From the NCBI RefSeq assembly GCF_024506435.1, contig NZ_JANIET010000001.1, positions 1,736,001-1,800,000 of the forward strand: a stretch of DNA of 64,000 nucleotides, read 5' to 3'. Below, one piece after another: positions 1 through 64,000 of the stretch. A program made the position numbers and the translations under genes. The notes below the pieces were generated by a model. That model saw nothing but the letters and a program-made list of their open reading frames with translations. It did not search any database and had not been told where the DNA came from. Source of the stretch: Pantoea trifolii (GTDB lineage Bacteria; Pseudomonadota; Gammaproteobacteria; Enterobacterales; Enterobacteriaceae). Positions within the stretch are counted from its first letter, which is position 1; each line of letters starts with the position of its first letter.

Positions 1-254
1 TTTTTGATCCGCAAACCGGCTATCCGCTTGATAACGAACTGCTGAGCGTGACGGTGATTTCCGATCGCTCAATTGATGGTGATATCTACACCACGCTGCT
101 CTACGGCATGGGCGTGGAGCAAGGGCTGGCTTATCTCGCTGACCAGCCCGACATCGACGCGGTTTTCGTTACGCGCGATCGGCAGATCATCTGCTCCTCG
201 CCGCATCATTTCCACTTCCAGCAGCTCGATTTCGACTGGCAGCTGCGTTACTGA
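1..254 (+). CDS. ApbE-like FAD:protein FMN transferase, C-terminal part (cut by window edge)
   Basis: The reading frame is open from the window edge to a TGA at 252-254. The translation contains FDPQTGYPLDNELLSVTV, which matches the conserved stretch near the end of ApbE proteins, followed by a metal-site-like aspartate in SIDGD. ApbE enzymes attach FMN through a phosphoester bond to Thr/Ser of flavoproteins such as Rnf/Nqr subunits and FMN-containing fumarate or acrylate reductases. The fragment could be a free enzyme or the last domain of a larger flavoprotein; the window cannot decide. Its last 7 bases overlap the end of the convergent dcuR gene, leaving no room for an intergenic terminator. 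Confidence 0.75.
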   Translation, partial: FDPQTGYPLDNELLSVTVISDRSIDGDIYTTLLYGMGVEQGLAYLADQPDIDAVFVTRDRQIICSSPHHFHFQQLDFDWQLRY

Positions 255-967
255 CAATATTGCTGCAGCAGCGAATGGTATTCCGGCTGCAGGCGATAGC
301 GGTACACCGGACGACCGGTCGCGCCATAGTGAATGCTGGTAAACAGAATATTAATCTGCGCCAGCCAAATCAGGTATTTACGGCAGGATACGCGCGAGAT
401 ATTCACTTCAGCCGCCAGCTCATCGGTGGAGAATTCGTGCCCCGGATGCGCATCAATCCACTGACACAGTGTTCGCAGTGTTTGCGGCGTTAAGCCTTTT
501 GGCAGGCGCTTGTTGTCGTGCTGCGTCGCCGGGCTGCCGTGAATCAGCAGATCCACATCCGCTTGCTGATAGTAATGCTGATTGTCCATCAGCGACTTCT
601 TCTGCCGCCAGCCGGTCAGCGCCTCTTCAAAACGTGGGAACTGGAACGGTTTGATCAGGTAATCGACCACGCCGTAGTGCAGCGAGGTTTTGATATTCTC
701 CGCATCGGCGGCAGACGAAATGATGATCACTTCCACCGCGCTCTGCGCCGTGCGCAGCTCCGGCAACAGATCGAGACCATTCTCCTGCTGCATATAGATA
801 TCCAGCAGCACCAGATCGACCGCGGTATCGCTGTTGAACAGGATCTCTTTCGCCTGCTTCAAGGTTGAGGCGGTGCCACAACAGTGGAAGCCCTGAATTT
901 GGCCGATATACGCGCGATTAAGCTCGGCGACCATGGCGTCATCATCGACCACTAACACATTGATCAT
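248..967 (-). CDS. dcuR: Response regulator DcuR (C4-dicarboxylate sensing)
   Basis: This is a 239-residue protein, the length of E. coli DcuR and similar along its whole length. Residues 1-120 are a receiver domain with the acidic pair DDD near residue 8, the phosphoacceptor in LVLLDIYMQ and the conserved lysine in YLIKPF. The C-terminal half is the CitB-type helix-turn-helix region (TPQTLRTLCQWIDAH and NISRVSCRKYL). In E. coli, DcuR activates fumarate respiration and C4-dicarboxylate transport genes when phosphorylated by DcuS. Its start overlaps the dcuS stop by 4 bases (ATGA), so the two are translationally coupled. None of the usual targets (dcuB, frdABCD, dctA) is inside the window. Confidence 0.95.
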   Translation of the reverse strand: MINVLVVDDDAMVAELNRAYIGQIQGFHCCGTASTLKQAKEILFNSDTAVDLVLLDIYMQQENGLDLLPELRTAQSAVEVIIISSAADAENIKTSLHYGVVDYLIKPFQFPRFEEALTGWRQKKSLMDNQHYYQQADVDLLIHGSPATQHDNKRLPKGLTPQTLRTLCQWIDAHPGHEFSTDELAAEVNISRVSCRKYLIWLAQINILFTSIHYGATGRPVYRYRLQPEYHSLLQQYCQ

Positions 968-2589
968 GCGGATTGGTTTCCTCCATCCCAGGGAAGTTGG
1001 ACTAAAAATTGGGTAAACACGCCGGGTTCTGACTCGACACTCACGCTGCCACCGATATTTTCGGTTTGCTGCTGCAGCAGAAACAGCCCGACACCACGGT
1101 TTTCACCTTTAGTGGAGAAGCCTTTTTCGAAAATGGTACTGAGATGATCGGCTTCAATGCCCGGACCATCATCACTCACTTCGCAGGTCAGCCAACCGTT
1201 TTGATAGTGCAGCATCACGTGAATCTCGCCTTCTACCTGCTCGCTCATTGCATCCAGCGCATTCTCAATCAGATTGCCGATCACCGTAATCAGCGCCGCC
1301 ATCTGCTGCTCATTGCCGCTGTCGGGCAGGAAGCTGGCATCGCTGATGGTCAGGCGATGGCCGCCATCCGATGCGCGATTGATTTTGCTCAGCAAGAAAC
1401 CGGCAATCACCGGCGACTTAATTTTATCGAGCAGGAAACCGATCTCCGTCTGGTAATTATTGGCGGTTTTGAGAATGTAGCTTTCCACCTGCGTGTAGTT
1501 TTTCATGTGCAGCAGGCCGAGAATCACATGCAGCTTGTTCATAAACTCGTGTGAGCGCTCACGCAGCGCATCGACGTAGTTTACCATGCCCGTCAGGCGC
1601 TGCATCAGTTGACTGATTTCCGTCTTGTCCCTGAAGGTACAAACCGCGCCGATAATCCGTCCCTGGCTGCGCACCGGCACGGTATTACTCAGCAACACGC
1701 GGCCATTCACATTTAACTCTTCATCACGCCGTGCGCGCCCGCTGTGCAGCACATCCTGCAGATGATCGTTGATCACCGAGGCATCGTAGATGCGGTCGCC
1801 ACTGATGGTGCCCATCGAATCATTCAGCAGCGAGCGCGCCGCCTGATTGACCAGCGTCATCTGCGCCTGATCGTCCATTGCCACTACGCCTTCTTTTAGC
1901 GAATTGAGAATCGCCTGGCGCTGTTCAAACAGGGTGGAAATTTCGTAGGGTTCAAGGCCAAACAGGATGCGCTTCAGCACGCGTACCAGTACAAAGGTGC
2001 CGATGGCGCCTGCAAAGGTGCCAATCAGGATAGTCCACAAGATGCTCCAGCGGCTTTGGTTTATCTGATCGGTAACGGCACTGAGTGAAATGCCCACTAC
2101 CACGACACCAATCTGCTTATGCTGCGCATTATAGACCGGCGTATAGACGCGCATTGCCCGGCCCAGCACGCCTTGATTGACGGAGACATTTTCATGACCG
2201 CGTATCGCGGGCTCAATATCTGTGCCAATAAAGTGCTGGCCGATGAGTTCAGGATTCAGGTGCGAATAACGGATGGTATCCATGTTGGTAACCACCACAA
2301 ACAGCAGGTTATTGCTCTCCTGCACGGCTTTAGCAATAGGTTGGATGCTGGTGGCATTTGGCGGCAATATCAGCGCGCGCTGAATTTCAGGAAATTTGGC
2401 CAATGTGCGCGCCACCGCCATCGCTTTGTCCTCCAGCTGCGCGCGGGTCGCGGCGCCAATCTGGAAGAAATAGAACATATGCACGCTGAGCAGCACCAGC
2501 ACAATCACCGCGCTGAGCATCAGAGTGACCAGCGTATTGAGCTTCATCGGCTGCTTGCGCGCCGCGATTCCTTGCTGTGAAGAAGACAT
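964..2589 (-). CDS. dcuS: Sensor histidine kinase DcuS (C4-dicarboxylate sensing)
   Basis: 541 residues, close to the 543 of E. coli DcuS. The order is a first membrane helix (about 19-42), a periplasmic PAS/CACHE-type sensor domain, a second helix (about 181-205), a cytoplasmic PAS (about 220-325), the phosphorylation box around His347 (RSHEFMNKLH) and a C-terminal ATPase domain with N box NLIENALDAM and glycine boxes. The fumarate-binding residues known in E. coli DcuS, Arg107, His110 and Arg147, fall at the same numbers here (IRYSH and RAMRVYT). The kinase therefore probably still recognises C4-dicarboxylates. It is the first gene of a dcuS-dcuR operon. The start at 2589 is preceded by a purine-rich GGAGGAGAAG-like stretch with somewhat long context, so it is likely but not proven. 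Confidence 0.94.
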   Translation of the reverse strand: MSSSQQGIAARKQPMKLNTLVTLMLSAVIVLVLLSVHMFYFFQIGAATRAQLEDKAMAVARTLAKFPEIQRALILPPNATSIQPIAKAVQESNNLLFVVVTNMDTIRYSHLNPELIGQHFIGTDIEPAIRGHENVSVNQGVLGRAMRVYTPVYNAQHKQIGVVVVGISLSAVTDQINQSRWSILWTILIGTFAGAIGTFVLVRVLKRILFGLEPYEISTLFEQRQAILNSLKEGVVAMDDQAQMTLVNQAARSLLNDSMGTISGDRIYDASVINDHLQDVLHSGRARRDEELNVNGRVLLSNTVPVRSQGRIIGAVCTFRDKTEISQLMQRLTGMVNYVDALRERSHEFMNKLHVILGLLHMKNYTQVESYILKTANNYQTEIGFLLDKIKSPVIAGFLLSKINRASDGGHRLTISDASFLPDSGNEQQMAALITVIGNLIENALDAMSEQVEGEIHVMLHYQNGWLTCEVSDDGPGIEADHLSTIFEKGFSTKGENRGVGLFLLQQQTENIGGSVSVESEPGVFTQFLVQLPWDGGNQSA

Positions 2590-2656
2590 GATCGCTCTCG
2601 GAGGAGAAGAGGGCGTGTATTATGACGGATAAACCGCAGAAGGTCGCGTATCACGT

Positions 2657-2680
2657 AGGGTCGCCATTCATGGCGACCCT
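2657..2680. repeat. Palindromic intergenic repeat (GGTCGCCAT type)
   Basis: Arms AGGGTCGCCAT and ATGGCGACCCT pair perfectly around a TC centre. It lies between the start of dcuS and the end of msrA. The same palindrome, flanked on one side by GTAGGG, recurs at 7411, 22302, 27629 and 43337, always between genes. Confidence 0.85.
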
Positions 2681-2697
2681 CTGAACTCACGCGGGAA

Positions 2698-3234
2698 TTA
2701 ACTCGATTTAACCCGGTTAGCAAAACTCTTACGCAGCTTCTGCAGTTTAGGTGGGATCACCGCCATGCAGTAACCGTTGCGCTGACCTGCGCCTTCCCAA
2801 TAATCCTGATGATAACCCTCTGCCGCATACCACTCTTTCAGCGGCTCAATGGTGGTAACCACTGGATCGCTCAGACTTTCCTGCGCACGCGCAATCGCGG
2901 CAATCGCTTCGGCTTCCTGCTCAGCATTCGCCGGGAAAATCGCCGAACGATATTGCGTGCCCACATCGTTGCCCTGGCGGTTCAGCGTAGTGGGATCGTG
3001 GGTGGCGAAGCTGATATCCAGCAGATCGCCATATTTCACCTGCTCCGGATCGAAACCGATGCGAATCGCTTCGGCATGGCCGGTCGCGCCGCTGCACACC
3101 TGCTCGTAGGTGGGGTTTGGACGAGCGCCGCCGGTATAACCACTCTCGACTGACTCGACGCCAATCACATCTTTAAACACTGCTTCAGTACACCAGAAAC
3201 AGCCACCAGCGATCACCGCATATTCGGTTGCCAT
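2698..3234 (-). CDS. msrA: Peptide methionine sulfoxide reductase MsrA
   Basis: 178 residues. The signature GGCFWC lies at residues 10-15, with Cys12 as the catalytic cysteine. The family blocks SGYTGG, GHAEAIRIGFDP and GTQYRS follow, and a further cysteine in NGYCMAVIPPK may serve as the resolving cysteine. MsrA reduces methionine-S-sulfoxide in proteins and free methionine, repairing oxidative damage in the cytoplasm. The protein is shorter than E. coli MsrA (212 residues), so it may be a second copy rather than the direct orthologue. An AGGAG ribosome site precedes the ATG. Confidence 0.93.
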   Translation of the reverse strand: MATEYAVIAGGCFWCTEAVFKDVIGVESVESGYTGGARPNPTYEQVCSGATGHAEAIRIGFDPEQVKYGDLLDISFATHDPTTLNRQGNDVGTQYRSAIFPANAEQEAEAIAAIARAQESLSDPVVTTIEPLKEWYAAEGYHQDYWEGAGQRNGYCMAVIPPKLQKLRKSFANRVKSS

Positions 3235-3297
3235 TATATCTACTCCTGTCAGGGCGAAAGGTTAAAAATGGGGGCAAGCCCATATCAATTCAAGCAG

Positions 3298-3852
3298 TTA
3301 AATTAACATTTCTGGCTTAAAGTCGCTGCGCTTGTCGAGCCGCAAATTGCTCATCACATTAAAGCGTCCTTCGCCGGTATAGTGCAGCGTCGGTGGAAAC
3401 TCCGGTGTTTCCGCCACATGTGCTTTGACGATCTCAAAGATAAAGAAGTTGTAGTTATCCACCATTGAATCGTCATACAGCTGGCACTCAAAGCTGGCAA
3501 AGCACTCGTCAATCAACGGCGCATTGACCACGCTGGCCGGTTCGGGCGTCAGGTTAAAGGCATCAAACTTGTCGAGGCGATCGCCATGGCTGTTACCGAT
3601 CGCTACCACGCTATCCACCAGATTGGCCGACGGCACGTTAATCACGCACTGACCGCTTTGGCGAATCAATTCATGGCTGTAATTGCCGCCGGCAATCATG
3701 CAGCCAACCAGCGACGGCGAGAACTCCAGAATGGTGTGCCAGCCGAGCGTCATGATGTCGCGGTGATCCTCAAACTGTGAACTCAGCAGCACCACCGGAC
3801 CCGGCTCCAGATATTTGCGCGCTTTACTCACCGGAAAGTCGATTTTATGCAT
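3298..3852 (-). CDS. Flavin reductase-like domain protein
   Basis: 184 residues beginning MHKIDFPVSKARKYLEPGPV, with the split-barrel FMN-binding flavin reductase fold suggested by VVLLSSQFEDHRDIMTLGW and the mid-domain blocks NVPSANLVDSVVAIG and FASFECQL. Members of this family bind FMN and either reduce free flavin or act as small flavoprotein oxidoreductases; the substrate is unknown. An AGGAGA ribosome site lies before the ATG. It is transcribed in the same direction as msrA, 63 bases upstream of it, so the two could form a small redox unit. Confidence 0.8.
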   Translation of the reverse strand: MHKIDFPVSKARKYLEPGPVVLLSSQFEDHRDIMTLGWHTILEFSPSLVGCMIAGGNYSHELIRQSGQCVINVPSANLVDSVVAIGNSHGDRLDKFDAFNLTPEPASVVNAPLIDECFASFECQLYDDSMVDNYNFFIFEIVKAHVAETPEFPPTLHYTGEGRFNVMSNLRLDKRSDFKPEMLI

Positions 3853-3958
3853 CGGGATTCTCCTGTTGTAGGTACAGATGTTCTAAGTGTAGCTGCCACC
3901 CTTTACTGGGCTGGCAATTCACGGCATGTTAATGCGTCATCTTATCTGGAGCTGTTTT

Positions 3959-4462
3959 ATGGAATCTGCGTGCGCGTCCACATCTCGTCCTGTGTTGCAT
4001 CTGCTGTGCGGTAAAATTGCGGCTGGAAAATCGACGCTGGCTCATCAGCTGGCGCAGCAAACCGGTGCGGTGATCATTAGCGAAGATGCGTGGCTGGCGC
4101 ATCTGTTTGCCGAAGAGATGCAGGATGTGGCGGATTACGTGCGCTGTGCCGGTAAACTGCGTAACGCGATGACGCCGCATCTGATTTCGCTATTACAGTG
4201 TGGCGTGTCGGTGGTGCTGGATTTCCCCGCCAATACCGTGGCTCAACGCCAGTGGATGAAGGCGGTGATCCACAGCGCCGAGGCTGAACATCAACTGCAT
4301 TTCCTCGATGTGTCCGATGAACTGTGCAAATCGCGGCTGCACGCGCGCAATGCATCCGGCCAGCACGACTTCGCCGCCACCGATGCGCAGTTTGCGTTGA
4401 TCAGCAGCTATTTCGTCGCGCCACACAGCGATGAAGGGTTTAACGTGGTGAATCACCGTTAA
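3959..4462 (+). CDS. Small P-loop kinase-like ATPase
   Basis: 167 residues from the chosen ATG. A Walker A motif GKIAAGKS lies at residues 18-25, and a downstream block VVLDFPANT resembles the second motif of zeta-toxin or gluconate/shikimate-kinase-like P-loop enzymes, which phosphorylate small molecules. The substrate is not evident. An upstream in-frame ATG at 3926 would add 11 residues. The ATG at 3959 is preferred because a TGGAGC ribosome site sits 6 bases before it. It is followed 19 bases later by the nitronate monooxygenase gene and may be co-transcribed with it. Confidence 0.7.
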   Translation: MESACASTSRPVLHLLCGKIAAGKSTLAHQLAQQTGAVIISEDAWLAHLFAEEMQDVADYVRCAGKLRNAMTPHLISLLQCGVSVVLDFPANTVAQRQWMKAVIHSAEAEHQLHFLDVSDELCKSRLHARNASGQHDFAATDAQFALISSYFVAPHSDEGFNVVNHR

Positions 4463-4481
4463 TTAAGCAGGGAGGCAAAAA

Positions 4482-5540
4482 ATGAATTATCCGCTGTGCC
4501 AGAAGCTTAACCTCACTTATCCGATCATTCAGGCGCCAATGGCCGGCGTCTCCACGCCGGAGCTGGCGGCGGCGGTGAGTAACAGCGGCGCGCTGGGATC
4601 GATCAGCGTGGGTGCCTCAACGCCGCAGCAGGCGGAGATGATGATCCGTAAAACGCGCGCACTGACCTCCGCCCCCATCAACGTCAACGTTTTTTGTCAC
4701 GCGCCGGTGCAGCGCGATCCGCAGCTAGAACAGGCGTGGATCGCTCGCTTTCAGCCGGTGTTTGCTCGTTATGAGGCGACACCGCCGGATGCGCTGTCGG
4801 AGATTTACCAAACGTTTGTCGATAATGAGGCGATGCTGGAGGTGCTGCTGGCGACCGCGCCAGCCGCAGTGAGTTTCCACTTTGGTTTGCCGTCTGCCGC
4901 TTTCGTACAGCGCTTGAAAGGTCGCGGCATTATCACACTGGCGAGCGCTACCAGTATGCGCGAAGCCCAGGCGATTGAAGCCGCCGACATCGATTTTATT
5001 GTGGCGCAGGGCATTGAGGCGGGCGGGCATCGCGGGATATTCCAGCCTGCAGGCGACGATCAGCAGCTCAGCACCTTTACGCTGCTGCAGGCGATTCGCC
5101 AGATTTCGCGACTACCGGTGATTGCTGCCGGTGGCGTGATGGATGGCGCGGGCATTGCCGCCATGCTCAAGCTGGGCGCAGCGGGTGTGCAGCCGGGCAC
5201 CGCGTTTATCTTGTGCCCGGAATCCGCTGCCAATGCGGCGTATCGTCAGGCGCTGAAAAGCGAGCAGGCCAACAGCACCGAGATGATCGCCGCCATCTCT
5301 GGCCGCTCGGCAAGATGTCTCACCAACGATTTTTGCCATCTGACGCGCGAATTTGCGCAGGAATCCATTCCCCCTTATCCACTCACCTATGCGTTGGGCA
5401 AAGCCCTCGCCGCCGCAGCGGCTGCCAAAGGTGCACAGGGTTTTGGCGCGCAGTGGGCCGGACAGGGCGCGGCGCTGGCGCGGGAAATGCCGGCTAGCGA
5501 GTTAGTTAATAGGCTGGTGGCGGAGTGGCAGGCGGCGTAA
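4482..5540 (+). CDS. Nitronate monooxygenase-type flavoprotein
   Basis: 352 residues forming a TIM-barrel FMN protein of the 2-nitropropane dioxygenase family. The N-terminal block YPIIQAPMAGVSTPELAAAV, the HFGLPS block, the glycine-rich QGIEAGGHRG motif and the late block VIAAGGVMDGAGIAAML are all present, as in class I enzymes. These flavin enzymes oxidise alkyl nitronates such as propionate 3-nitronate with oxygen, a detoxification role. A GGGAGG ribosome site precedes the ATG. A short GC stem (GGCGGC, 5531-5536, with GCCGCC, 5546-5551) overlaps the stop and may help end transcription towards the convergent LysR gene. Confidence 0.88.
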   Translation: MNYPLCQKLNLTYPIIQAPMAGVSTPELAAAVSNSGALGSISVGASTPQQAEMMIRKTRALTSAPINVNVFCHAPVQRDPQLEQAWIARFQPVFARYEATPPDALSEIYQTFVDNEAMLEVLLATAPAAVSFHFGLPSAAFVQRLKGRGIITLASATSMREAQAIEAADIDFIVAQGIEAGGHRGIFQPAGDDQQLSTFTLLQAIRQISRLPVIAAGGVMDGAGIAAMLKLGAAGVQPGTAFILCPESAANAAYRQALKSEQANSTEMIAAISGRSARCLTNDFCHLTREFAQESIPPYPLTYALGKALAAAAAAKGAQGFGAQWAGQGAALAREMPASELVNRLVAEWQAA

Positions 5541-5554
5541 TGTTAGCCGCCCCA

Positions 5555-6481
5555 TTAATCATCAAAGCGGTAGGCTTTCTCCATGATGCTGTTGGCCATC
5601 AGGGTTTTAATCCATTCAGTGGGTTCCCGTTTACCGCTGCGTTTGTGTGAATAGATTTTCACGGTGAACCTTGGCGCGGGAAACGGCAGCCGGAATGAGG
5701 TGACATCGGCAGCGTGTTTGATTTTACTGGCGACGAAGGAGGGGATCGCCATCAGCAATTCACTTTCCGCGATAATAAAGGGCGCGCTCAGCATGGATGG
5801 CGTTCTAATGGCAATGCGGCGCTTAAGACCCAGGCGCGCAAGATGGGAATCCAGCAATCCCTGCTTTTCATTCCACGGCGTCACGACCAGATGTCCGGCG
5901 GCAAGATAGTCATCAAGATTCAAGCTGCTGCGTCGCATATTGGCAATCACAATAAACTCATCACTGAATAAATCGGTCTCTTCCAGATCGGGATGATGCA
6001 TGCCGTCCGGCTCGCTAAAACTCAGCGCCATATCGATTTCACCAGCGAGTAATTCAATCAGCGCCGGATTATGTGGCAAATGGCAGAGTTCAAAACTCAG
6101 GTTGGGTGCCGTATTGGTCAGCGCATTCATCAGGCCCGGAAACACGCAAAAAGCGGTGTAATCCGTTACCGCAATTCGAAAACAGTCATCGCTGGTCAGG
6201 GGATCAAATGGCTGCATTGGGCTGAGATGCCGATTTAACCCGCTTAGCGTTTCGGCAATATAGGGCGCCAGTTGGCAGGCGTAGACGCTGGGACACATTT
6301 TGTGGCCTTCGCGGTAGAACAGCGGATCTTTAAAAAAATCACGTAGTCGTGACAGCGCGTGGCTAAGTGCCGAGGTACTCAAACTGAGTTCAATCGCCGC
6401 CAGCCTGACCGAACGGTGCCTGAAAACTGCGTCGAAAACGGGGAGAAGATTCAAGTCCAGTCGACGCAGCACATGATGCAT
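5555..6481 (-). CDS. LysR-family transcriptional regulator
   Basis: About 308 residues. The N-terminal winged helix-turn-helix is seen as RLDLNLLPVFDAVFRHRSVRLAAIELSLSTSALSHALSRLR, interrupted here only for description, followed by the periplasmic-binding-like effector domain (residues about 90-300). It resembles the NodD/LeuO-like LysR group by its DLNLLPVFDAV opening. An upstream GTG at 6490 is possible, but the ATG at 6481 has an AGGTGA ribosome site 6 bases away. It is divergent from the acetyltransferase gene across about 95 bases, so that gene is the most likely target. Confidence 0.85.
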   Translation of the reverse strand: MHHVLRRLDLNLLPVFDAVFRHRSVRLAAIELSLSTSALSHALSRLRDFFKDPLFYREGHKMCPSVYACQLAPYIAETLSGLNRHLSPMQPFDPLTSDDCFRIAVTDYTAFCVFPGLMNALTNTAPNLSFELCHLPHNPALIELLAGEIDMALSFSEPDGMHHPDLEETDLFSDEFIVIANMRRSSLNLDDYLAAGHLVVTPWNEKQGLLDSHLARLGLKRRIAIRTPSMLSAPFIIAESELLMAIPSFVASKIKHAADVTSFRLPFPAPRFTVKIYSHKRSGKREPTEWIKTLMANSIMEKAYRFDD

Positions 6482-6576
6482 GAAATTCACCTATCATTGA
6501 TTTTATTGCACTTATTTCATCGAACAATACCCATTATGCTGAGCAGCATCAATCTGATTAAGAAAGAAAATAATGC

Positions 6577-7080
6577 ATGAAGATGACTATTCGACCAGCC
6601 AATCCTGAAGACGCGGACGCTATCTACAGCATGATTGCTGAGTTGTCGGTGTATGAGCATGGATTGCAGCAGTCAGTGACGACTGCAGAAGAGATCAGAG
6701 CGATGCTTTTCAATCCCGACAGTAATAGCGAAGCGCTGATGTGCGAGATTGATGGCTCAACCGCCGGTTATGCGGTGATTACGCGTAGCTACTCGGCGTG
6801 GCTGGGGCGTCGCGGGATGTATATGGAGGATTTGTACTTCTCGCCCAATTTTCGTGGCCTGGGCGCTGGCAAAGCGCTGCTGCAGTATGTCGCGCAGCAC
6901 GCGGTCAATCACCAGTGTAATCGTATTGAGTGGAGTGCATTAGATTGGGATCAGTCCGCCAGAGAGTTCTATCTCAGTATTGATGCGCTGCCGTTAAATG
7001 AGTGGGTGCGTTATCGACTCGACGGGGCGGCATTAGAGAAATTTGCTGCCGCCGCGCCGCAATCGGTGTTAGGGCTGTAA
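6577..7080 (+). CDS. GNAT-family N-acetyltransferase
   Basis: 167 residues of the single-domain GNAT fold. The acetyl-CoA pyrophosphate loop is FRGLGAGKALL, preceded by the strand MYMEDLYFSPN, as in spermidine/spermine and related amine acetyltransferases; the C-terminal block WDQSAREFY is also typical. The substrate is unknown, possibly a small amine. Two in-frame ATG codons (6577 and 6583) are possible, with no strong ribosome site for either. It is divergent from the LysR gene and is followed directly by a repeat-filled gap. Confidence 0.82.
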   Translation: MKMTIRPANPEDADAIYSMIAELSVYEHGLQQSVTTAEEIRAMLFNPDSNSEALMCEIDGSTAGYAVITRSYSAWLGRRGMYMEDLYFSPNFRGLGAGKALLQYVAQHAVNHQCNRIEWSALDWDQSAREFYLSIDALPLNEWVRYRLDGAALEKFAAAAPQSVLGL

Positions 7081-7087
7081 TTAATTT

Positions 7088-7437
7088 CGTAGGGTGCGCA
7101 TTCATGCGCACCTGGTCACTGTAAGTTTTAAATCCGGTGCGGGCGTTGACACATCTGCTGCGTCACGGGCCGTCCTCGCGCCGCTAACGCGGTGCCTTCG
7201 GCTTCCACGTCGTGCCAACGGACCGTTCGCGGATCGGCCGTCCAGGCCGGCCCCGAACTGCCTCACGCATCCATGCGCGAGGCTCCTGGCCCAACGTAAA
7301 AGCCTCAGCGCTGCGAATGGCCCTTTTGCCGCAGCAGACGTGTCAGCGCCTCTGTAAAATGTGCCCTTTTCAATAACACGCACTCGCCGTTGGCTTCAAT
7401 GACAAGCATTGGTCACCATAAATGGCGACCCTACGGA
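7088..7437. repeat. Composite repeat element of about 350 bases filling an intergenic gap
   Basis: Both ends carry CGTAGGGT in inverted orientation next to palindromes (GGTGCGCAT/ATGCGCACC at 7093-7112; GGTCACCAT/ATGGCGACC at 7411-7430). Inside is an imperfect inverted repeat: 7141-7165 pairs with 7327-7351, 21 of 25 positions by eye, with core TGACAC-TCTGCTGCG. Open frames on both strands across it match nothing recognisable and look like by-products of high GC. The whole gap between the acetyltransferase and the hydrolase is this element. Confidence 0.7.
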
Positions 7438-7438
7438 G

Positions 7439-8260
7439 TTATAGCGATTGCAGGAAGGTCAGCAAATCCGCGTTGAGCTGATCGGTATGCGTCACCGCAA
7501 AGCCGTGCGGTGCGTTGTCATACACTTTCAGCTGCGCACCGGCGATCATTTCGGCGGCAACTTTCCCGGTGGTTTCGAACGGAACGACCTGGTCATTGCT
7601 GCCGTGAATCACCAGCGTCGGTACGTCGATTTTCGCCATATCAGGACGGAAATCGGTCTCCGAGAAGGCGGTAACACAATCAATCGTGCCTTTCAGCGAG
7701 GCCAGCAGGGCAATATTCAACGTCTGCGTCAGCACGCCTTGTGAAACTGTTTGACCGGCATTAATGCCGTAGAACGGGGTCGCAAAATCACTGATGAACT
7801 GCGCGCGATCGTGACGTAAGCCCTGACGAATGCCTTCAAACACCGACAAATCGACGCCCGCCGGATAATCATCGGCCTTGCCGAAGATCGGTGTCACCGC
7901 GCCCAGCAGCACTAAGCTATCCACGCGGGCTGTGCCGTAATTGTTGATGTAGCGCGTCACATCGCCGCCACCCATCGAGAAACCCACCAGCGTGACGTTT
8001 TGCAGATCCAGATGGGTAATCAGGTCGTTGATGTCCGACGCGAAGGTGTCGTAGTTGTAGCCTTCCCACGGTTGGTCGGAACGACCAAAGCCACGGCGAT
8101 CAAACGCGATAACGCGATAACCTTTCTCCGCCAGGAAATTCAGCTGGCAGTCCCACATATCGCCGTCGAGCGGCCAGCCGTGACTGAACAGCACCGGCTT
8201 GCCGGTACCCCAATCTTTGAAATAGATCTGCGTCCCATCCTGAGTGTTGAATGTGCTCAT
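7439..8260 (-). CDS. Alpha/beta hydrolase, cofactor-free haloperoxidase type
   Basis: 273 residues, the usual length for non-haem chloroperoxidases and aryl esterases. The nucleophile elbow GFSMGGG places the catalytic serine at residue 95, the acid is probably Asp223 (HGSNDQVVPF) and the base His252 (NAPHGF). The N-terminal blocks FSHGWPLDGDMW and FDRRGFGRSDQP fit the family. Members hydrolyse esters and, with carboxylate, perhydrolyse to give peracids that can halogenate; the natural substrate is generally unknown. It is transcribed on its own or as the distal gene after the MFS gene, 36 bases away. Confidence 0.88.
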   Translation of the reverse strand: MSTFNTQDGTQIYFKDWGTGKPVLFSHGWPLDGDMWDCQLNFLAEKGYRVIAFDRRGFGRSDQPWEGYNYDTFASDINDLITHLDLQNVTLVGFSMGGGDVTRYINNYGTARVDSLVLLGAVTPIFGKADDYPAGVDLSVFEGIRQGLRHDRAQFISDFATPFYGINAGQTVSQGVLTQTLNIALLASLKGTIDCVTAFSETDFRPDMAKIDVPTLVIHGSNDQVVPFETTGKVAAEMIAGAQLKVYDNAPHGFAVTHTDQLNADLLTFLQSL

Positions 8261-8296
8261 GTTCCAGCCTTATTGATGTCGATAGATGACAGCGCC

Positions 8297-9922
8297 TTAT
8301 TCAGGCGCCACGAGGTAACGAACTTCCGGAAGTGCTGTGCCTTGATGGAATCTCAGCACGCGATTCTGAATCTTTTGATCGTTCATGGTGTAACGCTCGC
8401 GCTGACGCAAATGCTCCATCCATGAGCCGACGACAAAGGTTTCGACAAACATGCCGGGCTGCAGCATGTCTTCATACAGCGACCAGTTCAGCGCGCCGCC
8501 ACGCCGTCTAACGCGACGCATATCCTGCATGCACACCGCAAAGGCATGTGCCTCAGTGCGGTTGATCTGATAATGATAGCTGACCATCACCGGCCCGCGA
8601 TCGTGACGAATCTCCAGCTCGGGCAAGGGATCGCTCACCGTACTGAGGTCGAGGTTCAGATCCGGATCCTGATCCAATCGCCAGCGCAGCACCGTCAGAC
8701 TCGCCAGCAGCATGCCGACGGTGGCGACAGTCAGAGATAATGGGATGCTGAATTTTGATGCCAGCTGTCCCCAGATGGCGCTGCCTAACGTCATCGAGCC
8801 AAAAAATACCGTCAAATAGACCGCCAGCGCACGGGCTTTCACCCATTTGGCGGCGCTACGTTGCGCGCCAAGATTGAGGGTGGAAAGCACGGCGATCCAT
8901 GCAAAGCCGGTAAAGAACTCGAAAGCATTCAGTAGCCAGACGTGACGAATAAACGCCAGCGCCAGCATAGTGATGGCAAATATCAGGCTCGCCAGCACCA
9001 TCAGCTGATCGGGATTGAAGCGTTTGCGCATACGCGGCAACAGCAGCGCCCCGCAAATCGCACCTACGCCGATGCAACCCAGCATAATGCCGTAGCCGCC
9101 GGGTCCAAGACCCAGCTCGCGCCGTGCCACCAGCGGCAGCAATGCCCAGCCGGCGCTGCCAAACACAAAGAAGGCGACAGTGCGCACCAGCACATTACGC
9201 AGCACCGGCGCGGCGTGCACATAGCGCACGCCCGCGCGTACCGCCGGGAAGAAGTGTTCCGGCGGTAAACGCTGCACGCTGGGCTGCGCTTTCCAGAGAT
9301 ACAACACCAGAAACACGCCAAGTACCGAAAGCGTATTCAGCAGAAACACCATCCACGGACCGGCAAACGACAGAATCAGGCCGCCCAGCGCCGGGCCAAT
9401 CGCGCGACTAATGTTGATGCCGAGTGAGTTGAGCGCGATCGCCGGGCCGAGCTCTTCCTTACTGACCAAATCGGGCACGATGGCCTGGAAGGGCGGAGAA
9501 CTCATGGCCGCGCCGGTACTCAGCAGGAACGCCGCAATCAGCAGCACCATCGGCGTCACCAGCCCCGCCCACGACAGCAGTGTCAGGCTCGCAGCGGCAA
9601 TAAATACCCAGATCTGCGAGAACAGCAGGTATTTACGCCGGTCGACGATATCCGCCATCACGCCGGACGGCAGCGCAAACAGGAACATCGGTAAGCTGCT
9701 GGCGGCCTGCACCAGCGCCACCGAGAGCGGATCGGCGCTCAGTGTCAGCATGGTCCAGTTAACGCCCACGTCGTTCATCCATGAACCGACATTGGAGACC
9801 ACGGTGGCGATCCACAGCATGCGGAACACGCGCTGGCGCAGCGGCTGCCACGGTGAAACCGTCTGCGGAACGGGCGGGAGATCCGCCTTCGGAATGTCAT
9901 GAATGTCATTAACCTGCGCCAT
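8297..9922 (-). CDS. MFS transporter of the EntS/MFS_3 group with a C-terminal soluble domain
   Basis: About 541 residues from the chosen start. Roughly twelve hydrophobic segments fill residues 25-410, beginning RVFRMLWIATVVSNVGSWM, with the loop GVMADIVDRRKYL typical of the major facilitator family. The last ~110 residues are hydrophilic and include MVSYHYQINRTEAHAFAVC and ETFVVGSWMEHLRQRERYT, which resembles an antibiotic-biosynthesis-monooxygenase-like ferredoxin fold. A drug or metabolite exporter is likely; the substrate is unknown. The ATG at 9922 is preferred over 9946 because GGAGGT lies 5 bases before it. It overlaps the doxX end by 14 bases, implying translational coupling. Confidence 0.85.
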   Translation of the reverse strand: MAQVNDIHDIPKADLPPVPQTVSPWQPLRQRVFRMLWIATVVSNVGSWMNDVGVNWTMLTLSADPLSVALVQAASSLPMFLFALPSGVMADIVDRRKYLLFSQIWVFIAAASLTLLSWAGLVTPMVLLIAAFLLSTGAAMSSPPFQAIVPDLVSKEELGPAIALNSLGINISRAIGPALGGLILSFAGPWMVFLLNTLSVLGVFLVLYLWKAQPSVQRLPPEHFFPAVRAGVRYVHAAPVLRNVLVRTVAFFVFGSAGWALLPLVARRELGLGPGGYGIMLGCIGVGAICGALLLPRMRKRFNPDQLMVLASLIFAITMLALAFIRHVWLLNAFEFFTGFAWIAVLSTLNLGAQRSAAKWVKARALAVYLTVFFGSMTLGSAIWGQLASKFSIPLSLTVATVGMLLASLTVLRWRLDQDPDLNLDLSTVSDPLPELEIRHDRGPVMVSYHYQINRTEAHAFAVCMQDMRRVRRRGGALNWSLYEDMLQPGMFVETFVVGSWMEHLRQRERYTMNDQKIQNRVLRFHQGTALPEVRYLVAPE

Positions 9923-10328
9923 GTGCCACCTCCGCAACGCCGCCAAACACGCGCCAGCGACCGGGTCCGGTCAGCGCCAGCGTGGTGAAGATGATTAGCA
10001 GCAGCCAGCCAAACTGACCTTCCGCTATGCTCCAGTCGGGATGGACAAACAGCATCGCCACCAGCAGCACGCCGATAATCGGCAGACAGGCGAGACGGGT
10101 AAAGACGCCGAGCAGGATAAACAGCGGGCAGACCACTTCAGCCACGATCGCCGCCAGCAGGCTGAGGTAAGCACCAAGGCCAAACGGATCCTCGATACGT
10201 GTCAGTTCTTCGCTGTAATGGAACACCTTCGGCAAGCCGTGCACATGCAGCAACAGCAGGCAGCCGGTGAGGCGCAGGAAGAACAGCCCCGCATCAATGC
10301 GGGGCGGCAGTGAGAGTGAATGTTTCAT
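9909..10328 (-). CDS. DoxX-family membrane protein
   Basis: 139 residues from the ATG at 10328. Four hydrophobic stretches are visible (about 12-30, 47-72, 78-95 and 108-125), with the family-like block VHGLPKVFHYSEELTRI after the first. DoxX/YqjF proteins are small inner-membrane proteins linked to redox or thiosulfate metabolism and to stress; the exact function is not established. An in-frame start at 10541 would place 71 low-complexity residues inside the upstream amidohydrolase gene and is rejected. The start lies 2 bases after the amidohydrolase stop, so the genes form an operon. Confidence 0.82.
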   Translation of the reverse strand: MKHSLSLPPRIDAGLFFLRLTGCLLLLHVHGLPKVFHYSEELTRIEDPFGLGAYLSLLAAIVAEVVCPLFILLGVFTRLACLPIIGVLLVAMLFVHPDWSIAEGQFGWLLLIIFTTLALTGPGRWRVFGGVAEVAHGAG

Positions 10329-10330
10329 GG

Positions 10331-12208
10331 TTAGAAGGCGAAGCAGCTGCAGCCGAGCGCGCCCCAGAAGGCGTTCTCTTCTGAAACCGGCAGGTTGGCG
10401 CCGCGCGCAATCTCGTGGGAATGCGTATGCACGCCGCACGGGCCGCTGCAGTGATGCGCTTGCGGCATCATGCTCACGCGCGTGGTGGCGGTCGGCGGCG
10501 CACTGCGATAGTGGCCGGGAACCTTGACCACCGGCGACCATTCCGGCAGTACCGGAATCAGCGGCGGCGCTTCTGAACTAAAGGATCCTGCGGCATAGAC
10601 GATGTTTCCGTCGACCAGGGTCAGCACCGACTCAATGCCTTTGATCTCTTCCTCCGGCACGCTGAAGTAATCTTTGCTCAGCACCACCAGGTCGGCCAGC
10701 TGACCGACTTTAATCTGGCCTTTTTTACCTTGCTCGCTGGAGAACCAGGCGCTGCCCTGCGTCCACAGCATCAGCGCCGTATCGCGATCGAGGCGCGCGT
10801 TAACGTCGTACATCTGCATGCCGCCCACGGTGCGTCCCGATACCAGCCAGTAGAGTGCAGTCCACGGATTGTAACTCGCCACGCGGGTGGCATCGGTTCC
10901 CAATCCCACCGGCACGCCGGTTTCCAGCATGCGCGCCACCGGCGGTGTATGACGGGTCGCCTCAATGCCATATCGCTCAGCAAAGTATTCGCCCTGGAAG
11001 GCCATGCGATGCTGAACGGCAATGCCGCCGCCCAGCTCTTTGATACGATCAAGGTTACGCTGCGTCACGGTTTCGGCGTGATCGAAGAACCAGTGCAGCC
11101 CGTTGAACGGAATGTCGCGGTTCACTTTTTCAAACACATCCAGCATGCGGCTGATCGATTCGTCATAGGTGGCGTGCAGGCGGAACGGCCAGCGGTGTTC
11201 CACCAGATGGCGCACCACGCGCTCCAGCTCATCTTCCATGCCGGGCGCCAGATCCGGACGCGGTTCGAGGAAATCTTCAAAATCGGCGGCGGAGAACACC
11301 AGCATTTCACCGGCACCGTTATGGCGAAAATAGTCGCTGCCCTGGCCCGGCGTCAGCATATCGGTCCACTTTTCGAAATCTTCCAGCTCGTGGCCCGGAC
11401 GTTGAGTAAACAGGTTGTAGGCGATACGCAGCGTCATCTGCTTCTTCTCGTGCAGCTCCGCAATGACTTCGTAATCTTCGGGATAGTTCTGGAAACCGCC
11501 GCCCGCATCAATGGCGCTGGTCAGGCCAAGGCGGTTCAGTTCGCGCATAAACTGGCGGGTGGAATTGACCTGCTGCTCCAGCGGCAGTTTTGGCCCTTTC
11601 GCCAGCGTGGCGTAGAGGATCATGGCGTTCGGGCGCGCAATCAGCATGCCAGTTGGGTTGCCATTGCTGTCACGTTGGATCTCGCCGCCCGGCGGATTGG
11701 GCGTGTCTTTGGTGTAGCCCACCACCTTCAACGCGGCGCGATTGAGCAGGGCGCGGTCATACAGATGCAGGATGAAAACCGGCGTATCGGGTGCGGCTTC
11801 ATTGATCTCATCCAGCGTCGGCATGCGACGCTCAGCAAATTGAAACTCGGTCCAGCCGCCCACCACGCGCACCCACTGTGGCGATGGCGTGCGCAGCGCC
11901 TGTTCACGCAGCATGCGCAGTGCATCGGCGATGGAGGGCACGCCTTCCCAGCGCAATTCGAGATTGTAATTGAGGCCGCCGCGTATCAGGTGCAGGTGGG
12001 AATCATTCAGGCCGGGAATGGCGGTATGACCTTTGAGGTCAATGACTTTGGTGCCTTCGCAGTGATGCTGCATCACGTCGGCCAGACTGCCCACTTCGAG
12101 GAATTTGCCATCGCGCATCGCCACAGCCACGGCAATCGGGTTGCCGCGATCGACGGTATGAAACCGCCCATTGGTCAAAATGATGTCTGCTTTGCCTAAC
12201 GTAACCAT
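10331..12208 (-). CDS. Metal-dependent amidohydrolase, YtcJ-like (amidohydrolase family 3)
   Basis: About 625 residues. The N-terminal small barrel starts ADIILTNGRFHTVDRG, followed by the metal site LNDSHLHLIRGG and a TIM-barrel with further histidines (HATYDES, HWFFDHAE) and the late metal aspartate in GLGTDATRV. These are hallmarks of YtcJ/LAF3-type enzymes that hydrolyse amide or imidic bonds; the substrate is unknown. Unusually, the C-terminus has a Cys/His-rich tail (HHCSGPCGVHTHSHE and ALGCSCF). The ATG at 12208 has an AGGAGA site 5 bases upstream and is preferred to 12238. It is the first gene of an operon with doxX and the MFS gene. Confidence 0.86.
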   Translation of the reverse strand: MVTLGKADIILTNGRFHTVDRGNPIAVAVAMRDGKFLEVGSLADVMQHHCEGTKVIDLKGHTAIPGLNDSHLHLIRGGLNYNLELRWEGVPSIADALRMLREQALRTPSPQWVRVVGGWTEFQFAERRMPTLDEINEAAPDTPVFILHLYDRALLNRAALKVVGYTKDTPNPPGGEIQRDSNGNPTGMLIARPNAMILYATLAKGPKLPLEQQVNSTRQFMRELNRLGLTSAIDAGGGFQNYPEDYEVIAELHEKKQMTLRIAYNLFTQRPGHELEDFEKWTDMLTPGQGSDYFRHNGAGEMLVFSAADFEDFLEPRPDLAPGMEDELERVVRHLVEHRWPFRLHATYDESISRMLDVFEKVNRDIPFNGLHWFFDHAETVTQRNLDRIKELGGGIAVQHRMAFQGEYFAERYGIEATRHTPPVARMLETGVPVGLGTDATRVASYNPWTALYWLVSGRTVGGMQMYDVNARLDRDTALMLWTQGSAWFSSEQGKKGQIKVGQLADLVVLSKDYFSVPEEEIKGIESVLTLVDGNIVYAAGSFSSEAPPLIPVLPEWSPVVKVPGHYRSAPPTATTRVSMMPQAHHCSGPCGVHTHSHEIARGANLPVSEENAFWGALGCSCFAF

Positions 12209-12289
12209 AAAATCTCCTGAATAAGAGGTCCTGCCCATTTCGCAGGTGAAATGCGTGGAGGGATTATGTTCAGGCGGTCTGGAAAGCGT

Positions 12290-12335
12290 CTAGTTATACA
12301 AAAGGATAGGTATACCTTTGTATAGGTATACCAAT
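12290..12335. promoter_or_regulatory. Paired GGTATACC operators in a divergent promoter region
   Basis: Two perfect 8-base palindromes GGTATACC lie at 12309-12316 and 12325-12332, 16 bases apart centre to centre, each preceded by ATA. An upstream TTATACAAAAGG resembles a partial third copy. They sit in the 196-base gap between the divergent amidohydrolase and cysteine hydrolase genes, so one regulator may control both. No regulator gene lies directly beside them. Confidence 0.55.
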
Positions 12336-12404
12336 AGATAATAGTTCGGTTGCTCAAAGGTTCCTACACTGCGTCCAGACATTCACCTCAATGGGCATAC
12401 AAAA

Positions 12405-13097
12405 ATGACAACCAGTAAATTAGAAGTACTGACGCCGCACAACTGCCAGATCATCTTCATCGACCAGCAGCCGCAGATGGCGTTTGGCGTGCAGTCCATC
12501 GACCGTCAGGTATTGAAAAATAACGTGGTGGCGCTGGCAAAAGCGGCGAAGGTCTTCAACATTCCTACCGTGCTGACCACGGTTGAGACCGAGAGCTTCT
12601 CAGGTAACACCTTCCCGGAGCTGCTGGATGTGTTCCCAGGCCAGGACATTCTCGAGCGTACCTCAATGAACTCGTGGGATGACCAGAAAGTGCGTGATGC
12701 GCTGGCGGCCAACGGTAAAAAGAAAATTGTGGTTTCCGGTCTGTGGACCGAAGTGTGTAACAACACCTTCGCGCTGTGCGCCATGCTGGAAGGCGACTAT
12801 GAAATCTACATGGTGGCTGACGCATCCGGCGGCACCACCAAAGAAGCCCACGACTATGCGATGCAGCGCATGATTCAGGCGGGCGTGATCCCGGTCACCT
12901 GGCAGCAGGTGATGCTGGAGTGGCAGCGCGACTGGGCGCACAAAGAGACCTATAACGCGGTGATGGATATCGCCAAAGAACACTCCGGCGCTTACGGCAT
13001 CGGCGTGGACTATGCGTACACCATGGTGCACAAAGCGCCGTCACGTCAGAAGAGCGAGCATCGCACGCTGGCGCCGGTGCCTGCCCCCGTTCGCTAA
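12405..13097 (+). CDS. Cysteine hydrolase of the isochorismatase/YcaC family
   Basis: 230 residues. The family acid is Asp20 (IIFIDQQPQM) and the catalytic cysteine is Cys118 in SGLWTEVC, which aligns with Cys118 of E. coli YcaC. The following block MVADASGGTTKEAHDYAMQRM is typical. YcaC-like proteins are cytoplasmic hydrolases of unknown substrate. The C-terminus is longer than in YcaC by about 20 polar residues. It is divergent from the amidohydrolase operon and is followed by a good terminator before the XapX genes, so those genes depend on read-through or a separate promoter. Confidence 0.88.
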   Translation: MTTSKLEVLTPHNCQIIFIDQQPQMAFGVQSIDRQVLKNNVVALAKAAKVFNIPTVLTTVETESFSGNTFPELLDVFPGQDILERTSMNSWDDQKVRDALAANGKKKIVVSGLWTEVCNNTFALCAMLEGDYEIYMVADASGGTTKEAHDYAMQRMIQAGVIPVTWQQVMLEWQRDWAHKETYNAVMDIAKEHSGAYGIGVDYAYTMVHKAPSRQKSEHRTLAPVPAPVR

Positions 13098-13107
13098 ATC
13101 GTCACGC

Positions 13108-13138
13108 AGGCGAGCGCTATCGGGCTCGCCTTTCTTTT
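13108..13138 (+). terminator. Rho-independent terminator after the cysteine hydrolase
   Basis: Stem AGGCGAGC (13108-13115) pairs with GCTCGCCT (13124-13131) around an 8-base loop and is followed by TTCTTTT. It lies only 13 bases before the GTG of the first XapX gene, whose ribosome site AAGGAGG starts at 13141. Confidence 0.75.
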
Positions 13139-13151
13139 GCAAGGAGGACCG

Positions 13152-13403
13152 GTGAGTCCTTTACTGATCTCTCTGGCTGCGGGCGTGTTTATCGGCCTGA
13201 TTTACGCCTTACTCAACGTGCGATCGCCGGCACCGCCCGCCGTGGCGCTGGTGGGATTGCTGGGTATGATCGTCGGCAGTTCGCTGGGCGGAAAATTGAC
13301 GCATCCCGTGGCCGCCACTATGCCAGTTGATAAAGCGCAGCACGCGATTGCCGCTGATAAGCCGCTACACTCCGCCACGCTCACGCCAAAACAGGCGGGA
13401 TGA
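13152..13403 (+). CDS. XapX domain membrane protein (first copy)
   Basis: 83 residues starting at GTG 13152, which has AAGGAGG 4 bases upstream; an upstream TTG at 13137 overlaps that ribosome site and is rejected. The first ~50 residues form the XapX (DUF1427) domain: helix LLISLAAGVFIGLIYALL, the motif VRSPAPPAVALVGLLGM and a second helix. The remaining 30 residues are polar. XapX proteins are small inner-membrane proteins of unknown function, often beside hydrolase genes. It overlaps the second XapX gene by 4 bases. Confidence 0.82.
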   Translation: MSPLLISLAAGVFIGLIYALLNVRSPAPPAVALVGLLGMIVGSSLGGKLTHPVAATMPVDKAQHAIAADKPLHSATLTPKQAG

Positions 13404-13657
13404 ACATGCTGAAAACCTATGCGATTTCGCTCTCCGTCGGCATTTTAGTCGGCATCATTTACGCCGTTATCGACGTCAATTCCCCGGCGCCGCCAGTGAT
13501 TGCGCTACTTGGCCTGTTTGGTATGCTGGTCGGCGAACAGATTATCCCGCTGTGCAAGCGCCTGATTAACCGTCAACCGGTAACGCTGGCCTGGTTTCGT
13601 CATGAGTGCGTGCCTAAAATCAGCGGCACGCCGCCGCCCAGTGACAAAACCTCCTGA
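13400..13657 (+). CDS. XapX domain membrane protein (second copy)
   Basis: 85 residues. Two hydrophobic helices flank the XapX motif (VNSPAPPVIALLGLFGML), clearly a paralogue of the preceding gene. The C-terminal 30 residues differ and contain two cysteines (IIPLCKRL and RHECVPK). Overlap with the first copy (ATGA, 13400-13403) means coupled translation; the pair may form a hetero-oligomer in the membrane. An ATG two codons later is also possible. A 41-base gap separates it from the receiver gene. Confidence 0.82.
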   Translation: MNMLKTYAISLSVGILVGIIYAVIDVNSPAPPVIALLGLFGMLVGEQIIPLCKRLINRQPVTLAWFRHECVPKISGTPPPSDKTS

Positions 13658-13698
13658 GGACGCGTCGCAGGCAGTGAATAATAATTAAGGAACACAGC

Positions 13699-14085
13699 AT
13701 GCAGCTGTCGCAGCGCATTGTCGTTGTTGATGATGAACGATCTGTTCTCAGTGGTTTATGCAATCTGCTTCAGTCGGAAGGATACGCAACGCAGGCATTT
13801 GAGTCGGCTGAAGCGCTATTGGCGGACGAGACGGCGCTGTACGGCGCGGCGCTGTTCATTATTGATGTTGAGCTCAACGGCATGTCGGGCTTTGAGTTGT
13901 TCCGTGCGCTGGTAGAGCGTCTCGAGAACCCACCTGGAATCATCATCTCCGGCAACGGCGATGAGAATATGCTCTGGTATGCCATCAATCTAGGCGCGAT
14001 AACCTTTATGCGAAAGCCCATTGATATCGACCTGCTGTTTGAACATATACGCCTGGCGTTTTCCTCCCAGGCGGCGCGCCAATGA
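13699..14085 (+). CDS. Single-domain response regulator (receiver only)
   Basis: 128 residues, a complete receiver with acidic Asp11/Asp12, phosphoacceptor Asp56 (LFIIDVELNG), a Ser in IIISGNG and the conserved lysine in FMRKPID. No output domain is present. Its stop overlaps the start of the giant kinase gene by 4 bases, so it is a natural partner: a phosphate shuttle, a sink, or an allosteric regulator of that kinase. AAGGAACAC precedes the ATG. Confidence 0.88.
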   Translation: MQLSQRIVVVDDERSVLSGLCNLLQSEGYATQAFESAEALLADETALYGAALFIIDVELNGMSGFELFRALVERLENPPGIIISGNGDENMLWYAINLGAITFMRKPIDIDLLFEHIRLAFSSQAARQ

Positions 14086-17000
14086 GCACGCTTTTCCTGT
14101 CGTTAAACATCGCGGATGACGCGGCGCTGGTGCTGGCGGATGACATGGTTTTCACCCCGCTGGCGCAGGAAGGACAGGTTGAGTGGATCGAATGCCGCCA
14201 CCTTATTTCCGGTGAGTGCTTCGTGCTGGCCACGGCAGCGGCCGAAGAGGCGGTGTTTCCGGTGACGCAACTGCTGAAAAATGAGTATGCGCTGCGCACT
14301 TTATTAGCAGAAAGCTGGGCGCTAAAACCGCTGCGCCACACCTTATATCACGGGCGTTACGCGCTGATTTATCCCGCGTTCCACTATCAAACCCTCACTG
14401 ATTATCTGCGCTTGCCCGCCGGAAAAATCCAGAAATTCATCAGCTGCGCCGTATCGCTGTGTGATGCGCTCAGCAAGCTGCATCAGCAAGGTTTAGTGCA
14501 CGGCGACATCAAACCGGCCAATTTCTTCTTCACTGACCAGGGCGACGTGGTGCTGGGCGGCTTTGGCCTGGCGTTTATGGAAGCGGACTCACAGCAGCCG
14601 CTGCGCGCTGCGGTGACCGGCGGAACGCTGGCCTACATGTCGCCCGAACATACCTCGCGCACCGCGCACGCGGTTAGTCGGGTCAGCGATCTCTATAGCC
14701 TTGGCATTGTGCTCTACGAATTGCTCACCGGCAGGCTTCCCTACGGCAGCGCCGAAGGGGGGGCGGCCGAATGGGTGCACCATCACATTGCCTCCGAAGC
14801 GTTGCCGCCGCACCGGCTGCGTAAAGATGTGCCGCTGGTGCTCTCGTCCATTATTTTACGACTGCTGACCAAATCGCCGGAACAGCGTTATCAAACCGTC
14901 GAGGGCGTGCTGGCCGATCTGCGACGCTGCGAATCCAACTTAATGCCTGATGGCCTGGTCGAATCCTTTGCGCTGGGCTTACAGGATGTGCCGACCTCGA
15001 CGCTATCCTCCGATGTGTTGTACAGCGATCACGCTCAGGCCAGTGAGATGCTGGCGGCGTTTGATGAGGTGAGCAGCAGCGGCAAACACTGCATGGTGGC
15101 GATTAGCGGTGCGCCCGGCTCAGGAAAATCGTCGCTGATTGCTTCGGCGCTTAAAATCCTGCGGGAAAAAAATGCGCTGCTGACGGTGACCAAAGCCGAT
15201 CAGCACTCGCCGATTTTGCCCTATGCGGTCTTTACCTCAGCGTTTCGTTCGTTGACGCTGCATCTGCTCGGGTTGCCCGCCGCAGAGATGGCGCGCTGGA
15301 AAACACATATCACACGTCAGCTGGGGCATTATGTCGGGCTGGCGGTCAATCTGGTGCCCGAGCTGGGCATCTTACTCAACCACAAAGCCAGCGTGCAGGC
15401 GGATGCGCGCTCGCTAGATGCGCGCAATCGCATGAATCTGGTGGCCTGCAGCCTGGTGAAAGCCTTTACGGTGCCGGGGCGGCCGCTAATCCTGTTGATT
15501 GATGACGTGCACTGGGCCGACCAGGCGACCTTGCAGCTGTTGCAGAATCTGCTGCGTTCCAGCGACGATATCCCCTTGTTGCTGGTAATTTCTCACCGCG
15601 ATCACGCGTCGTTGCCCTGTCCGACGGTGGTCGCCAGCCTTGATCGGATTCGTGCCGCCGCCACGCGCATTGTGGATGTCACGCCCGAGCCGCTGTCAGT
15701 GAAAAATATCGCCAGCTGGCTGGCTGGCATTTTTCACACCCGCAGCGCAGAGACCGCCGAGCTGGCGCAGATTATTCATGAAAAAACCGCCGGGAATCCG
15801 CTCGCCACGCGGGAGTTTTACCGTCAGGCGGTGCGCGATCATCACATCACGCACGTCGCGTCGCACAAGTGGACCTTCAATCCGCACGCGCTGAAAAACA
15901 GCCATTACACCGCGAACGTTGCAGCTGGCGTGCTGCAACAGCTGCAATTACTCGCGCTGCCGGTGCGCCAGCTGCTGGGTCGATTGGCCTGCATCGGCAG
16001 TCGCGGCGATTTGCCGGTATTGGCTGCCATTCTCAATACGGCGGTTAGCGCGATTCATGCCACGCTGCGACCCGCGGCCGAGGCGCGATTGATCTCGCTG
16101 AGCGATCACAGCTACGCCTTTATGCATGACAGCATGCATGAGGCCGCGCTGAAGTTGCTGTCGTCGGCAGCAAAAGATGATGTTCACTTTGCCGCCGTCC
16201 GCTATTACATGCAGGCCGTGCGCGAGAATAATGCGCATGCGCTGTTGTTCAGTGCCGCGCATCACACCATCACGCTGCAAAACCGCGCCCTTTTAATGCC
16301 TGAAGCCGCTACGTTCGGTCTGCTGTTATTAAACGCCACCCGACGCGCGAAGATTATGGGCGATTACGCTTCCGCGCTGCGCTTCTTACACACCGCCCGC
16401 GCGCTCAACGCAGAATCAGGTGTGGAGGAGGGCGGCGTAATTTTGTTTGAGCAAGCGGAATGTGAGTTTCTCAGCGGCAACTTATCGGGCGCGCTGGCGT
16501 TGAGCTCCGAGATTCTCGCCACGCCCGGCGCGGTCACCGATAAAGCCGAGGCCGCGACGCTGATTGCGGAAATCCATATGCGTCAGTCCGACAGTCAGTT
16601 GGCGCTGGAAACCGCGCTGGCCTGGCTGGCGGTGTTTGGCATTCATCTAAACCGCTATCCGGATAAAGCCGAATGCGATGCCGCCCGGCAACGGCTGAAA
16701 AAGGCTGTCGGCAAAAATCCCTACACGCGTTTCCGTTCCCTGCCGCGATTAACCTGCCATAAAACCGAAGCCGTGATGAACCTGATGGCCAGCGCCAGCA
16801 CCTTCGCTGCTTTTATCAGCCCACGGCTGCAATTCATCATCCTGTGCAAACTTCTGCACCTGACAATGGAGAAGGGCATCAGCGGTGCTTCTACACTGGC
16901 GCTTGCGTGGTACGGCGTGGTGTGTGGCGATCAGTTCAACGAATACAGCCGTGGTTTTGCCAGCGCGCTGCTGGCCCGTGAACTGGTGTATAAACACGAT

Positions 17001-19643
17001 TTTGTCAGCTATAAAGCGCGCACGCTGATGCCGCTGGATCAGGTGAGCGTCTGGACCATGCCGCTCAGTTACGCCATTGAGTGCGCGAAAGCGACCTTTG
17101 ATGTGGCTGTCGATATCGGCGATCGCACCTCGGCGTGTCTGGCGCTGCGTCATCTCACCATGAACTGCCTGGCGCGTGGTGACCATCTTGATGGCGTGCA
17201 TACCTCGATCATGCGCGGCATGGTGTATGTGCGCAAAGCGCAATATCGCGATGTGGAAGTGATTCTCGGCATGCAGCTGGACTACGTGATGTTCCTGCGT
17301 AAGCCCGCCGGTGAGATCTTGACCGGCGATGATTTTAGGGCACCCACGCTAAACGGAGTGCTCCCGGAACATGCCATTGAACCGCTGTATCTGATGCAGT
17401 TTTGGGCGCGGCTGTATAAAGGCATGGCGCATTTCTTTGCCGGTGAGCATGCCGCCGCCCATCGCCAGTTCATTGATGCCGCGCCGCTCACTGACGTGAT
17501 TCCCGGCCATGTGCATATGCTGGATTTTCATCTGTATAGCGCGCTTTCGCTCAGCATACCGCTGCAACCCAATGAGCTTGATGCCACGCAGCGGCTGCAA
17601 CTGCAGCGCCATCTTGAAAGAATCATGACCTGGTCAGCGGAGAATCCAGGCACCTTTGCCGACAAGGAAGCGCTGCTGCGTGCTGAACTGCTCAGGCTGG
17701 AGGATAACAGCGGTGCGGCGCTGGAGCAGTTTGAAAAAGCCATCGAGCTGTCGCGCAAAGGTCAGTTCCATCCTATCAACGGTCTGGCCTGCGAACTGGC
17801 CGCACGCTGCGCCAATGCACGCGGCATGGCGTTTGCCGCCGAGGGCTATATCAAAGGCGCCCTTGCCGCATGGGATCGCTGGGGCGCGGGTGCCAAGGTA
17901 CGTCAGCTTGAAATGCACTATCCGCATCTGGCGGCGCAACCGTTGCAGACCGCGTTAAACACCGTGACCTTTGAGCAGAGCGCGGCGATCAGCGACCTGC
18001 AAAGCATGGTGACGGCGATGCGTGCGTTAACCGAAGAGATCAATCTTGATCGGTTGATCCATATTTTGATGATGATGCTGGTAGAACGCGCCGGGGCGCA
18101 GCACTGTATTTTGATCCGTCTTATCGACGGCAATGTGCCGGAAATTCAGGCCCGCGCGTCTTCTACGGTGGAAGGCGTCAGAGTCAAAATCGTCAATCAA
18201 CTGCCGGTGGCGACCGATCTGCCGCTGTCGATTCTCTCGGCGGTGATCCGCACCGGACAGGAAATCCGTACCGGCAGGCCGGAAGTGTTCAGTCCGTTTA
18301 GTCAGGATAACTATCTGGTCGCCTCCGGCGCGGCGGTGATGTGCGTACCGATGTTCCGCCAGGCGCAAATGGTGGGCGTGCTCTACCTGGAAAACCGGCT
18401 GATGCCGGACGTCTTCACCGCTGAGCACTCACGCATTGTCTCGATGTTGGGTGCGCAGGCCGCAGTTTCTCTGGAAACGGCGCGGCTGTATGCCGAGCTG
18501 GTGGAGGAGAACATCCAGCGGCGGAAAATTGAAAAACAGCTGCGCGCCAGCCAGACATCCCTGATGCTGGGTGAAAAAATCAGTCATACCGGCACCTGGC
18601 ACTGGCATCTGGGGCCGGATATTCAGCTGATATCGGATGAATACAAACGCATCATGGGGCTGCCCGCCGGGCAGGTGAATACCTCAATGGCGGAGTTTCA
18701 GCGGCGGGTACATCCAGACGATCTTCAGTGCCTGAAAGCGCTGATTGAATCCAGCGTGGCACAGGGTGTGAGCATGCAGGCCGAATTCCGCATCATCCGT
18801 GATGACGGCGAATGCCGTTATATCAAAGGTATCGGTGAGCCGGTGGAGAACTGGCCGGAGGTCGCCGAATATTTCGGTACACTGACGGATATCACCGCGC
18901 AGCGTCAGTCCGAAGATGCCGCCAGAATTGCCCAGGCCGAGCTGGCTCGCGTGGCGCGCGCCACCACGGTAGGACAGCTCACCTCATCCATCGCCCATGA
19001 AATCAATCAACCACTGATGTCGATTGTGGCTAATGCCGGCGCCAGCCTGCGCTGGTTGAAACGCGAACCGGCTCAGCTCGACAAAGCCAGCGAAAGCATT
19101 GAGGAGATCATTAACGAAGGGCAGCGTGCCGGCGAAATTATTCGCGGCCTGCAGTCACTGACGCGGAATAATGTCGCGGAGTATGGATCAGCCAGGTTGC
19201 ATCTGCTGGCGCGCGATATTTTGTCTTTGTCGCGTCTGGAACTTGAGCGCCGTTTTGTGGCGCTGGAACTGGATATCAAAGCGCAGTGGGATGAGGTGTT
19301 TTGCGAGCGCGTACAGATTCAGCAGGTGCTGTTGAATCTGGTGATTAATGCCATCGAGGCGATGGCCGATAATACCGGCGCGCGTATCTTGCGGCTCTCA
19401 TCTTCTAATCCTGACGCTAATCGTATTCGTATTGAGGTTGCCGACAACGGCACCGGCTTATCGGCAGAGGTTATCGGCAAGATCTTTGACTCTTTCTATA
19501 CCACCAAAGCGGAAGGGATGGGAATGGGGCTGACCATCAGTAACGAAATCATCAAACGTCATGGTGGTGTGTTGAGCGCAGAAAATCGCCCGCAAGGTGG
19601 CAGCCTATTCAGTTTTACCCTGCCGTTGAATGCGAATAAATAG
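14082..19643 (+). CDS. Giant kinase-like/AAA ATPase/GAF/PAS/histidine kinase sensor
   Basis: 1853 residues. Domains in order: Ser/Thr-kinase-like (about 60-285); AAA-type ATPase (about 315-620) with Walker A GAPGSGKS at 343-350 and Walker B LILLIDDVHW near 470; a long helical, probably TPR-like region (about 620-1300); GAF (about 1315-1475); PAS (about 1500-1605); and a histidine kinase with His1639 in SIAHEINQPL plus N box and glycine boxes to the end. The kinase-like domain keeps Asp142 and Asn147 (HGDIKPAN), but the DFG aspartate is replaced by Gly160 (GFG) and the N-lobe is degenerate, so it may not phosphorylate. No membrane helix is visible, so it should be cytoplasmic. The receiver gene upstream and the FixJ-type regulator downstream are likely partners. 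Confidence 0.9.
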   Translation: MSTLFLSLNIADDAALVLADDMVFTPLAQEGQVEWIECRHLISGECFVLATAAAEEAVFPVTQLLKNEYALRTLLAESWALKPLRHTLYHGRYALIYPAFHYQTLTDYLRLPAGKIQKFISCAVSLCDALSKLHQQGLVHGDIKPANFFFTDQGDVVLGGFGLAFMEADSQQPLRAAVTGGTLAYMSPEHTSRTAHAVSRVSDLYSLGIVLYELLTGRLPYGSAEGGAAEWVHHHIASEALPPHRLRKDVPLVLSSIILRLLTKSPEQRYQTVEGVLADLRRCESNLMPDGLVESFALGLQDVPTSTLSSDVLYSDHAQASEMLAAFDEVSSSGKHCMVAISGAPGSGKSSLIASALKILREKNALLTVTKADQHSPILPYAVFTSAFRSLTLHLLGLPAAEMARWKTHITRQLGHYVGLAVNLVPELGILLNHKASVQADARSLDARNRMNLVACSLVKAFTVPGRPLILLIDDVHWADQATLQLLQNLLRSSDDIPLLLVISHRDHASLPCPTVVASLDRIRAAATRIVDVTPEPLSVKNIASWLAGIFHTRSAETAELAQIIHEKTAGNPLATREFYRQAVRDHHITHVASHKWTFNPHALKNSHYTANVAAGVLQQLQLLALPVRQLLGRLACIGSRGDLPVLAAILNTAVSAIHATLRPAAEARLISLSDHSYAFMHDSMHEAALKLLSSAAKDDVHFAAVRYYMQAVRENNAHALLFSAAHHTITLQNRALLMPEAATFGLLLLNATRRAKIMGDYASALRFLHTARALNAESGVEEGGVILFEQAECEFLSGNLSGALALSSEILATPGAVTDKAEAATLIAEIHMRQSDSQLALETALAWLAVFGIHLNRYPDKAECDAARQRLKKAVGKNPYTRFRSLPRLTCHKTEAVMNLMASASTFAAFISPRLQFIILCKLLHLTMEKGISGASTLALAWYGVVCGDQFNEYSRGFASALLARELVYKHDFVSYKARTLMPLDQVSVWTMPLSYAIECAKATFDVAVDIGDRTSACLALRHLTMNCLARGDHLDGVHTSIMRGMVYVRKAQYRDVEVILGMQLDYVMFLRKPAGEILTGDDFRAPTLNGVLPEHAIEPLYLMQFWARLYKGMAHFFAGEHAAAHRQFIDAAPLTDVIPGHVHMLDFHLYSALSLSIPLQPNELDATQRLQLQRHLERIMTWSAENPGTFADKEALLRAELLRLEDNSGAALEQFEKAIELSRKGQFHPINGLACELAARCANARGMAFAAEGYIKGALAAWDRWGAGAKVRQLEMHYPHLAAQPLQTALNTVTFEQSAAISDLQSMVTAMRALTEEINLDRLIHILMMMLVERAGAQHCILIRLIDGNVPEIQARASSTVEGVRVKIVNQLPVATDLPLSILSAVIRTGQEIRTGRPEVFSPFSQDNYLVASGAAVMCVPMFRQAQMVGVLYLENRLMPDVFTAEHSRIVSMLGAQAAVSLETARLYAELVEENIQRRKIEKQLRASQTSLMLGEKISHTGTWHWHLGPDIQLISDEYKRIMGLPAGQVNTSMAEFQRRVHPDDLQCLKALIESSVAQGVSMQAEFRIIRDDGECRYIKGIGEPVENWPEVAEYFGTLTDITAQRQSEDAARIAQAELARVARATTVGQLTSSIAHEINQPLMSIVANAGASLRWLKREPAQLDKASESIEEIINEGQRAGEIIRGLQSLTRNNVAEYGSARLHLLARDILSLSRLELERRFVALELDIKAQWDEVFCERVQIQQVLLNLVINAIEAMADNTGARILRLSSSNPDANRIRIEVADNGTGLSAEVIGKIFDSFYTTKAEGMGMGLTISNEIIKRHGGVLSAENRPQGGSLFSFTLPLNANK

Positions 19644-19652
19644 TGTATCGTA

Positions 19653-19678
19653 TCCTCCCGCACTATTTCGCGGGAGGA
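19653..19678. terminator. Hairpin between convergent kinase and FixJ-type genes
   Basis: TCCTCCCGC (19653-19661) pairs perfectly with GCGGGAGGA (19670-19678) around an 8-base loop. There is no long T-run on either side, so it is a probable but not classic terminator. It lies between the end of the large kinase gene and the end of the opposite-strand regulator gene. Confidence 0.5.
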
Positions 19679-19710
19679 GAAGGATGCCGCTACCGCTATA
19701 ACCTGTGATG

Positions 19711-20325
19711 TTATTCGTCTTGCAATAAATGCAGTTTCTCTGCGGCTCTGACTAATTCTGAAACCGAACGCACCGCCATTTTCTCCATCACGCGGCGCTT
19801 GTGCACTTTTGCCGTAATTTCACTGATGCCCATTTCAGCGGCAATCTGCTTATTTAATAAACCGCGAATAACTAATTGCATCAATTCCATTTCGCGGGGC
19901 GTTAAAGAGTGATAACGCGCGGTGAGTGCAATTCTTTCCTGTGAGAGTGCCGCGCTTTTTTCGGCCAGCGCCATGGCAGCGGATACCACTTGCATCAGGT
20001 CATCCGGCATCACCGGTTTAGTGAGAAACTCAAAGGCGCCCGCCTTCATCGCGCGGACCGTCAGGGGAATGGTACCAAAGCCAGTGAGGAAAATAGTGGG
20101 AAGGGTGTAGCCGCGTGCGGTGAGATGGTGCGAGACATCAAAGCCGTTGAGGCCCGGCATATTCATATCGACAATTAAACAGCTCGGCGTATGGTAATGC
20201 GGCTGATTTAAAAACTCAGCGGGGGAAGTAAAGGTCGAGATCAGGTAACCTTCTGAGCTCAGAAGATTTTGCAGCGCGCTGATGACCGCAGGATCATCGT
20301 CAACAATATAAATCGTTCTATCCAT
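19711..20325 (-). CDS. FixJ/NarL-type response regulator
   Basis: 204 residues. The receiver has acidic Asp9-Asp11, phosphoacceptor Asp53 (CLIVDMNMPG) and lysine in FLTKPV. The C-terminal LuxR-type helix-turn-helix is seen as LTPREMELMQLVIRGLLNKQ and GISEITAKVHKRRVMEKM. The YIVDDDPAV opening and LTGFGTIP are typical of the FixJ/TodT/StyR group. It is convergent with the large sensor kinase gene, whose histidine kinase domain is of the FixL-like HEINQPL class, so it is the likely transcriptional output of that kinase (inference). Confidence 0.88.
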   Translation of the reverse strand: MDRTIYIVDDDPAVISALQNLLSSEGYLISTFTSPAEFLNQPHYHTPSCLIVDMNMPGLNGFDVSHHLTARGYTLPTIFLTGFGTIPLTVRAMKAGAFEFLTKPVMPDDLMQVVSAAMALAEKSAALSQERIALTARYHSLTPREMELMQLVIRGLLNKQIAAEMGISEITAKVHKRRVMEKMAVRSVSELVRAAEKLHLLQDE

Positions 20326-20515
20326 AAAAACTCATTCAGACTCTTACGAGTTCTATTCACGACATGCGCGTTAATATACCCGCAAATTAGTGCCGGAGGA
20401 ATGGCGAAAAACTTATATGTCAAAGGGATGATGCACTGCGCTATTTGAACTAAAAAGGGTGAGGATGAAAAGCCATGCACTCACCCGCCATTCTTAAGAT
20501 AATAACTGTGTAACC

Positions 20516-20908
20516 TTAAGGTTCTTCAATCCGCGATACCTTTAAAGTGGTTTGATCGCCACGCCCATACACTTTTCCGCTGACGCGAACTTTATCACTC
20601 GCTGAATAGGTTTTCTCTTTGAATGCCGCTTGCTCGGCAGTAATGATAATCGTGCCGGTATCATCACGGAATTTATAGCTATCACCTTTCAGCTTTTCAA
20701 TAATATGGCCTTCGAGCGTGACATAGCCGCCCTGACGGAAATCACGAATACGTGAAATCGGGGTTTGTGCGGTGTCTTCCGATCCTTTATAACCGGCATC
20801 CTGATTCTTCTGCGGCGGTGCTGTTTCACCTGATTGGTATCCGCCTTCCGCTGCGCTCACGCCAACGCTGAACATCATGATTACTGAAGCTAAAACAACC
20901 TGTTTCAT
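20516..20908 (-). CDS. Periplasmic OB-fold stress protein, YgiW/YdeI (BOF) family
   Basis: 130 residues. A signal peptide (about 1-20, ending SVGVSAAE) is followed by a 30-residue polar linker and the BOF domain (about 50-128: GYVTLEGHIIEKLKGDSYKF, then DDTGTIIITA and VRVSGKVYGRGD). YgiW and YdeI of E. coli and Salmonella are periplasmic proteins linked to peroxide, cationic peptide and envelope stress. Which of the two this matches better cannot be decided here. A GGAGAG site precedes the ATG. It shares direction with the FixJ-type regulator gene, 190 bases upstream of it. Confidence 0.85.
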   Translation of the reverse strand: MKQVVLASVIMMFSVGVSAAEGGYQSGETAPPQKNQDAGYKGSEDTAQTPISRIRDFRQGGYVTLEGHIIEKLKGDSYKFRDDTGTIIITAEQAAFKEKTYSASDKVRVSGKVYGRGDQTTLKVSRIEEP

Positions 20909-21130
20909 ACGCTCTCCATAGATTTTCCTGCTGACACGGTGTTAAGTCTGGCACAAATATGCGCGACTGCACGACAAACGCAGCGGTAATTGAAAAAAGC
21001 ACAACTGACTTATTTATGCCAGGGTATGTAGACGCGGTTTTTATTTCTTTGGCTAAGCGCGACGTTAAATTAGCGCCGTGCTTATCTGCTCATTCGAATT
21101 AAGAGTGCTAGCCACTCAGGAAAATAAATC

Positions 21131-22264
21131 ATGAAAGCTATCGTCTATAACGGGCCTTTTGATGTCTCGGTTAAAAATGTTCCTGATGCAAAAATTGTGC
21201 GTCCTACCGATGCGCTTATTCGTATTACCACCACCAATATTTGCGGTTCCGATTTACATATGTACGAGGGGCGCACCAGCTTTGAACAGGGGCGCATCTT
21301 TGGTCATGAAAACCTTGGCGAAGTGGTGGAGGTGGGGAGTGGCGTCGAGCGACTTAAGGTTGGCGATTACGTATGTATGCCGTTCAACGTCGGCTGTGGT
21401 TTCTGTGAAAATTGTGAGAGAGGGTTAACCGGTTTCTGTCTGACCGCCAACCCCGGCACCGCAGGTGCGGCCTACGGCTTTGCTGAAATGGGTGAGTGGG
21501 AAGGCGGTCAGGCCGAGCTGCTGCGCGTGCCGTTTGCCGATTTTAACTGTTTACTGCTGCCACCGGATGCGGTGGAGAAAGAGGAAGATTATGTGATGCT
21601 GTCGGACATTTTCCCCACCGGCTGGCATGCGACCGAACTGGCAGGCCTGCGACCGGGCGATAGCGTCGCCATCTACGGTGCGGGCCCGGTAGGCTTGATG
21701 GCCGCGCATTCGGCGATCATCAAAGGCGCGTCGCAGGTGTTTGTGGTGGATACGCACCCCGATCGCCTGGCGCTGGCGGAGCAGATGGGCGCAACGGGCA
21801 TCAATGCCGTGGGCGACGCAGCGGTGCAGCAAATCCTTGATCTGACGGATGGACGCGGCACGGATTGCGGTTGTGAATGCGTGGGTTATCAATGTTGTAA
21901 TCAGCATGGACACGAAGATAACAGCGCCACCATGAACAGCCTGGTCGCCTCCACCAAAGCCACCGGCGGCATTGGCGTGGTGGGCGTGTTTATCCCGCAG
22001 GATCCCGGCGCGGCCAGCGAGTTAGCCAAAGTGGGTAAAATGCCGTTCGATTTCGGCAGCTTCTGGTTTAAAGGGCAGTCGATCCGTACCGGCCAGGCCA
22101 ACGTCAAAGCCTATAACCGCCAGCTAGCGCGATTGATTGCCACCGACAAAGCGCATCCGGCGAGCATTATTTCTCATCGACTGTCGCTGGCCGAAGGACC
22201 CGAAGCGTACCGCCATTTCGACGATCGTGATGCGGGCTGGACCAAGGTGATTTTGAAACCTTAA
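21131..22264 (+). CDS. Zinc-dependent dehydrogenase, glutathione-independent formaldehyde dehydrogenase-like
   Basis: 377 residues of the medium-chain dehydrogenase family. The catalytic zinc site is suggested by Cys38 (NICGSDLH) and His59-Glu60 (FGHEN); the structural zinc lobe has Cys89, Cys92, Cys95 and Cys103. The NAD-binding glycine motif is YGAGPVGLMAA. The insertion CECVGYQCCNQHGHE and the late block SFWFKGQSIRTGQANVK are characteristic of the formaldehyde dehydrogenase/dismutase group related to Pseudomonas putida FdhA. It could instead act on another aldehyde or alcohol. An AGGAAAAT ribosome region precedes the ATG. It stands alone. Confidence 0.85.
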   Translation: MKAIVYNGPFDVSVKNVPDAKIVRPTDALIRITTTNICGSDLHMYEGRTSFEQGRIFGHENLGEVVEVGSGVERLKVGDYVCMPFNVGCGFCENCERGLTGFCLTANPGTAGAAYGFAEMGEWEGGQAELLRVPFADFNCLLLPPDAVEKEEDYVMLSDIFPTGWHATELAGLRPGDSVAIYGAGPVGLMAAHSAIIKGASQVFVVDTHPDRLALAEQMGATGINAVGDAAVQQILDLTDGRGTDCGCECVGYQCCNQHGHEDNSATMNSLVASTKATGGIGVVGVFIPQDPGAASELAKVGKMPFDFGSFWFKGQSIRTGQANVKAYNRQLARLIATDKAHPASIISHRLSLAEGPEAYRHFDDRDAGWTKVILKP

Positions 22265-22301
22265 CGCATTCATAGCGCCTGTTATGACGCATGATATTTT
22301 T

Positions 22302-22321
22302 GGTCGCCATTAATGGCGACC
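22302..22321. repeat. Palindromic intergenic repeat (GGTCGCCAT type)
   Basis: GGTCGCCAT and ATGGCGACC pair around TA, followed by CTGTGGAGGG. It lies 38 bases after the dehydrogenase stop and is a member of the family described at 2657. Confidence 0.85.
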
Positions 22322-22533
22322 CTGTGGAGGGTGCGAAAATAATTGAAATAAAGCGCAACGGTATTTATCAGGATTAATCTTATTAATAAACCATTAAAGC
22401 TACCTTTCGGTTAAAATATCCTCGCTTTACATTCTCCTCATTAATCTCTTTAAACATCATTTCTAAACCAGACGAAATATAAATGTTTTTATGCTCTACA
22501 GTTAATAGGGTCTTAACTGGAGGAGCATGTCAC

Positions 22534-24798
22534 ATGTCGAAAGATAAAAAAGAACAGAATTTAACCCATACCGCGCCGCATAAAGGGCCAGAAACCTCTG
22601 AGCCAGGATTAGGTGATTTAGCACCGCAAGGCGGTGGACATAAACCTGCCGCCGAACCGACGCCGCCGGGCAAACAACCCACCGCGCCCGGTAGCCTGAA
22701 AGCGCCCGCCACGCAAAACAGCAAACTTGAGCAGCTCGATGAGTACCGCAAAAATGGCGAAAACGCCGACCTGACCACTAATCAGGGCACCCGTATCGCC
22801 AACGATCAGAACTCGCTGCGTGCCGGTTCGCGCGGGCCTACGCTGCTTGAAGACTTCATCATGCGTGAAAAAATCACGCATTTTGACCACGAACGCATTC
22901 CTGAGCGTATCGTGCATGCGCGCGGTTCGGCGGCGCACGGCTATTTCCAGCCTTATCGCTCGTTGGAAAAACTGACCAAAGCAGGCTTCCTCAGCGATGC
23001 CGAAAAAATCACACCCGTCTTCGTGCGTTTTTCCACCGTACAAGGTGGCGCAGGATCGGCTGATACGGTGCGCGATATCCGTGGATTCGCCACCAAGTTC
23101 TATACCGATGAGGGCGTATTTGATTTAGTCGGCAACAACACGCCGGTGTTTTTCATTCAGGATGCGCATAAATTCCCGGACTTTGTGCATGCGGTGAAAC
23201 CCGAGCCGCACAACGAAATTCCGCAAGGGCAGAGCGCCCATGACACCTTCTGGGATTATGTCTCGCTGCAACCGGAAACGCTGCATAACGTCATCTGGGC
23301 GATGTCGGATCGCGGCATTCCGCGCAGCTATCGCACCATGGAAGGTTTCGGTATCCATACGTTCCGCCTGATTAACGCCGAAGGTAAATCCACCTTCGTG
23401 CGTTTCCACTGGAAACCGGTGGCAGGCAAAGCTTCGCTGCTGTGGGATGAAGCGCAGAAGCTGACCGGCCGCGATCCTGACTTCCATCGCCGCGATCTGT
23501 GGGAAGCGATTGAAGCGGGCGATTTCCCGGAATATGAACTGGGTTTGCAGCTGATCCCGGAAGAGGATGAGTTCAAGTTCGATTTCGACATTCTCGATGC
23601 CACCAAACTGATTCCGGAAGAGCTGGTGCCGGTTGAGCTGGTCGGCAAAATGGTGCTCAACCGCAATCCGGACAACTTCTTCGCCGAAACCGAACAGGTC
23701 GCGTTCCATCCGGGCCACATTGTGCCGGGGCTGGATTTCAGCAACGATCCGCTGCTGCAGGGCCGTTTGTTCTCCTACACCGATACGCAAATCAGCCGCT
23801 TGGGTGGGCCGAACTTCCATGAGATCCCGATCAACCGTCCGGTTTGCCCGTACCACAATTTCCAGCGTCAGGGCATGCATCGCACGGAAATCGATACCAA
23901 TCCGGCCAACTACGAACCGAACTCCATCAACAACAACTGGCCACGTGAAGTGCCGCCAGCGGCAAAAGAGGGCGGATTCGAGAGCTATCAGGAGCGGGTG
24001 GAAGGCAGCAAGGTGCGCGAGCGTAGCCCATCGTTTGGCGAATATTATTCGCAGCCACGGCTGTTTTGGCTGAGCCAGACGGCGGAAGAGCAGCAGCACA
24101 TTATTGGCGCTTATTCGTTTGAGCTCAGTAAGGTGGCGCGTCCTTATATTCGCGAACGCGTGGTCGATCATCTGCTGCAGATTGATGTCTCGCTGGCGCA
24201 GGCTGTCGCCACCAATCTCGGTCTGAAGCTAAGTGATGAACAGCTCAACACCGCGCCGCCGAAGGATGTGAATGGCTTGACGAAGGATGAAAGTCTCAGT
24301 CTTTATGCGCAACCGAGCGGCGATATTAAGGGCCGTCAGGTGGCGTTACTGCTGAGTGACGGCGTGAAAGCTGCCGACGTGCTGGCGATTCTGCAGGCGC
24401 TAAAAGCGCAGGGCGTGCATGCTAAAATCCTGGCGGCGCATATGGGGCAAGTGCTGGCGGACGACGGCTCGGTGCTGCCGGTTGATGCCACCTTTACCGG
24501 TCTTCCTTCGCTGACCTTTGATGCGGTGATTGTGCCGGATGGCAATATTGATGCGTTGCTGCTGAGCGGCGATGCGCGCTATTTCCTGCTGGAAGCGTAT
24601 AAGCATCTGAAAGCCATTGGTCTGAGCGGTAATGCGCGCCGATTCAAAGCGCAGTTCAACGTGCAGGATAATGAAACCGAAGAAGGGCTGGTGGAAGCGG
24701 TGAAAGCCGAAGGCAGCTTTATGGCGGATTTCCTCGCGTTGATGGCATCCCATCGCGTCTGGTCGCGCAGTAAAAAAGCGCTGACCGTCGCGGCATAA
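22534..24798 (+). CDS. katE: Catalase HPII (large-subunit monofunctional catalase)
   Basis: 754 residues, matching E. coli KatE (753) along its length. The N-terminal extension with [20 protein letters not shown] is characteristic. The distal haem-side histidine lies in [10 protein letters not shown], the proximal tyrosine in [16 protein letters not shown], and the C-terminal ~150 residues form the class I glutamine amidotransferase-like domain found only in large catalases. It converts hydrogen peroxide to water and oxygen in the cytoplasm. The ATG at 22534 has GGAGGAG 8 bases upstream; an in-frame start at 22483 is rejected. In E. coli katE is RpoS-dependent; no clear promoter could be assigned here. 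Confidence 0.96.
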
Positions 24799-24849
24799 AA
24801 CCCTCAGGGCGGCGCTTTCTGCTCCGTCCTGCTCTCTCTGCCTCTCAAA

Positions 24850-24875
24850 TAAAAAAAGCCCGCATTTCGCGGGCT
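24850..24875. terminator. Hairpin with flanking A-tract after katE
   Basis: AGCCCGC (24857-24863) pairs with GCGGGCT (24869-24875) around ATTTC and is preceded by eight A residues. On the minus strand this reads as a classic rho-independent terminator. On the plus strand, the direction of katE, it has no T-run, so it may be only partly effective for katE. Confidence 0.55.
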
Positions 24876-24944
24876 GGTCGATGTGACTACCGAATGATCT
24901 CGTTGTAAACGCGTGCCGTAGTGCAGCCACTGTGTGTGGTGGAG

Positions 24945-24951
24945 CTATACT
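24945..24951 (+). promoter_or_regulatory. Sigma-S-like -10 element for the diguanylate cyclase gene
   Basis: CTATACT matches the RpoS-preferred -10 with C at -13, and no -35-like hexamer lies at the proper distance upstream. It would start transcription near 24958, about 110 bases before the ATG at 25070. Confidence 0.4.
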
Positions 24952-25069
24952 ACAGTAATATCTCGTTACTGGTCATATGAGTTATCGATGGTCCGAAATA
25001 TATCCGCCTTATCACGTACTGCACCCATTACATGCTTAACTCTGTTGTAGCTTGAAAACAGAGGACAAC

Positions 25070-26638
25070 ATGCCGTTAAAAAGAAAAATGGATCCTAAGG
25101 CGACATCTGACGCGGGTTTGCAGCAAAGTATTGTGCTGTCCGGTCTCTTTTTGATTATCACCGTCGTGGGGATGAGCATCTGGACGCTGCGCGAAGACTG
25201 GCTCGGCACCGTGCGACAAACGCAGCAAACGGCGATGAACCTGGCGCTGTCGCAGTCGCGTCAGGCGGAAGATACCTTTTTGCAGACGGAGCTGTCGCTG
25301 CGGCAGATGCAGCGTGATCTCCAGCTGCAGCTGGCCACACATATTCAGGGCGCCGATCTGAGTAACACCATGCGCGAGCTGCAACGTCGTCTGCCACAAC
25401 TGCATGGACTCTTCTATTACGATGCCGAGGGCAAGTGGATCGCGACCTCTGCTGAACGCGTGCCCAACAATATTAATAACTCCGATCGTGAATACTTCAC
25501 CTTTCAGCGCAGCAACCATCGTAACAGCGTGCATATTAGCCCGGTGATCACCAGTCGTAGCACCGGCGATTTGGTGATCCCCGTTTCCCTGCGCGTCAGT
25601 GATGCCAGTGGTGGATTTAAGGGCGTGTTGCTGGCCACCATCAAGGTGGATTTTTTCCGCCGCTTCTACAGCTACTATGAGATCGGTGCACGCGATGTGC
25701 TGGTGTTAATGCTGGCTGATAGCACCGTGCTCTATGCGCGTCCGATGCCAGACAGTTACATCGGTATGAATCTCTCAGCCAGCCCGCTGTTTCAGGAGAT
25801 GCTGGCTAAGATGGATCGCGGCAGCGGGCAGTGGCGATCGGTGCTGGATGGGCAACCGCGTATCTTTGGTTTTGCCCGTTCCGATCGTTATCCGATTATT
25901 GTTGCAGCAGGTTACAACAGCGACGATCTGTTTCACGTGTGGGTCAACGGTCGGGCGCAGGATATTCTGCTCAGCATTATTCTGCTGCTGACCATCATCT
26001 TACTCGGCACTTTCCAGCTGCGTCAGGCGCGTCGCGTGTTGCGCTACCAGCAGGAGCTGACGCTGCTGCGTGACGAACTGCACAACGCCAACCTGACGCT
26101 GAACAAACTCGCGCATGTTGATGGCTTAACCGGGCTGGCGAATCGCCGGGAATTTGATCGTTTCCTGCGTGAAGCGTTAACCCATGCGGCGGCCAGCGGC
26201 AAACCGCTCTCGCTTATCATGATGGATATTGATTTCTTCAAACACTACAACGACACCTATGGCCACATTGCCGGGGATAAATGCCTGAAAGTGGTTGGCG
26301 AGGTGCTGTCGTCTGTCACTGGAAGACGTTCAGACATGGCCGCGCGCTATGGCGGCGAGGAGTTTGCACTGATATTACCGGATACCTCATTTGGTGAAGG
26401 GATGACCATTGCCAATCGCGTGGTTGAAGCGGTGAGGGTGATGCAGCTTCCCCATGTTGCTTCGCCCGTTGGCCATGTCACGCTCAGTGCCGGCTGCGCC
26501 ACCACCGTTACGGCGGCGGCGGTGAGCGCCGTGAAACTGCTGGAATACGCCGATCATGCTTTGTATCAGGCAAAGCGTGAAGGGCGTGATGGGGCGAAAG
26601 GCATAAATATCGCCTCGCTGCCAGAAGAGCAGAAATAA
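25070..26638 (+). CDS. Diguanylate cyclase with periplasmic CACHE sensor
   Basis: About 522 residues. One membrane helix (about 22-42), a periplasmic double-CACHE-like sensor (about 50-290, with YYDAEGKWIATS and DREYFTFQR typical of dCache_1), a second helix near 300-318, a short coiled-coil and a C-terminal GGDEF domain. The active-site motif is intact as GGEEF (near residues 428-432), with LTGLANRREFDRFL and DIDFFKHYND at the nucleotide site. It should synthesise cyclic di-GMP in response to a periplasmic ligand. The ATG at 25070 (GAGGACAAC upstream) is chosen over a TTG at 25052. The neighbouring katE suggests stationary-phase control. Confidence 0.92.
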   Translation: MPLKRKMDPKATSDAGLQQSIVLSGLFLIITVVGMSIWTLREDWLGTVRQTQQTAMNLALSQSRQAEDTFLQTELSLRQMQRDLQLQLATHIQGADLSNTMRELQRRLPQLHGLFYYDAEGKWIATSAERVPNNINNSDREYFTFQRSNHRNSVHISPVITSRSTGDLVIPVSLRVSDASGGFKGVLLATIKVDFFRRFYSYYEIGARDVLVLMLADSTVLYARPMPDSYIGMNLSASPLFQEMLAKMDRGSGQWRSVLDGQPRIFGFARSDRYPIIVAAGYNSDDLFHVWVNGRAQDILLSIILLLTIILLGTFQLRQARRVLRYQQELTLLRDELHNANLTLNKLAHVDGLTGLANRREFDRFLREALTHAAASGKPLSLIMMDIDFFKHYNDTYGHIAGDKCLKVVGEVLSSVTGRRSDMAARYGGEEFALILPDTSFGEGMTIANRVVEAVRVMQLPHVASPVGHVTLSAGCATTVTAAAVSAVKLLEYADHALYQAKREGRDGAKGINIASLPEEQK

Positions 26639-26646
26639 CCGTGGGT

Positions 26647-26898
26647 TTATTCCACGGCAGGCAGCTGGTATTTGATATATTGACGTAGCGCTTCGTGCAT
26701 CTGGCTATTCCTTTCGTCCTCTAAGCCGCGCTCTTCATATTCTTTCGCCAGCTGAATAATCACCTCATCATATTTCCCTTTAAAGGTGATGTTATTAACC
26801 GCCACCTGCTTAATCATTAACTCGCGCAAGGCAGCGACTTCAATCTGCAGCTGGTTTACCGTTTCTTCCAGCTCGTTTACGCGTTCTTCATTCGACAT
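26647..26898 (-). CDS. Small coiled-coil protein of unknown function
   Basis: 83 residues. Residues 4-32 form a heptad-like coiled coil (NELEETVNQLQIEVAALREL) resembling the SlyX type, but the rest is not recognised. The C-terminal half is charged (EYEERGLEDERNSQMHEALR). GGAGAACCT precedes the ATG and lies inside direct repeat copy A. A hairpin (CCGTGG 26639-26644 with CCACGG 26652-26657) overlaps its stop and separates it from the convergent diguanylate cyclase gene. The repeat arrangement suggests that this gene once lay directly downstream of umuC. Confidence 0.7.
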   Translation of the reverse strand: MSNEERVNELEETVNQLQIEVAALRELMIKQVAVNNITFKGKYDEVIIQLAKEYEERGLEDERNSQMHEALRQYIKYQLPAVE

Positions 26899-26899
26899 A

Positions 26900-27003
26900 G
26901 GTTCTCCAGATGTTATTAAGCTGTGGCTGTGTCAGGGCCTGAATATCGCATTGGCATGCGTGTAATTCAAGCGTGAAGCGCTTACTTCGCCACCGGTAGA
27001 TCC
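26900..27003. repeat. Direct repeat copy A, ending in the last bases of umuC
   Basis: GGTTCTCCAGATG through GGTAGATCC. The same block recurs at 27726-27823 with a handful of substitutions and without a 6-base TGCGTG insertion. Its last part, TTACTTCGCCACCGGTAGAT, is identical to the start of the intact umuC end at 33353. The two copies flank the higBA remnant segment. Confidence 0.85.
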
Positions 27004-27111
27004 TCTCAGGGCTTGAGTCTGTGGTACGCTGGGAAAAAGAAAGATTTAGATCTATTTCCTGTCGGGAAACATGTGGTTTAGAAAAACCTGTTTTCATTAA
27101 CGGTCAGGGCT

Positions 27112-27180
27112 GACTGGCGTATCACCTTCGAATTCACCGACGGCGATGCCTATATTCTCAACCTGGAGGACTACCACTGA
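27112..27180 (+). pseudogene. higB: 3' remnant of a higB toxin gene
   Basis: The frame reads DWRITFEFTDGDAYILNLEDYH and a stop at 27178-27180, matching the C-terminal end of HigB/RelE-family mRNA interferases. The sequence before 27112 gives no further HigB residues, so about three quarters of the toxin is missing. Its stop overlaps the higA start by one base, the usual higBA layout. Confidence 0.75.
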
Positions 27181-27497
27181 TGGCAATGTTCAATCCCCCG
27201 CATCCGGGCGGTCTGATCACCGAATACATCGAAGATAACAATGTTGGCTTGCGCGTACTGGCGAAAGAGCTTGGTGTTTCTGCTTCAGCGCTGAGCAAAG
27301 TCGCCAGCGGGAAAGCATCGGTCAGCCCTGAAATGGCGGTGCGGCTCGAGGCGGGGCTGGGTATTGCGGCGCGCCTGTGGCTATCAATGCAGGCTGCATG
27401 CGACCTGCATAAGGCACGAGAAACCACTGACGTTTCCGGTGTAAATCTGCACCCGGGTATGAATGCCGCTTCTGAGGTGAACAGGGCGGCAAAGTAA
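27180..27497 (+). CDS. higA: HigA-type antitoxin (orphaned)
   Basis: 105 residues. The opening NPPHPGGLITEYIE and the helix-turn-helix block VLAKELGVSASALSKVASGKASVSPEMAVRLE are the HigA/VapI signature; HigA binds HigB and represses the operon. The gene looks intact, but only the tail of higB remains upstream, so the usual higBA promoter is gone and expression is uncertain. An orphan antitoxin could still neutralise toxins encoded elsewhere. It lies between two copies of the umuC-end repeat. Confidence 0.88.
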   Translation: MAMFNPPHPGGLITEYIEDNNVGLRVLAKELGVSASALSKVASGKASVSPEMAVRLEAGLGIAARLWLSMQAACDLHKARETTDVSGVNLHPGMNAASEVNRAAK

Positions 27498-27519
27498 CGC
27501 ACCCACGCCAGATACCTGC

Positions 27520-27695
27520 AAAAAACCGCGCTGACTGCCGTAATGCCGCTCAGTTAAGCATTAATTTGCCTATGCATGCAGGTGCGCATGAATGCGCACC
27601 CTACGGAAAACACGCCAATGCTTTGTAGGGTCGCCATTTATGGTGACCGAAAGAAGCTTAACTGACGAGCATTACGCTGACTGGCGCGTTTTTTT
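27520..27695. repeat. Nested inverted-repeat element with two inner palindromes
   Basis: The 40-base left arm (27520-27559) pairs imperfectly with the right arm (27656-27695); shared cores are GTAATG and CAGTTAAGC. Inside are two palindromes, GGTGCGCAT/ATGCGCACC (27581-27600) and GGTCGCCAT/ATGGTGACC (27629-27648), with their GTAGGG flanks facing each other. The right end finishes in a T-run (CGCGTTTTTTT). It fills the gap between higA and direct repeat copy B and shows no coding frame. Confidence 0.75.
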
Positions 27696-27725
27696 GATCT
27701 GCTGAAACATCTTTTCGCCGAACCC

Positions 27726-27823
27726 GGTTCTCCAGATGCTATTAAGCTGTGGTTGTGTCAGGGCCTGAATATCGCATTGGCATAATTCAAGCGTGAAGCG
27801 GTTACTTCGCTACCGGCAGATCC
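27726..27823. repeat. Direct repeat copy B, running into a umuC fragment
   Basis: Second copy of the block at 26900-27003, starting GGTTCTCCAGATG. It continues without a break into a longer umuC 3' fragment on the minus strand. Confidence 0.85.
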
Positions 27824-28112
27824 GCCAGCCGGGTGGTGTACGCCGGGGACAGCATCTCGTGCTTCATCGACCAGGGTTTCTGAATGCCTTGCCCGGCAAA
27901 CCATAGCGCGCCGCGCTGGTGGGCGCTCATCTTGTCGATCAGGGCCATTAATTGGTCACTGTTATGTGTTATGGCGCGGCTGATATTCCGCAAACAGATC
28001 AAACTGCGCCACGCCATCGCTAAAGAAATCGCCCAGCATTACGCCGCCTTTCGTATAACGCTTACCGGGAACCCAGATGCGATCTAAACAGTTGATCTTG
28101 CCCTGAATAATT
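27802..28112 (-). pseudogene. umuC: umuC 3' fragment, frameshifted
   Basis: About 310 bases match the end of the intact umuC gene (33353 onward) with scattered substitutions, ending at the same TAA. A 7-base insertion, GTTATGT repeated near 27961-27974, shifts the frame relative to intact UmuC, so only about the last 50 residues (from [11 protein letters not shown] on) still read correctly. Similarity stops near 28112, where AT-rich island sequence begins. It is a non-functional relic marking one edge of the island. Confidence 0.9.
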
Positions 28113-28704
28113 TTGCCATTGTCAATATTAGGTTGTGATTTTTCGGCTTCAAAATTTTATTAAAATACCATGGTGATCATTTATAAATAAAATATGACGT
28201 TTTCTCATGCTTTTTCCATTCATTGTTAACACCAATATCTTGAGGGTTCATGAAGTATGTGTTTGTTAATTAAATTACATAAAATATCGAAAAATGCGAT
28301 TGTTAATTTGGTTTCATTTTTTTTAGCATTACACGAGCGTTGATGCTCTATATCTCAAGAGTAAACGTATCATAAAAGATTAATGCATTAATCTTAATCT
28401 CTAATGTTTTGGAGTGTGGCTTTAAATAGCTAGTTAACCAATGTCTTTATAAGTACTTATAATTCAATCGATTACAAAATGTTTTGTTTATCATTTCCTT
28501 TTGCTATGCGTTTTTTCATCTTATTGCTGTAAAATTTCTTGACTATTCCGTAAGGTGGATTTTAGTATTTCAGGATGGTTTGTATACTCGTCGTCCATGA
28601 ATGGATCTATATATTCATTACCAATCATCTTTTTTAGATATTTAACTCAAATCATAAAAGTATCAACGCACACAGATTTGTATGATAAAAAATAAGGATT
28701 AGGT
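28113..28704. other. AT-rich non-coding leader of the defence island
   Basis: About 590 bases with base composition clearly more AT-rich than the flanks and no coding frame of note. It begins where the umuC fragment ends and runs to the first defence gene. It contains a candidate promoter near 28539; no attachment site, integrase remnant or tRNA was seen. Confidence 0.6.
28539..28568 (+). promoter_or_regulatory. Candidate sigma-70 promoter of the defence operon
   Basis: TTGACT (28539-28544) lies 17 bases before TTAGTA (28562-28567; TAGTAT with 18-base spacing). The start would be about 130 bases upstream of the first gene. AT-rich DNA yields chance matches, so this is tentative. Confidence 0.35.
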
Positions 28705-30828
28705 ATGAAACTAAGTGAAATTGGTATACGTAATTTCCGACGTCTTGTTGACGTTAAAATTGATATTGAAGAAAAAGAGACTATCTTCGTTGGACCCAAT
28801 AATAGTGGTAAAACAACAGCAACAGCAATATTTAGATGTTTTTTGGGTGGGAGAGAATTCAGTATTTATGACTTTTCGGTAATCCTCATTCCAGAGTTCC
28901 AAAAATTTATTGATTCTAATGGTAGAGAAGATCTTCCAGAAATAAATTTAGATTTGTGGTTTAAAATTGACCCCAGTTCAATAGCTTTTGGACAAGCGTT
29001 TCATTTGCTTGACCGTTATGAAGATCTTAATGAGATCGGAATTCGCCTCTCATTAGTTTTTGAGGAGCCTGCGAAACTTAAAGAAAATTATTTTTCCGCT
29101 TACCCTGAAATTGAAGGTGTTGGCAGGAATAAATCACTCTTTCAATATTTGAATGTCGATAATAACTTTAAAATACACACTGGATTTATTTATCATGCTC
29201 TTTATAAAAGAGGGTCTGAAAGTGGCGGATATGTTGAATCAGAGTTACTAGACTATAAAATTGCTAAGGACATCATTAAAAAATTATTAAAAGTTGAGTT
29301 TGTCGATGCTCAAAGGAATATTAATGATAATGATGATAGCGGTAGCAATCGTCTTTCCTCCGCCTTTGCAACATTTTATAATAAAAATTTAAAAAAAGCA
29401 GATTTATTTGAAGAAGCCCATAAAGTAATTGATGAAAACAACGAAAAGCTGTCATTGCATTACAAGAAGCAATTTAAACCTTTACTAGATCTTATTCGTG
29501 GGCTAGGTGTTCCATCTGCAAGTGAAAGAGAATTAAAAATAATCTCATCTTTGAGTCCTGAAACAGCTTTGAAAGGCAATACCGACCTATTGTACGTGGA
29601 TTCTGTATTAAATCATGAGTTACCTGAGCTTTATAATGGATTAGGTTTTAAGAATTTAATTTATATGGCAATTCAGGCAAGGCATTTTCATTCGCAATGG
29701 ATATCATTGGAAAATAATCGGCCATTTTGTCTATTGATTTTTATTGAAGAACCCGAAGCACATCTTCATGCTCAGGTGCAACAGACTTTTATAAATAACG
29801 TGTGGAAAGTTATTAATGATGCGTCTTTGCAAAATGGTATTACTACCATGGCTCCTCAAGTTATAGTCACTACACACTCAACTCACATTTTAGATTCCGT
29901 TGATTTCGAGAAAGTTCGGTATTTCCAAAGATGTAAAACAGTTGATGTTATTGACAGCAAAATTCTTAATGCTTCATCAGTTCATAGCCTGCGTGCATTC
30001 CGACCGGAAATTGAGTTGCAATTAGAAGAGGATGATCAGGAATTAATTTCTCAAGCTCAGGCTCTTACATTCCTTAAACAATATTTACGACTAACACATT
30101 GCGATCTTTTCTTTTCTGACGCGGCTATTCTTGTTGAAGGTGCCGTTGAAAAATTATTAATGCCTTCTATGATAGATAAGGTTGCTAGCAGATTAGGAAC
30201 AACTTTCCTGACCATTCTTGAGGTGGGGGGGGCTTTTGCACATAGATTCGAAGGATTGTTGAAGTTTTTACATATTCCTTATCTTGTTATCACCGATCTT
30301 GATTCTGTTGAGCCGCAAGGAAGACTTAAAACTTGCCGAGCTGATGTTTTAGGTGCAAGAACCTCAAATGCGTCACTTAAAAGGTTGTGCAAAAAAAATA
30401 CTATCAGTGATCTCATAAATATGAATTATGATGACAAGATTAGTATTGAGCATAATAGATTCATTGCTTTTGGAATGGATGTAAATGTTATTGAAGATGG
30501 ATCAAGCTTATCAATGCGGCCTAGAACTCTTGAAGAGGCAATTGCTTATGAAAATTTCTCACTTCTTCGCTCCGATGAGCTTTACATCGGAATAAAAATC
30601 CCAAAAGATCTTCGTAAGGCATATGATGAAATATATAATCATATTCGCTCAGATAGTTTCAAAAAGACTGACTTTGCAATGAGATTACTTATTAATAAAG
30701 ATTGGGTGGTTCCATCTTACATAACCGAAGGTTTGAAATGGCTGGAAGGGTTTTTATGTCCCACATTAAGTAATGATGAAAGTAATTTTAAATCAACTAT
30801 TAGTGAGACTTCAGAGGCATCTGTATGA
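28705..30828 (+). CDS. gajA: Gabija-like GajA: OLD-family ATPase with TOPRIM nuclease
   Basis: 707 residues. The N-terminal ABC-type ATPase has Walker A GPNNSGKT (30-37) after IGIRNFRRLVDVKI, Walker B LLIFIEEPEAHLHAQ near 345-358 and the histidine loop VTTHSTHIL near 390. The C-terminal TOPRIM nuclease shows the glutamate motif ILVEGAVEKLL near 477 and the metal motif LVITDLDSVEP near 528. In Gabija, GajA is a nucleotide-sensing DNA-nicking enzyme that assembles with GajB to block phage. This one is longer than the Bacillus cereus prototype (about 580). It overlaps the helicase gene by 4 bases. The composition is AT-rich and unlike its neighbours, so acquisition is likely. Confidence 0.85.
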   Translation: MKLSEIGIRNFRRLVDVKIDIEEKETIFVGPNNSGKTTATAIFRCFLGGREFSIYDFSVILIPEFQKFIDSNGREDLPEINLDLWFKIDPSSIAFGQAFHLLDRYEDLNEIGIRLSLVFEEPAKLKENYFSAYPEIEGVGRNKSLFQYLNVDNNFKIHTGFIYHALYKRGSESGGYVESELLDYKIAKDIIKKLLKVEFVDAQRNINDNDDSGSNRLSSAFATFYNKNLKKADLFEEAHKVIDENNEKLSLHYKKQFKPLLDLIRGLGVPSASERELKIISSLSPETALKGNTDLLYVDSVLNHELPELYNGLGFKNLIYMAIQARHFHSQWISLENNRPFCLLIFIEEPEAHLHAQVQQTFINNVWKVINDASLQNGITTMAPQVIVTTHSTHILDSVDFEKVRYFQRCKTVDVIDSKILNASSVHSLRAFRPEIELQLEEDDQELISQAQALTFLKQYLRLTHCDLFFSDAAILVEGAVEKLLMPSMIDKVASRLGTTFLTILEVGGAFAHRFEGLLKFLHIPYLVITDLDSVEPQGRLKTCRADVLGARTSNASLKRLCKKNTISDLINMNYDDKISIEHNRFIAFGMDVNVIEDGSSLSMRPRTLEEAIAYENFSLLRSDELYIGIKIPKDLRKAYDEIYNHIRSDSFKKTDFAMRLLINKDWVVPSYITEGLKWLEGFLCPTLSNDESNFKSTISETSEASV

Positions 30829-32663
30829 TTGATTATAGAGTTACTGAAGCAGAGATAAGAATAGAAGATTGCTTAAATAAAAATATTAGCTTTGCAGTTA
30901 TTGCAGGTGCAGGATCAGGGAAGACTAGCTTACTTATTAAAACATTAAAGTCTGTACTCCATAAAGAAGGACGAAAATTACGACAAAATGGACAAAAGAT
31001 TGCCTGTATAACCTTTACTAAAAGAGCTGTAAACGTAATAAAAAAACGTCTTGAGTTTGATGATGTTTTCGAAGTCAGTACATTGCATAGCTTTTTATGG
31101 GCTCAACTTTCTGGTTTTAATCATGACATAAGAAAGTCATTAATTAATTTCCGGCTTCCTCTTTTAATTGAAAAAGAGAAGGGTAAAGATAATGGAGGGA
31201 AGAGTAAGTCAGCTTTAGCAGCTCGTAACAAGGCAGAGCTTATTCAGAGGGAGTTAGATGCATTACACACTGTATCTTCCTTCCATTACAGTGATTCAAA
31301 CTATGGAAATTATCTTGAAGGTAAGCTTGGTCATGATGATATTATTTCAATCGCAGTATATCTCTTAAATAATAACGTAACTTTTAGAAAAATTCTTGGG
31401 TTACGTTATCCGTATATCTTTATCGATGAAGCACAAGATACTAATGGAGATATTCTGGCTGGCTTTAATTTATTAGGTGATGGGAATTGTTTACCCTTGA
31501 CTGGATATTTTGGCGATCCTTGGCAACAAATATATGATGGCAGTATAGGTGATTTTTTCCCTCCCAAAAATGGTGAGATAATAAAGAAAGATGAAAACTT
31601 TAGATGTTCAATAAGTGTAATAAAACTACTTAATGCTTTTCGTAAAGACCTTTGTCAATATCCTGCAGGGGAAAATTCTGAACGTGAAGGGAGTGTTGTT
31701 TTTCATCTAATTAAAGCAGAAGTTCCTGAACTTCCAAGAAACCAATATTCAGAAGAACAAATATCACGTGCTCTATCGAAAATGGATAAGGCACTTATGA
31801 ATTGGGCGTGGGACAAAGAAGATAATGTAATGCGTTTGTTTTTAGTCAGGCAAATGATCGCTAGGCGTTTAGGGTTTCCTACTATTAATAAACTATTTAC
31901 TGGAGGTTATTCATCAATACGTTCTCAGGAGCTATTTGAATCAGGGGAACATTATTTATTACATCCATTAATCTCATTAATCTGCCCTTTGATCATATCA
32001 CACCAAAAAGGAGATAAGAGGAAGGTGTTATCTGTTCTGCAAAGTAATTGTCCTTTCTTTAACTCCGAAGGACCAAATGCTACAAAATCCTTACAGTCAA
32101 TTATTGATTTGTCAGTTTCTTTCGTAGAGCAGTTATATAAAATTTGGTGTGAAGGGACAATCAGAGATATTCTACAATTCTGTATGGAAAATCAACTTAT
32201 TGAAATAAGTGATCTTTTACAGTCCCATTTACTAAGAAATCCTCGAACAGAAATTTTTGACCCTGAAGTTCATGGTATTGAAAAGAATGACTGGCTAACT
32301 GACTCACTTTTCTCCATGGACACAAAAGAGTTGATGGCTTATTATCATTTCATATCACAAAATACTCCTTATAGTACCCAGCATGGAGTTAAAGGTGAAG
32401 AGTATAAAAAAGTTTTAGTTGTTTATGATGATGTTGAGGCTAGCTGGAATAACTATAATTTTGGGAAGATTTTAACGCCCGGATTATCGGGTCATCCCAC
32501 TGAGGGACAACTCAACCGAGGAAGGAAATTAGCATATGTGTCTTTTTCTCGAGCCCTAGATGACTTACGAGTAATTTTATTCACGCCAGATCCTGAAGAA
32601 GCTAAGAATGAGTTATTAGGTTCGGGACTACTTTGTCCAGATCAAGTGGAGTTAGGTGATTGA
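30825..32663 (+). CDS. gajB: Gabija-like GajB: UvrD/PcrA-type superfamily 1 helicase
   Basis: 612 residues. SF1 helicase motifs appear in order: Walker A AGAGSGKTS (28-36), TFTKRAV (Ia), IFIDEAQDTN (motif II, near 200), GYFGDPWQQIYDG (III), DENFRCS (IV), QHGVKGEEYKKVLVV (V) and YVSFSRALDDLRV (VI). All catalytic motifs look intact. Overlap with the OLD-family gene (ATGA) indicates coupled synthesis, the defining Gabija arrangement of a class 2 OLD nuclease with a UvrD-like partner. It is longer than the prototype GajB (about 490). Related OLD/helicase pairs outside Gabija cannot be excluded without a search. Confidence 0.85.
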   Translation: MIDYRVTEAEIRIEDCLNKNISFAVIAGAGSGKTSLLIKTLKSVLHKEGRKLRQNGQKIACITFTKRAVNVIKKRLEFDDVFEVSTLHSFLWAQLSGFNHDIRKSLINFRLPLLIEKEKGKDNGGKSKSALAARNKAELIQRELDALHTVSSFHYSDSNYGNYLEGKLGHDDIISIAVYLLNNNVTFRKILGLRYPYIFIDEAQDTNGDILAGFNLLGDGNCLPLTGYFGDPWQQIYDGSIGDFFPPKNGEIIKKDENFRCSISVIKLLNAFRKDLCQYPAGENSEREGSVVFHLIKAEVPELPRNQYSEEQISRALSKMDKALMNWAWDKEDNVMRLFLVRQMIARRLGFPTINKLFTGGYSSIRSQELFESGEHYLLHPLISLICPLIISHQKGDKRKVLSVLQSNCPFFNSEGPNATKSLQSIIDLSVSFVEQLYKIWCEGTIRDILQFCMENQLIEISDLLQSHLLRNPRTEIFDPEVHGIEKNDWLTDSLFSMDTKELMAYYHFISQNTPYSTQHGVKGEEYKKVLVVYDDVEASWNNYNFGKILTPGLSGHPTEGQLNRGRKLAYVSFSRALDDLRVILFTPDPEEAKNELLGSGLLCPDQVELGD

Positions 32664-32743
32664 TTGTATGATTTTTAATGTTTTTGTTTCTTGCTAGCAT
32701 TTTCATAAAGGGTTGTTTATATATATTGTCAATAGGTGTTTTG

Positions 32744-32968
32744 ATGAGTTCAGGACTGTATTGGATATCTGGTAATTATATATATGGGCCAAAGGAATCA
32801 GGTAAATTTTGGATTTCTAATGGTTACATTTATGGGCCTAAAAATTCGGGGAAGTATTGGATCTCTGATAATTATATTTATGGCCCGAAGCATAGTGGGA
32901 AGTTTTGGATAAGTGGGGGGTATATTTATGGACCTTCAGGTATCAATTTACCTTGGTTGGAGGGCTGA
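32744..32968 (+). CDS. Tiny four-repeat protein, 4-fold beta-flower type
   Basis: 74 residues from the ATG at 32744. It is built almost entirely from four 16-residue repeats with consensus G-K-[FY]-W-I-S-x-x-Y-I-Y-G-P-K-x-S, starting GLYWISGNYIYGPKES. This matches the pattern of the predicted 4-fold beta-flower proteins, a small repeat fold of unknown function. AGGTG lies 5 bases before this ATG. An in-frame ATG at 32678 would add 22 hydrophobic residues (FLFLASIFIKGCLYILSIGV), a possible membrane anchor, but has no ribosome site. It is placed 80 bases after gajB and before a strong terminator, so it should be the third gene of the defence operon. Confidence 0.75.
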   Translation: MSSGLYWISGNYIYGPKESGKFWISNGYIYGPKNSGKYWISDNYIYGPKHSGKFWISGGYIYGPSGINLPWLEG

Positions 32969-33029
32969 GAGTAAAGGCGCTAAGTGAAAATTCAGTATAG
33001 AACGTACCTATGAACCTTCTGAGCAAACT

Positions 33030-33064
33030 AATGGTGATAATGAAAATCCATTATCACCATTTTT
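33030..33064 (+). terminator. Strong rho-independent terminator of the defence operon
   Basis: AATGGTGATAATG (33030-33042) pairs perfectly over 13 bases with CATTATCACCATT (33049-33061) around AAAATC and runs into TTTT. It ends the gajA-gajB-flower transcript. Confidence 0.85.
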
Positions 33065-33352
33065 CGATACTTGCATTTTTTCAAACTAACGAAAAAATAT
33101 TTTATTAATTATATACACTTTAAATTATTTTTATTTATTTAATGATATTATATTTCTAGTAAGGAAACGTTCTAAAATATTTTCTACGCTATAAAATTAT
33201 GCTGGGGAATTTAATAGGACTGTCAAATTTCACGCAGTTAGAACGCCTATACTGAATTTATTAGGATAAAGATACTGTATCGTGTGATAAATGCTAGCCC
33301 ACCGGTGGATTCATTCTTTCATATCTCGAAATATTTAGATAAGTGGAGGGAC
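33065..33352. other. AT-rich right flank of the defence island
   Basis: No coding frame. The DNA stays AT-rich until a few bases before the umuC stop. CCACCGGTGGAT at 33299-33310 repeats, with one mismatch, the CCACCGGTAGAT found inside the umuC end (33361-33372) and in repeat copy A (26990-27001), and could be a recombination core. Confidence 0.5.
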
Positions 33353-34615
33353 TTACTTCGCCACCGGTAGATCCGCCAGCCGGGTGGTGTACGCCGGTGA
33401 CAGCATATCGCGCTTCATCGACCAGGGTTTCTGAATCCCCTGGCCAGCAAACCATAGCGCGCCGCGCTGGTGGGCATTCATCTTATCGATCAGGGCCATC
33501 AGTTGGTCACTATTATGACGCGGCTGATATTCCGCAAACAGATCAAGCTGCGCCACGCCATCGCTAAAGAAATCGCCCAACATCACGCCGCCTTTCATAT
33601 AACGCTTACCGGGAACCCAGATACGATCTAAACAATTAAGCGTGGCCTGAATAATATCGCGACTGTCAGCGGTGGGCGTAATCAAGGTTTGACTGGCCGC
33701 ATTGGCGTAATAAGGATGATGCGCATCGTGCGGGCTGGTGCGAATAAACGTCCCGATATGACGGCAATATTGCCGCTCGCTGCGCAGCTTCTCTGCGGCG
33801 CGCGCGGCGTAATTGGCGATGGCTTCGCGCATATCCTGATATTCGGTAATACGATCGCCAAACGAGCGCGAGCAGAGAATATTTTGTCGGTTGGGAACCA
33901 CCTCCTCAAACGCCAGACAAGACTCGCCACATAATTCACGTACCGTGCGCTCCAGCACCACGCCGAAGTGTTTCCGGATCAGCGCGGTTGGGGTTTCCGC
34001 TAATTCCAGCGCGGTGTTGATCCCCATCAGGTTGAGCTTTTTCGATAAGCGCCGGCCCACGCCCCACACCTCTTCAACCTTGACGAGTTTCATCAACTCG
34101 CGCTGACGGTGGGGCAAAGAGAGATCCATCACGTTCTCGGCTTTGGTCCAGCGTTTGGCCGCCCAGTTGGCGAGTTTGGCGAGGGTTTTGGTCGGTGCAA
34201 TGCCGACACCCACGCGCAGATGGGTGTCCTGATAAATGCGGTCGCGGATATCGCAGCCTAACTGTTCAAACGTCATGCAGGCATTGATGCCGGTAACATC
34301 AACGAAGGCTTCGTCAATGGAATACTCATCCACACGCGTGGATATCAGCGCCAGCGTCTCCATCACGCGGCGCGACATATCGCCATACAACGCATAGTTA
34401 GACGAGAACACCACCACTTTGTGACGCATCAGCTCTTCGCGATGTTTGAAGTAGGGCGCGCCCATCTTGATGCCCAGCGCCTTGGCTTCTCTGCTCAGGG
34501 AAATAATGCAGCCGTCGTTATTCGACAGCACCACAATCGGTTTGCCACGCAGATCCGGGCGAAACACCGTTTCACAGCTGGCGTAAAACGAGTTCACATC
34601 CACCAGGGCAAACAT
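33353..34615 (-). CDS. umuC: DNA polymerase V catalytic subunit UmuC
   Basis: 420 residues, the usual length of UmuC. The Y-family polymerase motifs [14 protein letters not shown] at the N-terminus and [10 protein letters not shown] for the second metal site are present. The palm and little-finger regions continue to the C-terminus [15 protein letters not shown]. With two UmuD' subunits and RecA it performs error-prone translesion synthesis. It starts at the last base of umuD (1-base overlap), the standard umuDC operon. Its 3' end has been copied twice further left (27802-28112 and the end of 26900-27003), making it the anchor of the accessory region. Confidence 0.96.
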
Positions 34616-35037
34616 CAGCGGCCTATGGTTTTAATCACGTGTTTAACGATGCCGAAGACTTCGAACTCATCGGCGTCAGGAATGGCGATAATCGCATGGG
34701 TTGCGTTCATCGGTTTGAGATGCAGGTAAGGCTGCAGCATCAGCTGTTTCACGGTGAACTCGCCGGAAAGTGACGCCACCACAATGTCACCGTGTTTGGG
34801 TTTCAGCGAGCTGTCCACCACCAGCATGTCGCCCTCATTGATCCCGATGTCGATCATCGAGTCACCGCTGACTCTGATGAAGTAGGTTGAACTGGGGTGA
34901 TCGACTAAAAAGTCGTTGAGGTCGATGCGTTGTTCAACGTAGTCCTGAGCTGGGGACGGAAAGCCGCAGGGCACGCGGCTGATGAACAAGGGTAAGGCGA
35001 GAATGGCGCGGATTTCCGCGGGCTGATAAAACTGCAT
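34615..35037 (-). CDS. umuD: UmuD, self-cleaving subunit of DNA polymerase V
   Basis: 140 residues. The cleavage site is Cys24-Gly25 (VPCGFPSP), the nucleophile Ser60 (RVSGDSM) and the general base Lys97 (FTVKQLM), the same positions as in E. coli UmuD. RecA-stimulated cleavage yields UmuD', which activates UmuC. The gene is preceded by a LexA box, so it should be induced by DNA damage. No other LexA box was noted near the neighbouring accessory genes. Confidence 0.96.
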
Positions 35038-35056
35038 GGCTGCGATCTCAAATCAT

Positions 35057-35076
35057 TACTGTATGTGTATACAGTA
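35057..35076 (-). promoter_or_regulatory. LexA (SOS) operator of umuDC
   Basis: TACTGTATGTGTATACAGTA contains CTGT-N8-ACAG with the flanking TA bases, a near-perfect LexA box 20-40 bases before the umuD start. Confidence 0.93.
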
Positions 35077-35177
35077 ATGTCGATTGGGCAGTTTGATCAA
35101 GCCAGAACCGGCAATGATTTGCAAAACAGTTGGCAACAAAGGATATTTATTTTGTGCCGAATGGCGTGCCGCTGCGC

Positions 35178-35690
35178 TTAAATCATCATTCCCATGATCT
35201 GCAGGGTGCTCTGCTGCGAGGCGGTAACAAACGGAATGTCTTTGATGTGCTGCATGCCAAAGGCTTCATAGAACTTACGTGCACGCACATTATCGCCTAA
35301 CACTTCCAGCCACAGATAGCCTTCACGCTTGTCGCGCGCTTCATTGATGATGCTCTCGAACATCCAGCGGCCGTAATTTTTGCCGGTTTCTTCCGGATTG
35401 AGGTACAGCTTATTCAGCAGCGCGCCGCTCATGCCGGAATCCGGTACCGGCGTGTTCCAGGTGACTTTGGCAAAGCCAATCGGCTTGTCGGTCTCGGCGA
35501 TCAGCCAGCTCTCGTTGGGGGCCGCGAGGCTGCTATTCAGCTCCGCCAGGCCATATTCCTTGTCGATAAAGGCATCCAGCTCTTCTGCGGAAACCCACAT
35601 ATGTTTAAAATGCGCGCTGTAGGTCATGCGCCCCAGCAGGTGCAGCAGCTCTGCATCCTCTGCCTTGGCTTTGCGTATGGTGAACTCCAT
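35178..35690 (-). CDS. GNAT-family N-acetyltransferase
   Basis: 170 residues. It opens MEFTIRKAKAEDAELLHLL. The acetyl-CoA loop lies in LNPEETGKNYGRWMFE and the C-terminal LWLEVLGDNVRARKFYEAFGM is a very typical GNAT ending. The Q/R-x-x-G-x-G/A loop reads TGKNYGR, slightly non-canonical. The substrate is unknown; similar proteins acetylate amines or protein N-termini. AAGGAAATC precedes the ATG. It is divergent from the ymgA-like gene. Confidence 0.83.
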   Translation of the reverse strand: MEFTIRKAKAEDAELLHLLGRMTYSAHFKHMWVSAEELDAFIDKEYGLAELNSSLAAPNESWLIAETDKPIGFAKVTWNTPVPDSGMSGALLNKLYLNPEETGKNYGRWMFESIINEARDKREGYLWLEVLGDNVRARKFYEAFGMQHIKDIPFVTASQQSTLQIMGMMI

Positions 35691-35887
35691 GCCAGATTTC
35701 CTTGCTTCATTCTTGTTATTAATTCACATCGTCGGTGCGAGCAGAGGCCACCGAAGGGCAGTTACCATAACGTGTTAGTAACAAAAACCCAAGATAACCA
35801 GAGCTTTCTGTTAACAAGGTATCACGCTGATGATCTATAGTGAGTAGTGAGAACTAAGCGTAAGCCCATATTCTCAGGAGGTAGAAG

Positions 35888-36166
35888 ATGTCAGATTCGC
35901 AACCTAAAATTATCGGCGAAGCCGCCTATGCGTTACTGCTACGTCGTGAGGATGTCAGCGTCTCATCGCTGCTGACAGAGCTCGCGCGCATGGCGAGAAA
36001 AGAGCAAAACACGCAACAGCAGCAGCGCATTGCCCAGGCTCAGCAATGGTTGCTCACGCACCGTCAACCGGCGGGCAGCGATAACCGCGTCCATTCCGCG
36101 TTGCGCGGGTTGAGTCGTCAGGAAGGCAGCGTCAGAATGCCTTCGGCCGATACCGACGACAGTTGA
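35888..36166 (+). CDS. YmgA/AriR-family small connector protein (first)
   Basis: 92 residues. KIIGEAAYALLLRREDVSVSSLL parallels IIGEAALALLQRPGPVNTQALM in the ymgA-like gene at 36747, so the two are paralogues of the YcgZ-YmgA-AriR group. The C-terminal 35 residues are polar and unique. In E. coli these small proteins raise Rcs phosphorelay activity and biofilm matrix genes and lower curli. A strong GGAGGT site lies 6 bases before the ATG. It heads the locus but has its own leader, 213 bases before ycgZ. Confidence 0.7.
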   Translation: MSDSQPKIIGEAAYALLLRREDVSVSSLLTELARMARKEQNTQQQQRIAQAQQWLLTHRQPAGSDNRVHSALRGLSRQEGSVRMPSADTDDS

Positions 36167-36304
36167 CCAGCCCAATAAGCTCACGCGTCGATGACTTTCG
36201 GCGCTGAGCGCACGGATTTGGAAATAAAAGCTTTCCAATTATCCTAATTCACCTTTATTAGCACTTTTTGCAACAAATCCCGCCTGCTAACTTGAGTAAG
36301 CTCC

Positions 36305-36331
36305 TTGTACAGCTTTTTGCTACCTGTACAA
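36305..36331 (+). promoter_or_regulatory. TTGTACAG inverted repeat: BluR/MlrA-type operator before ycgZ
   Basis: TTGTACAG (36305-36312) and CTGTACAA (36324-36331) form a perfect inverted repeat with an 11-base centre. E. coli MlrA, a MerR-family regulator related to BluR (repressor of ycgZ-ymgABC), is reported to bind TTGTACA-N12-TGTACAA; the spacing here is 13. It lies about 50 bases before the ycgZ ATG. Confidence 0.6.
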
Positions 36332-36379
36332 CTTTACTTAGGTCAAATGATCTAACTTTTTTAATTATTGGGGTCAATT

Positions 36380-36625
36380 ATGCGTCAGAACGGATACACG
36401 CCGAGTTCAGTCGAGGCCATTGCCAACTACTTCAGCAAAGCGTCGCTGCCATCGCAGCAGGAAACATTGGGTCAGATCGTGGTTGAAATCTTACGCGAAG
36501 GCCGTAATCTCAACCGCAAATCGCTCTGTACCAAGCTGCTGCGCAGACTGGAACTGGCCGCCAACGCCGAAGAAGAGCATCACTATCATCAGCTGATTGG
36601 CTTATTATTTGAACGCGAAAGCTGA
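36380..36625 (+). CDS. ycgZ: YcgZ-type connector protein
   Basis: 81 residues closely resembling E. coli YcgZ: AIANYFSKASLPSQQETLGQ and the block REGRNLNRKSLCTKLLRRLE are recognisable, as is the ending LIGLLFE. In E. coli it is made at low temperature or after blue light, acts with YmgA and AriR, and feeds the Rcs/biofilm pathway. The ATG at 36380 is preferred to an upstream TTG in frame. It is preceded by the TTGTACAG operator and followed by a second ACTTGTACAAGT palindrome and a strong hairpin. Confidence 0.88.
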   Translation: MRQNGYTPSSVEAIANYFSKASLPSQQETLGQIVVEILREGRNLNRKSLCTKLLRRLELAANAEEEHHYHQLIGLLFERES

Positions 36626-36643
36626 GAGCCTGTCAGATTTCAA

Positions 36644-36655
36644 ACTTGTACAAGT
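36644..36655. promoter_or_regulatory. Second ACTTGTACAAGT palindrome
   Basis: A perfect 12-base palindrome with the same TTGTACA half-site as the ycgZ operator, located between ycgZ and the ymgA-like gene. It may be a second regulator contact or a separate control point. Confidence 0.45.
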
Positions 36656-36690
36656 ATTAGAATTTTACTCTGAATACGCTCCCACACTGG

Positions 36691-36713
36691 TTTCGCCCCG
36701 CTCCGGGGCGAAA
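36691..36713. terminator. Strong hairpin between ycgZ and the ymgA-like gene
   Basis: TTTCGCCCCG and CGGGGCGAAA pair perfectly around CTC. There is no T-run, so it may stabilise the ycgZ end or attenuate rather than fully terminate. Confidence 0.5.
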
Positions 36714-36746
36714 CGGCGATCAGAGATTCGTTATGAATGATTCGTT

Positions 36747-37037
36747 ATGAATAGAAGTGAACAGCAGAAAATAATCGATGAAATTATTGGCGAAGCCGCG
36801 CTGGCGTTGCTGCAGCGCCCGGGGCCCGTTAATACTCAGGCGCTGATGGATCAGCTGACGCTGATGAAACAGCAGAGCACCGATGACGAACAGCGTGCAG
36901 CGATCACTGCCGCCATCACCGATGTGCGCAACAGCATTTCGGCGGGGAAAAAATTGCGCGAAGAGCAGCCGCAGCGAGACAACGTTCTTCAGCTGTTTGG
37001 TCATAACCAGCAGTCTGGCAACAATCGTAAACATTGA
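36747..37037 (+). CDS. ymgA: YmgA-type connector protein (second)
   Basis: 96 residues. EIIGEAALALLQRPGPVNTQALMDQL matches the helical core of the YmgA/AriR family, and the gene sits between ycgZ and ariR exactly as ymgA does in E. coli. The assignment therefore rests on both sequence and order. The C-terminal 30 residues are polar and differ from the first copy. The ribosome site is weak; an imperfect 14-base tandem repeat (GATTCGTTATGAAT) immediately precedes the start. Confidence 0.78.
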   Translation: MNRSEQQKIIDEIIGEAALALLQRPGPVNTQALMDQLTLMKQQSTDDEQRAAITAAITDVRNSISAGKKLREEQPQRDNVLQLFGHNQQSGNNRKH

Positions 37038-37099
37038 CCGATTGGCTCGCATTGAGGACATAGCAATGCGGGAATATACGCAATCACGGGACTGGAATC

Positions 37100-37366
37100 A
37101 TGTCGGAAAATCACAACCTCTATGCTGCACTGCCTGACACCGAGTTGGCAGAGCATTTTCGCAATGCAGACAGTACGCTAAAAAACGAAGCTGCCGTATT
37201 GGATAGGGTTATCCGCCACGTGCTGGCCACGGAAGGACGAGTCAGTAATAAATCGATTATTCTTTGTCTGATTATGGCGCTGGAAACCGCAGAAAGTGAT
37301 GCTGAAGCCGATGTGCTGCGCAAAACGCTGGAAATTGTGGTGGGCTATACGCCTGACGACGCCTGA
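37100..37366 (+). CDS. ariR: AriR (YmgB) biofilm and acid-resistance connector
   Basis: 88 residues, the length of E. coli AriR/YmgB and similar throughout: the TELAEHFRNADSTLKNEAAV block, NKSIILCLIMALETAESDAEAD and the ending VLRKTLEIVVGYTPDD. AriR is a small all-helical dimer that represses biofilm formation and supports acid resistance through the Rcs pathway. It ends the four-gene locus. A hairpin (TGTCCCC 37377-37383 with GGGGACA 37389-37395) follows and separates it from the convergent gene. Confidence 0.9.
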   Translation: MSENHNLYAALPDTELAEHFRNADSTLKNEAAVLDRVIRHVLATEGRVSNKSIILCLIMALETAESDAEADVLRKTLEIVVGYTPDDA

Positions 37367-37376
37367 TATTCTTCTC

Positions 37377-37395
37377 TGTCCCCCATGCGGGGACA
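37377..37395. terminator. Hairpin between convergent ariR and an unknown gene
   Basis: TGTCCCC pairs with GGGGACA around CATGC directly after ariR. The T-run is poor, so this is a tentative bidirectional terminator. Confidence 0.45.
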
Positions 37396-37401
37396 ATCTC
37401 A

Positions 37402-37662
37402 TTACTCCTTTCGTAAGAGAGCCAACCGGCGTTTTGCTTTACCAATGTTAATTCTGTGTAACCAAGTGCGAAACTGTTTTAACTGAATATGTGACGCAAT
37501 CTCAGTAGAAAGCGTGCAAATATAAAGTTGACTCTGGGTATGATTATTGGTGCCGGTGGCGTAAATTTCGCTTTTATTATCACGCTGTTGTAATTCAATT
37601 CCTGTGAAGTGTAAATCTCCCCACAGCTGCAGAATGGCCTCGAACTTTTTAAAGTCCATCAT
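37402..37662 (-). CDS. Small protein of unknown function
   Basis: 86 residues; not recognised. It begins MMDFKKFEAILQLWGDLHF, has a polar middle and ends with a basic segment (GKAKRRLALLRKE). No signal peptide or membrane helix is seen. AAGGTAATC lies directly before the first ATG, supporting real translation. Base composition is more AT-rich than in nearby core genes. It stands alone on the minus strand, convergent with ariR. Confidence 0.6.
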   Translation of the reverse strand: MMDFKKFEAILQLWGDLHFTGIELQQRDNKSEIYATGTNNHTQSQLYICTLSTEIASHIQLKQFRTWLHRINIGKAKRRLALLRKE

Positions 37663-37747
37663 GATTACCTTATTATTTTGACTTATTATGGAGAGTTGCT
37701 GGCTCGGTACAACATAAACAATTAAGCCAGCATCTTTGATTATTAAA

Positions 37748-38557
37748 TTATGGATAGTCGCGTTTAGGCGCAGACCTCCTCATCCATTTGCGTTTATTAC
37801 CGCTTTGCTTATCCATGGCTAATGCGCTGGCGCTAGCCGGATCAAACAGCGACAAACTTTCTATTTGATGCACCATAATCACTTTGCGAAACTCAAGGGC
37901 ATTTTTCGGCGACGAAGAGAAATCAATGTCGTGATTGTGGTACCACAAACTGTAATTATGCTCGATCGCCAGGTTGAGCGTGCGTGAATCGCGATAGCCA
38001 CTTAGCATCGGGATCAACACAATATTGGCGGTATTCGGATACTCAAACGTTGCTGCATGAATCATACCGATATAAATACGGCGCGATTTCAGCGTAACCC
38101 ACGCCAGTTCGCCTTCTTCCATGCACTGCAGCAATAACTGTTCAATGCCGTTGGAACGTGAAAGCCGCTGATACAGCTCTTTGCGCCCGCCGGCGTTAAG
38201 CCGGGCGCTCACCGCCCAATTGGAGCGATACATGCAGAAGAGGATGGCAAAGGCCAGCATCAATACCACCGGCGCCTGAATGCCTAAAAAACTCCACGTC
38301 ATGAAGTCGACATTCCAGTGGACATTTTCTGCCGAAGTCAGGGCAAAGGCATTGTTCACACCGGATGCGGCCAGCAGAATCAGCCAGATAATGGCGGTCG
38401 CCAACACGCCTTGCAGTACAAATATGCAGCCATACAGTGCAATAAGAAAATAGACATCCCAGCCAAAAGAGCGCTTAATTTTCAAACGGCTCGACATGTC
38501 GCGGCTAGTATACCAATAACCGCATACCATCATTACCATAAATATCGCCGTGCCCAT
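37748..38557 (-). CDS. Membrane protein with cytoplasmic C-terminal domain, unknown
   Basis: 269 residues. Three hydrophobic segments are seen (about 3-15, 33-66 and 90-110, the second long enough to be one helix plus a turn), then a soluble region of about 155 residues with SRRIYIGMIHAATFEYPNTA and KVIMVHQIESLSLFD. The strand-rich YIGMIHAA pattern suggests a small beta domain, but no family is recognised. The ATG follows directly on the TAG of the small upstream gene with no intervening base, so the pair is translationally coupled. AAGGATATTT serves as the ribosome site inside the upstream gene. Confidence 0.72.
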   Translation of the reverse strand: MGTAIFMVMMVCGYWYTSRDMSSRLKIKRSFGWDVYFLIALYGCIFVLQGVLATAIIWLILLAASGVNNAFALTSAENVHWNVDFMTWSFLGIQAPVVLMLAFAILFCMYRSNWAVSARLNAGGRKELYQRLSRSNGIEQLLLQCMEEGELAWVTLKSRRIYIGMIHAATFEYPNTANIVLIPMLSGYRDSRTLNLAIEHNYSLWYHNHDIDFSSSPKNALEFRKVIMVHQIESLSLFDPASASALAMDKQSGNKRKWMRRSAPKRDYP

Positions 38558-38755
38558 CTAAATATCCTTTAATGTGCTGACATGATGGGCAAAATCGCGC
38601 TGTACTTCAGGACTCAATGGATTAACCGAAGCGTTGCCGTCTTCATCAATAATAATTCTGTCACCTTCCTCAATCGATTCCTGAATGTCCTGGCGCGTCA
38701 TGACTTGCACTAATGATTCGGGACTACCAAAAAGAGAGGTTAAAAAGCCAAACAT
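38558..38755 (-). CDS. Small acidic protein of unknown function, coupled to the membrane protein gene
   Basis: 65 residues; not recognised. The N-terminus FGFLTSLFGSPESLV is amphipathic and could touch the membrane. The middle is acidic (SIEEGDRIIIDEDGNAS). AAAGGATCC precedes the ATG. It is the first gene of a two-gene unit with the membrane protein downstream; the two may act together. Confidence 0.65.
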   Translation of the reverse strand: MFGFLTSLFGSPESLVQVMTRQDIQESIEEGDRIIIDEDGNASVNPLSPEVQRDFAHHVSTLKDI

Positions 38756-38950
38756 AGCAGGATCCTTTATATTTCATATCAACATGAACTATGGCACATC
38801 CTGCAAAGAGAACGCCTCATATCCGAATATTAAGCAAAATTCCAGATTAATCTGCCGATAGAGTTAGCGTAATTGGCGATAAACAGGGAATAACCGATGC
38901 GGCTAATAAATGGCAATGCTGTTCATTCAGCATTGCCTGATTGACATTAA

Positions 38951-40102
38951 TCAGAACAGTTCACGATAAAGTGATCTAATCATCTCGACGCTGCACTCAC
39001 GCGGATTGCCCGGCGTACACACATCAGCGAAGGCGGCGGCGGCGAGCGCATCCACATCCTGCTCCTGCATGCCGATATCACGCAGTCTGAGCGGAATACC
39101 GATATCGTGGTTCAGGGTTATCACCGCATCAATCGCCAGCGCACGTGCGTCGGCTAATGAACAGGCATAGGCACCTTCTATGCCGAGTGCATGCGCGATA
39201 GCGCGGTATTTCTCGCCGGTATGTTCGGCATTGAACGCCATGATGTGCGGCAGCAGTACCGCATTGGCGATGCCGTGCGGCGTGCCGTAAAACGCGCCCA
39301 GCGGGTGCGCCATACCGTGCACCAGACCGAGTCCGACATTCGAGAAGCCCATCCCGGCGATGTACTGACCCAGCGCCATATCGGCAACGCCCGCAGGCAC
39401 GCCTTTGACCGAGTCACGCAGCGAGCGGCCAATAATTTCAATCGCCTTGAGATGGAACATATCGGTGAGCTCCCACGCACCGCGCGTGATGTAGCCTTCA
39501 ATGGCGTGCGTCAGCGCATCGACGCCGGTGGCCGCTTTCAGGCTGGCGGGCATGCTGGCCATCATGTCGGGATCGATGATGGCAATCGCCGGAATATCGT
39601 GCGGATCGTAGCAGACGAACTTGCGCTTCTTCTCTTCATCGGTGATGACGTAATTGATGGTGACTTCCGCTGCGGTGCCTGAGGTAGTCGGCACCGCAAT
39701 GATCGGCACAGAAGGATTACGCGTGGCGGCACCGCCTTCCAGCATGCGCACATCGCTGAACTCGGGATTGGCAATCATCATGCCGATGGCTTTGCAGGTA
39801 TCCTGCGGCGAGCCGCCGCCCACCGCGATCAGATAATCGGCACCCGAACGGCGAAAAGCATCGACGCCCGCATGCACCACATCAACGGTGGGATTAGGAA
39901 TCACGTCATCATAGATTTCGAAACTGAGGTCGTGCTGCGCCAGCAGATCGGTTATGCGGGTGGCGACCGAAAACTTGATCAAATCTTTGTCGGTAACCAC
40001 CAACGCTTTAGTAAAACCGCGCTTGTGAATCTCATCGACAATCGAATTAATCGCGCCCGCACCGAAATAAGCGGTCTCATTGAGGATCATTCTGTTAATC
40101 AT
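38951..40102 (-). CDS. fucO: Iron-dependent alcohol dehydrogenase, lactaldehyde reductase (FucO) type
   Basis: 383 residues from the ATG at 40102, the size of E. coli FucO, with similarity over the full length (NRMILNETAYFGAGAI at the start). The NAD-binding block GGGSPQDTCKAIG and the metal-binding histidine/aspartate segments GVDALTHAIEGY and VHGMAHPLGAFYGTPHG are intact. FucO reduces lactaldehyde to 1,2-propanediol with NADH; related enzymes act on glycolaldehyde or ethylene glycol. No fucose or rhamnose genes are nearby, so its pathway here is uncertain. GAAGG lies 8 bases before the ATG; a GTG at 40117 is possible but less likely. Confidence 0.9.
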   Translation of the reverse strand: MINRMILNETAYFGAGAINSIVDEIHKRGFTKALVVTDKDLIKFSVATRITDLLAQHDLSFEIYDDVIPNPTVDVVHAGVDAFRRSGADYLIAVGGGSPQDTCKAIGMMIANPEFSDVRMLEGGAATRNPSVPIIAVPTTSGTAAEVTINYVITDEEKKRKFVCYDPHDIPAIAIIDPDMMASMPASLKAATGVDALTHAIEGYITRGAWELTDMFHLKAIEIIGRSLRDSVKGVPAGVADMALGQYIAGMGFSNVGLGLVHGMAHPLGAFYGTPHGIANAVLLPHIMAFNAEHTGEKYRAIAHALGIEGAYACSLADARALAIDAVITLNHDIGIPLRLRDIGMQEQDVDALAAAAFADVCTPGNPRECSVEMIRSLYRELF

Positions 40103-40263
40103 AATAATTACCTTCACGTAGATGCCAGATTTAATTTTTTTCGATTAAATTCATCAAGATAAGAAGATTTAACCGTATCCAGATTTACGGGGTAATTAAG
40201 AGGGAGATATTGCGTTACCTCAATAAAAACGCGATTTCCACTTAATGAAATACCCGACAGAAA

Positions 40264-40557
40264 TTACGAGCCTAAACGCAAGGTCTCGGCACGCTTCGCG
40301 GTGTCGTAGACATATTGCAGCATCGGTTCCAGATCGGTGTCGGGCCCGGAGCTGATGATCTTGGCGCGCAGCCACTCAATCTCGCTGGTGATATCCGGCG
40401 GGAAAATGGTGTTGTTCTGCGCATTACGCAGCCATTTCAGCAGGAAGTTATTCTTGCCGCGTATACCGCCAGACTTCTTGGTTTTGGCGTTAATTTTCAG
40501 GGCGACCAGAATGCAGTAATAGAAGTGAACGCGTTGGCTATAGCTTTGCGGGATCAT
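40264..40557 (-). CDS. Small conserved-looking protein of unknown function
   Basis: 97 residues; not recognised. It has a short hydrophobic patch (VHFYYCILVALKI), a basic segment (NAKTKKSGGIRGKNNFLLKWL) and an acidic-to-neutral helical end (DLEPMLQYVYDTAKRAETLRLG). AGGTGA lies 6 bases before the ATG, which supports translation. It is separate from fucO and divergent from otsB. Confidence 0.6.
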   Translation of the reverse strand: MIPQSYSQRVHFYYCILVALKINAKTKKSGGIRGKNNFLLKWLRNAQNNTIFPPDITSEIEWLRAKIISSGPDTDLEPMLQYVYDTAKRAETLRLGS

Positions 40558-41093
40558 CGTCGATCACCTGCCGTGACAAGTGAAAAATGTGATGTCGATC
40601 GGTTTTCCATCATCCGGATTCCTGCCTGAATGGGTCTAACAGCCGTGATCAATGCCGATCAGGGCGCAATTTCCGCGCTGTAGCCGCACGGTAAACGCAC
40701 CATATGATAATCCGCGCGGCGGATGCAAGTCGGCATAATCCGGGAATTGAGGCGGGAGAAGGGCGTAATACTGCCAGAAATAAGCGAAGCGGTTGAAAAA
40801 TCCGTGAGGCGATTCTTTTGCGGCATAACCCTTAAAACTGCCACTTATCCTATAGCGAAGCCGCATGAATCTGGCAATATCGTGATCTGCGTCTACACTT
40901 AAAGTTGACGATGTTCGCAGTAAGACTGGCGAGTGAGTTCAAATGATGTTTGTTTGTGGAGAGTTATCTATCGAAATTCCGTGTTATCTGCAAAACCTCC
41001 TCGCGCACACTTCTGCGGTTGTAACCGCCTCGATCGCCCAGCCAGTCTCCGAACATCCTGTGATGGTAAATTCCACAAGACAGGAGAAGAGTC
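40558..41093. other. Intergenic region upstream of otsBA
   Basis: 536 bases. A 76-codon frame on the minus strand (40636-40866) has no ribosome site and no recognisable protein. The part nearest otsB should hold the otsBA promoter, which in E. coli depends on RpoS; no convincing -10/-35 pair was found by eye. Confidence 0.45.
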
Positions 41094-41882
41094 GTGACCC
41101 CCGCGGTTAATCAGAACAGCACCTTGCCGTCGTTAAGTGGCGGACTTTATGCCTTCTTTTTTGATGTCGACGGCACGCTGGCAGCGATTCAGTCGCAGCC
41201 CGAGTCGGTCTCCATTCCCGCCTCGGTACGCCAGCTCCTGCAACAAATTTCCAATCTCAGCCACGGCGCAGTCGCGTTGGTTTCCGGACGTCCAATTGCG
41301 CAACTTGATGCCTTAGTGGCGCCGCTCGAAACGCCAGCCGCTGGCGTGCACGGTGCAGAACGCCGCGATGCGGCGGGACGTGTACATCGCCACAGCTTGC
41401 CGGGCGATGTGGCGCAAACGCTGCAAACCGAACTGCAGCAGACGCTGGATCAATGGCCGAATACGCTATTAGAAGTGAAAGGCATGGCGTTTGCGCTGCA
41501 CTATCGCAATGCGCCGCAGTATGAAAACGCCATCATGCAGCTGGCCGAAGACGCGGCCGCACGCTTTCCCGAGCTGACGCTGCAGCCAGGCAAATGCGTG
41601 GTGGAACTGAAGCCGCAAGGCATCGATAAAGGTGCCGCCGTGCGTGAATTTATGCAGGAAGCGCCCTTTGCCGGACGCATTCCGGTATTTGTGGGAGACG
41701 ACCTGACAGACGAAAAAGGATTCCTCGCGGTCAACGCCATGCAGGGCATTTCTGTCAAAGTCGGTGAAGGGGCCAGCCATGCACGCTATCGCCTCGACAG
41801 CGTTGAGGCCGTATGGCACTGGCTTGAACAACTATTATTACAACTAGAACATGACAATGTGGGTAAGGAGTTTAGGTTATGA
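41094..41882 (+). CDS. otsB: Trehalose-6-phosphate phosphatase OtsB
   Basis: 262 residues of the haloacid dehalogenase superfamily. The nucleophile motif is FFFDVDGTLA, and GVHGAERRD, KGMAFALHYR and the late FVGDDLTDEKGF motif are as in E. coli OtsB. It removes phosphate from trehalose-6-phosphate to give the osmoprotectant trehalose. The start is GTG at 41094 with AGGAGAAG 5 bases upstream. It overlaps otsA by 4 bases, the standard otsBA operon. Confidence 0.96.
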   Translation: MTPAVNQNSTLPSLSGGLYAFFFDVDGTLAAIQSQPESVSIPASVRQLLQQISNLSHGAVALVSGRPIAQLDALVAPLETPAAGVHGAERRDAAGRVHRHSLPGDVAQTLQTELQQTLDQWPNTLLEVKGMAFALHYRNAPQYENAIMQLAEDAAARFPELTLQPGKCVVELKPQGIDKGAAVREFMQEAPFAGRIPVFVGDDLTDEKGFLAVNAMQGISVKVGEGASHARYRLDSVEAVWHWLEQLLLQLEHDNVGKEFRL

Positions 41883-43318
41883 GTCGTTTAGTCGTCGTAT
41901 CTAACCGTATCGCGATTCCCGATGGTAGCAAGGCCAGCGCAGGCGGGCTTGCTGTCGGTATTTTGGATGCTCTGCGAGATACCGGAGGATTATGGTTTGG
42001 CTGGAACGGAGAGATCAGCGAATTCTCGGGTGAAGAGGAAGATGAAGAACTTTCGCAGATCGAAAAAGACGGCATTACCTATGCCTCACTGCCGCTGAAT
42101 CAAAACGATTACGATCAATATTATCTCCAGTTCTCCAATACCGTGATTTGGCCGGCTTTCCACTATCGTCTCGATCTGGTGCAGTATCAGCGCGAAGCCT
42201 GGGATGGTTATTGCCGCGTCAACACCTTGCTGGCACAGCGCCTTAAACCGCTGCTCAAGCCTGACGATATTCTGTGGATCCACGATTACCATCTGCTGCC
42301 GTTTGCCGCCGAGCTGCGCAAACAGGGCATTAATAATCGCATCGGATTCTTTCTGCATATCCCGTTCCCAACGCCTGAGATCTTCAACGCGTTGCCGCCG
42401 CATCAGGAACTGCTGGAGATGCTGTGCGACTACGACCTGCTGGGTTTCCAGACAGAATCCGACCGCGTTGCCTTCCTTGATAGCCTGAGCCAGCTAACGC
42501 AGCTGCAGAATAAAGGAGAGAAGAAGCATCGCGCCTTCGGTAACACCTTTATGACCGAGGTCTATCCGATTGGTATTGAGCCGGACACCATTAAAGAGAT
42601 GGCGGAAGGGCCGTTGCCACCGAAAATGGCGGCGATGAAACGTGATTTGGGCGATCTGCAGAACATCATCGCCTGCGAGCGTCTGGATTACTCTAAAGGA
42701 TTGCCGGAGCGTTTCCTCGCCTTTGAAGCCTTGCTGGCGAACTTCCCACAGCATCGCGGCAATGTTCGCTACTCGCAAATTGCGCCCACCTCGCGCGGCG
42801 ACGTGCAGGCTTATCAGGACATCCGTCATCAACTGGAAACGGAAGCAGGGCGCATCAACGGTAAATACGGCACGTTAGGCTGGACGCCGCTCTATTACCT
42901 CAATCAGCACTTTGATCGCCGCCTGTTAATGAAGATCTTCCGTCTCACCAACGTCGGCTTGATTACACCGCTGCGTGACGGCATGAATCTGGTGGCGAAA
43001 GAGTATGTGGCGGCGCAGGACCCGGATAACCCTGGCGTGTTGGTATTGTCACGCTTTGCTGGTGCGGCCAATGAGCTGACCTCGGCGCTGATCGTCAATC
43101 CGTACGATCGTGATGAGGTGGCAGCAGCGCTGGACCGCGCGTTGACCATGCCGCGTACCGAACGTATTTCGCGTTATAACGACATGATGGCGGTGTTGCG
43201 CAAACAGGATATTTCGCACTGGCGCGAAAGCTTCCTGAAAGATTTAAATACGTTGCCGGTACGCAGTGACGATCACGGCACGGCAAATAAAGTCGCTACC
43301 TTTCCGAAATTAGCGTAA
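41879..43318 (+). CDS. otsA: Trehalose-6-phosphate synthase OtsA
   Basis: 479 residues, a GT20 retaining glycosyltransferase. The N-terminal SRLVVVSNRIAIPDG, the acceptor-site blocks WIHDYHLLPFA and IGFFLHIPFPTPE, and the UDP-glucose-binding end TPLRDGMNLVAKEYVAAQ are all present. It makes trehalose-6-phosphate from UDP-glucose and glucose-6-phosphate during osmotic, cold or stationary-phase stress. AAGGAG precedes the start inside otsB. The gene ends about 20 bases before a palindromic repeat. Confidence 0.97.
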   Translation: MSRLVVVSNRIAIPDGSKASAGGLAVGILDALRDTGGLWFGWNGEISEFSGEEEDEELSQIEKDGITYASLPLNQNDYDQYYLQFSNTVIWPAFHYRLDLVQYQREAWDGYCRVNTLLAQRLKPLLKPDDILWIHDYHLLPFAAELRKQGINNRIGFFLHIPFPTPEIFNALPPHQELLEMLCDYDLLGFQTESDRVAFLDSLSQLTQLQNKGEKKHRAFGNTFMTEVYPIGIEPDTIKEMAEGPLPPKMAAMKRDLGDLQNIIACERLDYSKGLPERFLAFEALLANFPQHRGNVRYSQIAPTSRGDVQAYQDIRHQLETEAGRINGKYGTLGWTPLYYLNQHFDRRLLMKIFRLTNVGLITPLRDGMNLVAKEYVAAQDPDNPGVLVLSRFAGAANELTSALIVNPYDRDEVAAALDRALTMPRTERISRYNDMMAVLRKQDISHWRESFLKDLNTLPVRSDDHGTANKVATFPKLA

Positions 43319-43336
43319 CACGCACCCAACAAGTAG

Positions 43337-43356
43337 GGTCGCCATTAATGGCGACC
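43337..43356. repeat. Palindromic intergenic repeat (GGTCGCCAT type)
   Basis: GTAGGGTCGCCAT-TA-ATGGCGACC directly after otsA, the same family as at 2657 and 22302. It may act as a stem-loop at the end of the otsBA message. Confidence 0.85.
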
Positions 43357-43673
43357 TTGTTTCCAAGAACTCCCAGCCATCAATGACAACCTCCTCGCCA
43401 AAAAACGACCCGCCATTACGCCACCGATCACAACTTCATTTCTGCTTCACTGCACAGCGTTTTCACGCGCCACTCTAACTTCACGAAATCGATTTCATTT
43501 CTTTAAGCGCTAATGCGCTGACTCATCAGCAAAAAGCGCACATTTTGGTTAAAAAGAACGCAATCGAAAGGTAAAAAAAGCTTTTTTTCGTCTCAACCCT
43601 AAAGATCTCAGGTGGTACGCCGATAGTAAACGCGTAGCAAACCGAAAAAATGCCGATTCATTCATTTCTCTAA

Positions 43674-43690
43674 TGTAACGCTCTGTTACA
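43674..43690. promoter_or_regulatory. TGTAAC-N5-GTTACA inverted repeat upstream of flhDC
   Basis: TGTAAC (43674-43679) and GTTACA (43685-43690) pair perfectly around GCTCT. This has the form of a dimeric regulator site; the protein is not known. It lies about 700 bases before flhD and could also serve a distal promoter. Confidence 0.45.
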
Positions 43691-44061
43691 TCCCCTGCCG
43701 CACGCTAAACACTCCCTACAATTCATTGACGGTTCCCAGGCGCTCTACGCCCAGTCTTCACGCTTCGCTAGCGTCTCGCTTTACGCCACAGGGGCAATAT
43801 TCCCTGTAAGTGATTAATTTAGAAGCGAATAGTTTCGCGATAATTCAGAGTATTATGCTGCATATAATTCTTTATATGGCGCGTTATAGCACCCTAATTG
43901 CAACGAGGCAGATATCTGATCGCGTTGTAATGACAATCTTCCGCAGAGCCTAAAATCCGCCTTACTTCAGCAAATTATTAAAGAAATAATCAGAAATCGC
44001 GCAAAAAAAAGACAACAGAAAAGCGATGCTGAAGGGTTGGCGAAAAAATTTGCCTTAAAAG

Positions 44062-44077
44062 TGTGACGCAGATCACA
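44062..44077 (+). promoter_or_regulatory. CRP-cAMP binding site of flhDC
   Basis: TGTGACGCAGATCACA matches the consensus TGTGA-N6-TCACA perfectly, with AAG and CTT flanks. Its centre is about 71 bases before the start inferred for the promoter at 44106-44132, the same distance as in E. coli flhDC, where CRP activates. Confidence 0.88.
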
Positions 44078-44105
44078 CTTTATCTAAAATTTCGCGCCAC
44101 TCACG

Positions 44106-44132
44106 TTGTATGTCGAAATCAGACGATATAGA
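44106..44132 (+). promoter_or_regulatory. Candidate flhDC promoter
   Basis: TTGTAT (44106-44111) and TATAGA (44127-44132) with 15-16 base spacing, giving a start near 44140. The match is modest, but the position relative to the CRP site supports it. The message would carry a leader of about 250 bases. Confidence 0.45.
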
Positions 44133-44387
44133 TTTGCCTTGTTTTCAGATTAGTCTTAAAAAACTGTAAGCAGACGTCACGGAAGATGGTTACTACTCAA
44201 GCAAAGAATGGCCTGGAGTTTTGATTACTACTGATCAGTGTCCTGACGGGAAGTGAAACAGTTAGGTACGCGTTGGCTCAAGCCTGATTATTTTTTGCCA
44301 TCTTTAGATTTACCAACCAGCAGCCCGAACCATAGAACAATTTAATTCTGTGGCCGTATATGTGTCGCGTCTATCAGGATGGAAAAA

Positions 44388-44738
44388 ATGGGTACATCAG
44401 AATTACTAAAACATATATATGACATCAATCTGTCATATTTGCTTCTTGCTCAGCGTTTAATTAACCAGGAAAAAGCTTCAGCAATGTTTCGTTTAGGCAT
44501 CGATGAATCGATGGCTGATACATTGTCGCAATTAACCTTACCTGAGATGGTAAAATTAGCGGAAACCAATCAACTGGTTTGCCAGTTCCGTTTTACCGAC
44601 CACAACCATATTAATCGTCTGACTCAAGAGTCACGTGTGGATGACTTGCAGCAAATCCACACCGGTATTTTATTATCCAGCCGCCTGCTGCGGAATGCGT
44701 CTAAAGATGACGTCTCCGCGAAGAAGAGGGCCGTTTAA
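44388..44738 (+). CDS. flhD: Flagellar master regulator FlhD
   Basis: 116 residues, the E. coli length, starting [20 protein letters not shown]. It forms the FlhD4C2 complex that activates class 2 flagellar promoters with sigma-70. An ATG three codons earlier (44379) is possible, but AGGA lies 8 bases before 44388 and overlaps 44379. It ends one base into flhC. The C-terminal tail ([14 protein letters not shown]) is more variable than the rest. Confidence 0.97.
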
Positions 44739-45316
44739 TGACCGAAAAAAGTATTGTTCAGGAAGCGCGCGATATTCAGCTGGCAATGGAGCTGATTACG
44801 TTGGGCGCACGACTGCAAATGCTGGAGAGTGAAACGCAGCTGAGCCGTGGTCGCCTGATTAAACTGTATAAAGAACTGCGTGGTGCTCCACCACCGAAAG
44901 GCATGCTGCCATTCTCTACTGATTGGTTCATGACCTGGGAACAAAACATCCACTCCTCTATGTTCTGTAACGCCTGGCAGTTCCTGCTGAAAACCGGGTT
45001 GAACAGTGGCGTTGAAGCGGTAATCAAAGCTTATCGCTTGTATCTTGAGCAGTGTCCGCAATCGGACGAGGGCCCGCTGTTGGCGCTAACGCGTGCATGG
45101 ACCCTGGTGCGATTCGTTGAAAGCGGCATGCTGGAACTGTCTGACTGTAAGTGCTGTGGTGGAAGCTTTATTAACCACGCGCACCAGCCCGTCGGCAGCT
45201 TTGTCTGCAGCCTGTGCCAGCCGCCATCACGTGCCGTAAAAAGACGTAAACTTTCTGCAGATTCTGCCGATACCTTTCCACAACTGCTGGATGAACAGGT
45301 TAAACGCGCCGTTTAA
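44738..45316 (+). CDS. flhC: Flagellar master regulator FlhC
   Basis: 192 residues, as in E. coli. The zinc-binding cysteines Cys137, Cys140, Cys157 and Cys160 (DCKCCGG and FVCSLC) are at the same numbers as in E. coli FlhC. With FlhD it binds class 2 flagellar promoters. The ATG overlaps the flhD stop. A strong terminator follows before motA. Confidence 0.97.
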
Positions 45317-45342
45317 GTTTGTTCGCATCGTGGAAAACATCC

Positions 45343-45372
45343 AGCAGCGGTTAATACCGCTGCTTTTTTTTT
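45343..45372 (+). terminator. Rho-independent terminator of flhDC
   Basis: AGCAGCGG (45343-45350) pairs with CCGCTGCT (45357-45364) around TTAATA and runs into nine T residues. Confidence 0.93.
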
Positions 45373-45448
45373 GCCTGCGATAAACGAATAACACCTGCGG
45401 CTCTCTGGCTTAACTTCCATCAACACGTTACGGACGTAAGGATTTTTT

Positions 45449-46336
45449 GTGCTGATAATTCTGGGTTATATCGTGGTCGTCGGCTCCGTGTTGGGCGGCT
45501 ACGCGATGGTCGGCGGACATTTAGGCGCGCTCTATCAACCGGCGGAGCTGATCATTATCGGCGGTGCCGGTATTGGTGCTTTTTTAGTCGGCAATAATGG
45601 CAAATCGATTAAGAAAACATTAAAAGCGCTGCCATTGTTAATGCGCGGCTCGAAATATAACAAAGCGGTATACATGGATTTAATGGCGCTGCTGTATCGC
45701 CTGATGGCGAAATCACGTCAGCAAGGCATGTTGTCATTAGAACGCGACATTGAAGATCCCAGCCAGAGTGAAATTTTCGCTAACTATCCGCGTATTTTGT
45801 CCGATAAACAGTTAGTCGATTTTATTACCGATTATTTGCGTTTAATGGTCAGCGGAAATATGAACGCCTTCGAAATCGAAGCGTTGATGGATGAAGAGAT
45901 CGAGACCTACGAACACGAGTGCGAAGTACCCGCGCAAAGTATATCGGCGGTGGGTGATGGCTTACCGGCTTTCGGTATTGTCGCGGCGGTAATGGGCGTG
46001 GTGCACGCACTGGCATCAGCCGACCGTCCGGCGGCCGAACTGGGTGCGTTAGTGGCCCACGCGATGGTCGGTACCTTCCTCGGCATTTTGCTGGCTTACG
46101 GCTTTATTTCTCCGCTGGCGTCGGTGCTGCGTCAGAAATGTGCCGAAACCACCAAGATGATGCAGTGCGTGAAGGTGACGTTGCTCTCCAGCCTCAATGG
46201 TTACGCGCCGCAAATCGCCGTGGAATTTGGTCGTAAAACGCTCTACTCCGCCGAGCGTCCCTCGTTCTCAGAGTTGGAAGAGCACGTGCGTAACGCCAAG
46301 AACCCGGCGAAACAAACTTCGGATGAGAATTCATGA
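45449..46336 (+). CDS. motA: Flagellar stator protein MotA
   Basis: 295 residues, start GTG at 45449. Four membrane segments and the large cytoplasmic loop (about 55-165, [20 protein letters not shown]) match E. coli MotA over the whole length. The proline in VPAQS-type and [19 protein letters not shown] regions near the third helix are conserved. It forms the proton-conducting stator with MotB. It overlaps motB by 4 bases. A GATAA-containing element after the flhC terminator could be part of a sigma-28 promoter, but the -35 match is poor. Confidence 0.96.
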
Positions 46337-47364
46337 AAGCAGGCAATCGCCCCATTGTGCTGGTTAAAAAGCGCAAACATAAAGGTCACCATGGGAGCCA
46401 CGGTTCGTGGAAGATTGCCTATGCCGACTTTATGACGGCGATGATGGCGTTCTTTATGGTGATGTGGTTGCTCTCCATCTCCAGCCCCAAAGAGTTGGTC
46501 CAGATTGCGGAATACTTTAAAACGCCGTTGAAAGTGGCGTTGACCGGCGGTCAGCGCAGCAGCGACAGCGAAAGTCCGATCCCCGGCGGCGGCGACGATC
46601 CGACGCAGCAGAAGGGTGAAGTGAAGAAGATTGTCGATATGGATGCGCAGAAGAAGAAGCTGGAGGAGATCCGCCTGAATCGCCTGCGGGAAAAGCTCGA
46701 CCAGTTGATTGAAGCCGATCCGCGTCTGAAAGCGCTGCGTCCACACCTGATTATCAACATGGTGGAAGAGGGACTGCGCATTCAGATTATCGATAGCCAG
46801 AACCGCCCGATGTTTAAAACCGGCAGCGCGGACGTGGAGCCTTACATGCGCGACATCCTGCGTACTATCGCACCGGTACTGAATGATATCCCGAACAAAA
46901 TCAGCCTCGCGGGTCACACCGATGATTTCCAGTATGCCAACGGCGACCGTGGCTACAGCAACTGGGAACTGTCGGCGGATCGTGCCAATGCCTCACGGCG
47001 CGAGCTGGTGATTGGTGGCCTCGACGGCGCCAAAATGCTGCGTGTGGTCGGTATGGCCGACACCATGAAGCTGAAAAACCGTGGTGCTAATGATGCAGTC
47101 AACCGCCGCATTAGCCTGCTGGTGTTGAATCACGACACCGAAGCGGCGATTGAAAAAGAGAATGCCGAGAGCGATGCCGTTCAGGTGAGCGACCCGGCGC
47201 AAATTATTCCCGACATTACCGCACCCGCTGTACCGGCTGCGTCGACTGCCCCAACAGGTTCTACTGCGACACCGGCTGCGCCGGTTGCTGCAACGGCCCC
47301 TGCGGCAGCGGCGACGCCCGCGGCGAGCGCGGTGACACCAGACCAACCCTCACAGCCGAGGTGA
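46333..47364 (+). CDS. motB: Flagellar stator protein MotB
   Basis: 343 residues. The single membrane helix carries the proton-binding Asp32 ([13 protein letters not shown]), as in E. coli. A plug/linker region and the peptidoglycan-binding OmpA-like domain (about 150-275; [25 protein letters not shown]) follow. The last ~50 residues are an Ala/Pro/Thr-rich tail, longer than in E. coli and probably disordered. It anchors the stator to the cell wall. It is followed by cheA after 4 bases. Confidence 0.96.
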
Positions 47365-47368
47365 TCCC

Positions 47369-49345
47369 GTGAGCATGGACATCAGCGATTTTTACCAGAC
47401 GTTTTTCGATGAAGCCGATGAGCTGTTAGCGGATATGGAGCAACACCTGTTGGGACTTGATCCCCAGGAGCCCGATTCCGAGCAGTTGAATGCCATCTTC
47501 CGCGCCGCCCACTCCATCAAGGGCGGAGCCGGTACGTTTGGCTTTACGGTTTTACAGGAAACCACCCACATCCTGGAAAACATTCTGGATGGTGCGCGCC
47601 GCGGCGAGATGCAGCTCAGCACCGATATCATCAACCTGTTTTTGGAAACCAAAGATATTATGCAAGAACAGCTCGATGCCTATAAAACGGCGCAGGAGCC
47701 GAATGCAGAAAGCTTTAAATACATCTGCGAAGCGCTGCGTCAGCTGGCACTGGAAGCGAAAGGCATTGCGCCTGAAGCGCCCAAAGTGGCCGAAGTGGTT
47801 GAGATTGCTGCAGCCGTTGCCGCTAGCGGTCTGCGCCTGCAACTGGTTGACCTGAAAGAGAAAGAGCCTGAGCTGATGCTGGAAGAGCTCGGCAATCTCG
47901 GCACCGTTAGCAACGTGGTGAAAGGCGCCAATTCGCTGGACGTCACCATTGATGGCGTCGGCAAAGATGACATCGTCGCGGTGCTCTGTTTTGTGCTGGA
48001 TGAAGCACAGATCCACTTCCCGACAGGCGCAGCGGCCGTTACTGAAGCGCCGGTAGCGGAAGTGGCTGCCGAAGCGGTGCAAACCGCCACCGTGACCGAT
48101 ATTACGCCAGCGGTGAAACGTGAACCTAAGCGTGCCGCCGCACCGGCCAAAGGCAGCGAATCCAGCAGTATCCGCGTGGCCGTGGAGAAAGTGGATCAGC
48201 TGATTAACCTGGTTGGCGAGCTGGTGATCACCCAATCGATGCTGGCGCAACGCTCAGGCGCGCTGGATCCGGTGGCGCACGGCGACCTGCTGAACAGTAT
48301 GGGTCAGCTGGAGCGTAATGCCCGCGACCTGCAGGAATCGGTGATGTCGATTCGTATGATGCCGATGGAGTATGTCTTCAGTCGCTTCCCGCGTCTGGTG
48401 CGCGATCTGGCCAGCAAGCTGGGCAAAGAAGTGGAACTGACGCTGCTCGGCAGCTCAACCGAACTGGATAAGAGCCTGATTGAACGCATTATCGATCCGT
48501 TAACGCACCTGGTGCGTAACAGCCTCGATCACGGTATCGAAACCCCAGAAAAACGTCTGGCCGCAAATAAAACCGCCGTCGGCAACCTGACGCTCTCTGC
48601 GGAACATCAGGGCGGCAACATCTGCATCGAAGTGATCGATGACGGTGCCGGTCTGAACCGCGAACGTATTTTGGCGAAAGCACTGTCATCTGGTCTTCCG
48701 GTCAGCGACAGCATGAGTGATGAAGAAGTCGGCATGCTGATCTTCGCGCCGGGCTTCTCCACCGCTGAGCAGGTCACCGACGTGTCGGGCCGTGGCGTGG
48801 GCATGGACGTAGTGAAACGTAATATTCAGGAGATGGGCGGTCACGTCGAAATCTCCTCGAAGCAGGGCAAAGGCACCACCATTCGCATCCTGCTGCCGCT
48901 GACGCTGGCGATCCTTGACGGCATGTCAGTGCGCGTGGCTAACGAAGTGTTCATTCTGCCGCTCAACGCGGTGATGGAATCGCTACAGCCGACCGCCGAA
49001 GAGCTGAAACCGCTGGCCGGTGGCGAGCGCGTGCTGGAAGTGCGTGGCGAATATCTGCCGCTGGTGGAGTTGTGGAATGTGTTTGAGGTGCAGAATGCTA
49101 AAACCGACGCCACGCAAGGCATCGTGGTGATTCTGCAAAGCGCAGGCCGTCGCTATGCGCTGCTGGTTGATCAGCTGATTGGTCAGCATCAGGTGGTAGT
49201 GAAAAACCTTGAAAGCAACTATCGCAAAGTGCCGGGCATCTCTGCCGCCACCATTTTGGGCGATGGCAGCGTGGCGCTGATTGTGGATGTCTCAGCACTG
49301 CAATCGTTGAACCGTGAAAAGCGTGTGGCCGGTGCCGCAGCGTAA
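47369..49345 (+). CDS. cheA: Chemotaxis histidine kinase CheA
   Basis: 658 residues, start GTG. The Hpt domain has phosphorylated His48 (FRAAHSIKGG). The CheY/CheB-binding P2 domain (about 155-230) is followed by an Ala-rich linker, then the dimerisation helices, the ATPase domain with IDPLTHLVRNSLDHG and GRGVGMDVV, and the CheW-like P5 domain to the end. The order matches E. coli CheA. It passes phosphate to CheY and CheB under receptor control. Confidence 0.97.
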   Translation: MSMDISDFYQTFFDEADELLADMEQHLLGLDPQEPDSEQLNAIFRAAHSIKGGAGTFGFTVLQETTHILENILDGARRGEMQLSTDIINLFLETKDIMQEQLDAYKTAQEPNAESFKYICEALRQLALEAKGIAPEAPKVAEVVEIAAAVAASGLRLQLVDLKEKEPELMLEELGNLGTVSNVVKGANSLDVTIDGVGKDDIVAVLCFVLDEAQIHFPTGAAAVTEAPVAEVAAEAVQTATVTDITPAVKREPKRAAAPAKGSESSSIRVAVEKVDQLINLVGELVITQSMLAQRSGALDPVAHGDLLNSMGQLERNARDLQESVMSIRMMPMEYVFSRFPRLVRDLASKLGKEVELTLLGSSTELDKSLIERIIDPLTHLVRNSLDHGIETPEKRLAANKTAVGNLTLSAEHQGGNICIEVIDDGAGLNRERILAKALSSGLPVSDSMSDEEVGMLIFAPGFSTAEQVTDVSGRGVGMDVVKRNIQEMGGHVEISSKQGKGTTIRILLPLTLAILDGMSVRVANEVFILPLNAVMESLQPTAEELKPLAGGERVLEVRGEYLPLVELWNVFEVQNAKTDATQGIVVILQSAGRRYALLVDQLIGQHQVVVKNLESNYRKVPGISAATILGDGSVALIVDVSALQSLNREKRVAGAAA

Positions 49346-49367
49346 TAGATAACGAAAGGGTAAAAAA

Positions 49368-49865
49368 ATGACTGACATGGCAACCGTGACCAAAATCGCT
49401 GGCGAAACCGTGGGCCAGGAATTCTTAGTTTTCACACTGGGTGACGAAGAGTACGGCATCGACATTCTGAAAGTGCAGGAGATTCGTGGTTACGATCAGG
49501 TAACCCGCATCGCAAACACGCCGGAATTCATTAAAGGTGTGACCAACCTGCGCGGCGTGATCGTGCCGATCATCGACCTGCGCGTGAAATTCTCGCAGCC
49601 GGATGTGGTGTACAACGAGAACACCGTAGTGATCGTGCTGAATCTTGAGCATCGCGTGGTGGGCATCGTGGTCGATGGTGTTTCTGACGTGCTGTCGCTG
49701 ACGCAAGAGCAGATTCGCCCTTCACCAGAGTTCGCCGTCACCATGTCTACCGAGTACCTGACCGGTCTGGGTGCGTTGGGTGAACGTATGCTGATTCTGG
49801 TCGACATCGAAAAGCTGCTGAGCAGCGAAGAGATGGCGCTGGTGGATAACCTGCGTACCGCATAA
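49368..49865 (+). CDS. cheW: Chemotaxis coupling protein CheW
   Basis: 165 residues with the SH3-like coupling fold: [34 protein letters not shown] and the late [10 protein letters not shown]. It links receptors to CheA. GAAAGGGTAAA precedes the ATG. A GC hairpin follows, then the first receptor gene. Confidence 0.97.
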
Positions 49866-49872
49866 TCCCCGC

Positions 49873-49898
49873 AACGGGCCGCGCTGCTGCGGCCCGTT
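49873..49898 (+). terminator. GC hairpin after cheW
   Basis: AACGGGCCGC pairs with GCGGCCCGTT around GCTGCT. It is followed by ATCATC rather than a T-run, so termination may be partial. Confidence 0.6.
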
Positions 49899-49967
49899 AT
49901 CATCACGAGCGTGAATTAATTCCTTACAAATCAATAACAAAGCCGCGAAAAACCTCTGCAATATCCC

Positions 49968-49994
49968 TCAATATTCTCCGCCTTTGGTCGATAA
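49968..49994 (+). promoter_or_regulatory. Sigma-28 (FliA) promoter of the first receptor gene
   Basis: TCAATATT (49968-49975), 11 bases, then GTCGATAA (49987-49994). The consensus is TAAAGTTT-N11-GCCGATAA; the -10 differs at one position. Confidence 0.75.
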
Positions 49995-50034
49995 CCGATC
50001 TGTACCATTTTTTCTTCATTTTCCAGGGCAAACT

Positions 50035-51714
50035 ATGTTTACGAGAATCCGCGTGGTCACCAGCTTATTGCTGGTGTTGTTGGTGTTTGGCTTTTTACAG
50101 CTGGCATCCGGCTCACTGTTTTTCAAAGCGTTAAGCGATGACAAAAACAGTTTTAACGTTTCACAACTGGCGAGCAAAAACACTGCCGCCATCAACGATG
50201 CCTACATGAGCCTCAATCAGAGCCGTGTGGTGTTAACCCGCATTCAGCTGCGTATCGCAACCAGCAAACTCACCGGCAGCGAAGCGGATATCGCTGGTTT
50301 ATATGACGACAGCAAAGCCTTCCAGAAAGAGGCCGCCGATAACTATCAGCTATTTAAAGCCACGCCGGACACGCCGGGACAGGATGCCGCGCTGAATAAA
50401 CGTGTGGATGAAACCTATACCGCCTATGCCAGTGCGCTGGGCCAGTTGCAGGATGCGCTGGTAGCAAAAGATCTCGATCAGGCAGCCAAAGCGCCGGTTG
50501 CGCCGAGCCAAAACGCCTTCCTGAAAGAGTATCGCCAGTGGCGTGCCGATCAGGATCGCCTGACCGCTGCGGGCGCCGAAGCGAACAGCTCTGCCTACGA
50601 TCACATGATTTGGCTGTTAGGCGCGGTGCTGGCGATTGTGGTGGCGGTGATTGTGCTGTGCTGGTTCGGCATGCGCAAAATCCTCATCAAGCCGCTTAAT
50701 GACAACATTCAGCATATTCAGCACATTGCGCAGGGCGATTTGACGCAGAGCATCGCGGTCGAAGGGCGTAACGAAATGAGCCAGCTGGCGGAAAGCCTGC
50801 ATGAGATGCAACAGTCGCTGGTGCGCACGGTGAGTGATGTGCGTGACGGTTCGGATGCCATCTTTACCGGGGCGAGCGAAATTTCTGCGGGCAACAACGA
50901 CCTCTCGGCACGTACCGAAGAGCAGGCGGCTTCACTGGAGCAGACCGCCGCCAGCATGGAACAGCTAACCGCCACCGTGAAGCAGAACGCCGAAAACGCG
51001 CGTCAGGCGTCGCAGCTGGCGCTGAGCGCCTCTGAAACCGCGCAGAAGGGCGGCGACGTGGTGCAAAGCGTGGTGCGCACCATGAGCGACATCGCTGGCA
51101 GCTCGAAGAAGATCGCCGACATCACCAGTGTGATCGATGGCATCGCTTTCCAGACCAATATCCTGGCGCTCAACGCGGCGGTAGAAGCGGCGCGTGCCGG
51201 TGAGCAGGGCCGAGGCTTTGCGGTGGTCGCCGGTGAAGTGCGTAACCTGGCGCAGCGCAGCGCGCAGGCGGCGAAAGAGATCAAAGGGCTGATTGAAGAT
51301 TCCGTCCAACGTGTGAACAGCGGATCTGAACTGGTTGGCACCGCCGGTGAAACCATGAGTGATATCGTTAATGCGGTGACGCGCGTCACTGACATCATGG
51401 GCGAAATTGCCTCGGCGTCGGATGAGCAGAGCCGTGGTATCGATCAAGTTGGTCAGGCGGTAACGGAGATGGATCGCGTGACGCAGCAGAACGCCTCGCT
51501 GGTGGAAGAGTCAGCGGCGGCGGCGGCCTCGCTGGAAGAGCAGGCCAGCCGCCTGAGCCAATCAGTGGCGGTATTCCGCGTACCGCGCGCGGCGCAAGCG
51601 CAGCAGCAGGCCAGAGCCGGTGTGCGTCATCCACAGATCGCACCACCCACGCTGGGCACACCGCGTAAAGCGGTGACCGCTGCAGCGGGTGACAGCAACT
51701 GGGAGACGTTTTAA
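50035..51714 (+). CDS. Methyl-accepting chemotaxis protein (first of three)
   Basis: 559 residues from the ATG at 50035 (an upstream GTG at 49984 lies across the promoter and is rejected). Membrane helix at about 7-30, periplasmic four-helix-bundle sensor, second helix about 190-212, HAMP, and the cytoplasmic signalling hairpin with [20 protein letters not shown] and methylation helices. It ends in NWETF, the CheR/CheB docking pentapeptide. In the ligand helix it reads [12 protein letters not shown], replacing the Asn that Tsr uses to hold amino acids with Thr, so the ligand may differ. Confidence 0.95.
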
Positions 51715-51730
51715 GTTTCGGAGTGGTCGG

Positions 51731-51834
51731 TCCCTCACCCTAACCCTCTCCCACACGTGGGAGAGGGAACTGTCCGAGCCAGCATGTGGCAGCGTCTCCC
51801 TCTCCCGCCTGCGGGAGAGGGCCGGGGTGAGGGA
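51731..51834. repeat. 104-bp inverted-repeat element, copy 1
   Basis: It begins TCCCTCACCC and ends GGGTGAGGGA, with two inner GC hairpins (CCCTCTCCCAC/GTGGGAGAGGG and CCCTCTCCCGC/GCGGGAGAGGG). It lies 16 bases after the receptor stop. Near-identical copies lie at 53709 and 58704. Confidence 0.9.
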
Positions 51835-51974
51835 CAACCCGCACAATACCCAATGCGCCCTCATCGCTCACCCGATAAAAGGCGCATTTTTTTTACTGTT
51901 AATTTCTTTAGTTATAAAACACTGCAATCCTGCGCAAATGCAGAATTTTAATTCGTAAAGTAGCTTAAGCACCC

Positions 51975-52001
51975 TGAAATATTCAGATTACCGGTCGATA
52001 A
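51975..52001 (+). promoter_or_regulatory. Sigma-28 promoter of the second receptor gene
   Basis: TGAAATAT (51975-51982), 11 bases, GTCGATAA (51994-52001), 33 bases before the ATG. Confidence 0.72.
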
Positions 52002-52034
52002 CTGGGGAAGCTGAAACGCATCCCTGGAGAACCC

Positions 52035-53693
52035 ATGTTAAAACGAATCAATGTTGTGACCAGCCTCATCGCCGTATTGCTGGTGTTTGGCGCTTTACAA
52101 TTACTGTCGGGTGGCCTGTTCTGGTCTGCCTTACAAAAAGATAAAGAGGCGTTTGCGGTAGCGCAGATCTCTTCCAACAACGTCGGCGCGATGTCCGATG
52201 CCTGGATTGAACTGAACCAAACCCGCACGGTGCTCAACCGCGCCATGTTGCGTATGCAGGGCACCATGGCCGCGCAGGCCAATGGCGGCCAACTGGCGGC
52301 GTTAATTGCGCAAACGGAAAAGCAGCTCAATGTCGCTGCCGGCCACTATCAACGCTACTACGACTTACCGGCCACGCCGGGCTTGCCGGACGCGCTGCGC
52401 GATAAGCTGGAAGCAAACTACGCCGCCTTTAACGACGGTTTGAAAGCGATGCTGGAACGCCTGAAAGCCAACGATCTGCAAGGCATGTTTGCGCAGAACA
52501 TCGAAGCAAAACAGGTGGCGATGAAAGCCACTTACGAAGAGTGGCGCACTGAGCAAAGCAAATTAGCGGCAGAAGGCGTGGCGCAAAACCAGCGCGCCTT
52601 CCAGACCATGATGTGGTTGCTGGCGTCCGTAGCGCTGGTGGTGATTGCGGTGATCGTCGGCTGCTGGTTCGGCCTGCGTAGCGTGCTGATTCAGCCGCTG
52701 CATCAGCTGCTGGCGCATATTCGTCATATCGCCGCGGGCGATCTCACGCAACATATCGTGGTGGAAGGGCGCAATGAAATGAGCCAGCTGGCCGGTAGCC
52801 TGCACGAGATGCAGCAGTCACTGGTTAGCACCGTGGGCAATGTGCGTGACGGTTCTGATGCGATTTTCACCGGCGCCAGCGAAATCGCCGCCGGGAATAA
52901 CGATCTTTCGGCGCGTACCGAAGAGCAGGCCGCCTCACTGGAGCAGACTGCGGCCAGCATGGAGCAGCTCACCGCGACGGTGAAACAGAATGCCGAAAAT
53001 GCGCGTCAGGCATCGCAGCTGGCGCTCAGCGCGTCTGACACCGCACGCAAGGGCGGCGAGGTGGTCGATGGCGTGGTGCGTACCATGCAAGATATCGCCG
53101 GCAGTTCGAAGAAGATCGCCGATATTATCAGCGTGATTGATGGCATCGCTTTCCAGACCAACATCCTGGCGCTGAACGCGGCGGTAGAAGCGGCGCGCGC
53201 CGGTGAACAGGGTCGTGGTTTTGCTGTGGTAGCCGGTGAAGTGCGTAACCTGGCACAGCGCAGTGCGCAGGCGGCGAAAGAGATCAAAGGCTTGATCGAA
53301 GACTCGGTGAACCGCGTCAACAACGGTTCGCAGCTGGTTGGCACTGCCGGAGAGACCATGAATGATATCGTCGGCGCCGTCACGCGCGTCACCGATATTA
53401 TGGGCGAAATCGCCTCGGCATCGGATGAGCAGAGCCGGGGTATCGATCAGGTAGGACAAGCGGTAACCGAGATGGACCGCGTCACCCAGCAGAATGCCTC
53501 GCTGGTGGAAGAGTCCGCCGCCGCTGCTGCGTCACTGGAAGAGCAGGCGAGCCGCCTGAGCCAGGCGGTTTCGGTGTTCCGCATTGCGCGCGCCGCCCAG
53601 GCAGTTAAAACAGCGCCTGTCCGACACACCATCAGTACACCGCGTAAAGCGGCTGCCGCGCCGGTGAGTGACGGTAATTGGGAGACGTTTTAA
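52035..53693 (+). CDS. Methyl-accepting chemotaxis protein (second of three)
   Basis: 552 residues with the same architecture as its neighbours: helix about 7-28, periplasmic bundle, second helix about 188-210, HAMP and signalling hairpin, ending in NWETF. The ligand helix [12 protein letters not shown] keeps the Arg/Asn/Arg pattern of Tsr and Tar, so an amino-acid-type ligand is plausible. The cytoplasmic half is nearly the same as in the first receptor, suggesting recent duplication or gene conversion, while the periplasmic halves have diverged. TGGAGAAC precedes the ATG. Confidence 0.95.
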
Positions 53694-53708
53694 GTTTTGA
53701 GTCGTTTG

Positions 53709-53812
53709 TCCCTCACCCTAACCCTCTCCCACAAGTGGGAGAGGGAACTGTCCGAGCCTGCATATGGCTGCGTCTCCCTCTCCCGCCTGCGGGAGAGGGC
53801 CGGGGTGAGGGA
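53709..53812. repeat. 104-bp inverted-repeat element, copy 2
   Basis: Same structure as copy 1 with few differences (for example CACAAGTGGG for CACACGTGGG). It lies 15 bases after the second receptor stop. Confidence 0.9.
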
Positions 53813-53855
53813 CAGCTAGCACTAGCCAAGCTGGTCCAACCCCTGCGAACACACA

Positions 53856-53882
53856 TAAAGATCCCTCTTTAAGCGCCGATAA
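53856..53882 (+). promoter_or_regulatory. Sigma-28 promoter of the tsr-like gene
   Basis: TAAAGATC (53856-53863), 11 bases, GCCGATAA (53875-53882): the -10 is a perfect consensus and the -35 matches 6 of 8. Confidence 0.88.
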
Positions 53883-53913
53883 CAGAGGCGTTCCGCCAAC
53901 CAATGAGGTGTTT

Positions 53914-55590
53914 ATGTTTAGTCGTATTCGTGTTGTATCCGGCCTACTGTGCGTGCTGGCGCTGTTTGCCTTACTGCAGCTGTTCTCCGGTGGAGTGTTC
54001 TACTCCACGGTCAAAGCCGATAAAGAAAATTTTGCCTATAACCAGCGTCTTAGCACGCTGCAGCGGGCAATGGGCACCTCATGGGTATCGCTGGTTCAGG
54101 CGCGTAACACGCTGAACCGTGCGGGGATCCGTTACCTGCTGGACAGTCAGCAGGCTGGCTCAGGCGCAACCGTGAAAGATCTGGTGGCGCTGGCGAGTGA
54201 GGAGTTGAAGCACGCTGATGAGGGTTTTGCCGAATTTAACGCCAACCTGTCTGAAAAGGGCAAAAAGGCCGAGAACGTGCTGACGCTACAGGCCAACTAC
54301 AACGCCTATCGCGGAGCATTGGGTGAGTTGATCGATTTCCTCAGTAGTGGAAATTTCAAAGGATTTGTCGATCAGCCGACGCAGGGATTCCAGGACAAGT
54401 TTGCTAAGGATTACAACGAATGGTTGAGCTACAACATTGTGCTCGCCAATCAGGGCATTGCAGCCAATGAGGCGGCGTATACCCAATCCATCATGCTGGT
54501 GGTCGGCACGCTGCTGGTGACCTTGCTGGTGATTGCGCTGGTGTGGAGCGGCATGCGTACGGTGCTGATCCGTCCGCTGAAGCAGAGCATCGAGCACATT
54601 CGTCACATCGCACGCGGTGATTTGACGCAGCAGGTCGACATCACGGTGCGCAACGAGATGGGCGAGCTGCTCACTTCGGTGCAAGAGATGCAGCAAGAGC
54701 TGGCGCGGACGGTGCGTACCGTGCGTGACGGTTCCGATGCCATCTACACCGGTGCCAGCGAAATCGCCATGGGCAACAACGATCTCTCCTCGCGTACCGA
54801 GCAGCAAGCGGCTTCGCTGGAAGAGACCGCTGCCAGCATGGAGCAGTTGACCGCCACCGTGAAGCAGAACGCCGAAAACGCCCGTCAGGCGTCGCAGCTG
54901 GCGCTCACCGCCTCGGAAACCGCGCAGCAGGGCGGCAAAGTGGTGGATGGCGTGGTCACTACCATGAAAGAGATTACTGGCAGTTCGAAGAAAATCGCTG
55001 ACATCATCAGCGTGATCGATGGCATCGCCTTCCAGACCAATATCCTCGCACTGAACGCGGCGGTAGAAGCTGCGCGCGCCGGTGAGCAAGGACGTGGATT
55101 TGCTGTGGTAGCGGGCGAGGTGCGCAGTCTGGCACAGCGCAGCGCACAAGCGGCGAAAGAGATTAAAGGATTGATCGAAGATTCGGTTAGCCGCGTCAAC
55201 ACCGGTTCTGTGCTGGTGGAGAGCGCCGGGGAAACCATGACCAACATCGTGAATGCGGTTACGCGCGTCACCGACATCATGGGCGAAATCGCCTCGGCGT
55301 CGGACGAGCAGAGCCGTGGTATCGATCAGGTCGGTCTGGCGGTGAACGAGATGGATCGCGTGACGCAGCAGAACGCAGCGCTGGTCGAAGAGTCGGCAAC
55401 TGCGGCAGCGGCGCTGGAAGATCAGGCCAGCAGACTGAAACAGTCGGTTGCGGTGTTCAATATCGGTAAAGAATTTGTCGTTCAGGCCGTTAACGTATCT
55501 ACAGCGGCAAAAAATTTGCGTTCCGGCACGCCAAAAGCACTGGCACCGGCAGGCGCACGTAGCACTGACGATAACTGGGAAACCTTTTAA
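53914..55590 (+). CDS. tsr: Serine-type chemoreceptor (Tsr-like), third of three
   Basis: 558 residues. The periplasmic domain closely follows E. coli Tsr: [16 protein letters not shown] covers the ligand-binding Arg/Asn/Arg residues, and [13 protein letters not shown] matches the second binding segment. The signalling half has [20 protein letters not shown] and the universal hairpin, ending in NWETF. It probably senses serine. The ATG at 53914 with GAGG 5 bases upstream is preferred over a GTG at 53908. A GGCCGCC hairpin follows. Confidence 0.93.
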
Positions 55591-55597
55591 TCCTTGT

Positions 55598-55615
55598 GGC
55601 CGCCGCAAGGCGGCC
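55598..55615 (+). terminator. Hairpin after the tsr-like gene
   Basis: GGCCGCC pairs with GGCGGCC around GCAA, without a T-run; the cheR operon starts about 80 bases further on. Confidence 0.5.
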
Positions 55616-55693
55616 CATAAGAATGGCGCGACTGGCAGCACAGTAGCAACCGCAGTATCACAATTTAAACAGTTTGTTGCCGGGTGACCTGAA

Positions 55694-56569
55694 ATGAAGA
55701 AATCGACGTTATTGGATCAAAGTGAAGCGACCACGCTGCTCTCGCAAATGGTGCAGCGCTTACCGCTCTCAGATACGCATTTTCGTCGCATTAGCCAGCT
55801 GATCTATCAGCGCGCGGGCATTGTGCTGGCCGACCACAAACGCGAGATGGTTTACAACCGTTTAGTGCGTCGTCTGCGCATGCTGAATATTGATGACTTT
55901 GGCCGCTATCTGGCGCTGCTGGAGCAGGACCAAAACAGTGCGGAGTGGCAGGCGTTTATTAACGCGCTGACCACCAACCTGACCTCTTTCTTCCGCGAGG
56001 CGCATCACTTCCCGATCCTCGCGGATCATGCGCGTAAGCGCACGGGTAATTACAGCGTCTGGAGCACCGCCGCCTCAACCGGCGAAGAGCCGTACTCCAT
56101 CGCCATGACGCTGGCGGAAACGCTGGGCACCGGTCCGGGTAAATTCCAGGTCCATGCCAGCGATATCGACACGCAAGTATTAGAGAAAGCCGTGGCGGGC
56201 GTGTATCGCCAGGAAGAGCTACGCACGCTATCGCAGTCACAGCTGCAGCGCTTTTTCCTGCGCGGCACCGGTCCGCACGAAGGCATGGTGCGCGTGCGTT
56301 CCGACCTCGCCAACATGGTGAACTATACGCAACTGAATTTACTGGCACACGACTGGGCGTTGCCGGGTCCGTTCGACGCAATTTTCTGTCGCAACGTGAT
56401 GATCTATTTCGATAAAGAGACGCAGGAACAGATTCTGCGCCGTTTTGTGCCCCTGCTGAAACCCGGTGGTCTGCTGTTTGCCGGGCATTCCGAGAACTTT
56501 AGTCAGATCAGCAAAGAGTTCTGGCTGCGTGGACAGACAGTCTATGGACTGAGCAAGGAAAGACGATGA
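55694..56569 (+). CDS. cheR: Chemotaxis receptor methyltransferase CheR
   Basis: 291 residues. The N-terminal helical domain ([20 protein letters not shown]) is followed by the SAM-binding domain with [19 protein letters not shown] and [18 protein letters not shown]. It methylates glutamates of receptors and docks at their NWETF tail, which all three neighbouring receptors carry. It overlaps cheB by 4 bases. Confidence 0.96.
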
Positions 56570-57615
56570 GCAAAATCACCGTGATGTGCGTGGATGACTC
56601 TGCGCTAATGCGACAGTTGATGACCGAGATCATCAACAGCCATCCCGATATGGAGATGGTCGCGAGTGCGCCAGATCCGCTGGTGGCGCGGGATTTAATC
56701 AAACAGTACAACCCGCAGGTGTTGACGCTGGATGTCGAGATGCCGCGTATGGATGGCCTCGATTTTCTCGAGAAGCTGATGCGCCTGCGTCCGATGCCGG
56801 TGGTGATGGTCTCCTCGCTGACCGGTAAAGGTTCAGAAGTAACGCTGCGCGCGCTCGAGTTGGGTGCGGTGGATTTCGTCACCAAGCCGCAGCTCGGTAT
56901 TCGCGAAGGCATGCTGGCTTACAGCCAGATGATTGCCGACAAGATCCGCGCCGCCGCGCGCGCCAAGCTGCATGTGCGTGCCTCCACGCCGATGCCGGTG
57001 ACGCTGAAAGCGGGCCCGCTGCTGAGCAGTGAAAAGCTGATCGCCATCGGCTCTTCCACCGGCGGTACCGAGGCGATTCGCCATGTGCTGCAGCCGCTGC
57101 CGGCGACCAGCCCGGCGCTGCTGATTACCCAGCATATGCCGCCTGGCTTTACCCGCTCGTTTGCCGAGCGTCTGAACAAGCTGTGCCAGATCACCGTGAA
57201 AGAAGCGGAAGACGGCGAGCGTATTTTGCCGGGCCACGCCTATATTGCGCCGGGCGCCATGCACATGGAGCTGGGACGTAGCGGGGCCAACTATGTGGTG
57301 AAACTGAATGACGGTCCGCCAGTGAACCGACACAAGCCATCGGTGGATGTGCTGTTCCGTTCGGTGGCGGTGCACGCAGGACGAAATGCGGTGGGTGTAA
57401 TTCTGACCGGGATGGGTAACGACGGCGCGGCCGGGATGCTGGAAATGCATCGCGCGGGCGCCTGGACCATCGCGCAGGATGAAGCCAGCTGCGTGGTATT
57501 TGGTATGCCGCGCGAAGCGATTGCGATGGGCGGCACCAGTGAAGTGGTCGATTTAGGCCACATCAGTCAGCACATGCTGGCGAAAATTAGCGCCGGACAG
57601 GCATTGCGAATTTAA
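56566..57615 (+). CDS. cheB: Chemotaxis methylesterase/deamidase CheB
   Basis: 349 residues. The receiver has phosphoacceptor Asp56 ([12 protein letters not shown]). The C-terminal esterase shows [15 protein letters not shown] with the catalytic serine, [18 protein letters not shown] with the histidine, and [12 protein letters not shown] with the aspartate. It removes methyl groups or deamidates glutamines on receptors when phosphorylated by CheA. Confidence 0.96.
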
Positions 57616-57654
57616 CGAGCCCGTCCTGCTGGACGAGACAACACGGGAGTAGAT

Positions 57655-58044
57655 ATGGCTGATAAAAATATGCGCTTTTTGGTGGTGGATGACTTCAATA
57701 CGATGCGTCGTATCGTCCGTAACCTGCTGAAAGAGCTTGGATTCAACAACGTCGAAGAAGCAGAAGACGGCGTCGATGCCCTGACCAAACTGCGTGCCGG
57801 TGGCTTTGATTTCGTGGTTTCCGACTGGAACATGCCGAACATGGACGGTCTGGAGCTGCTGCAAACCATTCGTGCTGACGCCACGCTGAACAAACTGCCG
57901 GTGCTGATGGTGACCGCGGAAGCGAAGAAAGAGAACATCATCGCGGCCGCGCAGGCGGGCGCCAGCGGCTACGTGGTGAAGCCGTTCACGGCGGCCACGC
58001 TGGAAGAGAAGTTAGGCAAAATATTCGAAAAACTGGGTATGTAA
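57655..58044 (+). CDS. cheY: Chemotaxis response regulator CheY
   Basis: 129 residues. Asp12/Asp13, phosphoacceptor Asp57 ([13 protein letters not shown]), Thr87 and Lys109 (YVVKPF) are at the same numbers as in E. coli CheY. Phospho-CheY binds FliM and causes clockwise rotation. ACACGGGAGTAG precedes the ATG; cheZ follows after 9 bases. Confidence 0.97.
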
Positions 58045-58053
58045 GGAGATGTG

Positions 58054-58695
58054 ATGAGCGACCTTCCGAAATCAACCGAAGAAGCCTCGGCACACGACAT
58101 TATTACCCGCATCGGCTCACTGACGCGCATGTTGCGTGACAGTCTGCGTGAGCTGGGGTTAGACCAGGCGATTGCTGAAGCGGCGGAAGCCATTCCTGAC
58201 GCGCGCGATCGTCTGGATTATGTTGTGCAAATGACGGCGCAAGCGGCAGAACGTGCGTTGAACTGCGTTGATGCAGCGCAGCCACACCAGGACCAAATGG
58301 AAGCCGGCGCCAACCAGCTGAAAGGCCGGTGGGATGCGTGGTTTGAAAATCCGATTGAACTGACTGATGCGCGCGAGTTGGTTTCGGATACGCGCCAGTT
58401 CCTGACTGACGTTCCGGGACACACGTCGTACACCAATAAGCAGTTGCTCGAAATCATGATGGCGCAGGATTTCCAGGACCTGACCGGTCAGGTGATCAAG
58501 CGCATGATGGATGTGATCCAGGAGATCGAGCGTCAGCTGTTGATGGTGCTGCTGGAAAATATGCCAGAAGCCAACGCCGCGGCGCGTAAAGAGGGCAACA
58601 GCCTGCTGAACGGTCCGCAGATCCACGCCAATGCACCCGGCGTGGTGGCGAACCAGGATCAGGTTGATGACCTGCTGGATAGCTTAGGGTTTTAA
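58054..58695 (+). CDS. cheZ: CheY phosphatase CheZ
   Basis: 213 residues. The long helical hairpin includes the active-site segment [16 protein letters not shown], with the Asp and Gln that drive CheY-P dephosphorylation. The C-terminal CheY-binding peptide is [10 protein letters not shown]. The ATG at 58054 has AAGGAG 5 bases upstream; a GTG one codon earlier is less likely. It is the last gene of the chemotaxis block and is followed by the third 104-bp repeat. Confidence 0.96.
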
Positions 58696-58703
58696 AGACG
58701 TTT

Positions 58704-58807
58704 GCCCTCACCCTAACCCTCTCCCACACGTGGGAGAGGGAACCGATCGAGCCTGCATATGGCAGCGTCTCTCTCGCCCGCTTGCGTGAGAGGGCCGGGG
58801 TGAGGGA
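58704..58807. repeat. 104-bp inverted-repeat element, copy 3
   Basis: The same element directly after cheZ, slightly more diverged (second hairpin CTCTCGCCCGC/GCGTGAGAGGG). It separates cheZ from the convergent DeoR gene. Confidence 0.88.
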
Positions 58808-58822
58808 CAGCGCGTACCGTAC

Positions 58823-59641
58823 CTACACCGCGCGCTTCTGCGCCAACGCCAATTGCGCCACCAACACTTCCACGCCTAACGCCTCAAACGCCGCAACCTG
58901 CGCCGGAGAAATGCCGCTGTCGGTAATCAGATAGTGAATATGGCTCCAGTCGCACGGCAGCGCGAACATCGATACCTTATCGATCTTGCTGGAATCCGCC
59001 ACCACGTACACGGTGTTGGCTGAGTTGATCATCGCCATTTTCACCTTGATATCGGTCTCACTGGGAAAGCTCAAACCCAGACGCGGCGAGATACAGGCCG
59101 TGGCAAGAAACAACTTTTCCGCCAGCACGTTTTCGAAAAACGAAGCGGCTTTCTCGCCCGAAGTCGAAAGCGTCGGGAACTTGAACGTCCCGCCGGTCAG
59201 CAAAATATTAATGCCCGGCTCGCCGCCCAGCTTCAGCGCGATATTCACCGCCGTGGTAATCACCGATAACCGACGAATATGGCTAATCGCCTCGGCAATC
59301 GCCGTGGTGGTGGTACCGGAATCGAAAATCACCGTGTCGCCATTCTCTACATGCTGCGCGGCAAGTCGGCCAATCGCCTGTTTTTCTTCAAGATGCGTCT
59401 GACGCTCCAGCAGCATCGCGCCGGTATTCTGCTTGCCGGTCATCAAGGTGGCACCGCCGTGATAACGCTGCACGTGACCCTCTTGCTGCAACATGCGCAG
59501 GTCGGTGCGAATAGTGGCTTCGGTCAAGCCGAAGGTGTCGGTCAACGCTTTAACCGTGACGGTGCCGTCTTCGCGGATCATCTCCAGAATCTTCTCACGG
59601 CGCTGCTGCATATCAGCCAGCTGCTCAGTTTTGCTTTTCAA
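58823..59641 (-). CDS. DeoR-family transcriptional repressor
   Basis: About 272 residues. The N-terminal winged helix-turn-helix is RREKILEMIREDGTVTVKAL with TEATIRTDLRMLQQEG, followed by the DeoR effector domain (IVFDSGTTT-like VIFDSGTTTTAIAEAI, and LLTGGTFKF). Such repressors respond to phosphorylated sugars. A TTG at 59641 with GAGGGAG 7 bases upstream is chosen; a longer frame to 59683 and an ATG at 59611 are alternatives. It is divergent from the uptake operon and probably controls it. Confidence 0.87.
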   Translation of the reverse strand: MKSKTEQLADMQQRREKILEMIREDGTVTVKALTDTFGLTEATIRTDLRMLQQEGHVQRYHGGATLMTGKQNTGAMLLERQTHLEEKQAIGRLAAQHVENGDTVIFDSGTTTTAIAEAISHIRRLSVITTAVNIALKLGGEPGINILLTGGTFKFPTLSTSGEKAASFFENVLAEKLFLATACISPRLGLSFPSETDIKVKMAMINSANTVYVVADSSKIDKVSMFALPCDWSHIHYLITDSGISPAQVAAFEALGVEVLVAQLALAQKRAV

Positions 59642-60017
59642 TCGAAATGCTCCCTCTTTCCAATCACGGTCTGGTTTCGCCAATAAGGAAACCCGAGCTG
59701 ATTTTACTCTGCGTTTTGGGCATTTGCGAGGCAGCTTCCAGAATCACTGGTTTTCGAATGAAAATCATCATCTGCTATGCGATTGATTTCGCAGAAAGCC
59801 ACTAGCAGGGCTCTCCATGTCATAAATTTATTCATTTACGCAAAGGTAATAAAATCATGGGGATAATTTTTCTTGCTGCGATTTGTATGAAATTTGATCT
59901 CCTCCACAAACCGTTATTAAACGATAGCTTATATTTTTGTTCGAAAATGATATTTACTAAAACGATAACCCGGCCAGCCGTAAGCAGAGCCGCCGTACAC
60001 CATTATGGAGAGAGACG
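59642..60017. promoter_or_regulatory. Divergent promoter region between DeoR gene and uptake operon
   Basis: 376 bases without a coding frame, AT-rich in the middle (about 59820-59960). It should hold the operators of the DeoR repressor. GTTATTAAACGATAG near 59911 and ACTAAAACGATAAC near 59957 share AAACGATA and could be operator copies. GGAGAGAGACG precedes the first operon gene. Confidence 0.5.
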
Positions 60018-60815
60018 ATGAGTGGGGAATATGACGTTAACCTGCGCTACGGCGTGAACATTGAGCAGGATTTAACCGGCAAAGTGGCGGTAGTCACCGG
60101 CGGGCTGGGCGGGATTGCGATGGCCAGTAATGCCATGCTGCTGGAGAAGGGCGCACGGCTGGCGCTGCTCTATCCGCCCTTCGAAAGTGACAAAGTGGCG
60201 GGCGTGCAGGATCAATTTGCTGGTGATCGCGTGCTGCTGGTGTGCTGCGACGTGACCGAACCGGCCTCGGTTGAAGCGGCATTTGATCGCGTCGAACAGC
60301 ATTACGGTCAGATTGATATCCTGGTGAACTGCGCGGGCTACGTGATGTTGCAACCGGTGTTAGAAACCGATTTTACCGAGTGGCAGAAGCAGATCGACGT
60401 CAATCTCACCGGTCCTTTCCTCTGCTCGCAGGCGGCCGGTAAACGCATGGTGCGCGCCGGTAACGGCGGCAAAATCATCAACATTGCGTCGCAGGCCGCC
60501 TCCATCGCTATCGATAACCACATTGCTTACACCTCCGCCAAAGCCGGTCTGCTCGGCATGACCAAAGTGATGGCCAAAGAGTTCGCTCCCTATCGCATTA
60601 ACGTCAATACCTTATCGCCCACCGTTGTACTGACGCCGATGGGTGAAAAAGCCTGGCGCGGTGAGAAGGGCGAGCAGATGAAAAAGCTGATCCCGCTGGG
60701 ACGCTTTGCCTATACCGACGAAATCGCCGCCGCGGTGCTGTTCTTCGCCAGCAACGGCAGCGACATGATCACCGGCGCAGATTTGATGATCGACGGTGGC
60801 TTTACCATCTGGTAA
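60018..60815 (+). CDS. Short-chain dehydrogenase, possibly polyol (D-threitol-type) dehydrogenase
   Basis: 265 residues of the classical SDR family. The NAD-binding motif is VVTGGLGGIA (Gly spacing slightly unusual), the structural motif NCAGY, and the active site Ser (NIASQAASIA), Tyr and Lys (YTSAKAG). It resembles dehydrogenases annotated for D-threitol or other polyols, but the substrate is an inference from family and from the sugar-uptake context. It heads the operon divergent from DeoR. Confidence 0.78.
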   Translation: MSGEYDVNLRYGVNIEQDLTGKVAVVTGGLGGIAMASNAMLLEKGARLALLYPPFESDKVAGVQDQFAGDRVLLVCCDVTEPASVEAAFDRVEQHYGQIDILVNCAGYVMLQPVLETDFTEWQKQIDVNLTGPFLCSQAAGKRMVRAGNGGKIINIASQAASIAIDNHIAYTSAKAGLLGMTKVMAKEFAPYRINVNTLSPTVVLTPMGEKAWRGEKGEQMKKLIPLGRFAYTDEIAAAVLFFASNGSDMITGADLMIDGGFTIW

Positions 60816-60878
60816 GCCGCGCCAACACCAGAACGGCTGACCCTGCGTGACCCACTATAACAATGAGAGAACCTCACC

Positions 60879-61814
60879 ATGAAAAAACGTACCCTGCTGT
60901 TAACTGCTATTGCCAGTTGCCTGTTCTCCCAAGCCAGTTTCGCTGCCGATAAAGGCACCATCATGATTCTGGTGAACTCGCTGGATAACCCCTATTACGC
61001 CTCCGAAGCCAAAGGTGCCAACCTCAAAGCGCAGGAGCTGGGCTATAAAACCAGCGTGCTGTCGCATGGCGAAGATGTGAAAAAGCAAAGTGAACTGATT
61101 GATGCCGCCATCGGCAAAAAGGTGCAGGGCATCGTGCTGGATAACGCCGACTCCACCGCCAGCGTGGCCGCGATTAAAAAAGCCAAAGATGCCGGCATTC
61201 CGGTGGTGCTGATCAACCGCGAAATCCCGGTGGATGACGTGGCGCTGGCGCAGATCACCCACAACAACTTCCAGGCCGGCTCCGACGTGGCAAACGTGTT
61301 TGTGGAGAAAATGGGGGAAAAGGGCAGCTACGCGGAACTCACCTGTAACCTCGCCGACAACAACTGCGTCACACGCTCCAAATCCTTCCACCAGGTGCTC
61401 GATCAATATTCCGACATGAAAAGCGTGGCGCGTCAGGATGCCAAAGGCACGCTGATTGACGGCAAACGTATCATGGACAGCATTCTGCAGGCGCATCCGG
61501 ATGTGAAAGGCGTGATCTGCGGTAACGGTCCCGTGGCGCTGGGTGCGATTGCAGCTCTGAAAGCGGCAGGCCGTAACGACGTCATCGTGGTCGGCATTGA
61601 CGGCAGCAATGATGAACGTGACGCGGTGGAAAAAGGGGATCTGAAAGCCACGGTGATGCTGCAGGCGCAAGCCATCGCCGCGCAGGGCGTGACCGATCTC
61701 GACAACTTTATTCAGAAAGGCACCAAGCCTGAGAAGCAGCGCGTGATGTTCCGCGGCATTCTCATCACGCCAGACAACGCTAAAGGCGTGCAGGACTTTA
61801 ACTTCAAGTCGTAA
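60879..61814 (+). CDS. Periplasmic sugar- or polyol-binding protein (RbsB family)
   Basis: 311 residues. The signal peptide ends ASFAADKG near residue 23. The mature protein begins TIMILVNSLDNPYYASEAKG, typical of RbsB-type substrate-binding proteins, with the hinge and ligand residues in GIVLDNADSTASVAAI, VVLINREIP and VVGIDGSNDE. It delivers ligand to an ABC importer encoded downstream. AACCTCACC with GAGAG upstream provides the ribosome region. An inverted-repeat hairpin follows the gene. Confidence 0.9.
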   Translation: MKKRTLLLTAIASCLFSQASFAADKGTIMILVNSLDNPYYASEAKGANLKAQELGYKTSVLSHGEDVKKQSELIDAAIGKKVQGIVLDNADSTASVAAIKKAKDAGIPVVLINREIPVDDVALAQITHNNFQAGSDVANVFVEKMGEKGSYAELTCNLADNNCVTRSKSFHQVLDQYSDMKSVARQDAKGTLIDGKRIMDSILQAHPDVKGVICGNGPVALGAIAALKAAGRNDVIVVGIDGSNDERDAVEKGDLKATVMLQAQAIAAQGVTDLDNFIQKGTKPEKQRVMFRGILITPDNAKGVQDFNFKS

Positions 61815-61824
61815 TCAATGCGGT

Positions 61825-61843
61825 GCGCCCGTCTAACGGGCGC
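61825..61843 (+). other. Intercistronic hairpin after the binding-protein gene
   Basis: GCGCCCGT pairs with ACGGGCGC around CTA. Hairpins in this position often protect the abundant binding-protein message while limiting transcription of the next genes. Confidence 0.6.
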
Positions 61844-61856
61844 CCAGGAGAATGTG

Positions 61857-62468
61857 ATGCACAGACGATTCTGGTTACTGCTTCCTGTCGTGATCCTTAG
61901 CGGTTGCCGCATTGTGTCGCAGCAGGAGCTGGCCGACCTGAAAAATCCTCCCAATGCCAAAATGGGCAATATTGCCCAAACGTGGCAACAGAAGCTGGTG
62001 CCGCAGATTCAACATGATGCGAAGCCGGTGGCTGAGTTGTTGAATGCGCTGAAGTCCGCCAAAGATTTTGATAGCGCCTGCAAAACCTACGGCTATCGCA
62101 GTCAGGAAGAGAACCCGTGTGTCTTCAGTGTCAACGTGAGCGGCGAAGTCACCGCCGTCAACACCACGTCGCGCAATGGCCGGATGACGGTGAAGGATGT
62201 GTCCGGTGACAACATCACGGTGCAGGTCGGCCCAATTTTTCCCGGTACGGTGTTACGCGATGCCTACAAAGGTGCCAGCTATCAGGACTTTAACGATCAG
62301 GTACTGTTCGGCGATTACAGCCGCGCGATCAATCAGCAGGCGGCGAACATGATGAGTGCTTTCAAGCCCAAAGTGGGTGACAAAGTGCAGCTTGCTGGCG
62401 TATTTAGCAGCTTCGATACGCCGGAGCAGGTGCCGAATGTGACACCTGCGGCGATTACACGTCAGTAA
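61857..62468 (+). CDS. DUF2291 lipoprotein of sugar ABC operons
   Basis: 203 residues. A lipoprotein signal peptide with lipobox LSGC (Cys17) is followed by the DUF2291 domain (ADLKNPPNAKMG, DFDSACKTYGYRSQEENPCVF, VQVGPIFPGTVLRDA). These lipoproteins accompany ribose-type ABC importers; their role is unknown. The ATG at 61857 has AGGAGA 5 bases upstream; a longer frame from 61818 spans the hairpin and is rejected. Confidence 0.86.
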   Translation: MHRRFWLLLPVVILSGCRIVSQQELADLKNPPNAKMGNIAQTWQQKLVPQIQHDAKPVAELLNALKSAKDFDSACKTYGYRSQEENPCVFSVNVSGEVTAVNTTSRNGRMTVKDVSGDNITVQVGPIFPGTVLRDAYKGASYQDFNDQVLFGDYSRAINQQAANMMSAFKPKVGDKVQLAGVFSSFDTPEQVPNVTPAAITRQ

Positions 62469-62477
62469 GGAGCGGAT

Positions 62478-63998
62478 ATGCAACAGCCTCAACATGACGT
62501 GATTATTGAAACCCGCAACGTGTCGCGCATCTATCCCGGCGTCACCGCGCTGGATCAGGTCAATTACCGCGTCTATCGCAACAAAGTGAACGTGCTGATT
62601 GGCGAAAACGGCGCGGGCAAATCCACCATGATGAAAATGCTGGCTGGCGTGGAGATCCCCTCATCGGGCGAGATTCTGCTGGACGGCGCAGCCGTGTCGC
62701 TGAGCTCCACACATCAGGCGGAAAAACTGGGCATCAGCATTATCTTTCAGGAGCTGAACCTGTTTCCCAACATGAACGTGATGGACAACATCTTCATGGC
62801 CAATGAGTTTTTCCAGCGCGGTGTGATTAACGAGAAGTACCAATATTCACTGGCCAAAGCGCTGCTGGAACGGCTGGAACTGGATGTCGATCCTTACGCG
62901 CCGCTGGCTGAACTGGGTATCGGCCATCAGCAGCTGGTGGAAATCGCCCGCGCGCTGTCAAAGGACACGCGCGTGTTGATCATGGATGAACCGACCAGCG
63001 CGCTCAGCCAGTCAGAAGTGAAAGTGCTGTTCAACGTCATCGACCAGCTTAAACGGCGTGGCGTCACCATTATCTATATCTCACATCGACTGGAAGAGCT
63101 GATGGAAATTGGCGATCACATCACCATCTTCCGCGACGGACGCTTTATCAGCGAACGCGAAGTCCGCGACGCCTCGATTCCGTGGATCATCGAGCAGATG
63201 GTGGGCGACAAGAAGAAACACTTCGATTACCAACCGGCGACGCAGGGCGAAACGGTACTCAGCGTCAACGGGCTGACCGCGCTGCATCAAAACGGCGGCT
63301 ACAAGCTCAATGATGTCTCTTTCACGCTGCGCAAAGGCGAAGTGATTGGTATCTACGGCCTGCTGGGCGCGGGACGCACCGAGTTGTTCAAGGGGCTGAT
63401 TGGCATGATGCACTGTCAGTCGGGCAGTGTCAGTCTGAACGGCGAAGCGCTGGAGAAGCGCAGCTTCCAGCAGCGACTGAAAAAAGGTATCGCGCTGGTG
63501 CCGGAAGATCGTCAAACCGAAGGCGTGGTGCAGCTGATGTCGATCACCGCCAACATGACGCTCAGCGATCTCAGTCTGCGCGGCTTCCGCCGCTGCTGGC
63601 GCATGCTCAATCCGCACAAAGAAAAGCACCGCGTCGATGAAATGATTGGCCATCTCGCCATCAAAGTCAGCGATGCCGAATTGCCGATCACCTCCCTAAG
63701 CGGTGGCAATCAGCAAAAAGTGGTGCTGGGCAAAGCTCTGATGACCGGGCCGCAGGTGGTGCTGCTGGATGAGCCGACGCGCGGCATCGATGTGGGCGCC
63801 AAAACCGACGTCTATCACCTGATTGGCAACCTGGCGCAGCAGGGATTAGCGGTGATGTTCTCCTCGTCCGAGCTGGATGAAGTGATGGCGCTGGCTGACC
63901 GCATTCTGGTGATGGCGGATGGTCGTATTACCGCCGATTTACCGCGCGCGGCGGCCACGCGCGAAGCCCTGATTAGCGCCTCAACGCCGCATGATTGA
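62478..63998 (+). CDS. Sugar ABC transporter ATP-binding protein (RbsA type)
   Basis: 506 residues with two ATPase halves. The first has Walker A GENGAGKST, ABC signature-like LGIGHQQLVEIARAL and Walker B VLIMDEPTSAL. The second has the degenerate Walker A GLLGAGRTE, signature LSGGNQQK and Walker B VVLLDEPTRGID, the RbsA/AraG pattern. AAGGAGCG precedes the ATG. The operon continues past the window, where the permease is expected. Confidence 0.93.
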   Translation: MQQPQHDVIIETRNVSRIYPGVTALDQVNYRVYRNKVNVLIGENGAGKSTMMKMLAGVEIPSSGEILLDGAAVSLSSTHQAEKLGISIIFQELNLFPNMNVMDNIFMANEFFQRGVINEKYQYSLAKALLERLELDVDPYAPLAELGIGHQQLVEIARALSKDTRVLIMDEPTSALSQSEVKVLFNVIDQLKRRGVTIIYISHRLEELMEIGDHITIFRDGRFISEREVRDASIPWIIEQMVGDKKKHFDYQPATQGETVLSVNGLTALHQNGGYKLNDVSFTLRKGEVIGIYGLLGAGRTELFKGLIGMMHCQSGSVSLNGEALEKRSFQQRLKKGIALVPEDRQTEGVVQLMSITANMTLSDLSLRGFRRCWRMLNPHKEKHRVDEMIGHLAIKVSDAELPITSLSGGNQQKVVLGKALMTGPQVVLLDEPTRGIDVGAKTDVYHLIGNLAQQGLAVMFSSSELDEVMALADRILVMADGRITADLPRAAATREALISASTPHD

Positions 63999-64000
63999 GC

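What the first reader, a model, noticed from the sequence alone, without database searches (positions are those of the whole stretch)
28539..33064. Gabija-like defence pair with a third co-transcribed gene
An OLD-family ATPase/TOPRIM gene and a UvrD-like helicase gene overlap by 4 bases, the Gabija layout. A tiny repeat-protein gene follows 80 bases later, before the only strong terminator. All catalytic motifs of both large proteins look intact. Both proteins are about 100 residues longer than the prototype. A three-gene version could have a different sensor, regulator or anti-escape partner.
Basis: partly seen in the sequence, partly recalled or inferred. Interest (0 to 1): 0.85.

Follow-up and report, generated by a model that had tools for sequence, protein, structure and literature searches.

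The report
Gabija pair beside a phage-borne gene
This stretch holds an ordinary two-gene Gabija anti-phage system inside a small foreign DNA island, and the tiny third gene behind it looks like a separately travelling phage accessory gene rather than a built-in part of the system.

Summary
In detail: gajA (28705-30828, 707 aa) and gajB (30825-32663, 612 aa) overlap by 4 bases, and a four-repeat ORF follows without an intervening terminator, ending before a strong hairpin (33030-33061). The pair is Gabija by every test that could be run: near full-length PADLOC GajA/GajB matches (E 1e-189, 2e-163), Walker and Toprim residues intact, GajA-like fold. The extra length is normal among its relatives.

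The "three-gene version" is not supported. None of 38 relatives (52-63% identical GajA) carries the small gene, and other pairs are followed by different genes. The two nearest (85-88%) stand beside P2-type phage genes; nucleotide homology starts exactly at ATG 32744.

The small protein is real (saturated silent changes, few amino-acid changes), has no Pfam family, and is modelled as four beta hairpins. It is most likely a phage accessory gene captured beside Gabija.

All lies in a 6.3-kb island at the 3' end of umuC, bounded by an exact 23-bp repeat and absent from the five genomes with the most similar umuC.

The parts
28705..30828 (+). gajA, 707 aa: OLD-type ABC ATPase plus Toprim nuclease
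30825..32663 (+). gajB, 612 aa: UvrD-like helicase, overlaps gajA by 4 bases
   Evidence: PADLOC GajB PDLC00143 E 1.8e-163, residues 3-610, model 6-629 of 632; Pfam UvrD-helicase; GDPWQQIY identical in 20 of 20 rows
32744..32968 (+). small gene, 74 aa, four repeats of about 16 residues (S-G-x-Y/F-W-I-S-x-x-Y-I-Y-G-P-K like); the frame is open from 32678 but homology begins here
   Evidence: relatives 85-88% identical in viral contigs; pS 0.78 against pN 0.12 to L055; AlphaFold2 pLDDT 89, four beta hairpins
33030..33061 (.). 13-bp perfect hairpin with a short T tail on the + strand, likely terminator
   Evidence: -18.1 kcal/mol for the 56-nt stretch, z -5.9
27004..33351 (.). 6.3-kb island at the 3' end of umuC (27004-27725 with an HTH ORF; 27726-28124 copy of a umuC 3' junction; 28125-33351 low-GC gajA-gajB-small segment)
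   Evidence: absent from the five genomes with the most similar umuC; GC 0.25-0.38 in the parts of the gajAB segment, mostly 0.5 or more around it
26981..27003 (.). left copy of the exact 23-bp direct repeat bounding the island
   Evidence: only two exact copies in the window
33352..33374 (.). right copy of the 23-bp repeat, spanning the umuC stop codon
27726..28124 (-). second copy of the junction downstream of umuC plus about 300 bp of umuC tail; its umuC part is 89% identical to the host's own, so probably from a related species
33353..34615 (-). intact umuC (site of the island), convergent with gajAB

Best explanation
A complete, intact Gabija anti-phage system of a long-form group, carried in a horizontally acquired 6.3-kb island at the 3' end of umuC, with one unrelated passenger gene behind it. 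Inferred working, from studies of other Gabija systems: GajA tetramers braced by GajB form a complex whose ATPase and helicase parts control a Toprim nuclease; it attacks invading DNA, reportedly linear DNA ends not held by RecBCD, and stops phage genome circularisation. The small gene encodes a compact four-hairpin repeat protein that travels independently, mostly in phage-like DNA, and here was captured between gajB and the terminator. It may be co-transcribed, but it is probably not a Gabija component. Shown: gene content, homology, intact residues, island boundaries, separate distribution of the small gene. Inferred: activity, co-transcription, and that the small gene acts on its own.
For: GajA/GajB models matched over almost full length. 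Catalytic residues invariant with 21 GajA relatives, and helicase motif cores with 19 GajB relatives, out of the 38 found. GajA model: solved GajA entries rank first and second with VIA-align and fill the first four Foldseek ranks. 37 of 38 relatives have a gajB match behind gajA; the exception lies at a contig end. Small gene: 0 of 38 relatives; only the own genome among 61 of its genus and 392 of its family; the own and one other among 398 of the phylum. Its relatives lie near Ogr, GPD, portal, GPA or AbiGi genes, and 0 of 8 stretches contain gajA or gajB. Different co-directional genes follow other pairs: 4 of the 4 plasmid loci opened, and two different shared genes among the 38. Island missing in 5 of 5 nearest genomes.
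Confidence: 0.85

Rival explanations
1. A true three-gene Gabija variant: the four-hairpin protein binds GajAB as sensor, brake or anti-escape subunit.
For: Same strand, 80 bp behind gajB, no terminator between, shared strong hairpin; protein under purifying selection in its family; composition partly like gajAB.
Against: 0 of 38 relatives carry it; its relatives occur without gajAB in 8 of 8 stretches; close co-directional genes behind gajB also occur elsewhere and are of varied kinds.
Confidence: 0.08
2. A refinement of the best explanation rather than its opposite: the small gene is itself a stand-alone defence or anti-defence gene of phages that was added to a defence locus and acts beside Gabija, not in it.
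For: In L056 it stands between a phage GPD-type gene and a host permease gene; an AbiGi-like gene (23.5 bits, cut-off 22.4) starts 105 bp behind it in L057; a SEFIR-domain gene lies on the same contig in L055.
Against: No tested member; in L047 and L100 it lies by phage structural genes; on a Paracoccus plasmid the repeats end a protein with a lipoprotein-like start, which fits a surface role better.
Confidence: 0.3
3. The two large proteins form a DNA-repair OLD/helicase pair without a defence role.
For: Pfam names only general domains; NCBIfam gives weak matches to Rep, PcrA and RecF among others.
Against: The NCBIfam repair equivalogs fall far below their cut-offs (Rep 40.9 against 951 bits, RecF 19.9 against 172); PADLOC GajA and GajB models match at 631 and 543 bits, though PADLOC holds defence models only; patchy distribution in the genus and an empty site in sister genomes.
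Confidence: 0.04
4. The small ORF is not a gene but a chance repeat.
For: Short, repetitive, no Pfam hit.
Against: 85-88% identical proteins in viral contigs, with 34 of about 54 changes silent although silent sites are a fifth of all sites; confident compact fold.
Confidence: 0.02

Closest known systems
Gabija (GajA-GajB; Bacillus cereus VD045 prototype, P. aeruginosa PA14)
   Same: OLD-type ATPase-Toprim nuclease plus UvrD-like helicase in one gene pair; active-site residues and fold
   Different: About 110-130 residues longer in each protein than the solved prototype (a trait of the relatives too); low sequence identity to it; an extra small gene follows
Retron-Eco8 effector and PtuA (OLD/ABC-Toprim relatives)
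   Different: A helicase partner is encoded here; NCBIfam scores for both far below cut-offs; Rfam found no known RNA family in the window
4-fold beta flower protein (Pfam PF21784, Bflower)
   Same: Idea of four beta units; one of 7 family members matches weakly (E 0.077)
   Different: The window protein does not match; profile comparison with one Bflower protein gave probability 0.1
Accessory (moron) genes of P2-like prophages
   Same: Nearest relatives of the small gene lie beside GPD- and Ogr-type genes
   Different: No phage gene was recognised in the window island; only the coding part is shared

Membership tests
Gabija | GajA: ABC-type ATPase followed by an OLD-type Toprim domain | tested here: met
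Gabija | Toprim active site: invariant Glu, Gly and DxD (E379, G409, D432, D434 in the prototype; PMC10781630 passages) | tested here: met
   E478, G508/G509, D531, D533, invariant in 22 of 22 rows; correspondence by motif, not by a residue-level structure alignment
Gabija | GajB: UvrD-like helicase with Walker A and DEXQD box, encoded next to gajA | tested here: met
   GAGSGKT at 28-34, DEAQD at 201-205, 4-base overlap
Gabija | Better match to Gabija models than to repair or other defence models | tested here: met
   the first eight PADLOC models for P0001 and the first eleven for P0002 are Gaj models; repair models below cut-off
Gabija | GajA-GajB 4:4 complex | not testable with these tools
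   needs expression and purification
Gabija | Protection from phages | not testable with these tools
   needs a plaque assay
Three-gene Gabija variant | Small gene recurs with homologous pairs | tested here: not met
   0 of 38; 0 of 8 in the reverse direction
4-fold beta flower (PF21784) | Match to the Pfam model above its cut-off | tested here: not met
4-fold beta flower (PF21784) | Four-fold beta architecture | tested here: inconclusive
   four beta hairpins modelled; no solved structure close enough to compare

The most novel reading that the evidence does not exclude
The four-hairpin protein is a small phage-encoded counter to Gabija-type nucleases that prophages carry, and that this locus has recruited as a built-in brake on its own GajAB.
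Probability: 0.06. Interest if true: 0.75.

Novelty: new member of a known kind. Interest (0 to 1): 0.27.

Why it matters
As a Gabija system it adds one more long-form member. The by-product is a small family of mostly phage-borne proteins with no Pfam model, conserved at the protein level and modelled as a compact four-hairpin fold; whether it helps or hinders defence is easy to test. The umuC 3' end of this genome has taken up defence cargo, with empty sites in sister genomes.

Tried and rejected

Papers: PMC10781630 passages; PMC12407980 abstract, outline and passages; PMC4458695 passages; all others in search listings only.

Full report
Observation. The layout is as described. gajA (28705-30828) and gajB (30825-32663) overlap by 4 bases. 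A repeat ORF follows; it is open from 32678, but nucleotide similarity to its two nearest relatives starts exactly at ATG 32744 and ends at 32958-32959, so the gene is taken as 32744-32968 (74 aa), 80 bases behind gajB. The hairpin at 33030-33061 is far more stable than shuffles (z -5.9), and the gajB-small gap has no such structure (z 0.2). Promoter-like matches are at chance level.

The small gene. The small protein is absent from all 38 relatives; 32 of the 34 with a complete gajB have at least 500 bp downstream. Profile searches found only the own genome among 61 of the genus and 392 of the family, and one further genome, G534, among 398 of the phylum. Relatives came from IMG/VR viral contigs (L055 88%, L056 85%, L057 71%, L100 58%, L047 57%, L101 57% with three repeats), a Paracoccus plasmid where the repeats form the end of a longer protein with a lipoprotein-like start (the lipobox reading is mine), and G534 (42%). 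No gajA or gajB match exists in any of these 8 stretches, 8.6 to 19 kb long. In L055 the gene stands after a GPD remnant and an Ogr gene, near the contig end; in L056 after a GPD-like ORF (23.1 bits, below the cut-off of 30.1) and before a permease gene that I take for the host's, with no Ogr ORF of 40 aa or more found; in L057 on a contig with Ogr and GPA genes, with an AbiGi-like gene 105 bp behind; in L100 on the strand opposite to a portal gene and next to it, in L047 likewise with one gene between. 'P2-like' is my inference from the Ogr, GPD and GPA families. Between the window gene and L055 about 34 of 54 changes are silent although silent sites are only a fifth of all (pS 0.78, saturated; pN 0.12): the protein is under selection. 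AlphaFold2 gives a confident fold of four beta hairpins (pLDDT 89, five sequences), with no close solved or viral match and no Pfam family.

What follows other pairs. Closely following co-directional genes occur but differ: two of the 38 share one gene at +45 bp and another two share a different gene at +224 bp. In four plasmid loci that I chose from the 30 listed of 79 matching records (GajA 49, 35, 27 and 27% identical), the next gene is annotated as a DNA repair exonuclease, a hypothetical protein, a DNA methyltransferase and a Fic protein, each starting 47-108 bp after the gajB stop. A third gene behind gajB is therefore nothing unusual and no mark of a new variant.

Surroundings. The stretch 27004-33351 is missing in the five genomes with the most similar full-length umuC (95-99% protein identity): in L090 and L091 the two flanks meet directly, and in L092-L094 the aligned flanks (ending at window 26971 and starting at 33353-33354) lie 123-127 bp apart. 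Three more distant genomes (L095-L097) matched only in umuC; 8 of the 60 other genus members were fetched. The island is bounded by an exact 23-bp direct repeat that includes the umuC stop codon (26981-27003 and 33352-33374), with a third copy of 3 mismatches at 27801. Inside lies a 399-bp copy of a umuC junction whose umuC part is 89% identical to the host's own, so it probably came from a related species. No integrase was recognised among the ORFs of 100 aa or more in the island (by eye). GC falls from mostly above 0.5 to 0.25-0.38 in the gajAB segment. Islands at umuC are known in Pantoea and Erwinia elements, but there they interrupt the gene (PMC4458695, passages). The host is an unnamed 5.06-Mb genome; its third contig resembles Pantoea and Rahnella plasmids in part.

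How it works. By analogy with studied systems (PMC10781630 passages; PMC12407980 abstract), GajAB should form a ring complex and cut invading DNA, with preference for ends not protected by RecBCD. Nothing here tests that. The role of the small protein is open; its distribution argues for a separate function.

Verdict. Gabija: yes. A three-gene Gabija: not supported. Novelty: a new member of a known kind, with a small unnamed, mostly phage-borne protein family as the point worth a bench test. The boldest reading not excluded is that this protein is a phage counter to Gabija-type nucleases taken over as a brake; nothing here speaks for it beyond its presence in both places.

Noticed in passing
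26981-33374: The 3' end of umuC holds an island bounded by an exact 23-bp repeat, with an inner foreign copy of the umuC junction; sister genomes show the empty site.
   Followed up: partly
27180-27497: A lone helix-turn-helix ORF (105 aa, HTH_3; HigA-like by eye) without a recognised partner toxin in the first segment of the island.
   Followed up: no
L050, L051 (genomes G395, G358): Two genomes of the same genus carry a different GajA (31% identical) with a GajB-like ORF next to it, elsewhere.
   Followed up: no
L008 10992 and L015 10992; L030 8128 and L032 11171: Two different genes are each shared behind gajB by two relatives, at +45 bp (89% identical) and +224 bp (94%).
   Followed up: partly
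L046 7578-8219: A Paracoccus plasmid protein with a lipoprotein-like start ends in the same four repeats.
   Followed up: partly
L055 3868-5301: A SEFIR/TIR-domain gene on the viral contig that carries the nearest relative of the small gene.
   Followed up: partly
35059-35074: A perfect LexA-type box (recalled consensus) upstream of umuD.
   Followed up: no
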